Position numbers and translations under genes: made by a program. Of a stretch of DNA of 64,000 nucleotides, positions 1-64,000 are shown one piece after another. Positions within the stretch are counted from its first letter, which is position 1; each line of letters begins with the position of its first letter. Source of the stretch: Thermothelomyces thermophilus ATCC 42464 (taxonomy: Eukaryota; Ascomycota; Sordariomycetes; Sordariales; Chaetomiaceae); NCBI RefSeq assembly GCF_000226095.1, contig NC_016478.1, positions 1,540,001-1,604,000 of the forward strand, given 5' to 3'. The notes beneath the pieces are model-generated. The model ran no database searches, was not told where the DNA came from, and saw nothing but the letters and a program-made list of their open reading frames with translations.

Positions 1-678
<678 letters not shown>

Positions 679-1319
679 ATCGGTCGGCCCCCCCCTCCCC
701 GGGCTGTAGTTGGGAGCCGAGAGGCTCTCGTTTCCTAGTACTTGCTTAGTCTTGGAATGGGAAGCATACGATGAGGTAGCCAGATAACAAAATTGAGAAA
801 GTTCCAAAATTTCTTTTTAAAGCAGAGGGATCTTGGTTGTCGTCTTCCCCGAGGCAGTTCTCAACTTGGGAAGGAACCCAAGTTCTCGTCGGTCTTTTCC
901 ATATAAATGCGCTATGCGTTACTCGCATGCTGGCCTTGTGTTTTTCAATCAGGCACCTATTTCTGCAAGTACCGTACTCATACAGAACATGTACGAACAT
1001 GTATGTACATTATATTTTGACAAAAGTCATGTCTGTCTAGCGATCAGGCGGCCTAGCTTCCATTTCCGGGTTTTTGGTTCCGCCCATCTGCCGTAGTTCT
1101 TCTCAAGACCCAGTCCAAACCCACCCCGACCCAATCAAAAAAAAAGGTATAATTCGCTTCTCACCCCTCTCTTTCGTGACTCCAAACATGGAATCGAGAA
1201 AACCAAAGGCTGAAAGTTTGAATTGAAACCCACATGCCGTCCACATCAGCGTCCTCTTCAAAAGCTGAGATTGTTTCCCCTTCTGGCGTCAACCACCCTG
1301 ATGAATTAATTAATTGGCC
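679..1319. other. Convergent 3' intergenic region
   Basis: These 641 bases separate the stop codons of the convergent GAPDH and SR-rich genes and must hold both 3' UTRs. The 3' half is AT-richer. A cluster of GTAC-containing palindromic words lies at about 968-1010. I see no credible gene here. Confidence 0.6.
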
Positions 1320-4300
1320 TTAGAAGGCTGCGCCTCCCAAGCCCTCGCCCGCAATGTTCTTCAGACTTCTCTCGCTCAGGTCGCTCTTCAGCTCGAACCC
1401 TTTGCTCTCTCTCTCCAGCTTATCCCAGATGCGCAGGCTCTTGCGCAACTTGTCCTGCTTGACCCGCAGCTCTTCGCGCAGCCGCTCCTCCTCGTCGCGC
1501 ATGCGCTTGTGGTGCGGGTCCATCTCGACGGGCAGTGCCGTCGGATCAATCTTGCCGCCCGGGATGATGGGCGGCATGGTGTTGAGGAGGCTCTGGGCGA
1601 GCGATGGGCGTGCGCTGTGCGAGGCGAGCATGTGACCCGATGGGCCGGTCGGCGGGTTGAATGGCTTGGCGCCGCCGAGCGAGGGGGAGGCGGAGGCGGA
1701 GGCGGAGGCGGAGGAGGCGGACTGCGCTCTGGGCCCGGTCGGAATGCCGCCAACACTGGACCCGCCTTGGGAGATGGTCGGTGAGCCGGTTTGGCTGCCG
1801 CCGCCAGAGATGCTATGGCGAGGCGGGCCGGCTGACCAGCTACCCCTGGCACCACCGCGACCCGTGAAGCTCGGGGCACGAGGCGGAACATAGCCGCGAG
1901 GTCCGGCCGGGGGCACTGTGGGGCTTGTGGCACCATGGCGAGAAGGTCCGCTCGGACCAGAAGGGAGATGGCGAGGTGAAGGGGCAGCTTGAGGCGCTAC
2001 TGGTGATGTGAAGTTCCTCGCTGCGGCAGGCCCGGTGGGCGGTGCCCTAAGAGCTGCCGGACCCTTCGGAGGAGACTTCACCGGAGTCGGGTTGGCATCT
2101 GCTGCGGGGGCTTTTGGAACGGTTTGACTGGTCGCAGGTGGCTGCGACGGTTGCGGAGGCGGAGCCGCTGGCTTCGGGGTGTCGCGAGCCGGCGGGGCTG
2201 CGCTTGTGGGCGTTGGCGCGTTCGATACGTGAGACCGTGCAGCTGGGGACTGGGGTACGGACCGGTCGTCCCGGCGAACAGAGGCTGGCCGGGGCGAGGA
2301 CCTACCCGATGCAGACCGTGAGGGCAATGCCGACGAGTGAACGGAGTCTCGGAGCGGTGGCGGTGACGGTCGGCGATACGAAGGTCCGACGTAGCGATCA
2401 TCGCGGTCGCGGTCCCGCCAGTCTGGGCTCCGAGAGCGGGGACGATACGTGCCTCCCCCACGCGGGCCCGGCGGCGGTGAGCGTCTGGGTGGTGATCGGT
2501 CTCGGTGAACCGGCAACCGGTCTCTGTCGAACGGCGAGCGTGACCTCCGCCTGTTATCCCTGATCTCAAACTGCCTCCGCATCGGCGACCTTGGCCGTTC
2601 ATCTCTGTCATCCCTCCTATCATCCCACCTATCGTCCCACCTGTCGTCCTTCCTGTCGTCTCGCCTGTCAACCCTCCTATCATCCCACCTCTCATCTCTC
2701 CTGTCGTCTCGTCTGTCATCTCTTCGGCCATCTCTTCGGTCATCTCTCCTGTCATCCCACCGATCGTCTCTCCTGTCATCTCGCCTGTCATCCCTTCTGT
2801 CGTCTCTCCTGTCGTCTCTCCTATCGTCTCGCCTGTCATCTCTCCTATCATCCCTCCTGTCATCCCGCCTGTCATCCCGCCTGTCCAGACCGCGATCGTC
2901 TCGACGTGGGGACACGAAGCGGGGAGGAGTGCGTCTGATGGGACTCCTCCTTGGCGAGCTGCGGCGAGGAGGGCTCCGGGCTCGACTACGGCTGCGCCGC
3001 CAACTCTCGCCGCCGATCCTCTCTCGAGATCTCTCGCGCCTGAAGCGGTCGGCGCTGCGCGATCGGCGGCGCGGAGATCTGGCAGGGACGTAGCTATCGC
3101 TGGTCACGGGCGGGGGGGACCGGGCCCGGTCCCTCAAGGGGCTTCGAACGCGGGGTGGTGGTGATCGGTCACGGTCGCGATTGAAGGGCCGGTACGATTC
3201 GCCGGCCCCGTAACGGCGGACCTCTCCATCTTCATACCTATTGGTGCCAAGGTTAGCAACCACGTCAAACCGAAGCCGAGAAGACGAATTCAACACGTAA
3301 GAAACAGGGCGCTCAGGCACGCGCTGCGCCAAGCGAGTGCGATCTGGAATGGGAATGGAATTAACTCCTGTAAGAAGCGGAGATGACCGTCGCTGAGGAT
3401 TGAAATCGGCAGAAATTTCCGGCAGCCGAGCAAAGCCATCATTCGGAGCGCGGATGATATGCGCAGCGAAAGGAAGGGTAATTCGCTCGCTCAAAGGTCG
3501 CTCCGCCCCGGGCATCTGATGTGAACGAATTTCGGGCGACGGCATGTGTGTCTTCGGAGAAACCGTCCGACTGGTAAGGCAGAAAGCTCGCGTGGTTTTT
3601 GTTGATGGCGAGAATTTGCTCGCCTGTGACATCGACAAGAATGACGACAGGTGGTGTTTGGCTGGCCCATGGGTTCCACGAAATTGTTGCGTCCAAACCT
3701 CCCCAGAAAAACAGCACCTGCCCAAGCTTCGGGTGAAGGCTTCAGAACTCTTTGGGAGTGGCGGCTTTGTCCCCAAGTCAGGCTCCTTCCGAAAGCCCCG
3801 AGACTTAACATTTCCATCCATCCGAGCTTTATTTTGTTGGGATTGCGAGAAGTCACCACAACCCCGCTTAGACCAAGTGTTCACGCCGCTTGAATGGGTT
3901 TTGGGGACGCCCAACTTTGACGGAAGTTGGTCTTGTCTTGCGAGTTGTTTGCGGGGACTGGCCGGATGATGCGCGAAGGTGACTCGTTTGTAACAGGTCG
4001 GAAGTCTGGCATAGGTTGCGAGCAGCCCCTAAAAGTCCGGCCGTCTTCCTCGTACTCATTGGAACGAGCAGTGCCGCTGTCTGCGCTGCTGTTGGCAGAG
4101 CGGTCATAGTGTGCAGCTCGCGAACCATCAAGGTCAAGAACTGGAAGCATCTCTGCGCCCTTTCCGGCTTTCGAACCCGCTTGGTCCGCCAGTATCGCCT
4201 GAGAAGCATCGTTTGCCACCTCAAGAAATCCACAAGCTCGTTCGAAACCAGACCAGGACAAGCGTCGAACTCAGAGCTGGGCGTCCGGAATTGAGGCAAT

Positions 4301-4854
4301 TCCACGCTGCCCTGGGTATCGCCCGCCAAATCCACAGGCGTCCAGACGTTGCGCAGTGGACTTCTATTCCTGGGCCGATAGTCTTCCCAAGTTCGGGCTC
4401 TGTCGAGTTTGCGAGTTTCGGTCAGGTTGCTCATCAGACGTTCCCGGGCAGCCTTCCGGTCGTGGGTAGGGTAGTTCCAGTAATAGAACACCAGAGCCGG
4501 GCAAAGTTTGGTCGCCAGCAGGAGTTCCGGCTTCTGACGCCAAGAATCAAGTCGCTCGGGGTCATAGGCCATATCCAACATGGCGGCCAGCTGAGCGTAG
4601 GACAGGACCTTGAAGAGAGTGGTGCCGTAAGAGCGTAGCCACCGTGTCGTCCACCTGGGATTGGCGCTTTGTTTCTCCTGGATTACGCCTTTCCAGGCCT
4701 CGACACGCGAGTTGAGCTCTTCTTTGTTTAGCCTTGACTCGTCGACCGATGGCGCGAACCTCGCCAGGTAAGCCTGCTTCAACTCGAGCCAAGTATCGAG
4801 TGTATCGGAGTCGCGCCGCAGAGGCAGGTCGAACGGGGATTCGATTGTCGCCAT
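1320..4854 (-). CDS. Arg/Ser/Asp-rich (SR-type) nuclear protein locus, exon structure unresolved
   Basis: I do not recognise the family beyond an SR-repetitive-matrix-like composition. The frame opens at an ATG at 4854 (MATIESPFDLPLRR) and reads about 200 plausible residues to about 4250, where coding potential moves to another frame that runs to about 3885. A good intron at 3740-3884 (GTGAAC donor, GAAG acceptor) then leads to LHPKLGQVLFFWGGLDATI. The long downstream frame runs from about 3237 to the stop at 1320. It probably begins after an acceptor at 3238, preceded by a GCTAAC branch site. This part contains RS/SPPP dipeptides, an uninterrupted run of RDDR units (plus-strand about 2600-2890), a Pro/Ala/Ser linker, and a charged C-terminal helix (HHKRMRDEEERLREELR, ending GLGGAAF). 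It could be one gene with four or more exons, or two adjacent genes. The frame jump near 4200-4260 could be a 50-bp intron with a weak GTTTCG donor, or a real frameshift. A splicing or RNA-related role is inference from composition alone. Confidence 0.55.
2595..2890 (-). repeat. Coding minisatellite: 12-bp units encoding R-D-D-R
   Basis: The plus strand shows a tandem run of variants of CTGTCATCTCTC / CTATCGTCTCGC. On the minus strand these read as more than 20 consecutive RDDR-type tetrapeptides, with occasional W, G, V, K or E substitutions. The array stays in frame throughout. The unit is mostly varied at wobble positions, so the array is probably old, although some neighbouring units are nearly identical. 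Confidence 0.85.
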
Positions 4855-6294
4855 TGTTGCCTCTCGAACTCTGTCGACAAAGGTGGCATAAAGTCGGCGG
4901 GTGCGAGATGAAGGCGATAGCTGCAGAGATCAACCTGCCCCAAGCCCCGGGAGTGTAAACGTCGCGGGTGTCCGCGCGATGCAGAACAAGATCGCGTCTC
5001 GTGAGGCTTGAGAGGACGGTCCACGAAGCGGTCGAAGCTCGTCGAGGAAGTCAAGAATTGAAGGCCGGTCGGTCGAGAGGTGGTTATTGCCCCAGAGATG
5101 GGGGCCAAGAAACCTTTGCATGAGACGGCGTCTGCCGATACGTGCGTGCGATGCCGATACGGGCTTCTCAGTTCGCCGCTAGCAGCATTATGCATGCCCT
5201 TCGAGACGAAGCGGGATTCGGTTTCTCGCGATGTCGTTGTCCCTCTTGCGTCTCGGCAACCCGACAAAACCTTGGAAAGCCTCCTTCCCATGTGCCGACA
5301 GGGACATGCACGTCCGACTGCACAAGCAACCCCTTACACCCTCCATCGCCCCTACTTCATCCCCAGCTCCCATCCTCATCCATGGCGACGCCCAAACCGT
5401 ACCGTAAGATCTGAGAGAGAGCCGAGCAAGAAAAAGAACTCCACTGACCTTCTACTTCGATCCATAATCCTGAATCTGAGTCCGATGTTGTGTCGTTAAA
5501 ACAATATGGAGGGCTCGGCCCAGTGATTAGACGTTAGAGGGAGGTCGGATTAAGTGCGAGGCTGAAGGCATGTCTTCCTTTCCGTACAGGCACGGAGTTG
5601 TCGGTTTCCAAAAGTTCAAATCCCAGGACCCACCCATGATTTCAAGCGCTTGACGCGCCATCCCCTGCAGACGCGGGTGGCGTGGCACGTGCGTCAGGTA
5701 ATGAGTTACGGAACCCGCAGTGCATCCCGTATCAGTATTCCTGAACAAGGATGTATGTAATCCGTAGAGTACGTCCGTACTACATAGTATACTCCGCACA
5801 TACAATACTTCGTGGGGTAATCCATTTCTGTACGCAGTCTTTCCGTACCATTAATGAACAACTTCAGCAGATTAATCGCAACTACGAACTACGCAGTATC
5901 CGTACTCAGAAGCGAAATCAGACCTCTTCACGCTTGCGCGTTGAACTAGCCGCTACATATCTGTACCCATTTGTAACGGTATTACGCGAGCATGTGCAGC
6001 GCGTTGCCTCTTACGCTTAACATCAGAAACTGCAGCAGGAGCTCACAAGCAAGTATTGTACAGCAACCGCGCTCGGCATTGACATGAATGAGCAGCCGAG
6101 TCAACTCACCCATGTTTCGCCCGCCCAAGAATGTCAATGGCAAGAAAATCTCCATATCTGACCCTTGAATGATCCTTCCCCCCCTCCCTCCCCGGGACAC
6201 CTCTCTCTCTCCTCTCCCCTTCCGGCACGCCGTTGTAACGCCGCGCAATGCCCCGACCAATCTCTTCCCCATCTCAACATGCCCGCGCGTCGTT
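4855..6294. other. Intergenic region between the SR-rich locus and hda-1
   Basis: About 1.4 kb with no supportable gene. It holds the promoter and 5' leader of the minus-strand SR-rich locus and the 3' UTR of hda-1. At 5750-5910 it is rich in short GTAC/CCGTA words (for example around 5751-5800) that recur in other gaps of this window. The short frames here lack family signatures and credible codon use. Confidence 0.55.
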
Positions 6295-8904
6295 CTACCT
6301 CCCCCCACTCTCCTCCTCTTCGGTCTCTTCCCCCTCGTCTCTCCCGCCTTCGTCCGACGTCACCCTCTCCATGATGAACTGCTGCACGTCCGCGAAATAT
6401 TCCGCCATCATCGGCGTGAGGCCGTTGACCTGCGCGCGGATGACGTTGCCGAACCGGCGCTTCATCACCTTGCGCGTGAGGTCCGGGTCGGACCAGCACG
6501 CGTGGTCGTTGGCCACGTACACCTGCGAGTGCTCCTTGTACCACGACGACAGATCGCTGTCCACGTCCGACTTGACCGGTCGCAGGCTGCCGTTGACGAA
6601 GTTGACCACGCCCGCGACCCGGGACTTGACGTCTACTACCGAGAGGGAGCATAAGTGTTAGCCAAGGGTCAGGGCTCAAGGTTAAGTTCGCGGGGTTTGG
6701 GCCCCCCATATAAAGAATGAGCGGGGTAGAGCGGGAGACTTACGTCGATTGATGAGCAGGACCTTGATTCCAAGGTAGGCGTTGCCTACGCCCATCAGGA
6801 AGATGTCTTCGACCGAGTCGTACAGCTGCAGGTAGTTGTCCCAGATATAGCACATTAGTTCTTGGACTTGGGCTTGGAGCGTGCGTTCGTCGGCGCGTGG
6901 GATGAAGGCATCAGTGTCCTACACGGGAGGATTAGCATGGCGATTTCTCCTTCTGTTCCTCCCTTCCACTCCCCGTTCTCTTTTTCCCGCTTCTACTTTG
7001 GTTTCACCCGTATTCCTTTCTCCATAATGGGCATACGTACCTCTGGGTGCGTGATGTAGTGAGGCACGTTGACATCGATGACTCCGAAGCCTTTCTCAAT
7101 GGCCCAGTCAATGTAACGCGTGACGCCGTCCGTCTGTTTCCGGTTCAGATGACTTTTTCTTAATAACAGGTCGGCGGGGATATGTAGGTACTCACCACCC
7201 ATGCGTTGTGAGCCTCCACCGTGTTGTCCAGCGGATCAGGCTGGGCATGCAGTTCCGGCCTGGGAACAGGGTCATCAGTCGAGCCTCAACTACTTGAACG
7301 ACCATCACTTACGGGTCATGGACGATGACCAGGATCCTGCGAGCTGACTGGATCCCCCTAGTCACCAGCACCTGGTTCTCGAAAGACTTGAATAGTACGT
7401 CTCGCTGGATATACAACGGCAGCATGCCGTGCTTCTCGGACAAGACCTGGCGTTGCGCCCGGCGCACCACATCGTGCAGACGCGACGACTCCTGCGCCTG
7501 CATCTCCTGGACGTCGACGATGCCGGCGCGCATGCACTCCCAGTACGGCGCCTGATACGCCTGGACCTTGGCCAGCACCTTGGCCGCCTCGCGGCTGATC
7601 TTGGGGATCTCCATCTTCGGGGGCGGCTCCCCCATGAGCGTCCGGGCGACGGCCAGCGCCGATTTCGAGATGGCCTCGAGGTCGTAGCCGCCCTCGAGAC
7701 AGACCGCCACCTTGCCGCCGGCGAGCGACATGAGCATGTGCGTCATGTGGGCGTAGCAGCTGGGCGTGACGAAGCAGGCTCCCAGCTCGTCGCCGGCGGC
7801 GGCGTCGAAGCCGGCCGAGATGATGACCAGGTCCGGGTTGAACTCGTGGGCGATGGGCATGACGATCTTCTGGAAGGCCGCCATATACTCACCGTCGCCC
7901 ATCCCCTGGTCGTGCCAGCCGATGTTGACGTTCTTGCCTAGGCCGGGCCCGGCACCGCAGTGCTCGAGCCCGCCGTCGGGCGTCATCGGGTTATCGGGCT
8001 TGCCGGGGTAGAACTCGCCGTTGCGGTAGACGTGGAGAGAAATGTAGAGGATATTGGGGTCGTCGTAGAAGAGGTTCTGGATGCCGTTGCCGTGGTGCAC
8101 GTCCCAGTCCAAGATTAGAATCTTTCGGCAGAGGTCTGGGTAGTCGGCCTGGCAGATTTTAGCAGCAATGGGAACGTTGTTAAAGAGACAGAACCCCATG
8201 GGCGCGTCAAACTCGGCGTGATGGCCCGGCGGGCGGATGATGGCGAACGCGTTCTTCACGACGCCGGCAACCACGCTTTTGCACGTCTCGATGGCGCCGC
8301 CGGCCGAGATCAGCGACGCCTCGTATGTCATACTGCCGACATAGAGCGAGTCCCTGCCTTGATCCATCCGGGTGGACAGCTCGCGAAGCTCTTGGGTTGA
8401 TTTACGGGACAGAGCTTCAACCCATAGGAAGTGCCCAGGGTGGTGAACCATGCAGATTTCCTCCTTGGTTGCTTCCCTCGCCGGGATTCGCCACATGTAC
8501 TTGGTTGGCTCGGTCTGGATAATGCGGATGAGCTCGGCGTCGGAGCCAGTGAACACCAGACCATTCTTCTTGAAGGTTCTCATGATGTACTCGATCCGCG
8601 ACGGATCCTCTGGGTGATGCGGGTTAGGCCCAAAGTCGGCATTGGCATGTAGCTTCATGCGGTCATCGTAGCAGCAACCAGTCGGCAGCAGGCCACGTCG
8701 CCGCAGGTGCTCGGGGTAAGCTGTCGGGTCAGAGTCCTGGTCTTCATCCCGGCTCATGCCGCTGGTGCCTTGGCCGTTGGTGGCATCCGGGATTGAACTC
8801 TCCCCCGTCGTAGTTACATCTAGAAAACCGTTGGGAGCCGAAGAGCCATCAGTCATGCGGCGGTCCTCACCATCCATGACGACATCATTCTCGATGATGT
8901 CCAT
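6295..8904 (-). CDS. hda-1: Class II histone deacetylase HDA-1 (HDAC + Arb2 domains)
   Basis: A zinc-dependent lysine deacetylase of the yeast Hda1 / fission yeast Clr3 type, acting on nucleosomal histones in silent chromatin. Exons on the minus strand are 8904-7313, 7259-7196, 7133-7041, 6918-6744 and 6635-6295, giving 754 residues. The donors are GTAAGT, GTGAGT, GTACGT and GTAAGT. The catalytic domain (about residues 75-420) shows RPPGHHAEFDAPMGFCLFNN with His228-His229, the DWDVHHGNG zinc-ligand block (Asp266, Asp268, His270) and the EGGYD motif. The C-terminal third (about 490-735: LVIVHDP-type start, YIWDNYLQLYDS, KSRVAGVVNFVNGSLRP) is the Arb2 domain typical of fungal class II enzymes. 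The N-terminus is acidic and disordered, and the tail is Glu-rich. In Neurospora HDA-1 works with HP1 and the chromodomain protein CDP-2. A chromodomain gene lies 8.6 kb away at 17,516. All catalytic residues I could check are present. Confidence 0.95.
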
Positions 8905-10026
8905 CCTGGGCGAGCTGCCCCTATGAACGCTTCTGAGAAGAGCTATGACCCTCGTCGAGCTTTTCCGTAGTCAGTAAGCTTCCGGTATAACCCAGGGAAT
9001 TGGAAAGAGGAAGTCTCAGAAGTGAGAGGCACCACCCAAAAGTAAGAGACGGACGGAACGGGTGGTGAGGAGTGCGGGCAAGGTTGGTGACTGCCGCGGC
9101 GGGCGTTTTGTCTGGTGAAGAGAGGCACTTACTCTGACTCGACACTTTTGATAGCGTGTCCTTGTCGTAAAGGTGCGGCAGACGTTTGTGACTTAGTTAA
9201 TACAACTCTCCTCCCCCCCGCCAAAAAAAAAAAGCGGAAGAAAGAGTGCTTGAAGCGTGCTGGGGTTCAAGCTAGGGAGGAGCGGCAAGACTCGAGATGC
9301 CGACCATGGACCTCTGTGCCAAAAGTTAGAGGTCAAGAAATTTGGGTGCGCAAACGGGTTTCTCTAAACAAAAGAATTAAGAAGGCCGAATATGCAGGAG
9401 TTATCCACCCGAGAGGGCGCTTCCAGACGAAGGGTGTTTTGCGGCCTGAGCAGCCAGGAAACGACAAGCCCGGACAGGTCGGATTCAAGAATCGAGGTGC
9501 ACTTTCCATGCGACTTGCAACTCCATCCACCCTTCGGCCTTGAATGCACAGGCTGAAGCCTCGGGAGAATACATTATTAACATACCAGAGAGCAGAGGCA
9601 GTATCAAAGACCGCGGCTGCGCATACTCGCGGGCGAGCGGGTGGTCGGCCACGGACGTGCAACAAAGTGCCTGGGTCTCGGTGTGGTTGATGTTTAGGGA
9701 GATCGAGTGGCTGGGCCCGCAGCGTATGAATAGCGAGAGCAGCCGCAACCCCACTACAAAATAGTCCAAGGCACTTGATCATAGCGCCTCAGTCCCTAAC
9801 ACCGACCTAAGGCAAACAGCATCCAGAGAATATCCGTGTGAAATATCACGACGGGATAACTATCCGAGTATCTCTTTGCGTAAGGGACTCCTCTTCAAAT
9901 TTGCTTCAAGATTGCGCGCTGGACCGTTGCTCTCATGTACAGTACATACCAAGTTGTCGAGCCCTGGGATCTCAAAGTTGCCAGGGATCGTGTTGGCTGT
10001 TCTGGGAAAGCGCCCGGGGCCATGTA
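8905..10026. other. Upstream region of hda-1, no gene seen
   Basis: About 1.1 kb between the hda-1 start and the left end of the transposon. It contains the hda-1 promoter and 5' leader. A C-tract followed by an A-tract lies near 9214-9232. Reading frames of up to about 150 codons exist on both strands, but none shows a recognisable family, a convincing start or consistent codon bias, so I do not call a gene. Confidence 0.5.
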
Positions 10027-10051
10027 CAGTGAGGGGTCAAAAGTATAGGCC
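10025..10051 (+). repeat. Left terminal inverted repeat with TA target duplication
   Basis: TA at 10,025-10,026, then about 25 bases matching the inverted right end at 11,392-11,416. Differences are at the fifth base and at one purine near position 21. Confidence 0.88.
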
Positions 10052-11416
10052 AGTCCCACATTTCCCCAGCCATCTACATTTTTACCACCAGACTTTAACA
10101 CAGGATATCTCAACAGCCACAAATTATATAAGAAAACTGTTTATACTAGATAGTAGCCCTAGTTCCAAGCTTCAATATTTTATATACCACCCCCTAGCAC
10201 GTTTAACTACGGCTAGCCGACGCGGCATTCCCTAGATTAGCCTGTCAATTTTCCCCTGTTTAATAGCCTACCATGCCTTCTATAGGCACCTAGTAAACTC
10301 TTCAATATCTAGCCTGTTCTGCCTTAAATTCTATAGATCTGGGAACATCGTATATAGCCTCTATTTAAGAAGGCTCTATATATATTTAATAAGGTTTAAA
10401 TTAGGGCTATATATAGGCCATTTAATCTAGGAAATCCCCCATGCTAGGAACTACTGTTCGGTAGATTTGTAGATATATATAGGAACATTATCTTACTAAA
10501 AGTGTCAAGTTCTATCGTAATAAAGTAGAAGGCCCTCTTCTAGAGCTTTCTAGTATAACCAGGCTATATATCTATAGTATAGAGTGCTTAGATCCTTCTC
10601 TAGGATAATAAGCTTACTCCGACTACCTACTTATATTACCCCCTATACTATAATTATAATATTTGCCCTCGTATAGTTCTTCAAGTTAACAAATCGACGG
10701 TCGTACTTCTCGGAAGGAAAACGGAATACCTAGGCGGTCGGATTTAAGGTATTATTTTAATAAGAACACTTGTCAGAAAAGATAGTCTAAGATATAGTTA
10801 GAAATACCAAAAGAATTACTATACTATACTTGACTTACTTAAACTAATTCGTCAGTCTTTCCTAACCAATTGTATATAAAGTTATATCTATTCTTTGCCA
10901 GCTCTTTTGTCAAAGGAATCCTCTTTTTTGCCCGCCATTTACGTAAGCGGTAAGCTTAGAGGAATCGTCGAATGGTTAAAGGTGACACTTTCTTCTTAAT
11001 CGTATTAATAAGGGCCTTCCTTATTATACGTTAGTCCTTCTTAACCATCAAAAGGATATATCGTTTCTCGGCAGGCGTAAGAACCTCAGGACGGCCACTT
11101 CGAGGTTTAGATTCGAAGGTGTGGTGAGAATTCTAGCGTTCGATTGTATTACGGATGGCGTATCTAGAAATGCCGAACAGGGTTGCCAGAGACTATTTAG
11201 TATACCTTATAGCTATAAGGCTGTAAATGGCCATTCGAAGATATAGGCTTAATTCCTATTTAGCCCTGTAGTTAGCCTTTAATTTGCGTATAAAATCTTG
11301 TAGATTGAGGTCCATATTATTGATTTGTAGGATGTTGAAGAAAAGGTAGGATACGCGTGGGTGTCGTGGAACGCGTTTAAGTGGGTGGAGCGGCCCATAC
11401 TTTTGACCCCTGACTG
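10027..11416 (-). mobile_element. Degenerate Tc1/mariner-type DNA transposon, complete ends, probably RIP-mutated
   Basis: A 1390-bp element bounded by terminal inverted repeats. The left end reads CAGTGAGGGGTCAAAAGTAT from 10,027. The reverse complement of the right end (from 11,416 leftwards) begins CAGTCAGGGGTCAAAAGTAT. About 23 of the first 25 bases match, and both ends are flanked by the TA duplication expected for the superfamily (10,025-10,026 and 11,417-11,418). The minus-strand transposase relic starts near 11,315 (MDLNLQDFIRKLKANYRAK). It then shows a helix-turn-helix (LATLFGISRYAIRNTIERY), a GRPEVLTPAEKRYILLMVKK block and, near 10,250-10,200, the C-terminal MPRRLAVVKRARGWYIKY typical of fungal Tc1-like transposases. 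Many in-frame TAG/TAA stops and very high AT content indicate inactivation by C-to-T mutation. It is not functional. Plain DNA transposon; age judged old from the density of changes, though the ends are still well preserved. Confidence 0.88.
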
Positions 11417-11418
11417 TA
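11392..11418 (-). repeat. Right terminal inverted repeat with TA target duplication
   Basis: This is the inverted partner of the left end. It is followed by TA at 11,417-11,418, giving the canonical TA target-site duplication of a Tc1/mariner insertion. Confidence 0.88.
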
Positions 11419-13367
11419 CTGTACTCCGTCATGTACAGTATATGTAGGTGCTCTCAACGGATAACTTTTGTCGAGTCATGGAGCTTCAAGTCCGCTTCTG
11501 GGCATTGAGACTCTGTTGAAAAGGACCTCTGAATCAAGACTTTGCTTGTTCGCATCGGCACACCAATCTCCCCTCTGGCAGATAAACGCCCACGTCTGCT
11601 TCCGTCCAACCACGAGGGAAGGTACAACTACCAAAACAACACGCCTTCCAACAGCTGAGTTTTGGGCCTTCAAATCTGTCCTCCATGTAACTGACGAGTG
11701 GAAGAAAATGTCCTCCAGGGCCAGGCATCGCCTCCGCAGAGGACGCGAGACTGCTCAGGTTCCGGCGTCTCATGATCAAGTTTTAGAATAACTCACGGCC
11801 CTGAAGGTTCAGTCGCGTCAATAACTGCCTTGCAGTACAGAGATGATGTGACAGGCGTTGGTTGGACGAACATGTATGTACATGCTTTGAGTTACGAGGT
11901 CTAGTCGACTGTATCGATCGTGCTCTGTTTGCCTGCTAAACCGGCTCCTCGTCGTGTCAATAACTCCTTTGGGGGCTGTGGCAACGCCATCCAAACCAGA
12001 CCCAAGTTTCTGGCTCGTCCATGAGTAGCTCACCGGTCTGAACACCTCCTCCCATGAGAAGCAAGACCTACAGGAGCTTGCAGCGGGTACATCCCCCCAC
12101 TTACATCGACAAGACTGGCAGGTAGACATACTTTCGTACCGACGGCATTACGAACCGTCCGTCACGAGTCCGTGACCTTCGTCAATCTTATGGTAGAGAA
12201 TTGCCGTAGAGACCTAGGGCATGTTAAGGCCCCATGTTGCTGCTCCCTTAAAACTCAGTCGAATGATGGTGAAGCTCGCGCGGATCTCGCCATCACATAC
12301 AGGATACCAGTCGCAGCTGGAAGTGTTGATATGGTCGCAAGACTCTTCTTGGACTAAGGAGAGTGGGGAAGAGCAGGTGGTGCAACTCGACCTTCCGGCG
12401 CTTGATGGCACCGCAGAAACCGAGCGATGGGTGAAAGCCGTTGAGCGCTTGGGAGGTCATGACACACAGGCACCATTGACATCAATTTCCAGATGGAGTG
12501 GCTCAGCAGGTTTGATGGGGATGCGAGCTGCTTCTCGGGAATCTTCTTTCCATACGACGTTGACAAGCGGACATAGACCTTAAATCTCAAAGCCGAGCTC
12601 ACGATAAGCTAACCAGCAGCATGCCACATCACACACAATCATCCTTTGGAATGCGCGCAATCTTAGCCTGAATCCTGATTGCTTTCATGCAGAATCTGGA
12701 CGTCCCTCTATCTCGGAATACCTGATTAGGCGTGAACAAGCAGAATGGAGCGAACTCTTCCTCCAATGTACTTCAGATGAACCATGCCTTGAAGGAGGGA
12801 AAACGACGAAAAACCCTCTAAAGAAACGAGAATCTTTACTCCACTGCCAGATCATGGTATCCTGAATGCCATCCTCTTGGTTAATCTGCCGCTGAAGTCA
12901 TCAGATATGGGGGTAAAGGGCGGAACTGTTGCGGCGGGCGCTGAGGGGCGTCGGCGTTTGACTGTGGCTTGCCGTATTTGGCAATTTTTGAGGTTGACTG
13001 ATATGCTGAGAGAACCGGGAAAAGGGCCTGGTTTTATTGCTGAGCGCGAGATACAGCCGGGTACGAAGGTACAGTCGGCCGGCAGGCCCCACTGTCTTGA
13101 GTTCGCTCCTAGCGGGTCGCAGTTCAATGCCTGACCAGATGTGGTGGGGTGGTACATATCCAGTACAGTACTTATAAGAAAAGCTAGACGACGCCGCATC
13201 TCAACGGCTGAACGAGGTAGGCCGGATAGCGCCTTTACTACCATCCAGTCGATGTGATTAGCCATTCACAAGCGCCATCGCCACAAGTTGCGGAACATAC
13301 CACAGCCCATCAACCAAGCAAGGCCCAGAGAACGAACGCCAGCCCCAAAAAATCCCATTTCCCAAAC
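11417..13367. other. Gene-poor stretch between the transposon and BRX1
   Basis: About 1.95 kb with normal base composition, unlike the AT-rich transposon beside it. Short frames of up to about 140 codons occur on both strands (for example 12,203-12,600 and 12,852-13,265), but I recognise no domain and see no convincing splice structure. GTAC-type palindromic words occur at 11,417-11,450, 11,866-11,882 and 13,159-13,168. The right part contains the BRX1 3' UTR. A decayed gene cannot be excluded. Confidence 0.5.
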
Positions 13368-14446
13368 CTAAGCAAACAGCTCCCGGGTATCTAATCCAGT
13401 CTGATCCTTCTTCTGGCCATCTATCAAACCCAGGTTCCTCTTCCGCGCCAGCGTATCCCTCTGTTGCTCCATCCGGGCCACATGCCGGCTCGCCTTCGCC
13501 CGCCGCAGCTCGGCGCGGATCTTGTTTGGCGAGATGAAGCGCTTATTTTCGTAAATGATCGGTCCGCCGAAAGCGCCCTCTTGAATGACAATCGGCGTAA
13601 GCACGAACCGGGGCCCGATCTCGACCAGGCTGATGTCCGTGTCCCTGCCGCCGCCCTTGCCCTTGCGCCCGCTGTGCTTCTCTTCGCCCTCGCCGTTATC
13701 GTCGTCGCCGCCGCCGCCGTCGCCCTTAACCTTTTCGACCTCCCGGATCTCGTAGTTGCGGACCCAGATCTTGCCATCCGCCACGCTGAAGCCCATGACG
13801 TGATCAATGAAGGGCTTGGACTTGCGCGCGCCCTGCGGCACGCCAAAGATCTGTAGGAAGATCTCCTTGATGACGCGCAGGTAGGGTTCGGACTCGAAGG
13901 CGCCGTCAAAAGAGAGGATTGGTCGTGAGCCCTTGAGGCAGTTCCCCGTGAAGTGCAATTCTTCCATTGTGTGCACTAGGCGCTGGTCTCAGCAACCATG
14001 TTCTCGCTCCGATCCAACCCACACAAACTCGGACGACTCACAATTCTGGGCATAAAACTTGACGGTAGGACCGTTTGGTACTTTGCTGAACCACATGTAC
14101 AGATCCTTCCCTTTCCTCGCCTCGAAGAAGAGCACGTTGTTGCAGTTGTAGAGTTCGGCCAACTCGTTGAGCTGATAAAGCTTAGACTTGGAGTCAAACT
14201 TGGCGTCTTTCCGCCCATGCGGGAGCATAGCTGCTAAGTCATTGAGGAGATGTCGGTGCCTAATCCCCCAAGTCAGTCAACGAACCGCCGAGATGCAATG
14301 GCTTTCAATGCGAACCTGTAGGTGACGCCTCGCGACGAGAGGATGAGCACTCTCTGCTTGTTTTTCCTTTCCACGGTGCCATTGTTCTCTGTGTCCTTTT
14401 CGGCCTTGGACCCGCTCTTGGATAACGACTTGTATACTGCCGCCAT
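13368..14446 (-). CDS. BRX1: Ribosome biogenesis protein BRX1 (Brix domain)
   Basis: A nucleolar factor for maturation of the 60S ribosomal subunit, binding pre-rRNA through its Brix fold. Exons are 14,446-14,316, 14,259-14,042 and 13,975-13,368, giving 318 residues. Both introns restore the family sequence exactly: SSRGVTYR joins HRHLLNDLAAMLPHGRKDAK, and KFYAQN joins LHTMEELHFTGNCLKGSRPI. Donors are GTTCGC and GTGAGT, with acceptors GATTAG and CCTAG. Characteristic blocks include CNNVLFFEARKGKDLYMWFS and the late ISPNKIRAELRRAK. An Asp/Gly-rich acidic insert (about residues 196-222, GGGGDDDNGEGEEK) interrupts the second half of the domain and is probably lineage-specific. The start ATG at 14,446 gives the usual basic N-terminus MAAVYKSLSKSGSK. 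With TSR1 and UTP7 it is one of three ribosome assembly genes in this window. Confidence 0.95.
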
Positions 14447-15175
14447 CTCGTCGGCTTATCTTTTGAGGTCTTGTTTGGTTTGAGTTGTTCTTGGCGGGGC
14501 CCGATTAACAACCCGTCGCGAGGCGATGCAAGCAAATGGGACGAAAAAAAGTTGAACGGCCGAGCGCGCCCCACTCAATGATAAGCCTTATCGCATTCTC
14601 GCCGTTTCGAGCAGGCGGTCAGCATCCAGCCCGTGTGCCCCTGTGCAGAGTCCGAAACATGAAACAGGGAGCGAGCCCTGAAAAAAAAGCTGTGGCAACC
14701 GCCGTTGAAGAGTGGCTAGATGGCCGAATGAGGGTGAGACGGCGAAATGAAGACGGTGATCAAAAGACTGGCAGCGTCGAGTCACTCAAGTTGCCCTCTG
14801 CCCCTCGCATCCCTCGGACCCCGCCAACGAGGTATGTATATGTTGTCAAATGGCAAAACTTGTGCAGACCCGGATCTCGACCTGCGACCCGATATCAGGT
14901 ATTACCAACGCTGGGCCCGTTTCACCTAGTGTGACTGCTTCGTAACCCATGCACCGAGGGTGGTGAGAACCACTGCAAAAACCCCAAGAACCAGCACACG
15001 TAGAGCACCAAAGGACAAAACGAACAAGACTAGAATACCCCCCTCCCCCTCTCTGAAGAAATTCATCCTCCAACGTCCCAAAGGTGCAGCAGATCCGTGT
15101 CCCCCATGGCCATAAGAAGTTCCCCAATTCGTATCAGACATAAGTGACGCCGTGTAATCGTGCCGGGCCAAGATA
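14447..15175. other. Intergenic region between BRX1 and the Rab GTPase gene
   Basis: About 730 bases. The left end is the BRX1 promoter and the right end is the Rab 3' UTR. No gene or structured element is seen. Confidence 0.55.
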
Positions 15176-16125
15176 TTAGCAGCAGCTCTTATCCTCCTTC
15201 TTCGCCCCCTCTTGGCTAAGGGAGATGTTATTGCCTTCCCTCGGGTCGAACTTCTTGCCGACGTCTGCCCCTTCCTCCGCCAGGCTCTTGCTCGACACAA
15301 TCTGGTAGATGGCTGCAGCGCAAAAGTCAGCTCAAGTGGTGGAGCGCGGGGGAGGAGCGATACGAGGGGGGTTTCATACAAGTCAGGATGTTCTGGAAGG
15401 CCAGATCGACGTTGGTCGCCTCGAGAGCCGATGTTTCGATGAAGGAGAGCCCATTTTCGCCTGGTAACGGATCAGCTTTCGCTCCCTTGACTGCCCATAG
15501 CGGCGCCGCCATCACCACGAATGGCGCAGGAAAACCTACTGGCAAAGTTCTTGCCGTCCTCTGTCGGCACGGCTCTCAGGTGCCGCTGATCAGTCTTATT
15601 GCCCACGAGCATAATGACGATGTTGCTGTCCGCGTGATCTCGCAGCTCCTTCAGCCACCGAGTCACGTTCTCGAACGAGAGACTCTTGCTGATGTCGTAG
15701 ACGAGCAGCGCACCGACGGCACCCCGGTAGTAGGCAGACGTAATGGCGCGGTATCGCTCCTGACCAGCAGTGTCCCAGATCTGCGCCTTGATTGTCTTGC
15801 CGTCAATCTGGATCGACCTCGTGGCGAACTCAACGCCGATGGTCGACTTGGAGTCTAAGTTGAACTCATTGCGCGTGAATCGGCTAAGCAGGTTGGATTT
15901 TCCGACACCCGAGTCTCCGATCAAGACCACTAAAAACAGGAAACCAGAGTATCAGCCGACTGTTCGTGCAGCAATTATGGGAGCAGGAAGCGCATCTGTT
16001 GATGTGGCTAGGCACCTTTGAATAGGAACTGTCCAGGCAGGTCAGGTTAGCGCAACGCCCGCGCATAACGAACACAAAAAAGTCAGCATAAATCGGTGGC
16101 TTACATCGTACTCGTCGTTGGCCAT
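15176..16125 (-). CDS. ypt3: Rab11/Ypt3-family small GTPase
   Basis: A prenylated GTPase that controls traffic from late Golgi and recycling endosomes to the plasma membrane, important for hyphal tip growth. Exons are 16,125-16,105, 16,028-16,016, 15,929-15,540, 15,460-15,380 and 15,312-15,176, giving 213 residues. All G motifs are present: [11 protein letters not shown] (P-loop), the switch-[31 protein letters not shown] (Rab-specific switch II), GNKTD, and [14 protein letters not shown]. The C-terminus KSCC ends in two Cys, the geranylgeranylation site. The [10 protein letters not shown] effector region fits Rab11 rather than Rab8. Exon 2 is only 13 nt and encodes the FLFK strand before the P-loop. 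The intron after it has a weak GTGCCT donor but is required to join FLFK to [12 protein letters not shown]. Confidence 0.94.
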
Positions 16126-17515
16126 GGTTGTGGTGAGAGATTATACGCGAGACGTGGTAGACTAGTGCCGCGAAATGTCGATGTGTTTGTGCTTTGTGTA
16201 GGCTGGTTGATGTCCAGGGAGAGTCAGGAGGATTCTCGGTGCGGCTCGGTGGGCCGTTGGCTCAAGCTGCAGCTGACAACGAGTGGCACTGCAGTGCCAA
16301 GGGGTCTGGGCTGACTGTCTGTGAGACACAGCTCTGGTTGTCTCGTGTATTCCGTACATACGCTACGGATAAACAATGTATCGAGTAGGCGGGAGATTAG
16401 ACGAATCTAAAATGGCAGCTTTTGTGAACACAGATTCAATGCAAGGTTATGCCCAGTCGTACTCGTACAATATCTCGGGAGTTCAAGGTCTACATCAGTG
16501 GGAATATCACGTGCATAAGATAGAAGTGGTACATATCCGGATTGGGGAAGCAGCGTCTTCACCACTAGGGACATAGGCGAAACTTTAACCGCTGCCAAGG
16601 CATGATCTCGTCCTCCTTTATAGATAGGAGGTATTTACACTCAAAGAACCATTGGAGGTCATTAGCTGTCCTATTTCAGGTCCTGTTAACATTCCCAGCG
16701 GAAGTAAAAGTTAAGTCCATGAGATGCTCTCTGCCTTGGGTTGGATAACGCCGAGTGCGGGGTGCGCAATCAATGTTCGCTCATTTGATTGGCTGATAAC
16801 CGTCTCCTGCTTTGAAAGCTTCACCTTTTCGCACCCCCTAGTTCCCAAAACACTCCTGCTCATAACCCCACCGATTCGAATCGTCTAATTAATTCCCAAG
16901 CTTGCTACCTTACGCTGGGAACCTCAACGTGAGGTATCAATCAAGCTTCGAATAAATTTGGCGTAAGCGCATCGCTGTAAGTGAACAATTTTCACACCTA
17001 AGCCCTCAGTTCTATGGCCACCTTGTTAATGTTAGGTTATCTTAAGATCGCAGGACTATTTTTCTCCCTAGGGCCGAAACTCATAAACCCCATAATCGAA
17101 CAAACGCGCGTCTACTTCCAATAGACATCGAGAGGAGTTCTGTGAGGAGCAACCAGTGTATTTAATCCGATCAACAAGCTGCTCAATTCTCTCGATCCGT
17201 CAGCGACACTAGATCTCAACATTGGGAGCACTCTAAAATCAATCGATTGGCCTGCGACCAAAAAGAGTAATTGACTACGGGTTTCCTTGTCCGCCTACTA
17301 GAAATAAGCAATACCAACTAACAAGCTAGCCCGTGCACAGACCGAGCTGTAATTAGCTGGTTACTTCACCCTAGTCAAAGGTGATCACAGCCCGAGATCT
17401 TTCCTTTCTTTCCCAGCCTCTTTTGGCCCAATTCCACACAGACCACCGAGTCCGGCCCTCTAAATGTGAAGACGCATCCTTGACTTACCGACTATAGGCA
17501 GTAATTAGAATTGCC
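16126..17515. promoter_or_regulatory. Divergent intergenic region, ypt3 and chromodomain gene
   Basis: About 1.4 kb between two divergently transcribed genes, so it holds both promoters and 5' leaders. It is AT-richer than the coding flanks, with a CT-rich tract just before the chromodomain gene start (about 17,400-17,460). A TTCCGTACATAC word lies at about 16,348. No gene is seen. Confidence 0.55.
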
Positions 17516-20500
17516 ATGTTCCAGGTCAACCCTAAGGCCTCGTTTAGGCCAGCTGCTTCCGACAAAGATGATAGCGATGACAGCATCTCCGTGACATCAA
17601 CAGTTTCACTTCATGACCCCGACCAAGAGTACGTCGTTGAGGCTATCCTGGCTGAGCGGCAGCATACAAATGGGACAATGTACTACCTAATTAAGTGGGA
17701 AGACTACCCACTCCACGAAAGCACATGGGAACCCGAATCGAATCTCGGCCCCGAACTCAAGGCCCTTTGGGAAGAGGAAAAAGCGAAGCATGCCACCGGC
17801 GAATTGGAGCCGTTCGATATCCGGATATTCGAGGAAGCGCAGAAGCAGGCAAGGAAAGAAAAGCTAGAGCGTCATCACCGCCGAAACCGAAAACGGAAAA
17901 GATTGGGGTTGCCACTGACGTCTCCTTTCAACACGGATTCAAGTGACGAGGAAGCTGAGGAAGAAAGCGGAATTGAGACTTCCGGTGCTGATGAGCCTGT
18001 GAAGGAGGCGCTACGTCAGAGTCAACAAAGAGCTCGTAAACGGGCACCGAGCCCCAAGCCTGCAAGCGTCTCAGCCGCAGGGCCGCTGATTGGCAGCTCC
18101 CGACGACTCAGCGAAGGGGGCCGACCCAGCTCCGTTGTCTGGGAGGCGCAGACAGACTTGTCGTCGGCAGTCCCCGAAAGGAGGCAACCAGTGCCCTCGC
18201 GGACTGGTTACCAGGGGTCAAGTAACAAGTCAGCGAGCACAGCTACTCCGGATACGGCGCCGAAATCAAACGGCAGACCTGCCATTGCCCTTGCAACCAC
18301 GACGGCACCCCCGCCTAGACCGTCTGGTACCAGTTCTCGCAAGACTTTCACAGCCAAGAAAAGCGCGGCACAACCAACGGGTAATATCTTTACGAGCGGC
18401 AAGACAAGAAAACCCCGGGCTAGCCTGAAAGACTCAATGTCGGATCCCACAAAGGACCCAAAATTGTTCCGCAAGCATCGCCAGCGTTGGCAGGTAAGCG
18501 ATTCAACCCAGTTGCGCGTTCTCTAGGTTAATATAGCCGAACCGTTTATGCCCTCGAAACCATTTCCCCTTCGACCTATTTTCTCCCCCGAAGCTGCTTC
18601 TCATTCCATAATCATTAACTCGGTCTTTGACAGGCCTACAAGAGGAGTAGGGATAAAGAAGATCTCCCTCCACTCGATGTCTCAAGATTAGAACTTTATG
18701 ACCTGCGCAGAACACAAAGTCTTAGCGCACAAAGCCCGGGAGGTTTTGCCATGAGCCCTGCCAGGGTACTACCCTCGCAGCAGGAAAACGATCATGGTCC
18801 GCCGTTAGGACATTCGCAAGCACTCACAGCCACCATCGACGACCCGATGCCGGCAGTTCCAGGCGCAGAGGCGGCACACCAGAAAAAGAAACGGAAGTCT
18901 GTCCGTTTTCAGGTCTCGGACGACTCCGAGAATCTATACGCTTTCGTCCAAGAATCCGAACAGGCAGACCATGACAGCCCAGTCGCCCAAGGACGTTCGA
19001 AACCATCTCCACTTCCTTGTCAACTACAGGAACCCGGCTCGGACGGGTCGGCACCCGTCCCAGACAGCCAGGATTCAGACAAAACATTAGTGCTCGGCAA
19101 ACTCTTGGTCGAAGCTACCTTCACTGGCCTCCCTCGAGAATCGTCAAGCGAACTTTCGTGGCTCCCGGACTTCCTTGCGAGGAAGACGCTAGACTTTAGC
19201 CATACCTGCTTCTCTGGCAACGCTGCTGCTAAGTTCAACTCCCTACTTAAGGATCGGTTGGCAAGTGGAACAATCACGTCGAAGGACACAGATCAAGCCA
19301 TAATAGCTCGTGTGGCCGACAACTTGACAGTCCGTTTGTTGGCGCTTTACTATGGCCAAACAGAGTACAATGTCCTGGTTTATCCGACAAAATGCGACGA
19401 GTGGAAATCAATATTGTCCGGTCTTGTGCCTGCAGGTCCATCCGAGGCGATGCTAGGATATCTCATATTCGCCTCGCCTGAAGATTGCCGACGCATGTTA
19501 CCGTCGCCGATCCCTTCTCTGCAATTTCAATCGCAAATAATTGAGCAGCCGAGGCCGAACGCCGGCGTTCAGAACGGCCTCTCTGCGCGGGAGCTGCTAC
19601 TCAAGCGCCTTTTTGATTTTGACTACAACAAGCTTCTCCCGACAGTGCTTTTAGAGAGGCCGCTTGCTGAGCATTACTTCTTCCTAGCGATCCCGAAAAC
19701 GAGGAAGGAGATTGAATATACACTCTGTCACTGGCTCCGCGCACGAAATCCAAAGTGCCAGATCTTCACAAGCCAACAGTCAGGGGGCTGGGACGCCTTT
19801 CGATCTGTTGTTGAAACCATACCTGGCGTGGTCATCATCCACGAGATGCTGGCGTGGAGCCTGCGCCGGTTTCCAAATCTCGCTCGGTATCTTGTGAGCA
19901 GGAATGACGAATATTGGTGTATCTCTGAGCCCGTCGATGGTCTACCGCTTTACCCATCCATATCGGTGGCCCAGTGCCCGGCACCTCCGGGGGATGTGCG
20001 GCTTACACGACTCTTTCCGTATCGTACCGTATTCCTTCTCACGCCTAGCTTCCTAGTGTCCGAACCCCGGCGCTCGCTCGAGTTCTTCGAGTGGTTCACG
20101 AGCCAATGGGTTGGGAAATTTGCCTACCGACTGGTCACTGCCTACAATATTCACGAATATCTGTCAGAGTTGGCCGAAGACAAGTATCGGGCTCGGGAGG
20201 AGATGCTGAAATGCCCAGGCAACACACAGCCCGATATTGAGGCGAATCTCAGGGGCTTGACGAGGGACGACTGCAGCTGCAGATACGCAGTCGCTAACAT
20301 GGCCGCCGACCTGCATCTTACGAGATTGCTACACGCCGGCGCTGAGGCGCAAGACGAGGACAATAGCTCACTAATATATGCTGACCCGTCAATCGATCCG
20401 AACGATGAGCAGAGTTTGGTCAATTGGTTTGGCTGGTGGGCAACGTTGCGAGCCGATCAGTTCCGCAAATTCCACGTTATCGGCTCGAGCCAGTCAATGA

Positions 20501-22167
20501 AGCTACATGGGTGCGGGAGGGGAGAACGGTTCGTCCGCATCCCCAAGTATTCCAAGGTCACGCTGAACGATCCCGATGCGGTTTTGGAAGTTGTTCAAGA
20601 AATGAACGACCAGGCCGACACAGCAAAAGCTAGCACGCATAACCATGACGAGTCAAGCCTGCAAATGCCCTCCGACCGTGTTAGCAGGCCGAGGTTCAGA
20701 GACGGCCCGTGGTCGTTCCGAAGCAATCTCATCCGGACGGAGGATAGCGAGTGCTTTGCTGACTACCTTAGCAGCCTGACTAGATTGCCTGGCGGCAAGT
20801 CGCTATGGGGACTGTACAAGTTTCCTGTCTCCTGGTTCGACTTGGAAATGGCGACGCATTTTGGGGACTTTTCTGCGAGGTATTCCCGAATCCACGACTG
20901 GTTTAAGTTCACCTTCCCGTTTGGCAGGTCCGCAACGGATTCCGCAGCTCAGAAATGGGGGGAGAAATACAACACCTACGTTGGCTTTTTCTATACCATC
21001 ATCGACAGGGAGTGGGACTATCCCGACGTTGTGCCTCCGCAGAAACCACTGGAGCGCCACCCCTGGATCGCCGTCTACCGGCCTGTCAACCCCCACAGGA
21101 CACCATACACACGGTGTGAGGTCATCATATGGGACCCGGCCGCGAGGACCAGGTACCCGAACGGGCAGGCGCCGGCGGAGAAGGACCTCATCTTCATGCA
21201 GCGGCAACTGATTCAGCACGTTCGCTACCACTGTGACGAGAAGAATCACGGCACATGGCTCGACCAGGTGTGGTACGGCGGCTGGGACTGGCCGGCCGAG
21301 TGCGACTCGGAGTATCCAATCGACGTGACCCTGCTCTTCCTCCAAAAAATGCTCATCGGCATACGCGAATACCTGCCAGCGCCGGAAATCGTCATGGAGG
21401 CAAGAGGGTGGAAACGGGTAGCCCTTGGCCCTCCCTTCGACCCTTCGCCAGAACCCTCAAGACAGCAATCCGACTCCCGCTCCTTCCCGTCTGATAACAC
21501 AAGCGACACCGACTCCTCGAGCCTTTTTGTCGATCAGCACCATCACCAGACGAATGACGAACACTTCGCTATGGACCTCGCCGATGTCCGACCATCAATC
21601 AGCGGCAACGGCGGCAAAGCAAACTCAGAAGAAGGGGAGGACGCCGAGATCGACCTGGCCGAGTACGACGATGAGCAAATCCGGGTCATCTTCCACCCAC
21701 CACGTGGCAACAACCACAGCCAGAGCCGCCTCCGCAACGCCTGTTCCTCCCGTGGCGCCCCGCCGTTCCGATCAAGGTGTATCAACCGCCTGTATGAGGA
21801 AGCCAGGCTCGCGAGGGCGCGCAACGGCGGCGGCGGCGGCGGCGGGGACGGCGACGAAGGCGTCACGCACATGCGGTATACGTTCGTGCCAACCCTGGAC
21901 TGGTACCGCGAACAGCAGGCCGAAGGCCGCGGGTTTGCGCACGTCAACGTCGATTCGTGGGAAGGGATCTTTGGCCTGTTGAAGATTGGTAACGGAGGGA
22001 GTAAGGGTAAAGGAGCTGGGGGTGGGAGTGCGACTGCGACTGCGACGGCGACTGCGAGCGGAGGTGGGGGCAAAAGCAGCAGTCGCGGCGATGCGGGCGT
22101 GGATGGGGCCAGCACTCGGACTCGTGGAGGCGCGGACTCAGGTTGGGAGTCAGCCGGGTCTGGGTAG
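17516..22167 (+). CDS. Large chromodomain protein (1503 aa) with an uncharacterised C-terminal region
   Basis: A probable reader of methylated histone tails. Exons are 17,516-18,493 and 18,634-22,167. The 140-bp intron has a GTAAGC donor and a TTTGACAG acceptor and keeps phase 0. The chromodomain spans about residues 37-95 (EYVVEAILAERQ, YYLIKWEDYP, ESTWEPESNL). It contains the three aromatic cage positions expected for binding methyl-lysine: Tyr39, Trp61 and Tyr64. A basic disordered linker follows (about 120-400). A large folded-looking region (about 440-1230) has conserved-looking aromatic blocks such as LYKFPVSWFDLEMATHFG, HPWIAVYRPVNPHRTPY and LDQVWYGGWDWPAECDSEYP. I cannot assign this region to a named domain. 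The tail is Gly/Ala/Thr low complexity encoded by GGC and GCGACT repeats. It is 8.6 kb from hda-1. A role with HDA-1 in heterochromatin, as for Neurospora CDP-2, is inference only. Confidence 0.9.
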
Positions 22168-22951
22168 GCTAACGAGAGTCTAGGGAAGAGGGGGGGGTAG
22201 TGTTTAGTTAGTGGGGTGGAGGTAAGGGTCAGACGGTCGTTGACTTCCGGAAGGAAGAGCGGGTTGGAGGAGATGATGAGGGGTCATTGTCAGAGAAAGA
22301 ATGTCGGGAAAGCTGTTGAAACAGCTTGCACGGGAGTATTGCGAGAGAAGATGGAGGAACGAGCAACACCAGGGTCGATGCCCAATCAACGCGTAATTAT
22401 GGGCCATGCTGGCTCCTTATCGGTCACCGGCACTCAAGCTGCGCATGAGCTTTACAGTGAGCGGGTCGGCGGAAAGACCAACTCTTGGAGATGGGCGCAT
22501 CATCTCCTTTGACGAAGGTCTAAGAGGCCCGTTCCTGGGAAGGGCTCTCTTGCGGCTTCTTTCTCGAATCCCCCGAGACCGCCCTGCCTGTCACATACAA
22601 TACCGGTTCAGGGCACATAGAAGGAACTTCCAAGGTTTCAGTTTTTTTTTCTTTTTTTTCCCTCAGCTCCAATGTCACGGTGTTACTCACATTAATCGTT
22701 ATTCACTTGCGGAACATAGTACCTTAATCTACCTTACTCGGGCTACATACCAGGCGAACAGTTGTTATATCACACCTGCTACACCAACCTACTGAGTCTA
22801 CAAACACGGTGATCAGTCCAAAGCACTTTTGTGCTCGTTCAAAGAATCGAAATCTAAGCCTAGGCCTCACGCTGATACAGACAGAATGAGTTATTAATTA
22901 TTCAGGAATCTAATTCTGCGAACTCGCCGGTTTCAGATGGTGGCTTCCTAC
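22168..22951. other. Convergent intergenic region
   Basis: About 780 bases between converging stop codons. It holds both 3' UTRs and a T-rich run at about 22,640-22,662. Nothing else was recognised. Confidence 0.55.
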
Positions 22952-24047
22952 TTAGTTGGATGGCGGAACGTTGAACTGATCGGCGAAAGGGTCATCTCGC
23001 CAATCCGAGACGATGACGTGCTCAATACGCCCGGCGATCATCTGCGCGATGGCGGTGCCGTTTTCGTATTTTTGCTTGACGAACTCAAAGGTGAGATCTA
23101 TGCCGGAGGCGACCTATCCGGGAGGGTCAAAACAATCATTGTTTCCTTTTCTTTTTTTTTTCAAGGGAAATGGAAAAGAAACAAAAAATGGCAGAACGAG
23201 GGGAAGGCTGGGGCCAAACTTACGCCTGACGAGCTCCAGACTTTACCGTCCTCGACCCAGCGGGCGGGTGAGACCCTGTTGTTTTTCATCCCCGAGGATA
23301 CAAAGTCAGCCACCAGTCGAATGCCGTCGAGCGCGCGGATAGGAAAAAGAAGGCGGAAACGCACCACTTGACGTTGGGCCCCATGGCCGTGATTTCGTCC
23401 CAGGCGGCCTTGTTGGTGGTGGCCCGGTGGCCGTCGAGCACGCCAGCCTGGGCGGCGATGCCGGCGCCGGTGCAGATGGTGATGAGGTACCGGAGGGAGG
23501 GGAAGACGTCGCGGACGTAGGCGATCTCGGGCCCCAGGTCCGGGCTGCGGGCGGCGGCGCCGCCGGGGACGAAGAGCACGTCGAGGGCCGGGCTGTCGGC
23601 GAAGGTGTGGGTGGGCACGATCCGCGGCCAGAAGGACGAGTTGAACTTGTTCATGGCCGCGTTGGCCGGCTCCGTCGTGACCGGCTCGAGGGTCCGGCCG
23701 AGGAGCGCCAGCTCGAGATGGGTCTGCCGCGAGAGGGCTTGCAGGATCTCGATGGGCCCGAAGATGTCCACCGCGTCGAAGGCCCGGGGAAGGACGAAGC
23801 CGAAACGGCGAGGGCTCGGTTTCGAAGGCTCGCCTGGGAAAGAGAGGGAGGGGGCAAGGTGTCAATACGTGTTGTTTGCAGCCGCATCATGTTGTGGGCA
23901 GGAAGTCACGTTACCATTTTCGCGGCTCTGGGACTCGATGCGAGGGGGGATTATTCCTGCCGCAGAGGAAGTGATGAGTGACAGCGAGAAGAGCAACACG
24001 GCCAAGCTCTTTGACAAGAGCTTGAAGTTGGCAATGGCCGGCATCAT
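22952..24047 (-). CDS. DJ-1/PfpI-family protein with signal peptide
   Basis: A member of the class I glutamine-amidotransferase-like superfamily (DJ-1/ThiJ/PfpI, close to isonitrile-hydratase-like and AraC-N-terminal types). Exons are 24,047-23,915, 23,833-23,365, 23,275-23,224 and 23,113-22,952, giving 271 residues. Exon joins restore GEPSKPSPRRFGFVLPRAFD and PNVKWVSPARWVEDGKVWSSSG, the usual family ending. The nucleophile elbow ITICTGAGIAAQAG carries the reactive Cys, and LDVLFVPGGAA supplies the oxyanion strand. The first 30 residues (basic start, then LAVLLFSLSLITSSAAG) look like a cleavable signal peptide, suggesting secretion or a vacuolar/ER location. That is less usual for this family. 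The substrate cannot be predicted. Intron 2 has a weak GTGCGT donor but a clear GCTGAC branch site. Confidence 0.88.
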
Positions 24048-25578
24048 GATGCCGAACAGGGACAGGTCAAGAGAATTGTCGTTCAGACTCCAAGGTTCAA
24101 AAAAACAGGGAAGGCGCCTCAGGGGAAGTAAACAAAGGCTATGCTTTTGAGAGCAGGTCTATGAAGGGGCTTTGAGACGGTGGCGGCGAGTAGCTCATGA
24201 GGCATCACAGCGGGCTTATTGGGTTCTATTTCTACTCATGAGAAAGGGGGTTCCTTGAGGATCCCCGGAGTCCCGAGCCCCCAAGCTGTTTGCCGCTTTG
24301 AGGCCTCGAGGTTGGCATTGATCGCCCCCAACATCGCTCACGGAGGCAGGTGGCCCGCTTCTCTTGGGGGGGGAGGGGGGGTTGGGGTTAGAGGACTTGT
24401 GCCGTTGATGGCATCGCGATGACCCCTGAACATATATCCCTGGTTGGGACTTGTGTGCGCTAGCCAGCCGCGGTGCGGACACTGGGCAGACATGAGAACC
24501 GTCAGCTCAATGCCACGGAGCTGCTGTGCCCGAGAATCCATTGGCATGCAAAAACAAGGGGACGAGCATGTGGAGCCATGAAACCGACGGGGGCGAGCCC
24601 CGGACTATCCGACGCCGCCGCGTTGGGAAGAATGGGAGAAGCTTTGGTGAGGAGCGGTGCTGCAGAGGTGCAGATGCAGGAACGCGGTTGGAGCACAAAT
24701 GAGCATATTTTTCGGCCAAAACCCGTGTGACGGAAGCGGCGCCGTTGCACATCACAGGTGCGCCAAGAAGGAGGTCTCTCCTGTGAAAGGGGCCAATGGC
24801 GCCCAGAGCGGCGAATGAACGCCGTCCGTGCCGTTTGCCCGTTTCAAGCGTCGGACTTGAACTGGCGCAAGGAATGCGAGGTTCTTCAAGTATGGACGTT
24901 GGGTACCCGGTGGTTAGTTGCTGACTAATTAGTTCAGGACTACCACCTGTCTTTGTCGGGAGACAGGTGGTAGTCCTGAACTAATTAGTCAGCAACTAAC
25001 CACCGGGTAACAAAGAGGTCGGTCTGTCCACTGCATCACTTGACAGGGACGGGGACGTTTAAAGGATTCGAGTTGCATCGCTCGGTTAAAATCAAAGGTT
25101 GAAAAAGTGTATGTATTCCGTACATACAGTGCACCACTATGTAGGTGCCTGCCTACCTTCCTACCTTTAACTGTTCACAAACTTACCTACTCCGTACCTT
25201 CAAAGTAATTACGTATAACTACTAGTAAAGCTAGCTTCTTTACAGTTTTGCTTGCTGCTGTAGTAAAACCCCCACACGGACCTTGAGGGCTGGGCCTGCC
25301 CCTCATTCTGCTTGGAGACAACTTTACTGATAAGGAATGATAGCAACTAATTACCCCTCTTGCCTTATGGAGCCCAGATAAGGTGCCCCAAGAGGGGGGG
25401 ATCCTATTGATTGTATGAACAATCGTACATCATTCATAGCGAGAAGGACTGAAGAACAAGTAAACTAAAACTACCTGACATTGGAGTTCAGTCCTCTCGA
25501 AAACGGATTCGAAAACGGATTCTCAAAGCAATCGAACAAGTCCAAGTCCCAGAAACAAAACCATCATCCCCGCTCGCA
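24048..25578. promoter_or_regulatory. Divergent intergenic region, DJ-1-like and ureG genes
   Basis: About 1.5 kb with the promoters of two divergent genes. It contains a perfect palindrome (24,904-25,009, listed separately), a G-tract at about 24,366-24,381, CCGTAC words at about 25,117 and 25,194, and a small imperfect hairpin at about 25,354-25,397. No gene is seen. Confidence 0.55.
24904..25009. repeat. Perfect 49-bp-arm palindrome with 8-nt loop, TA-flanked (foldback/MITE-like)
   Basis: The left arm at 24,904-24,952 and the right arm at 24,961-25,009 are exact reverse complements over 49 bases. The arm begins TACCCGGTGGTTAGTTGCTG. They are separated by the loop TTGTCGGG. The outermost paired bases are TA on each side (TA-CCCGG ... 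CCGGG-TA), which would fit a TA target duplication. The size is like a minimal foldback MITE. It does not match the Tc1-type ends at 10,027 and 11,416. Transcribed as RNA it would form a very stable hairpin. I did not see another copy in the window. Confidence 0.9.
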
Positions 25579-26293
25579 ATGTCCGGAGCAACCCACACGC
25601 ACACGCATGCCCACGACGGCCCGCACTCGCACTCGCACTCGCACGACCACTTCAACCCCGCCGAGCACGGTCACAGCCATGAGATCCTCGACGGACCGGG
25701 TAGCTACCTCGCCCGCGAGATGCCCATCACCGAGGGCCGCAACTGGGCCGACCGGGCCTTTACCATTGGAATTGGCGGGTATGCCCACTCCTTTTTCTTT
25801 CTTTCTTTCTTGTTTTTTTTCTTCTTTTTTTTTCTTATTCCCCCTTCTTCCCGATTCCTCCTCGCCCGTGGTCCCATCCGTATCCCGGATTTGACATACC
25901 ATGACACATCCCCCATTCGCCCCTGACCCTCACCAAAAAACAACAACAACAACAACAAACCATCAGAGACAGTATGACTAACCAAGCTCCCGCCCCGTCC
26001 GGGGTGCTTCCGCGCCCTTCTCCCCTCACAGGCCCGTCGGATCAGGCAAGACGGCGCTGATGCTGGCGCTCTCGCGGGCGCTGCGGGGCAGCTACTCGGT
26101 GGCGGCGGTGACCAACGACATCTTCACGCGCGAGGACGCCGAGTTCCTGACGCGGCACCGGGCGCTGCCGGCGGCGCGGATCCGCGCCATCGAGACGGGC
26201 GGGTGCCCGCACGCGGCCGTGCGCGAGGACATCTCGGCCAACCTGGCCGCCCTCGAGGACCTGCAGGCCACCTTCGACACGGACCTGCTGCTG

Positions 26294-26324
<31 letters not shown>

Positions 26325-26680
26325 ACTACTCGCGCGAGCTGGCCGACTACATCATCTACGTCATCGACGTCTCCGGCGGCGACAAGGTGCCCCGCAAGGG
26401 CGGGCCCGGCATCACCCAGAGCGACCTGCTCGTCGTCAACAAGACCGACCTCGCCGACGCCGTCGGCGCCGACCTGGCCGTCATGGAGCGCGACGCCCGC
26501 AAGATGCGCGACGGCGGCCCCACCGTCTTCGCCCAGGTCAAGAAGGGCGAGGGCGTCGAGCATATCGTGAACCTGATCCTGAGCGCGTGGCGCGCCAGCG
26601 GCGCCGAGGAGCATCGAAAGTCGGTGGGCGGGCCCAGGCCGACCGCCGGGCTAGACGAGTTGGAGGAGGGGTCTGCCTGA
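25579..26680 (+). CDS. ureG: Urease accessory GTPase UreG with His-rich N-terminus
   Basis: A SIMIBI-class GTPase that drives nickel insertion into apo-urease together with UreD and UreF. Exons are 25,579-25,778 and 26,032-26,680, giving 282 residues. The 253-bp intron (GTATGC donor, CCTCACAG acceptor) joins GIGG to [11 protein letters not shown]. Visible motifs are the P-loop GPVGSGKT (residues 67-74), [12 protein letters not shown], the [15 protein letters not shown] segment with the Cys-Pro-His nickel site, [12 protein letters not shown], and the guanine-recognition NKTD. The first 34 residues hold 12 His in HTHTHAH and HSHSHSHDH runs, as in other eukaryotic UreG proteins, and probably store or capture nickel. 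The start ATG at 25,579 is chosen because it gives the family's MSG(A)THTH beginning. Codon use is strongly GC3-biased. Confidence 0.96.
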
Positions 26681-26931
26681 AACTCCAACCGGTGATATAA
26701 TCCGAATCGAATCGGACGACAGGATGGGCGAGGTAAGAGTTGTGTAAAATGTAGGGGACAAAAAAATAAAACAAAAATAAAATTCCTTGTCATCGTTACG
26801 ACCTTCCGAGTCAAGGACGGGAACCGGGTATGGAGAACAAACAAACAGAATAACAAATTTTTTCCCCCCAAAAGAACTCCTGCCGTAAGCCCCAGTAGGG
26901 CGGTCTATATGCGTCCTCGCGCTCACTTGCT

Positions 26932-29477
26932 CTACTCCATATCGTCCTCCATCGCGTCCTCCCGGGACTCCTGCAGAAGTGCGGGGTCAAGCAGAGGCCC
27001 GTCCAGAGGCCGGGCGTTGCGAGGCCACACCCGCTTGTATAAGCTGACACCGATCGTATCTTGCGGGTTGATCCGCCCGTCAAATGTCGCCTTAAAGTAC
27101 CCGTGCGTACCCAGCGGTTCCTTGATGTACCCGCTACGCCCCCGCTTGGTCCACAGGGGCAGCGCCTTGAACCACTCAACGTCCTCCCGGTTGAAGAACA
27201 TGTACCGGATCGTCACAATCTTCTTGTGGATGTGATACGGGTGGCCCGTGAGGATGGCCCGCTTGGCAATGACACGCGATGTCGACGGGGGCAGCGTGGT
27301 CCCCGTGGCAATGAGCGTCAGGGGCAGCGCGGGCCCCTCACCGTCCTCCTTCCCGGCGTCGGTCTCGCTACCCGGAACCGTCCGCTTGAAGAAGAGGGCC
27401 GGTACCGAACCCCATACGACTGGACCCATGAACGTCGCCACGGCCGATTGTCCGGGGTGCAGGAATCGGCAGTACTTGTGCACGTCGTTGGGAGTGCTGC
27501 CCCCTTGCGAAAACAGGGGGTTGATGACAAACCTCCGTGGGCCGTACTGTATGATCAGCTCCTCCTTGGCCTTGATCGAGGTCGGGTAATCGGAGCCGAG
27601 GTTGATCAGCACGTTGACGGCAGTCCGCTTGTGCTCGTGCCTTAGGAGCGAGATCAGAGTGACCGGCCGGCCGGGATCGTAGCTCTTCTGAATGGCCACC
27701 GGCACCCCCTTGAGGTAGACGTGAATGCGGGTTCCGGGGGCCACCCCACCGACCAGAGCCTCGCGCGCCGCCCGGATACGCGATGCCTTATAGTCGGGGA
27801 TCCGGAGCAGCCGTTGCCACTCTTCCGGCTCGTACGCCTTATCCTCTTCCTCCAGCCAGGGGCTCGACCTCAAGCTCTTCAGGCCCCTGTACTTTGCGAG
27901 CCTTTCCCGTGCAAGCACATTGGGGTGGAGCTCGATTTCATCCGGGAACTCCAAATCGTCCTCAGCTTCTGTCCTCTTGCTCTTGCGATACGCTTCAAGA
28001 GCCCGAGCATCCTCGTCCGCGTCGGGCTCCTCGAAGGCTACCGACTGGGGGTATTCGGACGGCCCGGCTTCTGTCATGGTATCCCCGGCGAGCCCCTCCA
28101 TTCCGTCTTCTGGCCGGGCCTCGTCCTCCTCATCCTGGGCATCTTGCATGTCGAGGTCTACCAAGTCAGACCCGGAGTCCGACAAATCATCGTCATCCAG
28201 ATACCACGCGGCCTGGTACTTGGATGTCCCCTTAGGCACTTTCTTAGGCATTGGCAGCTCTTGGACTTGGTCGTCGTCCGAGAAGTAGTGGTGGTCGTCG
28301 AGTAGCACGCCCTGTTTGGGGCCCGTCATGGTTGTCGCAGCATCCATATCCTCATCGTCATCCATGACAACCTCCTCTGGCGCCAGGTCGTCGAGGCCGT
28401 CTTGGTCCTCCGTCGGCTCCGCGAGGACCTCCTCCGTCGTCTCTTCCATGGCATCCTCTCCTCTCTTCTTCCGCGTCACGAGCGGTGCTGCCGTGATCTT
28501 CTCGATCTGGAACGTCCCCCAATCGCAAACCTGCACCAGTCGGTCGACGTTCAGGCCCTTGCCCCTGACGACGCCGGTGAGGACGGTTGGCGCCGTCCCT
28601 GCCCTCGCCCACTCGACATTCTCGACCAACATCCAGCTCCGCTCGTCCCTCCATCGAATCCCCTTGGGCGTGGTGCTGCATAAAGACCGCATCAGGTTCG
28701 AGCACTCTTGCCGGTTGTCGAGGCTGTAGACCTTCTCTTGCTCGGGGTGGAAGTGCGTGATGAATGATTTGAGGGATGCCACCACAGACAGCCTCTGCTT
28801 GGCGGGCTCGATCTTGTTCAGCCCCTGCACGACGGTGAACAAGGTCGACATGCCCTGGCTCTCGACGCTCCGCAGGATCAGCTCGCCCAACGCGTCCACC
28901 TCGACCTCGGCAGAAAGGACGAGAATGATGAAGTCGGCGACCCGGGCAGCATCGAGGCACGCAGCCAGATCTCTCTTCAACGGGATGTATTGAAGCTTCT
29001 GCTTGAATCTGTCAACCGGGACCCGGAAGCAGCCATCGCGTATCTCGGCCTCGATGTCAATGCTCCCGTTCAGGCTGCGGATGGCCGCAGCGGCATCGGT
29101 GTCGGCGCACAGGGGAATGACAGCGACATTCCGCGGAGCACCGTCTCTGCCGGAGAAGATGGAAGTCTCTTTCTGGTGCTCGCGGGCCTTCTCCAGCTGC
29201 CGCTGCTTGGCCTGGTTCCGTCGGTCGAGCTTCGACATGACCTGTTGGTGTGGTGTCTTACGCTGCCCCTTTTCTCCGGCAATTCGCCCTGAATCGGAGC
29301 ATAAGCGGCTACCCTTGACACGGGCCATTTAGTTATCGGGCGATCGTGAGCGTGCATACCTTTCGCGGCGTCCCGCAGTTGGCCCTTGGTAGCATGCCTC
29401 GACTTGAACGGCTTGTGCGTGACCTTAGTCGTGGGCCGGTGGGAGTGATGATGACCCCCACCAACTGCGCCCGGCAT
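26932..29477 (-). CDS. TSR1: Ribosome biogenesis protein TSR1
   Basis: A GTPase-like factor (inactive, related to Bms1) that binds pre-40S particles and blocks early subunit joining. Exons are 29,477-29,360 and 29,288-26,932, giving 824 residues. The 70-bp intron (GTATGC donor, ATAACTAA branch site, GATTCAG acceptor) joins LRDAAKG to RIAGEKGQRKTPHQQVMSKL. Using the internal ATG at 29,328 would lose the conserved N-terminus HKPFKSRHATKGQLRDAAKG. Other TSR1 hallmarks are RDGAPRNVAVIPLCADTD, SQGMSTLFTVVQGLN, SDLVDLD in an acidic central linker, SLKSLRSSPW, and the C-terminal block KIVTIRYMFFNREDVEWFK. The tail is acidic. It is divergently paired with UTP7 across a 378-bp shared promoter. Confidence 0.96.
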
Positions 29478-29855
29478 CTTTCCGTCGCCGCCGGCTTTGA
29501 AACGGTAAGGAAGGGAAGCCAGTTTTTCTCAAAGCGAGAAGAAGAAAAAAAAAAAGTCCAACAGAAATGACACCTAGGTATACCCACGGTTAAACACCTA
29601 GAGACAGAAAGGGAATTCGGGCAGCGAGGGGCGGTGATGAGATGGCGGGGCTTGCCTTTTTTTGACTTGTGTGCCATACACTATCTTATCGCGCCCCCTG
29701 CGACCAATAGATTTCAAGGATCCGAACTTTTTAGTGGGCCCGGCTCAAAAATGTCGGGGCGAGTTGTCAACCTCGAGGCCGCGTCGCCTTCACCAATCCC
29801 CCAATCCCCCAATCCTCCAATTCCCATCTGAGCACAGCTTCGGCCTTGCGACAAG
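29478..29855. promoter_or_regulatory. Shared divergent promoter TSR1 / UTP7
   Basis: A 378-bp gap between the two start codons. It contains a GATGAG hexamer at 29,636-29,641, matching the core of the yeast PAC motif of ribosome biogenesis genes, and an A-tract at about 29,546-29,556. Co-regulation is inferred from the arrangement and shared pathway. Whether PAC works in this lineage is not shown by the sequence. Confidence 0.55.
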
Positions 29856-31583
29856 ATGGAGACAACAGACGCCGTCGAGGCCCCTCTTGCCGGGGTTGAA
29901 CAGCCCAATGGGGCCCTCACAGTGAAAAATGTCCGGACCGAATTCCGCTCAAAGGCCGAGCTGGACCGCATCCGCCGACAACGACAGGCGCAGAAGGCTT
30001 ACGGGCGCGGCCGTCAGATCGATGTCAAGACCGTCAGGGACAAAAAGCTTCGACGGACTCTTAGCAATCTTGAAAACAAGTACAAGACGGCCGTCCTGAA
30101 AGCAAAGGAGGCCGAGATCTTGCTCGAGAATACAGCCGGATTCCTAGAGGCCGAGACGGAACTCGAGCGGACGTACAAGGTTCGCCAAGAAGATATCCAA
30201 AAGGAGGTCGGCATCGAGGTTGCACAGAAGAAATTCGAGTTGAAGCTCGATGCTCTGGGTCCCTATGTTTGCGAGTACAGCAGGAATGGCCGGGATCTGA
30301 TCTTGGCGGGGAGAAAAGGTCACGTCGCGACCATGGACTGGCGGGAAGGCAAACTCGGCTGTGAGCTGCAACTGGGCGAGACGATTCGGGATGCCCGCTT
30401 TCTTCACAACAACCAATTCTTTGCCGTGGCGCAAAAGAAGTACGTCTACATATACGACGCCAACGGTGTCGAGCTCCACTGCTTGAAGAAGCACGTCGAG
30501 GTTTCGCACATGGAGTTCCTCCCTTACCACTTTCTCCTGGCGACGTTGGTGGGTTAACCGTCCCGTCCCGAGATCTGCCGGCGTTTGGCATTCACTGACA
30601 TCTCCCAGAGCATCAGCGGTCAATTAAAGTACCAGGACACGTCGACCGGCCAGATAGTTGCCGAGATACCCACCAAGCACGGAACCCCAGTTTCCCTGAC
30701 GCAGAATCCGTACAATGCCATCCTCCACATCGGCCAACAGAACGGGACCGTTACACTTTGGTCACCAAACTCGACAGATCCTTTAGTGAAACTGCTCGCG
30801 CACAGAGGGCCCGTCCGATCGCTTGCCGTCGATCGAGAAGGGCGATACATGGTGTCGGCCGGGCAGGACAACCGGATGGCCATCTGGGACATCCGCAACT
30901 TCAAAGAGGCGGTCTCGAGCTACTTCACCAGGTCTCCGGCATCATCCGTGGCGATATCCGACACGGGCTTGACCGCTGTCGGGTGGGGGACCAAGACTAC
31001 CGTGTGGAAGGGTCTCTTCTCGAAGGAGAAGCCGGTCCAAGAAAAAGTCCAGAGCCCATACATGACCTGGGGAGGGGACGGTCAGTCGGTTGAGCGGGTC
31101 CGGTGGTGCCCGTTCGAGGATGTGCTGGGCATCGGACACTCGGAAGGTTTCTCGTCCGTCATCATCCCGGGTGCCGGCGAGGCCAACTACGACGCGCTCG
31201 AGGTCAACCCGTTCGAGACCAAGAAGCAGCGGCAGGAGGGCGAGGTCAAGGCGTTGCTGAACAAGCTGCAGCCCGAGATGATCGCGCTAGACCCCAACTT
31301 CATCGGAAACTTGGATCTGCGGTCCGAGCAGCAGCGGAAGGCCGACAGGGACTTGGACGCGCCCCCGGTAGATATCGCCCAAGAGATCAGGAACCGGGCC
31401 AGAGGCAAGAACGGCGCGCTCAAGAAATACCTGCGCAAGCAGCGCAAGAAGAACATCATCGACGAGAAGAGGCTCAAGGTGGAGGAGATATACAAGGAGC
31501 TGCAGCAGAAGAAGGACGAGAAGCACAAGGAACGGCAGGCCGAGCTGGGGCCGGCGCTGGCGCGGTTCGCCAGGAAGGACTAG
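29856..31583 (+). CDS. UTP7: U3 snoRNP/SSU processome WD-repeat protein UTP7
   Basis: A nucleolar beta-propeller protein needed for 18S rRNA maturation in the 90S pre-ribosome. Exons are 29,856-30,548 and 30,609-31,583, giving 555 residues. The 60-bp intron has a GTGGGT donor, a CACTGAC branch site and a CCCAG acceptor, joining YHFLLATL to SISGQLKYQDTSTG. The N-terminal coiled-coil stretch (KTVRDKKLRRTLSNLENKYK) is followed by WD units (GHVATMDWREGKLGCEL, NGTVTLWSPNS, DNRMAIWDIRNF). The BING4-type C-terminus follows (SSVIIPGAGEANYDALEVNP, PEMIALDPNFIGNLD) and ends in a Lys/Arg-rich nucleolar tail. The length matches the family. Confidence 0.95.
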
Positions 31584-31953
31584 ATAATGATACCCGAACG
31601 AGAAGAGCATGGGTCCTGCTGGTCACGCTGGACTCACTTTCGATGCCAAATGTCCAAAGCATGATGCCAACTGTAACAATAAAGCTGGGCAAAGTCCGCC
31701 CTTTGTTCGTGTCTTGTCTAGCGTATTCCATGTATCATTGGCTCCATATGCAAAAAACCGAGGGCCGAGAATCAAACTCCGAACGCGAAGCCACCGATCG
31801 TCTCAAAATGCCAACCTTGAAAGCGCCCTTCCCGTCTATAAAGTTGCATTATTTTCCTTTTTGCTTTTCGTTCCCCCCCGCCCCCCCTTTCTACCCCCTC
31901 CCCCCTTTTTCCCATCTGAGCTTCCCAATTAGTATCGACACACACCGAGCCTC
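31584..31953. other. Convergent intergenic region, UTP7 and PTH2
   Basis: 370 bases of 3' UTR from two convergent genes. It includes C-rich and T-rich runs at about 31,870-31,910. No gene is seen. Confidence 0.6.
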
Positions 31954-32780
31954 TCACAAGAGCTTGAGGTGGCCCGTGACCTGATCCACCAAGCTCTTGG
32001 GCGCCGGCCCGACGCCCAGGACCGTCCTGCTCCCGGAAGCGATCTGCGTCCGCCCCGCGTCGGCGATCACCTCGGCCGTCAGCCCCAGGCTTCGCGCCTT
32101 GCCCATCAGCTCGAGCAGCTCGTCCTCGCTCTTGACCTGCACCGCGATCTTGGCCTGCCCCATGCGCTCCCACTGCCGCAGGATCTTGGCCTCGGGCGAC
32201 AGCGCGTCCTGCTGCGCGGCGCGGAAGAGGGACTTGTAGCACGCGAGCGTCGCGTGCGAGCACTGCGCCGCGATCTTGCCTGTTGTTGTATGACGTTTCG
32301 AACGTTAGTTCGCGCCCGCTAATTGAACGAATGAATTTGGAGAAACAAAAAAAAAGGAGAAGAAGAGAGAAGAAAAAAAATATCGGGAGAGAGAGTAAGG
32401 ACGAAAATTTCCACTAACGTACCCTTGGTCATTCCCAAGTCCGTCCGGACGACCAGCACCAGCTTGCACTCCTCGTTCCCGCTCACCTGGAGCCCCGCGG
32501 CCCGGCCGCGGGTCGCCGGTCCGGCACCGCCCACCCGCAGGCCCTGCCTCCGGTCGGCCTCGGGTCCGTTGGCCCAGTTGGGCGCGTGGTCCAGCAGCGT
32601 CTCCTCCTCGTCCACGTCCGACTCCTCGCTCTCGACGGGGTCGTTGAGGTACGCGTGGCGCTGGGCGGCCAGGTCGGGAGAGATGAGGTAGCCGCGGATC
32701 GCGTAGACGCCCAGGCCGAAGCCGGTGATGAAGGCGACGATGCTGGTCGTGACGACGACGACCGAATTGAGCTCCGACAT
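31954..32780 (-). CDS. PTH2: Peptidyl-tRNA hydrolase 2 (PTH2), membrane-anchored form
   Basis: Releases peptides from peptidyl-tRNA. The eukaryotic enzyme is linked to the mitochondrial outer membrane and the ubiquitin pathway. Exons are 32,780-32,423 and 32,279-31,954, giving 227 residues. The intron (GTACGT donor, ACAACAG acceptor) joins VVRTDLGMTKG to KIAAQCSHATLACYK, exactly the family active-site region. Residues 5-32 (VVVVTTSIVAFITGFGLGVY) form one transmembrane helix. An acidic linker (SEESDVDEEE) follows. The C-terminal domain ends RTQIASGSRTVLGVGPAP and HLKLL, with the usual Gln/Thr/Gly blocks. The length and N-terminal anchor are normal for fungal PTH2. Confidence 0.96.
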
Positions 32781-33851
32781 GGTTTTGTTTTTTTGGTTTT
32801 TTTTTGTTTCTTTTCCTGCGGGGGCACGCGCTCACTGGTTGTGATGGTGTGAAGGAAGAGGAGGAGGAGGGTCCGGCGGGAAGGGAAGATGTGTGCGTGC
32901 GGTTTGGAAAAGTTTCTGGGCTTTGCAATGGTCGTTCTTTTTGGCGTCGCCTGCCGCGAGATTCAATATCGATATATCCGTACGGAGTGTAGTTAGAAGG
33001 TTTCCGTTGATGCAACAGCATGCCACAGACCCACAGACCCACCCTAGTAAATTGGATAGATAGCCCAGCGCCGCGTTTCATACGGAATTACAAGGGTTCT
33101 TGATGGTAGCTCATTCCCGTCAATGAAATCCAGATAATATACACCGCAGAATCAAAGAAGTATACTCCCTAGGATCTCGAACGGATTTGCTTTGGAGTAA
33201 AGACTTCTAGTCTTACTTCTTCCTTCTTCTTCCTTGTTTCTCTATTTTGGCTCGTTCTATACAGGGAACACGCCCGCTCTGTCGGACGAGGGTTTCGACA
33301 TTTGAACTATCTAAGCTCACTCTTCGTTATTGTCCCAGTACGAGACCTGCCCTTAAACTGTTATGAATCCCGGAAGCCCAGAGATAGGGAAAGTCCATGG
33401 AATTAGCCTCGTTATTAGTAAGATAGGACCCCGGGGCCAGGCTGAAGATTAAGGCATCGGCAAAAGCATCATTGCGTACGGGCCTGGGCATGAGGGACAG
33501 GTCGGTCACTCTTAGAACCGGTGGCATACGGGGACATAAGCGGGAATATGACACACACACACACACACACACGGCAAACAGCACGAATCCGGTTCGAGGT
33601 CCCGGCCCCGGACAGCCAAGACCTCTCCCCTCTACGACCTACCTCTCAGTTCGACATCTTCTAAGCCCACGCACGTGTGTCAGTACAGACCCAAAACGCC
33701 ATGTTATTCAGAGATAAGAAGAGGGTGGAAGCACCTTTGATGATACCCATGGAGGAGGAATAAAAAAAAACCAAGCCGTACACCATCCCAGAGCCTCTGT
33801 TTCCTCCTACCGGCGGCCTCTCTCCCTTCCCTTGCCGACCGTCTGGGAGGT
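32781..33851. other. Intergenic region upstream of PTH2, 3' of SNU66
   Basis: About 1.07 kb. It holds the PTH2 promoter (a T-rich run just upstream of its ATG), a CCGTACGGAGTGT word at about 32,979, and an (AC)11 dinucleotide run at 33,551-33,572. No gene is seen. Confidence 0.55.
33551..33572. repeat. (AC)11 microsatellite
   Basis: Uninterrupted ACACAC run of 22 bases in intergenic DNA. Confidence 0.95.
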
Positions 33852-35888
33852 TTAAGCCAACCGGACACCGGCCTCTTTCCTCTTCTTGGTCTGATGCGAG
33901 GCGGCCGAGCTCATGCCCACGTTCTGACTGGCATCCAGCATGCTCTGCGCCATGCGCCTCTTCTCCTCGGCCAGCTTCTTGAGCTTCTTGTCGGTCTTGC
34001 CCTTGCCGGAACCCTTGCCGTGGAACTGGTGCGACAGCTCCTTGAAGGCCTCCTTGACGTCGAGCCGGCGGCCGGTGCTGTCGACGTACTTGAGCTCGAC
34101 CTCCGGGCGGTAGCCCTCGCGGAACAGCTGGTCCAGGACGCGCGCCTGGTGCTGGTCGCGCAGCGCGTTCTGCTGGCGCTGCCACTCCTCGCGCTCGCGC
34201 GCCGACATGCGGTCCAGGCGGCCGCTGGCCCGGTCGCGCTCCCGCTGCGCCTTGGCCTCCTGGTCGAAGAGCGCCATGCGCCGGTGCAGCTCGTTGAGGA
34301 AGCGCTGCCGCTGGCGGAACTTCTCGTTGAGCTCGGCGCCCTTGCCCTCCTCGATGAGGTGCCGGTCCCGGAGGAGGGCCAGGGTCGCGCCCAGGCCCTG
34401 GGACACCGTCTTCTCTTCTTCGACCCCGGTGGCGGGCACATCGGCGAGCGGCGTGGCCTCGCGCGAGGCCGACGGTTGGTGGTCGGCGTCGTGCATCTCC
34501 TCGTCTTCCGAGGACTCGTCCTGCATGGCCGTGACTGCTGCAGCGGGTGGTTCCTCCGATTTGGGTCTGCGTGGCTTGCGATCCTCATCGGGCTCGGCGC
34601 GCAGGCCGTCGACGAACCGGCTGACCTCGTCCATGACTATGCCGTTTCCTTCTGGACCTTCTTCGCCTTCCGGGATCTCGCTGGTTTCCCGAACCTGTTT
34701 CGCAATGTCCTCCGGCCGTAACTTCTTCCGCTTCTTGAGCGCTTCCTTCCTCTGGCGCGCCAGTGTGGACTGCAAGTCTTCATCGTCGACAAAATTGTCG
34801 TCCACCACCTTCGGCTTCTTCGTGAATGTAGGCGCAGCAGAGTCGACGTCCATGTCCACGTCCTGGGCAGGCTCGTCTCCCTCGGGCGCATCCGCAGGGA
34901 ACAGGACGTCGTCGTCATCCTCTCGGCGCCGCCTTGTAGCTTTTGACTTTTTCTTTTTCGGTTTCTTCACCTTGACCTCCGATGGGTCGAGGTAATCTGA
35001 TGTCGGTGCAGGTGCGTCCTCTAGAGCGGTACTATTTAGCACGAATCTTGTACGTTCAGGAGCGCGTCGGAGCCGCTTACCCAGTTCATCCAGATCTACC
35101 GTCTGATGCTTTCTCTTCTGGGCTGGCGCCGCGAGGATATCGGCCAGTTCAGTCGATGTCGCGGCTGCATCTAATGTAAAGGTTTTCTTCTTCTTTCCAT
35201 AGATCTCTTCGTCGTACTTTGACAGGATCCCGCCCTGGCCGGTTTCGTCAATGTCATTAGGATCGTAGACGGGCTTCTTCTTCTTCAGCTCGAGCCTCTC
35301 CTGCAGCTTCTCCTGCTCGCGAAGCGCCAAGTTCTCCAGCTCGTCCCCCTCTTCTTCGTTCTCCAGTACTCCCGTATCTTTCAGTGTCAGTATCTGGTCT
35401 TCCGCGTCGAGGAAGGCTGCCAGGTCATGCGCGACCTTGACGCCAGCCAAATCAGCGGCCGTGTGCTCGGCAGCCTTTGCCTCGGCCGCGGCTTTCTCCT
35501 CTTCGGCCTTTCGCGCAGCTTCGATCTTCTTCTGGCGCTTCTTCTGATTCTTGAGCCACGACTTTACGTCCACGTCCTCATCGTCATCGTCGGCCAGCCC
35601 CTTGCCTTCCACCACGGCATTCCGCTGCGCCAGTTCTCGCGCCTTTTTGATGGCGGCTGCTTTGGCCTCACGTTTCCTCTTTGCTTCTTCGGCCTCTCGA
35701 ACCTTGCGGAAGTTCTCGTAGGCGGCGGCTTCGCGGGCCTCGAGGGTGTTGAGTGGTTTCCCATCGTCGCCCAATTCCCTCTCGGGCGTTGGTTCTTTGG
35801 ATGCCGGTGCTTTGCCCGGGACCGGCAAGGGCTTCATGCCCATCGCCAGCCGGACCTTGTTGAGCTCCTCAATCGACGCGGCGTCCAT
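33852..35888 (-). CDS. SNU66: U4/U6.U5 tri-snRNP protein SNU66 / SART1
   Basis: A spliceosomal scaffold protein of the tri-snRNP. It is one uninterrupted frame of 678 residues from the ATG at 35,888 to the stop at 33,852. Family features in order are the short N-terminal motif SIEELNKVRLAMGMKPLPVP, a long Lys/Glu/Ala helix-rich region (EEAKRKREAKAAAIKKAREL), and a repeated degron-like helix (DVKSWLKNQKKRQKKIEAAR). Next come the conserved DILTLKDTGVL-like segment (QILTLKDTGVLENEEEGDELEN), the KYDEEIYGKKKKTFTLDAA block, and the C-terminal ATLALLRDRHLIE and LNELHRRMALFDQE. The end is EVELKYVDSTGRRLDVKEAFKELSHQFHGKGSGKGKTDKKLK. The domain order and the absence of introns are unremarkable. Acidic patches and nuclear localisation signals are frequent. 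Confidence 0.95.
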   Translation of the reverse strand: MDAASIEELNKVRLAMGMKPLPVPGKAPASKEPTPERELGDDGKPLNTLEAREAAAYENFRKVREAEEAKRKREAKAAAIKKARELAQRNAVVEGKGLADDDDEDVDVKSWLKNQKKRQKKIEAARKAEEEKAAAEAKAAEHTAADLAGVKVAHDLAAFLDAEDQILTLKDTGVLENEEEGDELENLALREQEKLQERLELKKKKPVYDPNDIDETGQGGILSKYDEEIYGKKKKTFTLDAAATSTELADILAAPAQKRKHQTVDLDELGKRLRRAPERTRFVLNSTALEDAPAPTSDYLDPSEVKVKKPKKKKSKATRRRREDDDDVLFPADAPEGDEPAQDVDMDVDSAAPTFTKKPKVVDDNFVDDEDLQSTLARQRKEALKKRKKLRPEDIAKQVRETSEIPEGEEGPEGNGIVMDEVSRFVDGLRAEPDEDRKPRRPKSEEPPAAAVTAMQDESSEDEEMHDADHQPSASREATPLADVPATGVEEEKTVSQGLGATLALLRDRHLIEEGKGAELNEKFRQRQRFLNELHRRMALFDQEAKAQRERDRASGRLDRMSAREREEWQRQQNALRDQHQARVLDQLFREGYRPEVELKYVDSTGRRLDVKEAFKELSHQFHGKGSGKGKTDKKLKKLAEEKRRMAQSMLDASQNVGMSSAASHQTKKRKEAGVRLA

Positions 35889-38423
35889 GTTTACGATATG
35901 CGCTTGCCGTCGTTCTGTTGGGAGGAGGGGGGGTTTGGGGTTAGGGGTTATCGATGATGTTCCCGGCGGAGCGCATCAGGAAGTCGCGAGCCAAGAGGAG
36001 CGGGCATGGCCAGAGGCGCGGCTCTACGATAAGATAACTAAACGCCGCAGTTAAGCCACGCGCCAGGCTCCAGCACATGCCCCACTTTTTTCAATTTTTT
36101 TCCGGCAAGAGTATATAGGAGAATGTTTTTCAGCGCTCATTCCTCTCCTTCTTTCTCTTTCTCTCTTCAACGGATCTGTGCCCGGCGATCCTCTGCCGCC
36201 CCGGCGGTTAGGGTCGATTGCTGAGGCAGTTCGGTGAGCAAAGGAGCCATCTACCCTCCATGATGTCAATGTCCAGCCGACAGATCCAAGATCGATAGAA
36301 CTCCGAGGATCCTCGTTCGCCGTAAAAGGCTTGAGCGAGGTGAACCGGAAGTTCAAGACGCTATATTCCAGACCGTTCGCCGAGACCGTCGGTCTCTGAG
36401 GCTGGGGAAAACCATGGCTGGTCCTACATTTTTGCCTTCCATCTCCTCGAAATGCAATATTGATGTGGGTTTTTATGTGGTGTGATTGGCAGTTTGCCGC
36501 TGTGATGGGTGGTCGTGCGATTTTGACTTTTTTTTTTGAGACGACGCGGTAGCCTAGAATTACCGACTCACTCGGCCGAGTTGGTAGGGTATAGGCTTTT
36601 CTCTTTACTCTATTCCGTACTCGTAGTAGTTGTCAACCTTGGCAGCGAGAGTCCCGAGGCGGTAGATGAGAGAAAAAAGGACCGATGTTGACTTCCATGC
36701 CATCGATGGCGTCGTCTCGGCTAGACGTCGTCGGCGTTATTCTGGGGGAGGCAATCCCGGGTGAGGAGAGAAATAGACGCGTCGCCATCTAGCAGCCATC
36801 ACTCAGTGGCATCACCTGCGCGTTGACTTGCCTTCGAAGGCTCTCCTGAGCCGAGCATGTGATTACGATGTATAAGACCTGCATTGAGCTCGACGTTCCC
36901 GAGCGTCGGCGCGAGCTTCCAATTCGGTTGAGGCTCCGGCGGCTTCCCCCGGTTTCCTGCTGGACTAGCTGCCGTGGCGGGGGGACGGCAGAGCGACTCC
37001 GACGCGCCCCATGCGAGCAACGGCCCGATTTTCGATGAGATCTGCGGGGCGCCGGAGTGGCAGCAGTTCGTCAGCTTGGCAGGCACGGCTCCCCACCTTC
37101 TTCCTTCTTCCACACTAGGCCCTCCCACAAGCGACCAGATGCTTGTTAAGTACGCAGTAGTGTCTCGGCTCGCCCAGAGAACAATGGCACGCCGATCTGT
37201 CTAATGACCAAGAGCCACGGTTCGAGACCATCCATTGGACTGGAGGGCCTGCGAGGCATCACGCCGAACCCATGTCATGCTACTCTTTCTGTTCACCCCC
37301 GGAGATGGCGTGAAACTGCGCGTTTACTCGCGGCTCAGCATGTGCTCACGTTGGGTAGGTCCCGCAAAGTCAGAGGTAGGGAGGTACTTTGTAGGCACAA
37401 ATCATGTACACGTTCGTACCTGAGGTAGCTATCTCGCCTCAGGCACACGAGGCCCGTTCGACGAGAGAGAGGAAGAGCAACCAAGAATAGTCAAGGATAT
37501 TATTACTCTTTCCCTGGTATTTCTGGACATTTTGTCCAGGATTTTGTTCGCCCTTTAATTTTGAACAATTATGCTCCCGTCGGCTCCGATCCACGCCTCT
37601 TAACTCTCCTTTAGCCTTTCGCCTCTATTTCCTTGAATTTCAATTCTCCCAAGGGCCCTGCTTTCTACAGCAAAGAATCCGTACCCTACTCTCTTTCGCG
37701 CACAGAGTGAGGGAGCAACAGGGATTGCGAAATGCACAGCAGAGTTTGTGTAACTTCGGCAGCTCTTCCCCACATTCAGATGCATGTTACTGGAGAATGC
37801 GGAGAAGTTATAGTCTGGGGTAGTAGGTATAACGCTGGTACTCCCGAGGTAGGTAGCAACCTTGGCTGACCTTGGGAAGCGAGGGCGCTTGTGACGCTGA
37901 CGATCCAGAAGCAGCCCGCCGATAGTATACGTGGAGACGGTGCTTCTTGCTATAAGCGCTCAACTCCGCTACCCATGTTCACCGTCTTCCCCTTGGACGA
38001 CGGCATCACTCCGATACCCATGTCTCCTGGGTAGCTCCGAGTAGTCGCCCGAGCGCCCTTCTCCCCCCTCCCCCTTTCTCCTAATAAACGGCCGAGTCGG
38101 GCAGCCTCGACGTTGCACCGTAGCGTCGCAGCCTGCGTAGAAGCACGCGTAGAAGCACCGAGCTCCAAGCTCCAAGACGCCAAAAGCCGCCGCGAAGTGG
38201 CCGTCGGCCCTTCCCCGCATGCGCAGCTCCGGCACCAGGTCCGAAACGCTCCATCACCCCATATCCCAGTCAGAACAGCGGCTGCTTTCCGGATTTGGAA
38301 GTCTGGAGGTCGCGAATGAAGGCTCGCGTTCGACTATAATAACAGCTCCGGATGGCAGGCCTCGTTGCCCAGCTCCAGGACCACCTCCCATCCGTAAACG
38401 GATCTGGCCTCGTCACGCCCGCC
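35889..38423. promoter_or_regulatory. Long gene-free region upstream of glucoamylase
   Basis: About 2.5 kb between divergent SNU66 and the glucoamylase gene. The left end is the SNU66 promoter. The right 1 kb or so is the presumed starch-responsive promoter, with a C/T-rich stretch at about 38,050-38,080. Small frames exist but none has a recognisable domain. An in-frame ATG at 38,352 would extend the glucoamylase by 24 residues but would bury the signal peptide, so it is not used. Confidence 0.5.
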
Positions 38424-40601
<2,178 letters not shown>

Positions 40602-41079
40602 ATATGGGAGTACTGGAGCAAAAGCCTCATTCGGAGCCTTCGGTGGCTCTTGGGTGGGGGGGGGGGGTGGAAAAGAGGGGAGGTAATAGGATGATCATGA
40701 GCGTTTGGGAAAAAAAAGAAAAAAAAAAGGCAGGCCGATGCAGTTTATTTGTTAGTAATTTTGTCATCGGAGTGTCGAAACTTGAGCGCTTCATTTCTTT
40801 TTTCCTGTCGATAATTATGTTTTTTAGATGCATTGATTAGCCCAGAATAAAAGGGCATTCGCAAAGACTCGAGGCTGTCGTTGTGTAGATATCTACTCAG
40901 AAGCTCAGCTTCGCCGCGTGACGATAGATTGATCTCTATTTGTCTCTGATACCAAGTAAACCCCTCAGTTCTAATACGGATCCGTATAAACCCCCATTCC
41001 TTCCTTTCTTCACTCTATCTCTTGCCCCCCCTTTCCCCCATCCCCTTTATTCTAGTTAGCTCCTTCTTCTGCGCCCCCT
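40602..41079. other. Convergent intergenic region
   Basis: About 480 bases of 3' UTRs, with a G-run at about 40,658-40,667, A-runs at about 40,711-40,728 and an AATACGGATCCGTAT palindrome at about 40,974. No gene is seen. Confidence 0.55.
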
Positions 41080-42413
41080 CTACTCCTTCCCCACGCCGTC
41101 TTTCTCCCCCAGGCAAAGCCTCTCCAACTCCCTCATGACGACTTCAACCGCCCACTCCAGAATCTTACCAAACTCAATATCCTGGTTCCCCCCGACCCCG
41201 ACCCCGACTCCTCCTTCTTCTCCTCCTCCACCTCCACTCTCACCCCCTGCCTCCCCGCCGTCGGGGTCGGGGTCGAGCCCCGGGGTCAAGATGCCCTCCC
41301 TCTCGAGGACGGCGCGGTCCAGCCGGCCGCCCTCGACGTCGCCGCGCTCAAACAGCCACCGGTGCGCCTCGACGTAGTTGGGCCACACGACTCGCTCCAC
41401 GTACCCCGGCGGGTCCTTCCAGAAGCCATCCACGTGCACGTACCCGTCGCGCGCCCCGCGCCGCTCCAGCGCCTTGGCCTTGCTCGCCTTCAGGAAGAGC
41501 TTGACGTCCAGCTGGGCCATGACCCCGCGGAGCGGGCTACTGACGGCGGCGGCGGCGGCGGCGGCGGTCGACGTGGATGTGGGCGTGGGCGTGGACGGTG
41601 GCGGGGAGTAGAGGAGGAAGCCGTCGAGGATGCAGACGCGTGTCTTGGGCGGCCTGGTAGCATCCGATGATGAAGATGATGATGGTAGTAGTGATGATGA
41701 TGATGATGGTGGTGGTGGTGGGGATGATGACGACGACGGCGGCTTGGGGGGAAAGATGAGGGCGCCCGGGCGGTTGGGGGAGAGCCAGGCGCGGACCTTG
41801 GCGGCGCAGGCGGCGATCTGGTCCGGGGTCGCCGGGCAGGGGCCGACGGTGTTGAGATCCTCCAGGGAGTTGACGTTGGGCTGTGGTCGATGAGGGTTGG
41901 CGGGTCTGGTGAGCCGAGCTGGACTTGTCGTTGCGGGAGATGATGATGAGGGGGACGAGGGATTGACGGGCGGTGATGCAGGGGCAGTGGCAGTGGCAGT
42001 GGCAGTGGCAGGGGAAAGGGATGGGGCAATGGTACAGCCGTGACTGCTGCGGCGGGGGAGGTGGTGAGGGGAGTTAGTGGGCAGATTGCTACTGACTGGG
42101 AACGTGCCCGTTGCGCGGACGTGGGCAAGAGCGGCTTCCAAGTCGGGAATGGATATGGATTCGGGACAGTCCCAGTCGGCGAACCCGTCCTTTATCGGAA
42201 GTCTTTGTTGGGCGAGTCAGCATGAATGTGCCTGATGCGAGGCGGCGGACGGGCCAAGACGCGCGGAACCTACTCAGACTCGGCTTTGTAAAAGTCGTCC
42301 TCGTGAAGGATAAAAGTCTCGGGAAACATATCACGCAGCAGCCTCGCGAGGGTGGTTTTCCCAGACGAGGAGCAGCCGCTGATGCCGATAGTGATGGTGC
42401 GCGGGGGGTCCAT
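41080..42413 (-). CDS. NRK1: Nicotinamide riboside kinase-like protein with low-complexity inserts
   Basis: A P-loop kinase of the NRK/uridine-kinase fold that phosphorylates nicotinamide riboside in NAD salvage. Exons are 42,413-42,274 and 42,202-41,080. The intron (GTAGGT donor, CAACAAAG acceptor) joins HEDDFYKAES to ELPIKDGFADWDCPESI. Seen: the P-loop GISGCSSSGKTTLAR (residues 10-24), HEDDFYK, DWDCPES, LEDLNTVGPCP, CILDGFLLY, LFLKASKAKALERRGARDGY (lid) and WKDPPGYVERVVWPNY. Read straight through, the protein is 420 residues, much longer than the usual 200-300 for the family. A stop-free stretch at 41,881-42,096 (216 bp, GTCAGT ... CACAG) is probably an intron in phase 0, because removal gives GTFPPNVNSLEDLNTVG and a 348-residue protein. 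Ser/Pro and Ala runs from TCATCA and GCC repeats remain inside the fold. The tail is Gly/Glu-rich. Confidence 0.85.
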
Positions 42414-43119
42414 GTCTGAAAGGAACACTACAGTTTTTGTATTGAAGAGTTCATCAGGGCGCAGATATCTGGACCGAAGATACCTAGGTAAGTAGACTTA
42501 GGTCATGGATCCATCGCAGAAGGAATTTTTGCCCTATCGAATGCCTCGGGGTCGTTTGTTGAGGTTGAGGAAGGAAGGAAGAGCGAAGTGAGGGGGTGGG
42601 GTGAGATGGTCTGGAAACCATACAGTGTGCAGCGCTGTGGGCTAAGGCGTGTTTTTAGCCTGTACAGTATGCCTAATCAAGATTTTGCACCGTTAGAGTT
42701 CCTCGCGCTCATCCACAATTGCTCGAGTGCTCCGAAGCATGTACGGATAGAGAGTGTGAGATACGAAGAGAAACAGAGGGACTTTGCTTGGTCACCTCAA
42801 CACCACAAAGCAACAATCAAACGCGAGTGATGTTACATTTATTACTGTTTATCCAAATGCGAGCTCCCTGCCCATTGTATGTTTTCCTTTCCCTCCTTTT
42901 CTTCCAACGCCATCCGTCCAAATCGGGATTGCCTGCTGCTTCGCCTTGACCGTTTCCACATCGCAGTTCTTTGCCGGGTCCTCGGCCACCGTGTTCACCA
43001 GGAAGTTGGAATGCGAGGGATGAGCCGACTCAAACAAAGTCCGAAACGATGTCGTCGCAGCACACAAAAGATGCGGCCATGCAGGTCATGTTGGCGCCAC
43101 CCTTCCTCTCACACCAAGC
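42414..43119. other. Intergenic region upstream of the NRK-like gene
   Basis: About 700 bases holding the promoter of the NRK-like gene and the 3' UTR of the small membrane protein gene. No further gene is seen. Confidence 0.5.
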
Positions 43120-43332
43120 TCATTCTGCGTTGCCGGCAGCCTCCTTTGCCCTCCTCGGCATCCTTCCCGGGTGAATGAACTCCTCGACGTAGGGTGCTGC
43201 CTCCTCCTTGTGGCGGGTTGTAATGTACCAGGTAATCCAGAGAAGGAAGAGGAAGATGGAGACCCAGATCAAGACGAGCCTGGGCGAACGGCGTCTGCGC
43301 GGTGCGTACGGGGAGAAGTAGCCTCGGGGCAT
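43120..43332 (-). CDS. Small single-pass membrane protein (70 aa), unknown function
   Basis: An intact frame from the ATG at 43,332 to the TGA at 43,120. A basic N-terminus (MPRGYFSPYAPRRRRSPR) is followed by a clear transmembrane helix (LVLIWVSIFLFLLWITWYIT, about residues 19-38). A soluble tail of about 30 residues follows (HKEEAAPYVEEFIHPGR). The positive-inside rule predicts the N-terminus on the cytosolic side. I do not recognise a family. The arginine cluster, an aromatic-rich helix and a hydrophilic tail make random occurrence unlikely, but at this size the call stays tentative. No intron is needed. Confidence 0.6.
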   Translation of the reverse strand: MPRGYFSPYAPRRRRSPRLVLIWVSIFLFLLWITWYITTRHKEEAAPYVEEFIHPGRMPRRAKEAAGNAE

Positions 43333-43982
43333 CTTCGCTTTTTACACAGTGTTGTCGATCTTTGTTGCCAAGTTGTTGTCGGCCGTCTCAGAGCTGTATT
43401 GATACAAGGGAAATACCGCGGAGTGCTGCTGGCAGGGCGTGCTCTCTCAGGGAGTTGGTATTGGAAGTGTTTACGGTTGAAATTCTCAACAACAATAATG
43501 CCACGAATGATGATCTCAAGACTTGGGCATCTCGGGTTGCGAGTGGGTGTGGAGCGGTCTAAGCGAGGTGTGTCGTACCGTAAAGGGCCGCTATATCTGC
43601 ACTGTGCTTGGGCGCACACGCTTTCCACAACTTCCACAGTGCTCCGTACAAAGTCTGTGGATGCTTTCCGCTTTTTTGCCCCGAAACAGCAACCCAACGA
43701 CATGAGAATGAAAAGATGATGATAGAACACAATTTCTGAAATTGGCGTTCCTTAGCTACGACGGTTACCTAAAATAACGAATTATTACGGCCGAGAAAGC
43801 GAAAGAAGACTTGCATACTAGGCCGATATTGAATATCTGTTAAGTCTTGTTTTCCATGTCTTCCTTCTCTCTCCCTCTTTTAATTTCCCCGTTTCATCTC
43901 ATTGCCGACCAAAACCACCGCCGACCCCAGGAAATAAAAGCGAAAGAAAGTATGGATCTCTCTCCATAAAGCGTCATGCCCC
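43333..43982. other. Intergenic region between the small membrane protein gene and mug190-like gene
   Basis: About 650 bases, with the promoter of the small gene and the 3' UTR of the C2-domain gene. A CCGTAC word lies at about 43,645. Nothing else is seen. Confidence 0.5.
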
Positions 43983-46900
43983 TCAAACCTCCGTCTCGAC
44001 ATCGGGCTTGCGCCCGCTGAGGCTGCCGACCTTCATCAGCCTCCTGGTAGCGAACACGGCCTCATCTTTTGCGAACTGGATGTTGCGCATGGGTTTCCTG
44101 GCCCCCCTCAAGTTAGCACCCAAAAAAAAAAAAAAAAAAAATCGGTTGCCTGAACATTTTGACACCTACCACTGCATCAACCCGCGGTGCTTCCGGTGCA
44201 GGTCCCGGCTCCGGGTGCGGTAGTCCTTGTACTGCTTGATCGGGTTCTTGCTGCTGCTGCTGCCCGGCTGACCGGTGGCGTCGGTGGCTCCCGTGGCTTT
44301 GCTGTCGGTCGACTTGCGCGAGGAGGAGCCGCCGCCGCCCTCGCCGCCCTTCCTCCAAGTATAGTTCCCCTCGCCGCCCTCATCACTGGGCCCCCCGACA
44401 CTGTTTCGCTGCTGCTTTGCCCGGTCATGCGTGGCATCGTCGATGCCCAGGTCCACTTCGTCCTCCTCCTCCTCCTCCTCCTCCTCCTCGACTTCGTCGC
44501 CGCTGCTATCCTCTTCGCCCTCGCCGTTTTCTACTTCTACCCCGTCCACCACCCGCCCGTGTGTTGTCGGCTCCCCGCGCTCGTCCACGCTCCCGGCCTC
44601 GCCGTCCAGCTGCTTCTTCCTCTTCAGCAGCGCGGCGGGATCTTCTCCGAACGCGCCCGTCCAGTCGGTCCCGTCCTTGGCCAGCCACTTCTTCTTCTCC
44701 TCCTCGGGCGCCATGGCCAGCACGTCCCGGCCGTGCGTCAGGCTCTCCTCGTGCAGCCGCTGCACGGCGGGGGGCACCTCCGGGCGGACGTGCTCGGCGC
44801 GGACGCCCTCGGCGAAGCAGGCCTCCCACGACTCGATGGTCTCGCGCGAGTCGTTGTCGCTGACGAAGCGGAGGTGGTCGCGGTCGGTGCCCGGCTTGAA
44901 GCGGCCGCGGAAGCGGAGCCGGCCGACCTCCTCGACGCGCAGGTCCGGCACCGAGCCGACGTTGTCGGGCGTGATGTAGTTCTGCGACAGCCGCATCCCG
45001 TTGTCGCACCGCCAGATGGGCAGGTCGAAGTCGCGCTCCTCCCCGTCCGGCACGTCCTGCAGCCACAGGGACGCGAACGCCGCGTCGGCCTTCTTGCGCC
45101 GCCTGGGCCCGCCCGACGACGACGGGCGGAACTCGAAGAAGACGGGCGAGCGGTACCGGAAGCGCACGGGCAGGCGGACGCGCCGCGACGACCTGGGGTG
45201 GTGCGCCCCCCCGCTGATGTCCCAGGTCAGGCCGGTGCCGTCGTCGCTGCGCCGGCAGGCGTGCGCCTTGACGGTGGCCGAGCTGCCGCCGGTGCGTATG
45301 CGGATCTTTGTGTGCTGGGACGGGTGGTGGCCGCCGGTAGCGGTGAGGGCGTCCGAGGTGAACTCGAAGGTGCCGATGTCGCCGAAGCCGAGCTGGGTGG
45401 GCGGGAGGCGCAGCTCGACCGAGCGGAACAGGAGGCTGAGGCGGATGCGGCCGAAGCCGATGCCGCCGTCGAGCGGGTACCAGCGGGTGCTCTGGCTGCT
45501 GGTCTGGAGCACGTCGGAGAGGCGCAGCGGCACGACGCCGATGATAGGGTCGTGCTCCCGGTTGCGCGAGTCGCGCACCGTGACGGTGACGATGCACGAC
45601 CGCCAGTCGCGGATGAAGCGCTCGGTGCCGGCCTCGAAGATGGGGCGCGACGACACCACCTTGGTGCGCGTCTTGTAGACGAGCTCGTCGTTGATCAGCA
45701 CCGTGCAGTAGGCGCTCGGCAGCTTCTTCCCTTCCTCCTCCTTGATCTCGCCCGCCTCGGGCCGCGCCGGCTCGTACTCGCGGCCGCCGGAGCGCTTGCC
45801 GCCCTTGGAGCCCTTGATGTTGGCGAGCTCGAGGTTGACGATCTGGTGCACGACCACGCTCAGCACCCCGCTCGGCCAGAGCGGGTCGGGCGGCGTGTGC
45901 GCGACGGCGTCCTCCTCGGCCGTGTCGAGGCTGCCCTTGTCGTCCTGCATCTCCTTCCTGTCGCGCAGCGCCAGGGGCAGGTTGGGGTCGAGGCCGTCGG
46001 TGCGCAGGGCGCGGCGGAACTGCGTCTTGCCGAAGTAGCCGACCTCCCAGTGCAGCTCGCCCGGCATGGTGCTCCCGGCCTTGACGCCCTTGAGCTTGGA
46101 CACCTGGGGGAACATCCTGCCCGGGTGCTGGATCAGCTTCTGGATGCTCATCTCGACCTTGCCGACCACGTCGTCGGCCGACGACCGGTCGCTGTCCCAC
46201 AGCTCGAGCGAGAGCTGCTCGTCGGCCTTGATGACGTCGACCGTGATGGGGAGCGCGCAGCTCTCCTCGAAGATGGGGTTGAGGTCGTCCTGGATGACGC
46301 GGGTGCAGTACTGCGGCTTGCCGAACTTGGAGAAGGAGACGCAGATGTAAGGGTCGGAGCCGCCGCCGTCGCTGCCGCGGCGGTCCTGCTTGCTGAGGCC
46401 GACGGCCTTGTGGATGCGGATGAAGAGCACGCCCAGGGCGTTGGTGTCCTTCTTGATGTTGTCGCCGACGAGCATCTTGCCGATGTCGAGCGTCATGGAC
46501 TTGGGGGCGACGTACATGCTGGCGGCGGTGGCGATGGCCCAGTTGACAAAGTTGGAGATGAGCGGCAGGTTGAGGATGTTGGCGCCCTTCTCGACGAGCG
46601 GCACGCAGCTGGCCTCGACCTTGGGCAGGCCCATGAGGGTGAAGCTGAGCGTCTTGACGAAGGGCGGGTTGGGCTCGAGGGCGACGCGCAGCCGGACGGT
46701 GGCCACCAGCCGGTTCAGCTCGACCCAGATGGGGAAGGGCAGGCCGAACAGGCCCTTGATGCCGAGGTAGAAGACGAGCTGCATGCCCATGTTCTTGGCC
46801 TTGGACGACACGTCGGCGGACGAGGGCAGCGAGTGGTAGGCAACGGCGGCCTCGAGGTTGTAGAAGTCGCCGCTCTCCTCCTCGGCGGCCAGCTCCTGCG

Positions 46901-48002
46901 GGTCCTTGACCTTGGCGTCCCGCTTATGGATCTCCTCCTTCAGGTCCTGCACGTGGCGGTCGGGCAGGGCCCTCAGGCTCAGGATGCGCAGCGGGTTGGT
47001 CCCCTGGGAGAGGTCGTTGACCTTGACGTGCTCGATGACGCGCGGGACGCTGGCCTGCATGACGTCCTCGAGCGTGTCGGCGACGGCGGCGAACATGTCC
47101 GGGTTCACGAGGCCCCAGATGAGGCCGACGGCCGTGTTGAGCCACTCGACCGACTCGGGGATCAGGTTCACGACGGCGGTCTCGCCCCGCTTCTGCTCGG
47201 CGCTCCACTCGGCGGCGCGGCCCTGGCGGATCAGGTCCTTGGCCCAGAGGAAGACGCCCGAGACGACGGCGGCGCCGAGGGGCACGAGCGCCCACAGGCT
47301 GCCGCCGCCCAGGGCCTTGCCGAGGAAGACGATGGCGAGGAAGACGAAGGCGCAGAGGACGTTGGCGCGGGCCTCGATGGAGGCGAACATGGGCTCGTAG
47401 CTGACGCTCGGGGTCGGGTGGAAGAGCACGTTCGTCTTTTCGCCGTGGATGGGCACGTCCGAGGTGGCGCCCTCGGCGACGGGGTCGGGCGGGGCCGTCA
47501 CGTCCTGCGCGACGCGGTACTCCTCGCCCGACTGGGACGAGGTCGTCTGTCTGGTTGTCTCCTTGCCCAGGTTGGCATTGGGGACCGTGATCTGCGTGTT
47601 TTGGGTTAGCATACCTACCTCTGATGTGCCAACGCATGTGGAAGAGAGAGGAAGGAAGGAGGAAAAAAAAAGAAAAAGAAAACCAAAAAGGGGGGAGGGG
47701 GGACCAACCATGGGCTCGTCGGCGGCTTTCATGTGGTGGGAGCCAATGTCCTCAATCTCGACGTCCTTGCCGGTCGTCGGGTCGCGCACGGTGCGGCGGT
47801 TCTTGCCCGGCTTGCGCTGGTCGGCGGGGAGGTGGTCCCTGACCTCGCCATGGTGGTGGTTGGCCTTGAGCTGGGCGTCGATCTGGGCATCGCGGTCCTT
47901 CTTTTGCCGGTCCAGCGACTCGACGAACTGCTTGATGCTGGGGATCCGGTTGCTGCCCGAATAGTGCTGCCCGGAGGGGTAGATCTTCTCGTCGGTGTTC
48001 AT
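43983..48002 (-). CDS. mug190: Mug190-like SMP and C2 domain lipid-transfer protein
   Basis: A probable ER-membrane tether of the tricalbin/extended-synaptotagmin type, expected to move lipids at contact sites. Exons are 48,002-47,709, 47,591-44,170 and 44,097-43,983, giving 1276 residues. After a basic N-terminal region comes a hydrophobic hairpin (about 174-217, VLCAFVFLAIVFLGKALGGG then LVPLGAAVVSGVFLW). A tubular SMP domain follows (about 235-450: SVEWLNTAVGLIWGLVNPDM, PIWVELNRLVATVRLRVALE). C2-1 covers about 465-600 (GVLFIRIHKAVGLSKQD, SDPYICVSFSK). C2-2 covers about 650-800 and carries a charged insertion. A weaker third beta-rich region and an acidic tail follow. Intron 1 (117 bp, GTTGGT donor, TGCTAAC branch site, CACGCAG acceptor) is a multiple of three without a stop, so retention would add 39 hydrophobic residues. 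The last exon is short and begins after an A/T-rich intron with a GTGCTAAC branch site. Confidence 0.9.
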
Positions 48003-49602
48003 GATGGTGGGTCGTGTGGTTGGGCTTATTATGCGGCGACGGGCGACGAAGAAGACATGAGGTAGATTATGCTAAGCCCACCTGTCTCCAGGGAGGAAGG
48101 TAGGTCAGTTTCTTTGTTTGTGTGTTTGTTTGTCCCTTGAAGTAGTTCTTGGTCGACCTTCGATAGTAGGTTACCGTAGCAGTACAAAAAAAAAAAAGGG
48201 GGGGGGGGGGGACAAAGGTTATATCATGACTGCCCTCAACTCTCCACATCACACTTAACACAAATCTCAGCGGCTCTCTTCCTGTCCCGCTCTTACGTAG
48301 TTTCGCGCTCTTGGTCTCTGCTGAAACCGACTCGAGAACAAGCAATAGCCCGGCTGCCAATGACCGTCAATGGCAATTGTGCAGCGGAGCTAATCCTCAT
48401 CATGTTGTATCCTTGAATCGCATCTTGACAGCCCTATCGGTGTTCTAGAGCGAACGGTAGATTCCCACTCTGGTAACTGCTGCGGGTTCGATGTTAGGCG
48501 TGAAGATCAATGACGTCGAGAGTGCGCTCATCGGACCCACTGGCTTGGCAAGTAGCTTGTGCTGTGAATGGATCCACCCCCAGGGCCCTACACTACTACA
48601 GAGTAGTAAATGATGTCGCCTTGTCGAGAGCTGCCCCGCTGGCGGAGGGCCAAAAAGGCAGGGGCAGGCGAATTAATGCTACCCGCTCTTACTTGGACAC
48701 CAAAGTTGCAAATCATAGTAGGTACGCATGCAATATCTTCTTGGAAACCAAGGCACGAGCGCATATTGTACAGTCGACGGCGAAATGGGTGTCGCTGAAT
48801 GCTTATTTATTAATAACATTGTTAAACAGCTGCGGGTCAGCCTGTGGCTGCTCTATGGCTTGGCGGTACGTTTTGTGCCTCGGGAGAGAGAGCAGTACTC
48901 ACAGAATGGCGAAACTAAACGCTCCCAATCCACAGTCCCCGTCCGCCTCGGTCCCCGAGTTCGTCCTCTCACCCACCCTCATCCGTCTCCGCCAGAAGTC
49001 GGTGTTTTGTGGGGGACCGAGATCATTGGGCCTATCAACTAATTATATGATACGCAGCATATTACTATGATTATTATTTTGCTGGCGGAAGACCATGAGA
49101 CCGCAGACTGCCGCTAATCGCTGTTATCCAGCTTACACTAGAGATCGCGAAATTACCAGCCGGTACCGATTCAGCTTCAGAGACCTTTTGAAGGTCAGGC
49201 CTCTAGGGACGGACCGTGCCGAGTCGAATATGCGATTGATTCCAACGCAGGAGGCCGTGACTGATGCGGGGACAGCATCAGCTTGTTCGGTACGGCTCGT
49301 ACGGCCGGCCATCCATACATACAACCCAAGCATGGGAAAGCTGCCGATCAAGGTGCGGGGCTCCTGTCTAAGCCGCCGCCACTGGATGCCCGACGAGAGC
49401 CTGATCTTGTGCCTCCCAGGGACCGAGGAGGATCCAATACTTTCCATGTTAGCTACTCCCAGTCCTCCTGGGTGGTAGTAGACTTTTTGCGGCCTGCCTT
49501 GTGCATCGTCACCCTGGTATTTCCTCTATTCCAAGCGGTTTCGTATCGTCAGCGTCTGTACCCATCTACCCCTCTCTCCTTCGCTCGGAACCAACGCCCG
49601 CC
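48003..49602. promoter_or_regulatory. Divergent intergenic region, mug190-like and NLR genes
   Basis: About 1.6 kb. It contains a pure A12-G14 homopolymer junction at 48,186-48,211 and otherwise ordinary sequence. Frames of up to about 185 codons occur at 48,510-49,070 on the plus strand, but they lack a recognisable domain and credible codon bias. The promoter of the NLR-like gene should lie at the right end. Confidence 0.5.
48186..48211. repeat. A12-G14 homopolymer junction
   Basis: Twelve A followed directly by fourteen G on the plus strand. It may be a slippage hotspot or a collapsed assembly length. Confidence 0.9.
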
Positions 49603-52600
49603 ATGTCAGACCCTCGAAAGTACACGGTCGGCTGGATTTGTGCGATCACCACCGAGGCCGTAGCAGCCCGGGCCTTCCTCGACGAAGAACACGACGGCCC
49701 TTCCACCGTCGCAAAGCACGACAACAATAGCTATGTCTTAGGCAGGATCGGCGCTCACAATGTCGTCATTGCCGTCCTCCCCGATGCGGAATACGGCATA
49801 GCGTCCGCGGCAGCAGTGGCCCGGGACATGCTCCACAGCTTCCCGAACGTGCGCATCGGATTGATGGTCGGCATCGGAGGCGGGGCGCCTAGCCCGAAGC
49901 GGGATATCCGACTCGGGGACGTCGTAGTCAGCAGCGGCAATGCCGGGGAAAGCGGCGTGTTCCAATACGACTATGGCAAGACGATCCAGAACCAGTCGTT
50001 TCAAGAGACTGCATTCTTGGACCAACCACCCATGGTCCTGCGGACGGCCGTGAGCACGCTCAGAGGCACATACGAAATGAAAGGACACCAGCTGGTGGAC
50101 AACGTGAACGAGGCATTGAAGAAGATTAAGAGGCGAAACAAGTACACGCGGCCTCCTCCGGAAAGCGACAGGCTGTACAGGCCCGACTTTGTCCATCCTG
50201 CTCACTCGACCGACCGCTGCGATGTCACGTGCGGCAACGATGAGGCAAACCTGGTGATCCGGGGCGAACGAGACGAAGAGGATGACGACCCGGCGATTCA
50301 CTACGGCCTGATTGCTAGCGGGAACCAGCTGATGAAAGATGCGCGGCTCCGGGACAAGTTGGCGGACGACAAGGGCGTTCTCTGCTTCGAGATGGAAGCC
50401 GCCGGTCTGATGAACCACTTCCCATGCTTGGTCATCCGCGGCATCTGCGACTACTCGGACTCGCACAAGAACAAGGAGTGGCAGGGCTTTGCGGCCATGA
50501 TGGCGGCGGCGTATGCCAAGGATCTTCTGCATCAGATCCCCGTCAACAAGATCATAGAAGAAAGGCGGATCAGTGAAGTACTCGGTTCGAGTTAGTAGCG
50601 CACGTCTGATTTTTGTGATATATATATAATCTGACAGTAAGCAGTTCGGGATGATTTGGAACGTTTGCATCAGACGGCGGAAAAGACCAGAGCTATGGTC
50701 GTGGCTCCTCAAATCGCGGAGTGGCTTTCCCCTCCTGACTCATCCACAAACTTCAACCGAGCGAGGAAGGAGTGGCACGAGGGGTCCGGGCAATGGTTCC
50801 TCAATAGCACGGCCTTCAATGAGTGGAAGCAAGGATCACGTCGCCATCTCTGGCTTCAAGGCTTAGCAGGGTGTGGCAAAACCATCCTCAGTGCGACGAT
50901 AGTAGATCATCTTCGGAAGAACGATTGCCTCGTCCTCGATTTCTATTTCGACTTCAACGACACCGCGAAACAGAATGTTGACGGCATGTTACGTTCCCTC
51001 TTGTTTCAGCTCTACAAGTTTGGGTCTCACCCCGAACAACTCGACAACCTATACCATTCACACCTCAACGGCCAGAGGCAGCCAGACACGCCGACTTTGA
51101 CGAACTGTCCCCGTACGATGATCAAAGGCTCGAAAGCGACCTTCGTTATTCTGGACGCTTTAGATGAGTGTACAGAGAGAAGAGAGCTCCTTGGGTGGCT
51201 GGAGGAATTCTCGAAATCCGACCCGAGTCACGTTCGCCTGCTCGCCACTGGACGACCAGAAGAAGAGTTTCTGAGCTTCATCCCTAGCTGGCTCGGAAAA
51301 GAGCAATGTTTGTCGCTTGATAAGAGCGCGGTCAATGCCGATATACGGTCCTATGTTGCGGCGAAACTTGAACGCAGCCCTGATTTCGTGAGCAAGGCAC
51401 TGTCTGAGGATCTCCTCGAACAGATTCGCAACAAAGTCGGAAACGGGGCTGACGGCATGTCAGTTTCACCCTTAGCCATCGATAAGCCAAACCGATTATC
51501 TGACATCTAGTATAGGTTCAGATGGGCCGCATGCCAGTTAGCTAGTCTCGCGGCATGCATGAGTCCCCGCGCCATCGAAAAAGCTCTCGAGAGTTTGCCC
51601 CGAGATCTCGATGAAACGTACCGTCGCATGCTTCGAAGTATCCCAGCAGACATTGAGAAGGATGCCATACGTCTCCTTCAATTTCTCGTTCACACCGAGC
51701 GGCCATTAACAATTTCGGAGGCCATAGAAGTGATTGCCACGCAGACGGACGAGGAACCACGGGGCTTCGATCCGAAGCGGAGATTGTTCCGTGAGGCCGA
51801 TGTTCTACGGTACTGCCCTGGTTTGGTGTCGGTCATTGAGACATGGTACTCTAAGGAACTCCATCTTGCACACTTCTCGGTCAAGGAGTACCTTCTCAAA
51901 CAACAGCAATTTGACCTCACCTGCGCCAGCATTGCCATCACAAGAACCTTTTTAAGTTACCTTACAGATATCGAGTGTGATTCCTCAAAGAATATCCGGC
52001 AAGTTTTTCCGATGGCAGCGTATGCGGCAGACTCCTGGATGGGCTATGCAATTTTCGCACAGTCTTCGGAAAGCGTTGTCCACGAAATACTCGAGTTCTT
52101 ACAAGATGATTCTGCTTTTGAGCGATGGTTAAACGTTTCTAAATTTTTCTATCACTGGAAGGGAGATCTAGGCCCGTCCCAAGCATCGAAGCTCTACTAT
52201 TTATGCCTGGGTGGTCTCCCAGCGGTTGCGCGACGTTTACTAGACATGGGAGCCGACGTCAATGCCGAGGGCGGGACTCTCGACAGGCTTCTCCATGCTG
52301 CCGCATTCAGCGGCAACAGAGACCTCGTGCAACTCCTTCTTGACAATGGCGCCGATATCAACGCGCAGGGTGGCATATACGGCACCGCTCTCCATGCTGC
52401 CGCATTCAGCGGCAACAGAGACCTCGTGCAACTCCTTCTTGACAATGGCGCCGATATCAACGCGCAAGGTGGCGAATACGGCACCGCTCTCCAAGCTGCT
52501 TCATCTCGTGGCTACAGGGAAATCGTGCAACTCCTTCTTGACAACGGTGCCGATATCAACGCGCAGGGTGGCATATATGGTACCGTTCTCAAAGCTGCCA

Positions 52601-52905
52601 TTTATGGAGGCGTCGAGATTGGCTATAACGGAGGCCATATGGAGATTATACAACTCCTGCTAGACAAGGGCGCCAACGTTAATGCCCAAGGCCACGAACA
52701 TAGTATCGCTCTCGAAATCGTAGAGAAAGGCATCGGAACTGGCTTCGATGGAGGCTATATGGAGATTATACAACTCCTGCTAGACAAGGGCGCCAATGTA
52801 AATGCGCAAGGTGGCGAATACGGCACTACTCTCCAAGCTCTCATCGAGAGAGGCTGTCGAGATATCGTGCAACTCCTACGAGGCATGGTTGCCGACGATG
52901 TATAG
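49603..52905 (+). CDS. NLR-like receptor: PNP_UDP phosphorylase-like domain, NACHT, ankyrin repeats
   Basis: A fungal STAND NTPase of the class thought to act in non-self recognition. Exons are 49,603-50,590, 50,645-51,458 and 51,516-52,905, giving 1063 residues. The two short introns (54 and 57 bp; donors GTTAGT and GTCAGT, acceptors AAGCAG and TATAG) restore continuous sequence ([32 protein letters not shown]). Residues 1-320 form a nucleoside-phosphorylase-like N-terminal domain ([67 protein letters not shown]). The NACHT has Walker A GLAGCGKT (402-409), Walker B ILDALDEC and RLLATGRPE, followed by the typical winged-helix-like segment ([28 protein letters not shown]). About seven C-terminal ankyrin repeats (about 825-1060) end the protein, two of them with an extra 8-residue insert. 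Repeats 2 and 3 are nearly identical in DNA. Confidence 0.93.
52276..52590 (+). repeat. 99-bp tandem ankyrin units with identical cores
   Basis: The 77-bp cores at 52,291-52,367 and 52,390-52,466 are identical base for base at a 99-bp period. A third unit (52,489 onwards) matches closely in its second half (GTGCAACTCCTTCTTGACAA). Two further, 21-24 bp longer units at about 52,590-52,830 share another near-identical block (GGAGATTATACAACTCCTGC). Such high internal identity points to recent duplication or concerted evolution. Confidence 0.92.
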
Positions 52906-53582
52906 GGCTGTTTCTAGTACTCTGCCACAAAGTATGATAGATAGAAATACAATACGTGTTATACGTGTATAATATCTAATCCTCGCAGACCAAGTAGATA
53001 GAAGTAGGAATGGCTTTTGGCAATAGCTCTCTGGTTACCTACGATTTCCGGAGACACATCTTACATATATTACCTTTGACTGGGAGCAGCTAGTTTCGTT
53101 TTTGGCTATTACAGTCGGTACTGCATCTTGTTAGTGTTGGTTCCTGACATACTTCCCATATTACCAAAATCGATACCACAAGGCCACACAAGTCACAGGT
53201 TAGCCATCCCACATCGCTTGTGGTTTCTATGTAATGTCAATGTAATGCAAGTATGTTCATGTGTTTGTGTGACCGGTTATACATAACCTTACGCTGACCG
53301 ACCTACTGCCCAGAGACCCCAGTTTCCGCATCATCCATCATAAACTCATCCGAGTCATGAACCAAAAAATCAACAAAACCTCCGTGGATCAGGTATCGCC
53401 ACAATACCCACATCCAACCCAAACCCAAACACGCAAGAAACGAAAAAGACAGATCTCTTTGATATGCTCGCTATTCGCCTTCCTTGCAATGATATGGTAA
53501 CCCGCTCCGTTAACTCCCTTACATGCCGTTTTTTCCCAAACCAAAATATGCACCTAGTGTATAGTGATTGTGTGTGTGAGTG
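52906..53582. other. Convergent intergenic region
   Basis: About 680 bases between the NLR stop and the next stop codon, AT-richer than the flanks. No gene was recognised. Confidence 0.55.
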
Positions 53583-55442
53583 TCAAGGAGCAGCGTCCCT
53601 CCAAGGGACCCACCCCCGGCCACCTCCGGCTCCGACCGGCCGAGCCGTCATGGTGGGCGTGCCATCGTCCATCTCAACATCCGCATCCCCGCGCAGCACA
53701 TCCGCCGTCCCCTTCTTATGGGTGTAGGGGTGATGATGATGGTGAAAGTCTCTGGCAGTAGGGGCGGCGGTGGCGACGTCCTCGACAGAGGTGAAACTGC
53801 TCGCGTCCGACATGTCCACGTCCCCGTCCTCCCCCTCCTCCTCCTCCTCCCTGCCGCTATGCTGGCTGCTGCAGGCGCTGGTGGTCGACTCCATGCCGGG
53901 CGTGGGGGGCTCGATCATGCCTTCGGGAGTGGCGTGGCGGGCATCTGTGGCGCAGGACGGGACCCGGTCGCCCGTGTCCGGGGTGGACGGTCGAGTGGGG
54001 ACGAGGGAGGCCGGGATCGGGGTGAGCTCCCGAGCGGTCTGCTGCTGGTGTTGTTGCTGAGGGAGCGGGTGGGGTTGGGGTTGTGGTTCGGGTTGGGATT
54101 CCTGCGGCGCGGGTGAGGGTGGAGCTTCTGGGGCCGGTGTGGGAGGTTGGGCGGGAGGATTGGCGGTTGCGGCGCGGGCTGGGGCCACTGGCACGGCCAG
54201 GAGGGGGACCTGTGTTTGCTGCTGCTGCTGCTGCTGTGGCTGGCCCCCGGTTGCTGCGGCGACCGCTTTGGCGAGTTGTGCCTGCTGGCTTCGCGTCCGC
54301 GGCCTGGGAGCCGGGATGGAGAGAAGGGGGACCGAGGGAGGGGCCGGGACATTTTCGTCGGCGACTGCCGGTGCTGCGTCGGCACCCTCGGCGTCCTCGC
54401 CATCCTCGTCCTGCCCGATCGTCCACACCCAACGGCGCTTCTTCTCCCGGCGCTTGCTGCCCCGCTTGCGGATGCCGCCTCCCGTGGGCGACAGCGCCGT
54501 GGGCGAGGACGCGTGCATGCCGGCCATGCGGCGGCGCATCTCCTCGAACGGGCCGGGCGTCTGGCCGCCGTCGCGCGTGTTGTCGCCGCTGGCCGCGTCG
54601 GCCATGGCCTGGTCGAGGCTGTCGCCGTCATCCGAGGACGAGGCAGATGGGGAGATTGGCGTGGCCTCCTCGGCGAGGAGGTCGATGTGGGACTTTGTGT
54701 ACCGGCTGGTCGTGATCTCCTGCTCGAGGGGGCTGTTGTAGGCCACGCGGCGGAGGGCCTTCTCCTGCAGGCGGCGCGACTGCCGCCTTGGAGATTCGGG
54801 CGATTTGGCACTGGACGGCGGCAGAGGCGAGTTGCGGAGGATGCTGCGGAGGCTGCGCGGGTGGATGTAGGGCAGCTTGGCGCCGCTGCCGACGGGCATC
54901 GTAGTCCGCCGCTTGTTGGAATTGGAAGAATTCTGCGTCGACTGCTGCTGCGCAGGGGGGTTCACGCCCCGTGACAGGGCGGTTACCGGCGTCGTCCCGT
55001 CAGAGGTGAAGAAGACCTGAGCACCGCCCTGCTCGTGTGGTTGCGCCGATAGCGGGGGCGTGGCCGTCATGGCACTGGGGAAGAAGACCTGCTTGGCCAC
55101 CGCGGGGGAGACGGCCTGCGAAGTGACGGGAGTGTCGAGGTAAGGCCCCAGGTAGGGCGTGTTATGTGCGGCGCCGTTGGACGCGGCGACGTCCTGTGTC
55201 TGCAGCTTGAGCATCGGTCTCCTGCATGGGATTGCCGTTGGCGGGACCTCCTGGATCGGCGTGGACCGGTCGATGGCGGTGGCGTAAACATTGGAGAGCG
55301 TGTTGAACGACGTTGGCGACGTGACGTCGACGGCAGCGGCGAGACACCTCGACGTCCGCACACTCGGGCCGTTGGCAAGAGCCTTGATCTGGAGTGACAG
55401 CCTCGGTCGTTTCGGCGGGCTCTGCGAGCTCGTTGACGACAT
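53583..55442 (-). CDS. Large intrinsically disordered protein (619 aa), unknown function
   Basis: One intact frame from the ATG at 55,442 to the stop at 53,583. The N-terminus (SPPKRPRLSLQIKALANGPS, with a KRPRL nuclear-localisation-like motif) and the SFNTLSNVYATAIDRSTPIQ stretch look conserved. A central segment has PYIHPRSLRSILRNSPLPPS, RRQSRRLQEKALRRVAYNSP and KRREKKRRWVWTIGQDEDGE. The rest is Pro/Gln/Ser/Ala low complexity (a Q7 run), with an acidic patch (GREEEEEGEDGDVDMSD) and a His5 run. The composition suggests a nuclear regulatory or scaffold protein, but I see no enzymatic or DNA-binding fold and assign no function. Length and codon bias support a real gene. Confidence 0.8.
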   Translation of the reverse strand: MSSTSSQSPPKRPRLSLQIKALANGPSVRTSRCLAAAVDVTSPTSFNTLSNVYATAIDRSTPIQEVPPTAIPCRRPMLKLQTQDVAASNGAAHNTPYLGPYLDTPVTSQAVSPAVAKQVFFPSAMTATPPLSAQPHEQGGAQVFFTSDGTTPVTALSRGVNPPAQQQSTQNSSNSNKRRTTMPVGSGAKLPYIHPRSLRSILRNSPLPPSSAKSPESPRRQSRRLQEKALRRVAYNSPLEQEITTSRYTKSHIDLLAEEATPISPSASSSDDGDSLDQAMADAASGDNTRDGGQTPGPFEEMRRRMAGMHASSPTALSPTGGGIRKRGSKRREKKRRWVWTIGQDEDGEDAEGADAAPAVADENVPAPPSVPLLSIPAPRPRTRSQQAQLAKAVAAATGGQPQQQQQQQTQVPLLAVPVAPARAATANPPAQPPTPAPEAPPSPAPQESQPEPQPQPHPLPQQQHQQQTARELTPIPASLVPTRPSTPDTGDRVPSCATDARHATPEGMIEPPTPGMESTTSACSSQHSGREEEEEGEDGDVDMSDASSFTSVEDVATAAPTARDFHHHHHPYTHKKGTADVLRGDADVEMDDGTPTMTARPVGAGGGRGWVPWRDAAP

Positions 55443-55591
55443 GGCAAAGGCGGGCGGGGAGGGGCAACAGTTCCGGAGAGGTCGAGCAAGAATGAATTCC
55501 GGAATAACGAATAACCTGGGAGGAGGGGCGATTAATCACGGAGCGCCTAAGGCCACCTGCGACTTCCTAAGCCAGCTAGGAAAGAGAGCAC

Positions 55592-55646
55592 AGGCAGGCA
55601 GGCAGGCAGGCAGGCAGCAGGCAGGCAGGCAGGCAGCAGGCAGGCA
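55592..55646. repeat. (AGGC)n microsatellite
   Basis: Tandem AGGC units interrupted twice by AGC, about 55 bases, in the presumed 5' region of the disordered-protein gene. Confidence 0.92.
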
Positions 55647-55823
55647 AGCAGAGCGTGCGACCTCTTCGGTTGGCCCAACAAACAACAGTCAAAATACTGA
55701 TCAGAGCGCGAGCGCCCGGGAGACACCGGGCGGGATAGGGGGAGGGCGGCTATATGTGTAATCATCTGTACGAACTTCTAGGGCTTTTTTTTTTTTCTGT
55801 GTCGAGATACCCTGGTTCTCGCA

Positions 55824-55838
55824 CCCCCCCCCCCCCCC
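55824..55838. repeat. C15 homopolymer
   Basis: An uninterrupted C run, preceded about 30 bases earlier by a T-run. Confidence 0.85.
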
Positions 55839-57785
55839 AACTGGTTGCGTTTGCTGGCGGCTAGTGTAGTGTGGTGTAACTAGTGTGGCAGGCGTCTGGC
55901 AGGGGACGGCCTGCTGGCCGAGCGAGCTCTCGAATGCAGCATGCTGCACGAGCAAGCGCCAGGGAGGTTTGAGCGAGTAGTACGAAGGATATGGATGTAT
56001 GTATGTACAGTACTCCGTACATATACATACATACACATAACACCTACCTACCTATCTAAAGTAGGGATATACATGTAGTATATACGTATATCCTATACAC
56101 TAGTATACTTTCTTCACACACTAGTGCCACTATGCACTCTGCACTATGCACTACAAGCAACTCGGCCGGTTTGTGGAGTGCGGGTGCAACTGGGAGTTGC
56201 TTTGCAGTCAGTTGTTGCAGTCAGTTATCGCAGTTAGCGGGGACTGTGTGCAAGGTGAGGGCAAACCATCGCCTCACAGCAACGCGCAATCCTCTCAGGC
56301 TGCCCAGCATGGCTCACGGGAGTGCGACAAGGGAGGCCTGCGTCTTGCCGTATGTACGGATTACATACAAGAGCAACCCTCCAAGGCTCCCTGGTTGGCT
56401 GCCGCGGAAGGAAGAGGTCATTGGGAGTGGCCAGCACACAGCCATGCAGCTTGCAGGCGCAAGCGCTCACTCGGCCAATCATGGCTGTCAGATTGCACCT
56501 TGTCCCCACCTGCACGCAAAGTCACATCGCGTCTATTCCCGCCCAGTCGAATTTAGCACCCTCGATTCGGCAGGGGGAGGGGGAGGGGCTTGGGACTACG
56601 GACTACTGCCCGCCGATCTAAGGTTGCGAGCTGTTGGCTTCTCTTCGATAACGTGCGAGAGTCGAGCGTCCGAGCCAGCAATGACATTCATGATTGTCGG
56701 TCGTCTGACCAGGGTGCAGGAAGGATCCCGGTGGTGTTCTAGAAGGATTTCATTGATTTCATTGTTCCCATGCGGGGAAGAGGGAGAAGTGTTCCGTACT
56801 GAGTAATCCGTAGAGTATTCCGTATATTCGTACATAGTACAATCCGTACATCCTCCCCGAGTTTTCCGTCACAAGGTTCCGGCCGAACACAAGCGCCCGT
56901 CAGCCGCCCAAAACACACCTGCAAAAGTTTGACACGTTGGGATCTCCTACACAATGACCGACGATCACGCCGCCGGGTCTTCGCGCTCCATTGTAATGTG
57001 TAATCTCTCTCTAGGCCTCTCGGCAAACGCCATGAAGAGCGGTGAATGCCTTGTCGGCAGCATTTAACAAGCTGAAAAGCCCGAGTTTGCCATCAACATG
57101 GGGTGAGTAAGACGGATCGGTCAATCAGCTATCGAACGTCATCATGCTCGCGGAAGGAGATACGCAGTAGTTAAAGCCAAACAAATCGTGTATGGGACGA
57201 AAATAGGTCATGGGGAAAACGATGAGCGGAGCCGGGGGGCCGGCCAGTCCCCTGCCACGGTGACCCGCTTCGGGTATGTATGTATTGGACCCGTTTTCGA
57301 ACAAAGAAACAGCAAGAATTGCCGCATACACTAAAGGTTGACGTATAACTAAGGTTTGAAGAAGACTTTGCAATATGCCTTGGTGTGTGGAGGGAAGCGG
57401 CGGCGGCTCGCACGCATTGTGAGCTCTGAATGCTTGATTATCGAGACTGCCAGTTCCGGTTCCAGAGCCCAGCGCGACCCGCTGAACTGGTGCGCCCACT
57501 CTACTGTGTACTTCTCCTACACTAGAACGGCGCTATCCGCTCCCCACTCTCGGGTTTACACTTCGGTATTCAAACACCATCCCCGTACACCAAGGCTGGC
57601 TAAAAATAGCATTTCGCGACCGAACGAACCTCGATAATCTTGACAAAACAAATCCGACCCCCGGTCGACGACATCATCTCCATCTCGACACCAGGGATCC
57701 GGTAAACAAAACAATCCGAGATCGACCCGGCGATGTCCGCCCACCACGTTGACGCGTCCCTGTCGCTGGAAACCGTCCGCAGCAG

Positions 57786-60027
57786 ATGAATCCTGCTCCG
57801 AGCAAAAAAAAGGCGCCACCCCGACGAGACAGTCGGGTCATCATCCACTTTGTACAGCCCCCCTCAACATCTACCCTGCGCAGTCCAAACACTGCCTGCT
57901 ATGCCTTGGTCCACATGACCACGACGGGAAACAGAGTTGGTCTGACACCGTGAGCTGTTGCTCTCGAATTCTTCTTGTTCACAGGATCTCGACTGTTTCT
58001 ATGCCCAGGCACGTAGCCCCACCCGCTGCATTGACCGATCCCCTGGGAGTGAGAAGAAAGAGGGAAAAAAAAAGAAAAAAAAACAAGAAACAAGAAAAAA
58101 ATAGCAAAATAGAAACGCCACCGCTTACACACGCAGCCAGTGCGTCGAGAATCAGCAGCCGTCGCTCAAGTCCCGGCCCCTCGGCATCAAGCAGAAAGGC
58201 ATCCTCGCCACCTGCAACTACGTGGCCCGCCGCCATGGCGTCAGGAAGCTGATGCCCATCGCTCAGGCCAAGAAGGTCTGCCCGGACCTGGTCCTGGCCG
58301 ACGGCGAGGACCTGTCGCCCTTCCGCGACGTGTCCAAGCGCCTCTATGCCCTGCTCCGGTCCTACTCGTGGAACGGCAAGGTAGAGCGTCTGGGCCTGGA
58401 CGAGATGTTCCTCGACGTCACCGACATGGTCTCGTACAACCTCGAGCTCCTCAACCGGAACGCCCTGCCGCAGTCCTATTTCTGTCTCTCCCGCTCCGAC
58501 CCCGAGGTAGGCTTTGAGTACGATGCCACGTCGTTTGCCGGGTGTGTCCACGGTAACCGTAGTAGTAGTAGTAGTAGTGGTGGTGGTGGTGGTGGTGGTG
58601 TTGATGGTGATGACGCCATCCAGCCTCAGGAGAGCGTTCTGTACATGCGCCTACTGGTGGCCTCCCACCTTGCCTTCTATCTCCGGATGAAGATCGAGGA
58701 GCAGGGATACACCACCGCCTGCGGGATATCGACCAGCAAGCTGCTCGCTAAGCTGGTCGGCAACAGGAATAAGCCGCGGAATCAGACGACCCTCCTAGCC
58801 CTGTGCCAAGAGGACGTCCAGTCCTTCATGGACGAGCACAGCCTCCGCAAGGTCCCCGGGATAGGCGGCAGGATTACCCGCCTGCTGGAAGGCTTCGTCC
58901 TCGGCAGGGAACCGGACCCCGACACCCATACGATGGAGTGTTCCACCACCGTCGGCCAGGTGCGTACCCACCCCGGCATCTCACCCTCGAGCCTGTCCCG
59001 CCTCCTATCCGGCCGGGGCTTGGAGAAAAACGTGGGCCCCAAGGTCTGGGCCCTGCTCCACGGCGTAGACGACAGCGAAGTGCAACCGGCGCGCGACATC
59101 CCCACCCAGATCAGCATCGAGGACACCTACCGCGGCCTCAGTAGCCTGTCCGAGATCCGCCGCGCCCTGCTGGCCGTCACCGTCTCCCTCGTCCGGCGCA
59201 TGCACGCCGACCTCCTCGAGGGGGAGGACGAAGACGTTGATGACGGCGACCACGACGACGACGACAACAAGCCCCCGGACCGCGCCGCCGCGACTGCGAC
59301 GCCGTCATCCCGTCGTCGCAGGTGGCTCGCCCGTCCCCGGACCCTCCGCCTCACCACGCGGCCCTACACCGCCCCGCAAGACGAGAAGCCCTACAACTGG
59401 GGCCGCGCCTCCCGCAGCTGCCCCCTCCCCTCGTTCGTCTTCAACACGAGCCTGCCGCGCGAGGAGCGGGCGGCGAGGCTCGTGAACGAGACGCTGCTCC
59501 CGCTCTTCCATAAGCTGAACCCTCCATCCCCTCCTCTTCCTCCTCCTCCCACGGCGGTAGCCCGCGCCGGCACCGGCCCCTCCGCCCCGGGACCACCGGA
59601 GCCCGGAGGTTGGAACATCGGCCTGCTCAACGTCTGCGTGACCAACATGTCCGCCGGCGCCGTCGACGGCGGTGGCGGCGACATCAGTCAGCTGTTTCGG
59701 CGGCAGCAGGGGGGGTTGCCGTCAAGGGAATCTCCGCCCCGCGGGCCGCCGCCGCCGGGTGCGGGACACACTGTTGGTGGTAACGGTTCTCTGGAAGAAG
59801 AGCTCACGATGGAGGAGGGTGGCGACGGGGAGTCGGCCGTCGCGCCGCGGGAATGGAACGACTTCGGCGGTGACAAGGTGGTGGTGGAGGAGGAGGACGA
59901 GGACATGTGGGATAGCGACGAAGATACCCCCCACGAAGACTCGGCGCTGTGTCCGCTCTGCGACCGGCTGCTGCCCCGCTTCGCCATGTCCGCCCACGAG
60001 CGGTATCACAGCTTGGGCGACGCTTGA
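57786..60027 (+). CDS. Y-family translesion DNA polymerase (iota type) with C-terminal zinc finger
   Basis: A low-fidelity polymerase that copies past damaged bases. Exons are 57,786-57,851, 57,985-58,008 and 58,141-60,027, giving 658 residues. The N-terminus (SRVIIHF) joins DLDCFYAQ, carrying the first metal-binding Asp23, and then CVENQQPSLKSRPLGIKQKG. The catalytic pair is in VERLGLDEMFLDV (Asp117, Glu118). Downstream are the ACGISTSKLLAKLVGNRNKP palm signature, the HhH-type LRKVPGIGGRI, and a little-finger domain beginning near YRGLSSLSEIRRALL. KQKGILATCNYVARRHGV fits the iota subgroup better than eta or kappa, from memory of the family. A disordered acidic region leads to a C2H2 finger at the very end (Cys634, Cys637, His649, His653) resembling a ubiquitin-binding UBZ. 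Exon 2 is only 24 nt, and the intron after it needs a GC-AG boundary (GCACGT ... GCCAG). The insert RSSSSSSGGGGGGG is a trinucleotide repeat product. Confidence 0.9.
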
Positions 60028-61125
60028 GAGAGAGAGAGAGGAGAGGGGGGGGGAGAAACCGTGTGTGTATGTGTGTGAGAATATAGATATGGATGTTGGG
60101 GAAAGGAAAAAAAAAACACCCAGACACGATCTACCATAAGAGAGCCCATCCATAAGTCACAGAATATGTATGCATGTGCTTGCGTAGGTATGTGTACTAA
60201 GTGCAGCATGCCGTACATGCCAGTCATAACGCGTGGCCTGATGAAGAAGAGCGTGTACAGCAAGCGGCAATGTACATACCTTGTGGACGTACATACATAC
60301 CTAGGTACATGCCGACTATACTGCATGTAATCCGAACTTGTTATCCTTGAGGAAGTCATCGTAATGGGAACGCGTCACCCCGTGGCGTGAGAGCCCTTTC
60401 TCGCCCCTCTCGCCGGCACCGGGATCTCATCCGGCGCCTCTCTCCTCGCATTTCATGACTCACCGTTACTTTTCGTGCATCATCATACCGTGGAGAGTAG
60501 CTCATCGGTTGCAGTTTGCGGCGTCGAGCGGACCTGACTGATGTTTTGGAGGATCCTGCCTCTTCTTCTCTCTCAAATGATCTGGCTCGGAGAGAGACTT
60601 GGACCGAGCAACACACTTTCGGAACGCAGATGAATGCTTTGAACTTAGGAGGATTGCAAGCATAGGTGGGAATGGCTGAAGATGAGAAAACGAAAAAAAC
60701 TTGGGAGTGCTTGAAGGTAACAGGAACAGGAGCCATCAGCAAGTGGAGAGCAGCTTTCCCCTACTCTCCTTGTCTATTGTGTTCTAAAACAATGCACCAA
60801 GAAAAAAAAACGGAGAAAAAGATGCAAGTATTAAAAATATTTAGTTCGGGCACCGATGTTTCGTTCTTCTTCTTCGCCCGATGTTGAGCCCTCAACGCCT
60901 GCGCCCTCGGGAAGTTCAGATATCGCCTCCCGGATGTTCTCCCCAATGCAAATGCAAGAACCCGGCCCTCGAGGGGCCAATTTCATAACAGCCGTAATCA
61001 TGCTTTCGTATATATCTGACACTCGCCCGTCCGCGGCCCCTCCCTCCCTTCGACTTCGCTGTGGGTATCCAAGTTATAGACTGATCCTCCGAAAAGGGGA
61101 AAAAAAATACAGAAAGCTCTTTGTT
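60028..61125. other. Convergent intergenic region
   Basis: About 1.1 kb of 3' flanks from the polymerase and the bHLH genes. It contains GA-rich and GT-rich runs at 60,026-60,080 and GTACATAC words at about 60,270-60,310. No gene is seen. Confidence 0.55.
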
Positions 61126-62607
61126 TTAGGCAGCGGCAGCAGACGCAGAAGGAGCAGTAGAGCCGCTCGCCTGGCCGAAGGTAAAGGCCATCATGTTCTC
61201 GAGCGTCTGGTTGCCCCTGTGCAACTCTTCTATCCAGTCGGCCACGAGGTTCAGCGAGACCGACTTGCTCGGGGCGGCGCCGTTCATGAGCCCCGGGACG
61301 ATGGCCATGAGGTGGTCGTAGCCGCGCCCGATAAAGTCGCGCCGGCGCCGCTCGCTGCCGACGTGGTTCTGGCGTCGCTGCTCGGGCGTGAGCGTCGTGC
61401 GCGGGGACTTCTTGCGCCCGGCACCACTCTTGCCCGTCCCCGATTTTCGCTGCCTCTTCGTTTGTGTGGGATCTGATGGTGTCCCGTTGGATTCGGAGGC
61501 GGAGGCGGCGGAGGGTTTGTCGCCGTTTTGTGGTGGCGCTGTTCCTGACGGTGGCGCTGGTGGTGGTGAAGCTGCGCTCGGTCGTTTTCGCTGGGTTAAT
61601 GGCGGGGCTGTAGGGCTGACGGGCGTGGGCATCGCCTGCTCCGCATCCACGGGGGCTTCCCCCATCTTGCTCGTCCTCCTTCGCCTTGTTGGCGGTTCGT
61701 CCGGCGGCGGCGGGTTGTGCGACACCGTCCTTCGGACCGGAACGACCACCGAATTCCGTGATGCCTCATTCGACGAGTATTGTGCCCCCCACGAGGTGGG
61801 ACTAGCAGCTCTCGTGGGGGCAGCGCTGTGGCTCGGCTCTAGGCAGCGGAGATGCGCCAGCTGCTCCGCTGTGATGGCCTCTGTGGTCTCCTTCGCTGAT
61901 GGGGGCACAAAGCTCGTGTCGGTGAAATTCGGATCTGACCCGTATTGGACGTCGACGGATAATGTTCGTGGCGCATTAGATGTCCGACGCGCCATCGACA
62001 TTTGAGCCTGCGTGCCGTAGCGGCCGTTGCCGAGTGTGAACGGGTCGGGTTGGGAGGAAACCATGGTTTGCGAGGCAGTTGTCAGCGAGTGTGAAACTTC
62101 AGGGTACAAGCCGAAGGGCATGCTGCCGCGGCCTACGAGAGTAGCGGCGGCGGCGACGGCGTCGGGGGTATGCAGGGAATCGTAGTAACTCTGGGTCTGC
62201 TCTGATTGCTGGGATTGCTGGAACTGCTGGAATGCCGACCCATTCTGGGACTGGTAGTTATCGGGGAAACCAGGCGTTGTCGAGGCGGCGATGCCGAGAT
62301 CCGTCGACGGCGAAAAGTCGAACATGCCAAAGGCCTCCGAGAGCAACGCATTGTCCGGATCTCCAAACCTCACGACGTGCCCAACGACGTCGGCCGGCTT
62401 CATCCAATCCTGGGTGCAAAGGCCGCCCAGCGCTTGCGCGGCAAGAGGGGTTCCATTGCTGGCCGAGGCGACGGAGCCGAAGAAAGAATTTAGGTATCGC
62501 TGCTCGTAATCGTCGAGGAGTTCGGCACCGGGCACGCCCGGGGAATCTTCGCGGTCGGCCTCTTGATATGGTTGTTGGTATGATTGCTGGCTCGCTGCTT
62601 GATTCAT
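61126..62607 (-). CDS. bHLH transcription factor
   Basis: One uninterrupted frame of 493 residues from the ATG at 62,607 to the stop at 61,126. A Gln-rich N-terminus (QQSYQQPYQ; FQQFQQSQQSEQTQ) precedes a long disordered Ser/Pro/Thr region with basic patches (TRRRRTSK; TKRQRKSGTG). The bHLH domain lies at about residues 406-471. Its basic region is LTPEQRRQNHVGSERRRRDF, with His415, Glu419 and Arg423 at the positions that read E-box CANNTG/CACGTG. Helix 1 is IGRGYDHLMAIVPG, the loop NGAAPSKS, and helix 2 VSLNLVADWIEELHRGNQTL. The short tail has no leucine zipper. This looks like the fungal Ino4-type or related single-bHLH regulators, but the target pathway cannot be read from the sequence. 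Confidence 0.9.
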   Translation of the reverse strand: MNQAASQQSYQQPYQEADREDSPGVPGAELLDDYEQRYLNSFFGSVASASNGTPLAAQALGGLCTQDWMKPADVVGHVVRFGDPDNALLSEAFGMFDFSPSTDLGIAASTTPGFPDNYQSQNGSAFQQFQQSQQSEQTQSYYDSLHTPDAVAAAATLVGRGSMPFGLYPEVSHSLTTASQTMVSSQPDPFTLGNGRYGTQAQMSMARRTSNAPRTLSVDVQYGSDPNFTDTSFVPPSAKETTEAITAEQLAHLRCLEPSHSAAPTRAASPTSWGAQYSSNEASRNSVVVPVRRTVSHNPPPPDEPPTRRRRTSKMGEAPVDAEQAMPTPVSPTAPPLTQRKRPSAASPPPAPPSGTAPPQNGDKPSAASASESNGTPSDPTQTKRQRKSGTGKSGAGRKKSPRTTLTPEQRRQNHVGSERRRRDFIGRGYDHLMAIVPGLMNGAAPSKSVSLNLVADWIEELHRGNQTLENMMAFTFGQASGSTAPSASAAAA

Positions 62608-64000
62608 CTTGGCAGACCGCGAACTGCAGCTCCCAGGTTTCGATCGTCTGTGCGGGCACCAGGAACGAAGCCTACGGCCGCGTTTGTTGGGAGACGTATT
62701 CGGAAGAAGAGAAAAATCAGAGCAAAAGACGGTGTCGTGGGATGTCGAGATTGAAGAAAACGGACACGAACGGCAACTTGACGGGAAGAAAGGCTTGTGT
62801 CTCTGGGGGTTCTGGAGTTTGGAGATGGGATTGACAGGGGCCGGGGTTGGAATCCCCGACCTTTAACGAATTGTGCGGGGTGAAAAGGCGCCCAGGCTGT
62901 TTCCAAGTGTCCGGGGACAGGAAGTGACCGAGCTACCTATTTAAAGGAACCACACAGTCCTTCCAATAATTGCCCCCGATGCTTTCCTTGCAGCTACAGA
63001 TGGTGAGACAGACCGAGCTGCGTGTTAAGGAGTATTATTGTTATTAGAAGGCATAGCTCTGCAGTGGCATGCGGGCTGCGGGCGTGGTGCAGAACTGCTC
63101 GACGTGTAGTTATATGGATACCTTCCTTCACGTTTACACTACAAACCTGTATGTAACGGAATGGTAAGGTCGGCGCTTGTGTGCTGTACCATTGGAAACT
63201 TTTGTTTCTCCGCGATCCGAATGCGGGCTATTAGCCTGGCCTTTTGCAAACCAACTGGCTTGATGAATCGCGAATCGCGAATTCTTGCTGCATAATGTTT
63301 TTTGCTAGGCGACCTATCCATAGTTGAGCTTTGCTACTCCGTATTGCGACTTGTCTGGGGTAAGTGGGTGTATATGCATCTAACGTAGACTATTCTTTCC
63401 CTCCAAGGGTAGCTATCGTTCTATCAGAGTATCACATGCTCTTTCCTGCTGAGGGCCCCCGCAGTCGACCACGAGCTGCCCCGCCAAGACGGCATGGACG
63501 AACAGGGTGATGCCGATATTCGTCGTCATGCGGCTGATTGGCCCTTTTGCTCTTGATTTTGGCGTCCGATTTTGTTACGTGAGCCTGTGTTCCCACGTCA
63601 GGAGGATCGCTAGCAGAAATCCTCTAGATACCAAGGAATAGCGTCTCGTAGCTGTCTATATTCCCCTTTCATAGTCTTTTCATTAGACATCAATTGGCCA
63701 TTTTTAGTTTGACCATTCGGTGTTGCGAGCGCAAATCTCCTGGCCATTGCGCCGAATGTGGGAAGATTGTTACCGACGTGGGTCTTGAATATTAACGGTC
63801 TGTCTGTTGTGCTGGCGATTCCTGGGCTGCCCGGTGCCGCGGGTTGCAGCTCCCATATTTTAGAATATACCGGTTAGATACACACAGCAGGTCGGTCGGT
63901 GGGAGGGACACTTGTATGGGGTATCGGGGCGAGTGGTGATGGGACCATGAGCTGAGGCGCCACACCATTCCTCCCCCCCGCCCTTTCACGCATGTTACGA
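62608..64000. promoter_or_regulatory. Upstream region of the bHLH gene, no gene seen to window end
   Basis: About 1.4 kb. The left part is the promoter and leader of the bHLH gene. The remainder has short frames only, a CTCCGTATT word at about 63,337, and nothing recognisable up to base 64,000. A neighbouring gene could begin just outside the window. Confidence 0.5.

What the first reader, a model, noticed from the sequence alone, without database searches (positions are those of the whole stretch)
49603..52905. NLR-like PNP_UDP-NACHT-ankyrin receptor with ankyrin units identical at DNA level
The 77-bp cores at 52,291 and 52,390 are identical, including silent sites, while repeats outside this block have diverged. 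In fungal NLRs, high internal repeat identity is the known mark of recognition domains that change number and sequence quickly between strains. This gene is therefore a candidate polymorphic non-self sensor. The intact Walker A and B and all three exons argue that it is active.
Basis: partly seen in the sequence, partly recalled or inferred. Interest (0 to 1): 0.72.

Follow-up and report, generated by a model that had tools for sequence, protein, structure and literature searches.

The report
Fungal immune receptor with reshuffled repeats
This is an apparently intact fungal NOD-like receptor whose sensor end is built of ankyrin repeats, some recently copied from one another; receptors of this design with repeats that vary between strains have already been described in a related fungus, so this is a good further example, not a new kind of system.

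Summary
A three-exon gene (49603-52905, 1063 aa) encodes PNP_UDP_1 - NACHT (NPHP3_N) - ankyrin. Two adjacent 99-bp periods agree at 96 of 99 bases, with an exact 78-bp tract (52290/52389); 0 of 20,000 codon redraws reach it. "Repeats outside this block have diverged" is only partly right: another pair shares an exact 40 bp, and linkers between repeats alternate between two types, a mosaic that points to recombination within the array (PHI 1 of 2000 shuffles). One DNA search found no second copy in the genome, and 0 of 17 NLR/PNP loci and 0 of 8 ankyrin stretches examined have such an array. The same architecture, with repeat-number polymorphism and positive selection, is published for Podospora anserina (PMC4986451), so the kind is known. 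Strain variation, the decisive test, could not be run. Best reading: a non-self-sensing NLR whose PNP effector, probably a nucleosidase, arrests or kills the cell (inferred).

The parts
49603..52905 (+). PNP_UDP-NACHT-ankyrin NLR gene, three exons, 1063 aa
   Evidence: Spliced in-frame CDS; Pfam
49603..50590 (+). Exon 1: PNP/nucleosidase-like effector domain (aa 1-329); conserved E265 (50395-50397) and D283 (50449-50451)
   Evidence: Pfam PNP_UDP_1 aa 12-294; E/D aligned to the EME..D stretch of MTA/SAH nucleosidases and invariant in the 4 own-genome PNP domains aligned, one of them partial
50591..50644 (+). Intron 1 (54 nt, phase 1), between effector and NACHT exons
   Evidence: the model of paralog L033 has a phase-1 intron at the corresponding place
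50645..51458 (+). Exon 2: linker and NACHT; Walker A 50860-50883, Walker B 51142-51168
   Evidence: NPHP3_N aa 376-533, NACHT 397-537; motif positions
51459..51515 (+). Intron 2 (57 nt)
51516..52905 (+). Exon 3: region after NACHT, a degenerate first ankyrin unit, ankyrin array U1-U6
52270..52902 (+). Ankyrin units U1-U6, starting at 52270, 52369, 52468, 52567, 52690, 52810; U4 and U5 carry a 7-8 residue insertion
   Evidence: ankyrin fold of the model
52290..52367 (+). First copy of the exact 78-bp tract
52389..52466 (+). Second copy of the exact 78-bp tract, offset 99
52637..52676 (+). First copy of the exact 40-bp tract (U4)
52757..52796 (+). Second copy of the exact 40-bp tract (U5), offset 120
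52351..52379 (+). Linker of I type (U1/U2 junction), repeated at 52549-52577 (U3/U4 junction)
   Evidence: 29-bp exact match, offset 198
52462..52484 (+). Linker of E type (U2/U3 junction), repeated at 52804-52826 (U5/U6 junction)
   Evidence: 23-bp exact match, offset 342

Best explanation
A fungal NOD-like (STAND) receptor. Shown by sequence: an N-terminal PNP/nucleosidase-like effector, a NACHT switch with intact Walker motifs, and a C-terminal stack of six ankyrin units after one degenerate unit. Shown statistically: two adjacent units are a recent tandem copy, and the pattern of linkers is best explained by exchange between non-adjacent units, so the array changes by recombination inside the locus. 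Inferred: the ankyrin stack binds a non-self or altered-self protein; binding lets NACHT exchange nucleotide and oligomerise; clustered PNP domains become active and hydrolyse a nucleotide, most likely ATP, arresting or killing the cell. Inferred and untested: repeat number and linker type differ between strains, so strains differ in what they sense.
For: Open gene and domains. 78-bp and 40-bp exact tracts, each 0 of 20,000 under the codon null. Two linker types, CAG..ATA at junctions 1/2 and 3/4 and CAA..GAA at 2/3 and 5/6; 97 of 351 informative site pairs incompatible, PHI 1 of 2000 shuffles for U1-U5 and 5 of 2000 for U1-U6. One DNA search found no second genomic copy of the array, so exchange is more likely within the locus. 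Some bacterial relatives of the PNP domain are fused to conflict-system or STAND modules: VMAP in 2 of 3 actinobacterial proteins scanned, NB-ARC-TPR in Hyalangium; PADLOC model 'Effector, PN-superfamily' E 3.2e-14. E265 and D283 conserved. The same architecture is polymorphic in Podospora: Pa_2_8180 8 to >16 repeats, Pa_3_8560 7 to >14 (PMC4986451 section 17). ATP cleavage by the PNP effector of Detocs is described in PMC11249213 (passages).
Against: dN below dS in 15 of 15 unit pairs. The array is short (TRF 3.1 copies) and misses the published high-internal-conservation cut-off. Enrichment at designed-ankyrin positions only p = 0.07. No strain, expression or biochemical data. The best PDB sequence hit is an MTA/SAH-type nucleosidase (E 1.6e-4), so ATP as substrate is not shown; one of 3 actinobacterial PNP relatives scanned (L062) has no other Pfam domain. 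The PNP fold model failed (pLDDT 35).
Confidence: 0.7

Rival explanations
1. A sensor of bacteria, viruses or internal damage whose array is stable within the species; the near-identical units are one recent tandem duplication without an allorecognition role.
For: Only one unit pair is near-identical and one more is partly so; dN below dS; the array is short; the species was reported without NLR clusters (PMC12258605 section 10).
Against: One duplication does not explain the alternating linkers or the 23-bp and 29-bp tracts between non-adjacent units.
Confidence: 0.22
2. Assembly error: one 99-bp unit was added by misjoining.
For: Short-read assemblies omit or create near-identical NLR repeats (PMC12222747 passages).
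Against: The two periods differ at three positions and the sequence on either side of them differs; the similar block is only 310 bp; if this is M. thermophila ATCC 42464, its genome was sequenced telomere to telomere (PMC4761134 passages).
Confidence: 0.04
3. No recent copying: strong selection for an ideal ankyrin sequence plus codon bias keeps the units alike.
For: Ankyrin units share structural constraint; in the unit register U1/U2 dS is 0.22, not zero.
Against: 0 of 20,000 codon redraws reach 78 bp; codons are the same for all 25 whole codons of the tract, log10 P -8.2 to -11.5 by choice of background; in 8 other ankyrin stretches of this genome the longest exact direct repeat is 18 bp.
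Confidence: 0.02
4. The PNP domain is an MTA/SAH-type nucleosidase acting on small signalling metabolites, not an ATP-depleting enzyme. (A rival on the effector step only; compatible with the rest.)
For: The best PDB matches are MTA/SAH nucleosidases; PMC4986451 predicts this for PNP_UDP domains of Podospora NLRs (passage).
Against: A PADLOC defence-effector model matches at E 3.2e-14, though this profile score cannot be compared directly with the single-sequence PDB scores; PNP_UDP domains that hydrolyse ATP in immunity are described (PMC11249213, PMC10197012, PMC12881547, passages).
Confidence: 0.3

Closest known systems
Podospora anserina Pa_3_8560 and Pa_2_8180 (PNP-UDP/NACHT/ANK; PMC4986451)
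   Same: Same three-part architecture, ankyrin units alike to each other; same order, Sordariales, if the species assignment here holds
   Different: Theirs have 7 to >16 repeats with measured polymorphism and, for Pa_3_8560, positive selection; here a shorter array that misses the >85% over 100 aa rule, with no strain data
Chaetomium globosum gi116208038 (PNP_UDP/NACHT/ANK; PMC4986451)
   Same: Same architecture; by recall the same family, Chaetomiaceae
   Different: 21 highly conserved ankyrin repeats against six units plus a degenerate one here
HET-E/HET-D (HNWD) receptors of P. anserina
   Same: NLRs with internally similar sensor repeats, thought to change by recombination (PMC12222747 passages)
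   Different: WD40 repeats instead of ankyrin; HET effector domain (recalled); allorecognition function shown
Detocs and other bacterial immune PNP effectors
   Same: PNP domain as effector in a defence context (PMC11249213 passages)
   Different: Different sensor and switch; the bacterial PNPs with long matches found here (7 of 10 hits) are 23-30% identical; substrate here untested; Detocs itself was not compared by sequence

Membership tests
Fungal NLR (STAND) receptor | Effector - NACHT/NB-ARC - superstructure repeats, in this order | tested here: met
   Pfam scan
Fungal NLR (STAND) receptor | Intact Walker A and B | tested here: met
   Motifs at aa 402 and 496; full-length NPHP3_N match
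NLR with high internal conservation (Dyrka et al. 2014) | >85% identity over at least 100 aa of repeats | tested here: not met
   Best register, three periods: 32, 25 and 24 of 33 identical, mean 82% over 99 aa; only the first pair exceeds 85%. The authors' own program was not run.
NLR with high internal conservation (Dyrka et al. 2014) | Repeat-number polymorphism between strains | not testable with these tools
NLR with high internal conservation (Dyrka et al. 2014) | Positive selection at concave-face repeat positions | tested here: inconclusive
   Within one allele: dN below dS in 15 of 15 pairs; designed-variable positions p = 0.07 (positions recalled)
Concerted evolution of repeats | Exchange between repeats of the locus | tested here: met
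   PHI 1/2000 (U1-5) and 5/2000 (U1-6); exact tracts between non-adjacent units; small, hand-trimmed sample
Concerted evolution of repeats | Exchange between loci of a family | tested here: not met
   The 666-base array matched only itself in G000 (that search warns that very common words are skipped)
Immune ATP nucleosidase (PNP) | PNP domain with catalytic Glu and Asp | tested here: met
   E265 and D283 aligned to MTA/SAH nucleosidases, invariant in the 4 own-genome domains aligned; their catalytic role is recalled
Immune ATP nucleosidase (PNP) | Cleaves ATP to adenine and ribose-5'-triphosphate | not testable with these tools
   Needs biochemistry
Heterokaryon incompatibility (het) gene | Allele-dependent rejection between strains | not testable with these tools
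   Needs fusion or pairing assays

The most novel reading that the evidence does not exclude
In a genome with few NLRs (inferred), some in AT-rich, RIP-like surroundings, this single-copy locus diversifies alone, by swapping inter-repeat linkers (the beta-hairpin tips, I versus E at ankyrin position 3) in a short array whose similar block (310 bp) stays below the length that repeat-induced point mutation attacks (about 400 bp in Neurospora, recalled): a one-gene, linker-switching route to new recognition without exchange within a gene family.
Probability: 0.15. Interest if true: 0.5.

Novelty: new member of a known kind. Interest (0 to 1): 0.28.

Why it matters
If strains differ in this array, the species gains a defined candidate non-self recognition locus. 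If the species is T. thermophilus, tools exist to test it (a ku80 deletion strain and an insertion mutant pool: PMC13170357 passages). It also offers a small array, with no second copy found in the genome, in which linker exchange could be followed without exchange between family members. The PNP effector connects it to PNP domains used in bacterial defence.

Tried and rejected
Protein constraint and codon bias as sole cause of identity: rejected by the null.

RIP as cause of unit differences or gene decay: indices of gene and array look ordinary (TpA/ApT 0.60 and 0.70; substrate index 1.21 and 1.46).

Exchange of the array with other genes: no match elsewhere in one search. Recent conversion of the PNP exon with paralog L033: aa identity falls from 76, 45 and 69% (aa 1-110, 111-220, 221-329) to 19-33% beyond aa 330, but synonymous sites of the exon are near saturation (dS 1.77), so the step may be an old effector swap or stronger constraint on the effector.

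Relatives in viral contigs: 9 pattern matches, 0 confirmed. PNP structure prediction from a single sequence failed (pLDDT 35), so no fold search was made with it. Literature searches for NLRs or strain variation in this species showed no such study, but their lists were capped (20 of 3,686; 5 of 5; 10 of 7,545 papers) and one search returned mainly unrelated papers; this is weak evidence of absence.

Of 74 Ank_2 matches in the genome, 8 stretches were fetched as controls. Of 24 listed window ORFs of 280 aa or more (many overlapping), 10 were scanned with Pfam. In one search, 4 own-genome PNP domains were aligned; the strongest PNP match of the genome (L006) was not. In some searches the 7-8 residue insertions of U4 and U5 were cut out by hand. 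One search had U4 aligned off by one; one search replaces it.

Full report
WHERE IT IS. The window lies on contig C7 (1,540,001-1,604,000) of a 38,744,216-base, seven-contig genome. No call names the genome itself. Of 10 large window ORFs scanned, 7 have Pfam matches, all ordinary: Mug190-like SMP/C2 protein, Tsr1, SART-1, histone deacetylase, chromo domain, IMS-family polymerase, HLH. Among the NACHT, NPHP3_N, NB-ARC and PNP matches listed, only this gene's lie in the window. PMC12258605 (section 10) lists this species among those without NLR clusters; a passage gives a Sordariales mean of 56 NLRs, while I found 16 NPHP3_N and 2 NB-ARC matches here, some partial (lower bounds), hence 'few NLRs' is my inference.

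THE GENE. Spliced as it encodes 1063 aa with PNP_UDP_1, NPHP3_N/NACHT and ankyrin matches. Both introns carry a CTGAC motif near the acceptor. Exon 1 ends shortly after the effector domain, and my model of paralog L033 has a phase-1 intron at the corresponding place. No RNA evidence was available.

THE ARRAY. Six units follow a degenerate one. In the register that starts at 52290 the first two periods are 96/99 nt and 32/33 aa identical; against the third they are 83 and 80 of 99 nt. In the unit register, codons are identical for 25 of 28 shared residues of U1/U2, with dS 0.22 and dN 0.11. Units 4 and 5 share 40 exact bases at offset 120. The three differences between the first two periods (CAG/CAA and ATA/GAA) are not private: the CAG..ATA form recurs at the junction of units 3/4 and the CAA..GAA form at the junction of units 5/6. 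A recombination or conversion tract that swapped the linker is simpler than three linked point changes (inference). The site-compatibility test agrees (PHI 1 of 2000 shuffles for U1-U5, 5 of 2000 for U1-U6), with the caution that a few short, hand-trimmed units are a small sample. The switched codon is ankyrin position 3 (register by comparison with the recalled consensus), in the beta-hairpin/loop region that PMC4986451 counts to the variable binding face (section 17).

IS IT UNUSUAL HERE? Of 17 fetched 9.9-kb loci with NLR or PNP matches, 0 have a tandem array of period 60 or more at TRF score 50. Of 26 short search loci, the 3 with such an array all contain this one. Of 19 loci (the 17 plus L044 and L045, shorter, L044 overlapping L041), 2 have an exact direct repeat of 16 bp or more at 60-500 bp distance, of 17 and 18 bp. 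Of 8 other ankyrin stretches, 1 has exact repeats of 14 bp or more, at most 18 bp. The array's DNA had no second match in the genome.

The array does not reach the published high-internal-conservation threshold (82% over 99 aa against more than 85% over at least 100 aa). dN is below dS in 15 of 15 unit pairs. Enrichment of variable residues at designed-ankyrin variable positions (recalled from DARPin design) is p = 0.07. Strain comparison was not possible.

THE EFFECTOR. The PNP domain carries the EME and D residues that align with MTA/SAH nucleosidases, invariant among the four own-genome PNP domains aligned (one partial). Of 6 proteins scanned, 2 have PNP-VMAP, 1 Fic-PNP, 1 PNP-AAA, 1 PNP-NB-ARC-TPR and 1 PNP alone. 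Two PADLOC models match, at E 3.2e-14 and 9.6e-13. That the substrate is ATP is inference from passages on Detocs and on PNP_UDP domains (PMC11249213, PMC10197012, PMC12881547); Rousset et al. 2023 was seen only as a reference entry.

THE SENSOR FOLD. The model of 257 residues encoded from 52132 on (no alignment) has mean pLDDT 69.9, with ten-residue blocks of 72-94 between residues 51 and 180. The best solved matches are ankyrin and designed ankyrin proteins (4qfv, 4o60, 6ndz; TM by query length 0.57-0.72). The PNP model was unusable.

PLACE IN THE LITERATURE. PMC4986451 (passages, sections 13 and 17) describes two P. anserina PNP-UDP/NACHT/ANK genes with repeat-number polymorphism among the reference and five wild isolates, five positions with signs of positive selection in one of them, and a C. 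globosum protein of the same architecture with 21 repeats. The present gene is a further, milder member. What is modestly new here is the alternating-linker mosaic in a short array without a second genomic copy found.

VERDICT. Real feature, right class, sensible hypothesis, already established kind; the polymorphism claim remains to be tested.

Noticed in passing
L033 (G000:C3:1160500-1170400), about 3392-7326: Paralog with a PNP domain 63% identical to this gene's (208 of 328) but only 19-33% identical beyond the effector; effector on its own exon. Possible old effector swap or uneven constraint.
   Followed up: partly
L060 (Hyalangium versicolor), 3872-7150: Bacterial protein with PNP - NB-ARC - TPR, the same plan as PNP-type fungal NLRs.
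   Followed up: partly
L054-L057 (Actinoplanes, Virgisporangium): PNP domain fused to VMAP-M0 and VMAP-C (vWA-MoxR associated proteins) in L054 and L056; L055 and L057 judged by eye only.
   Followed up: partly
L058 (Myxococcales MAG), 3131-4732: Fic domain fused to a PNP domain.
   Followed up: no
L037 and L032 (G000:C5:2.10 Mb and C1:0.26 Mb): NACHT-like matches in AT-rich stretches with RIP-like indices over 9.9 kb (TpA/ApT 1.47 and 1.26); the match in L037 holds a TAG. The match cores have TpA/ApT 0.50 and 0.64, so the signal lies around them.
   Followed up: partly
window 52567-52809: Ankyrin units 4 and 5 carry a 7-8 residue glycine-rich insertion (GYNGG / GFDGG) between their helices.
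   Followed up: no
window 2605-2885: Tandem array of 12/60-bp period inside a long minus-strand ORF (1320-3914) with no Pfam match at 1e-5.
   Followed up: no
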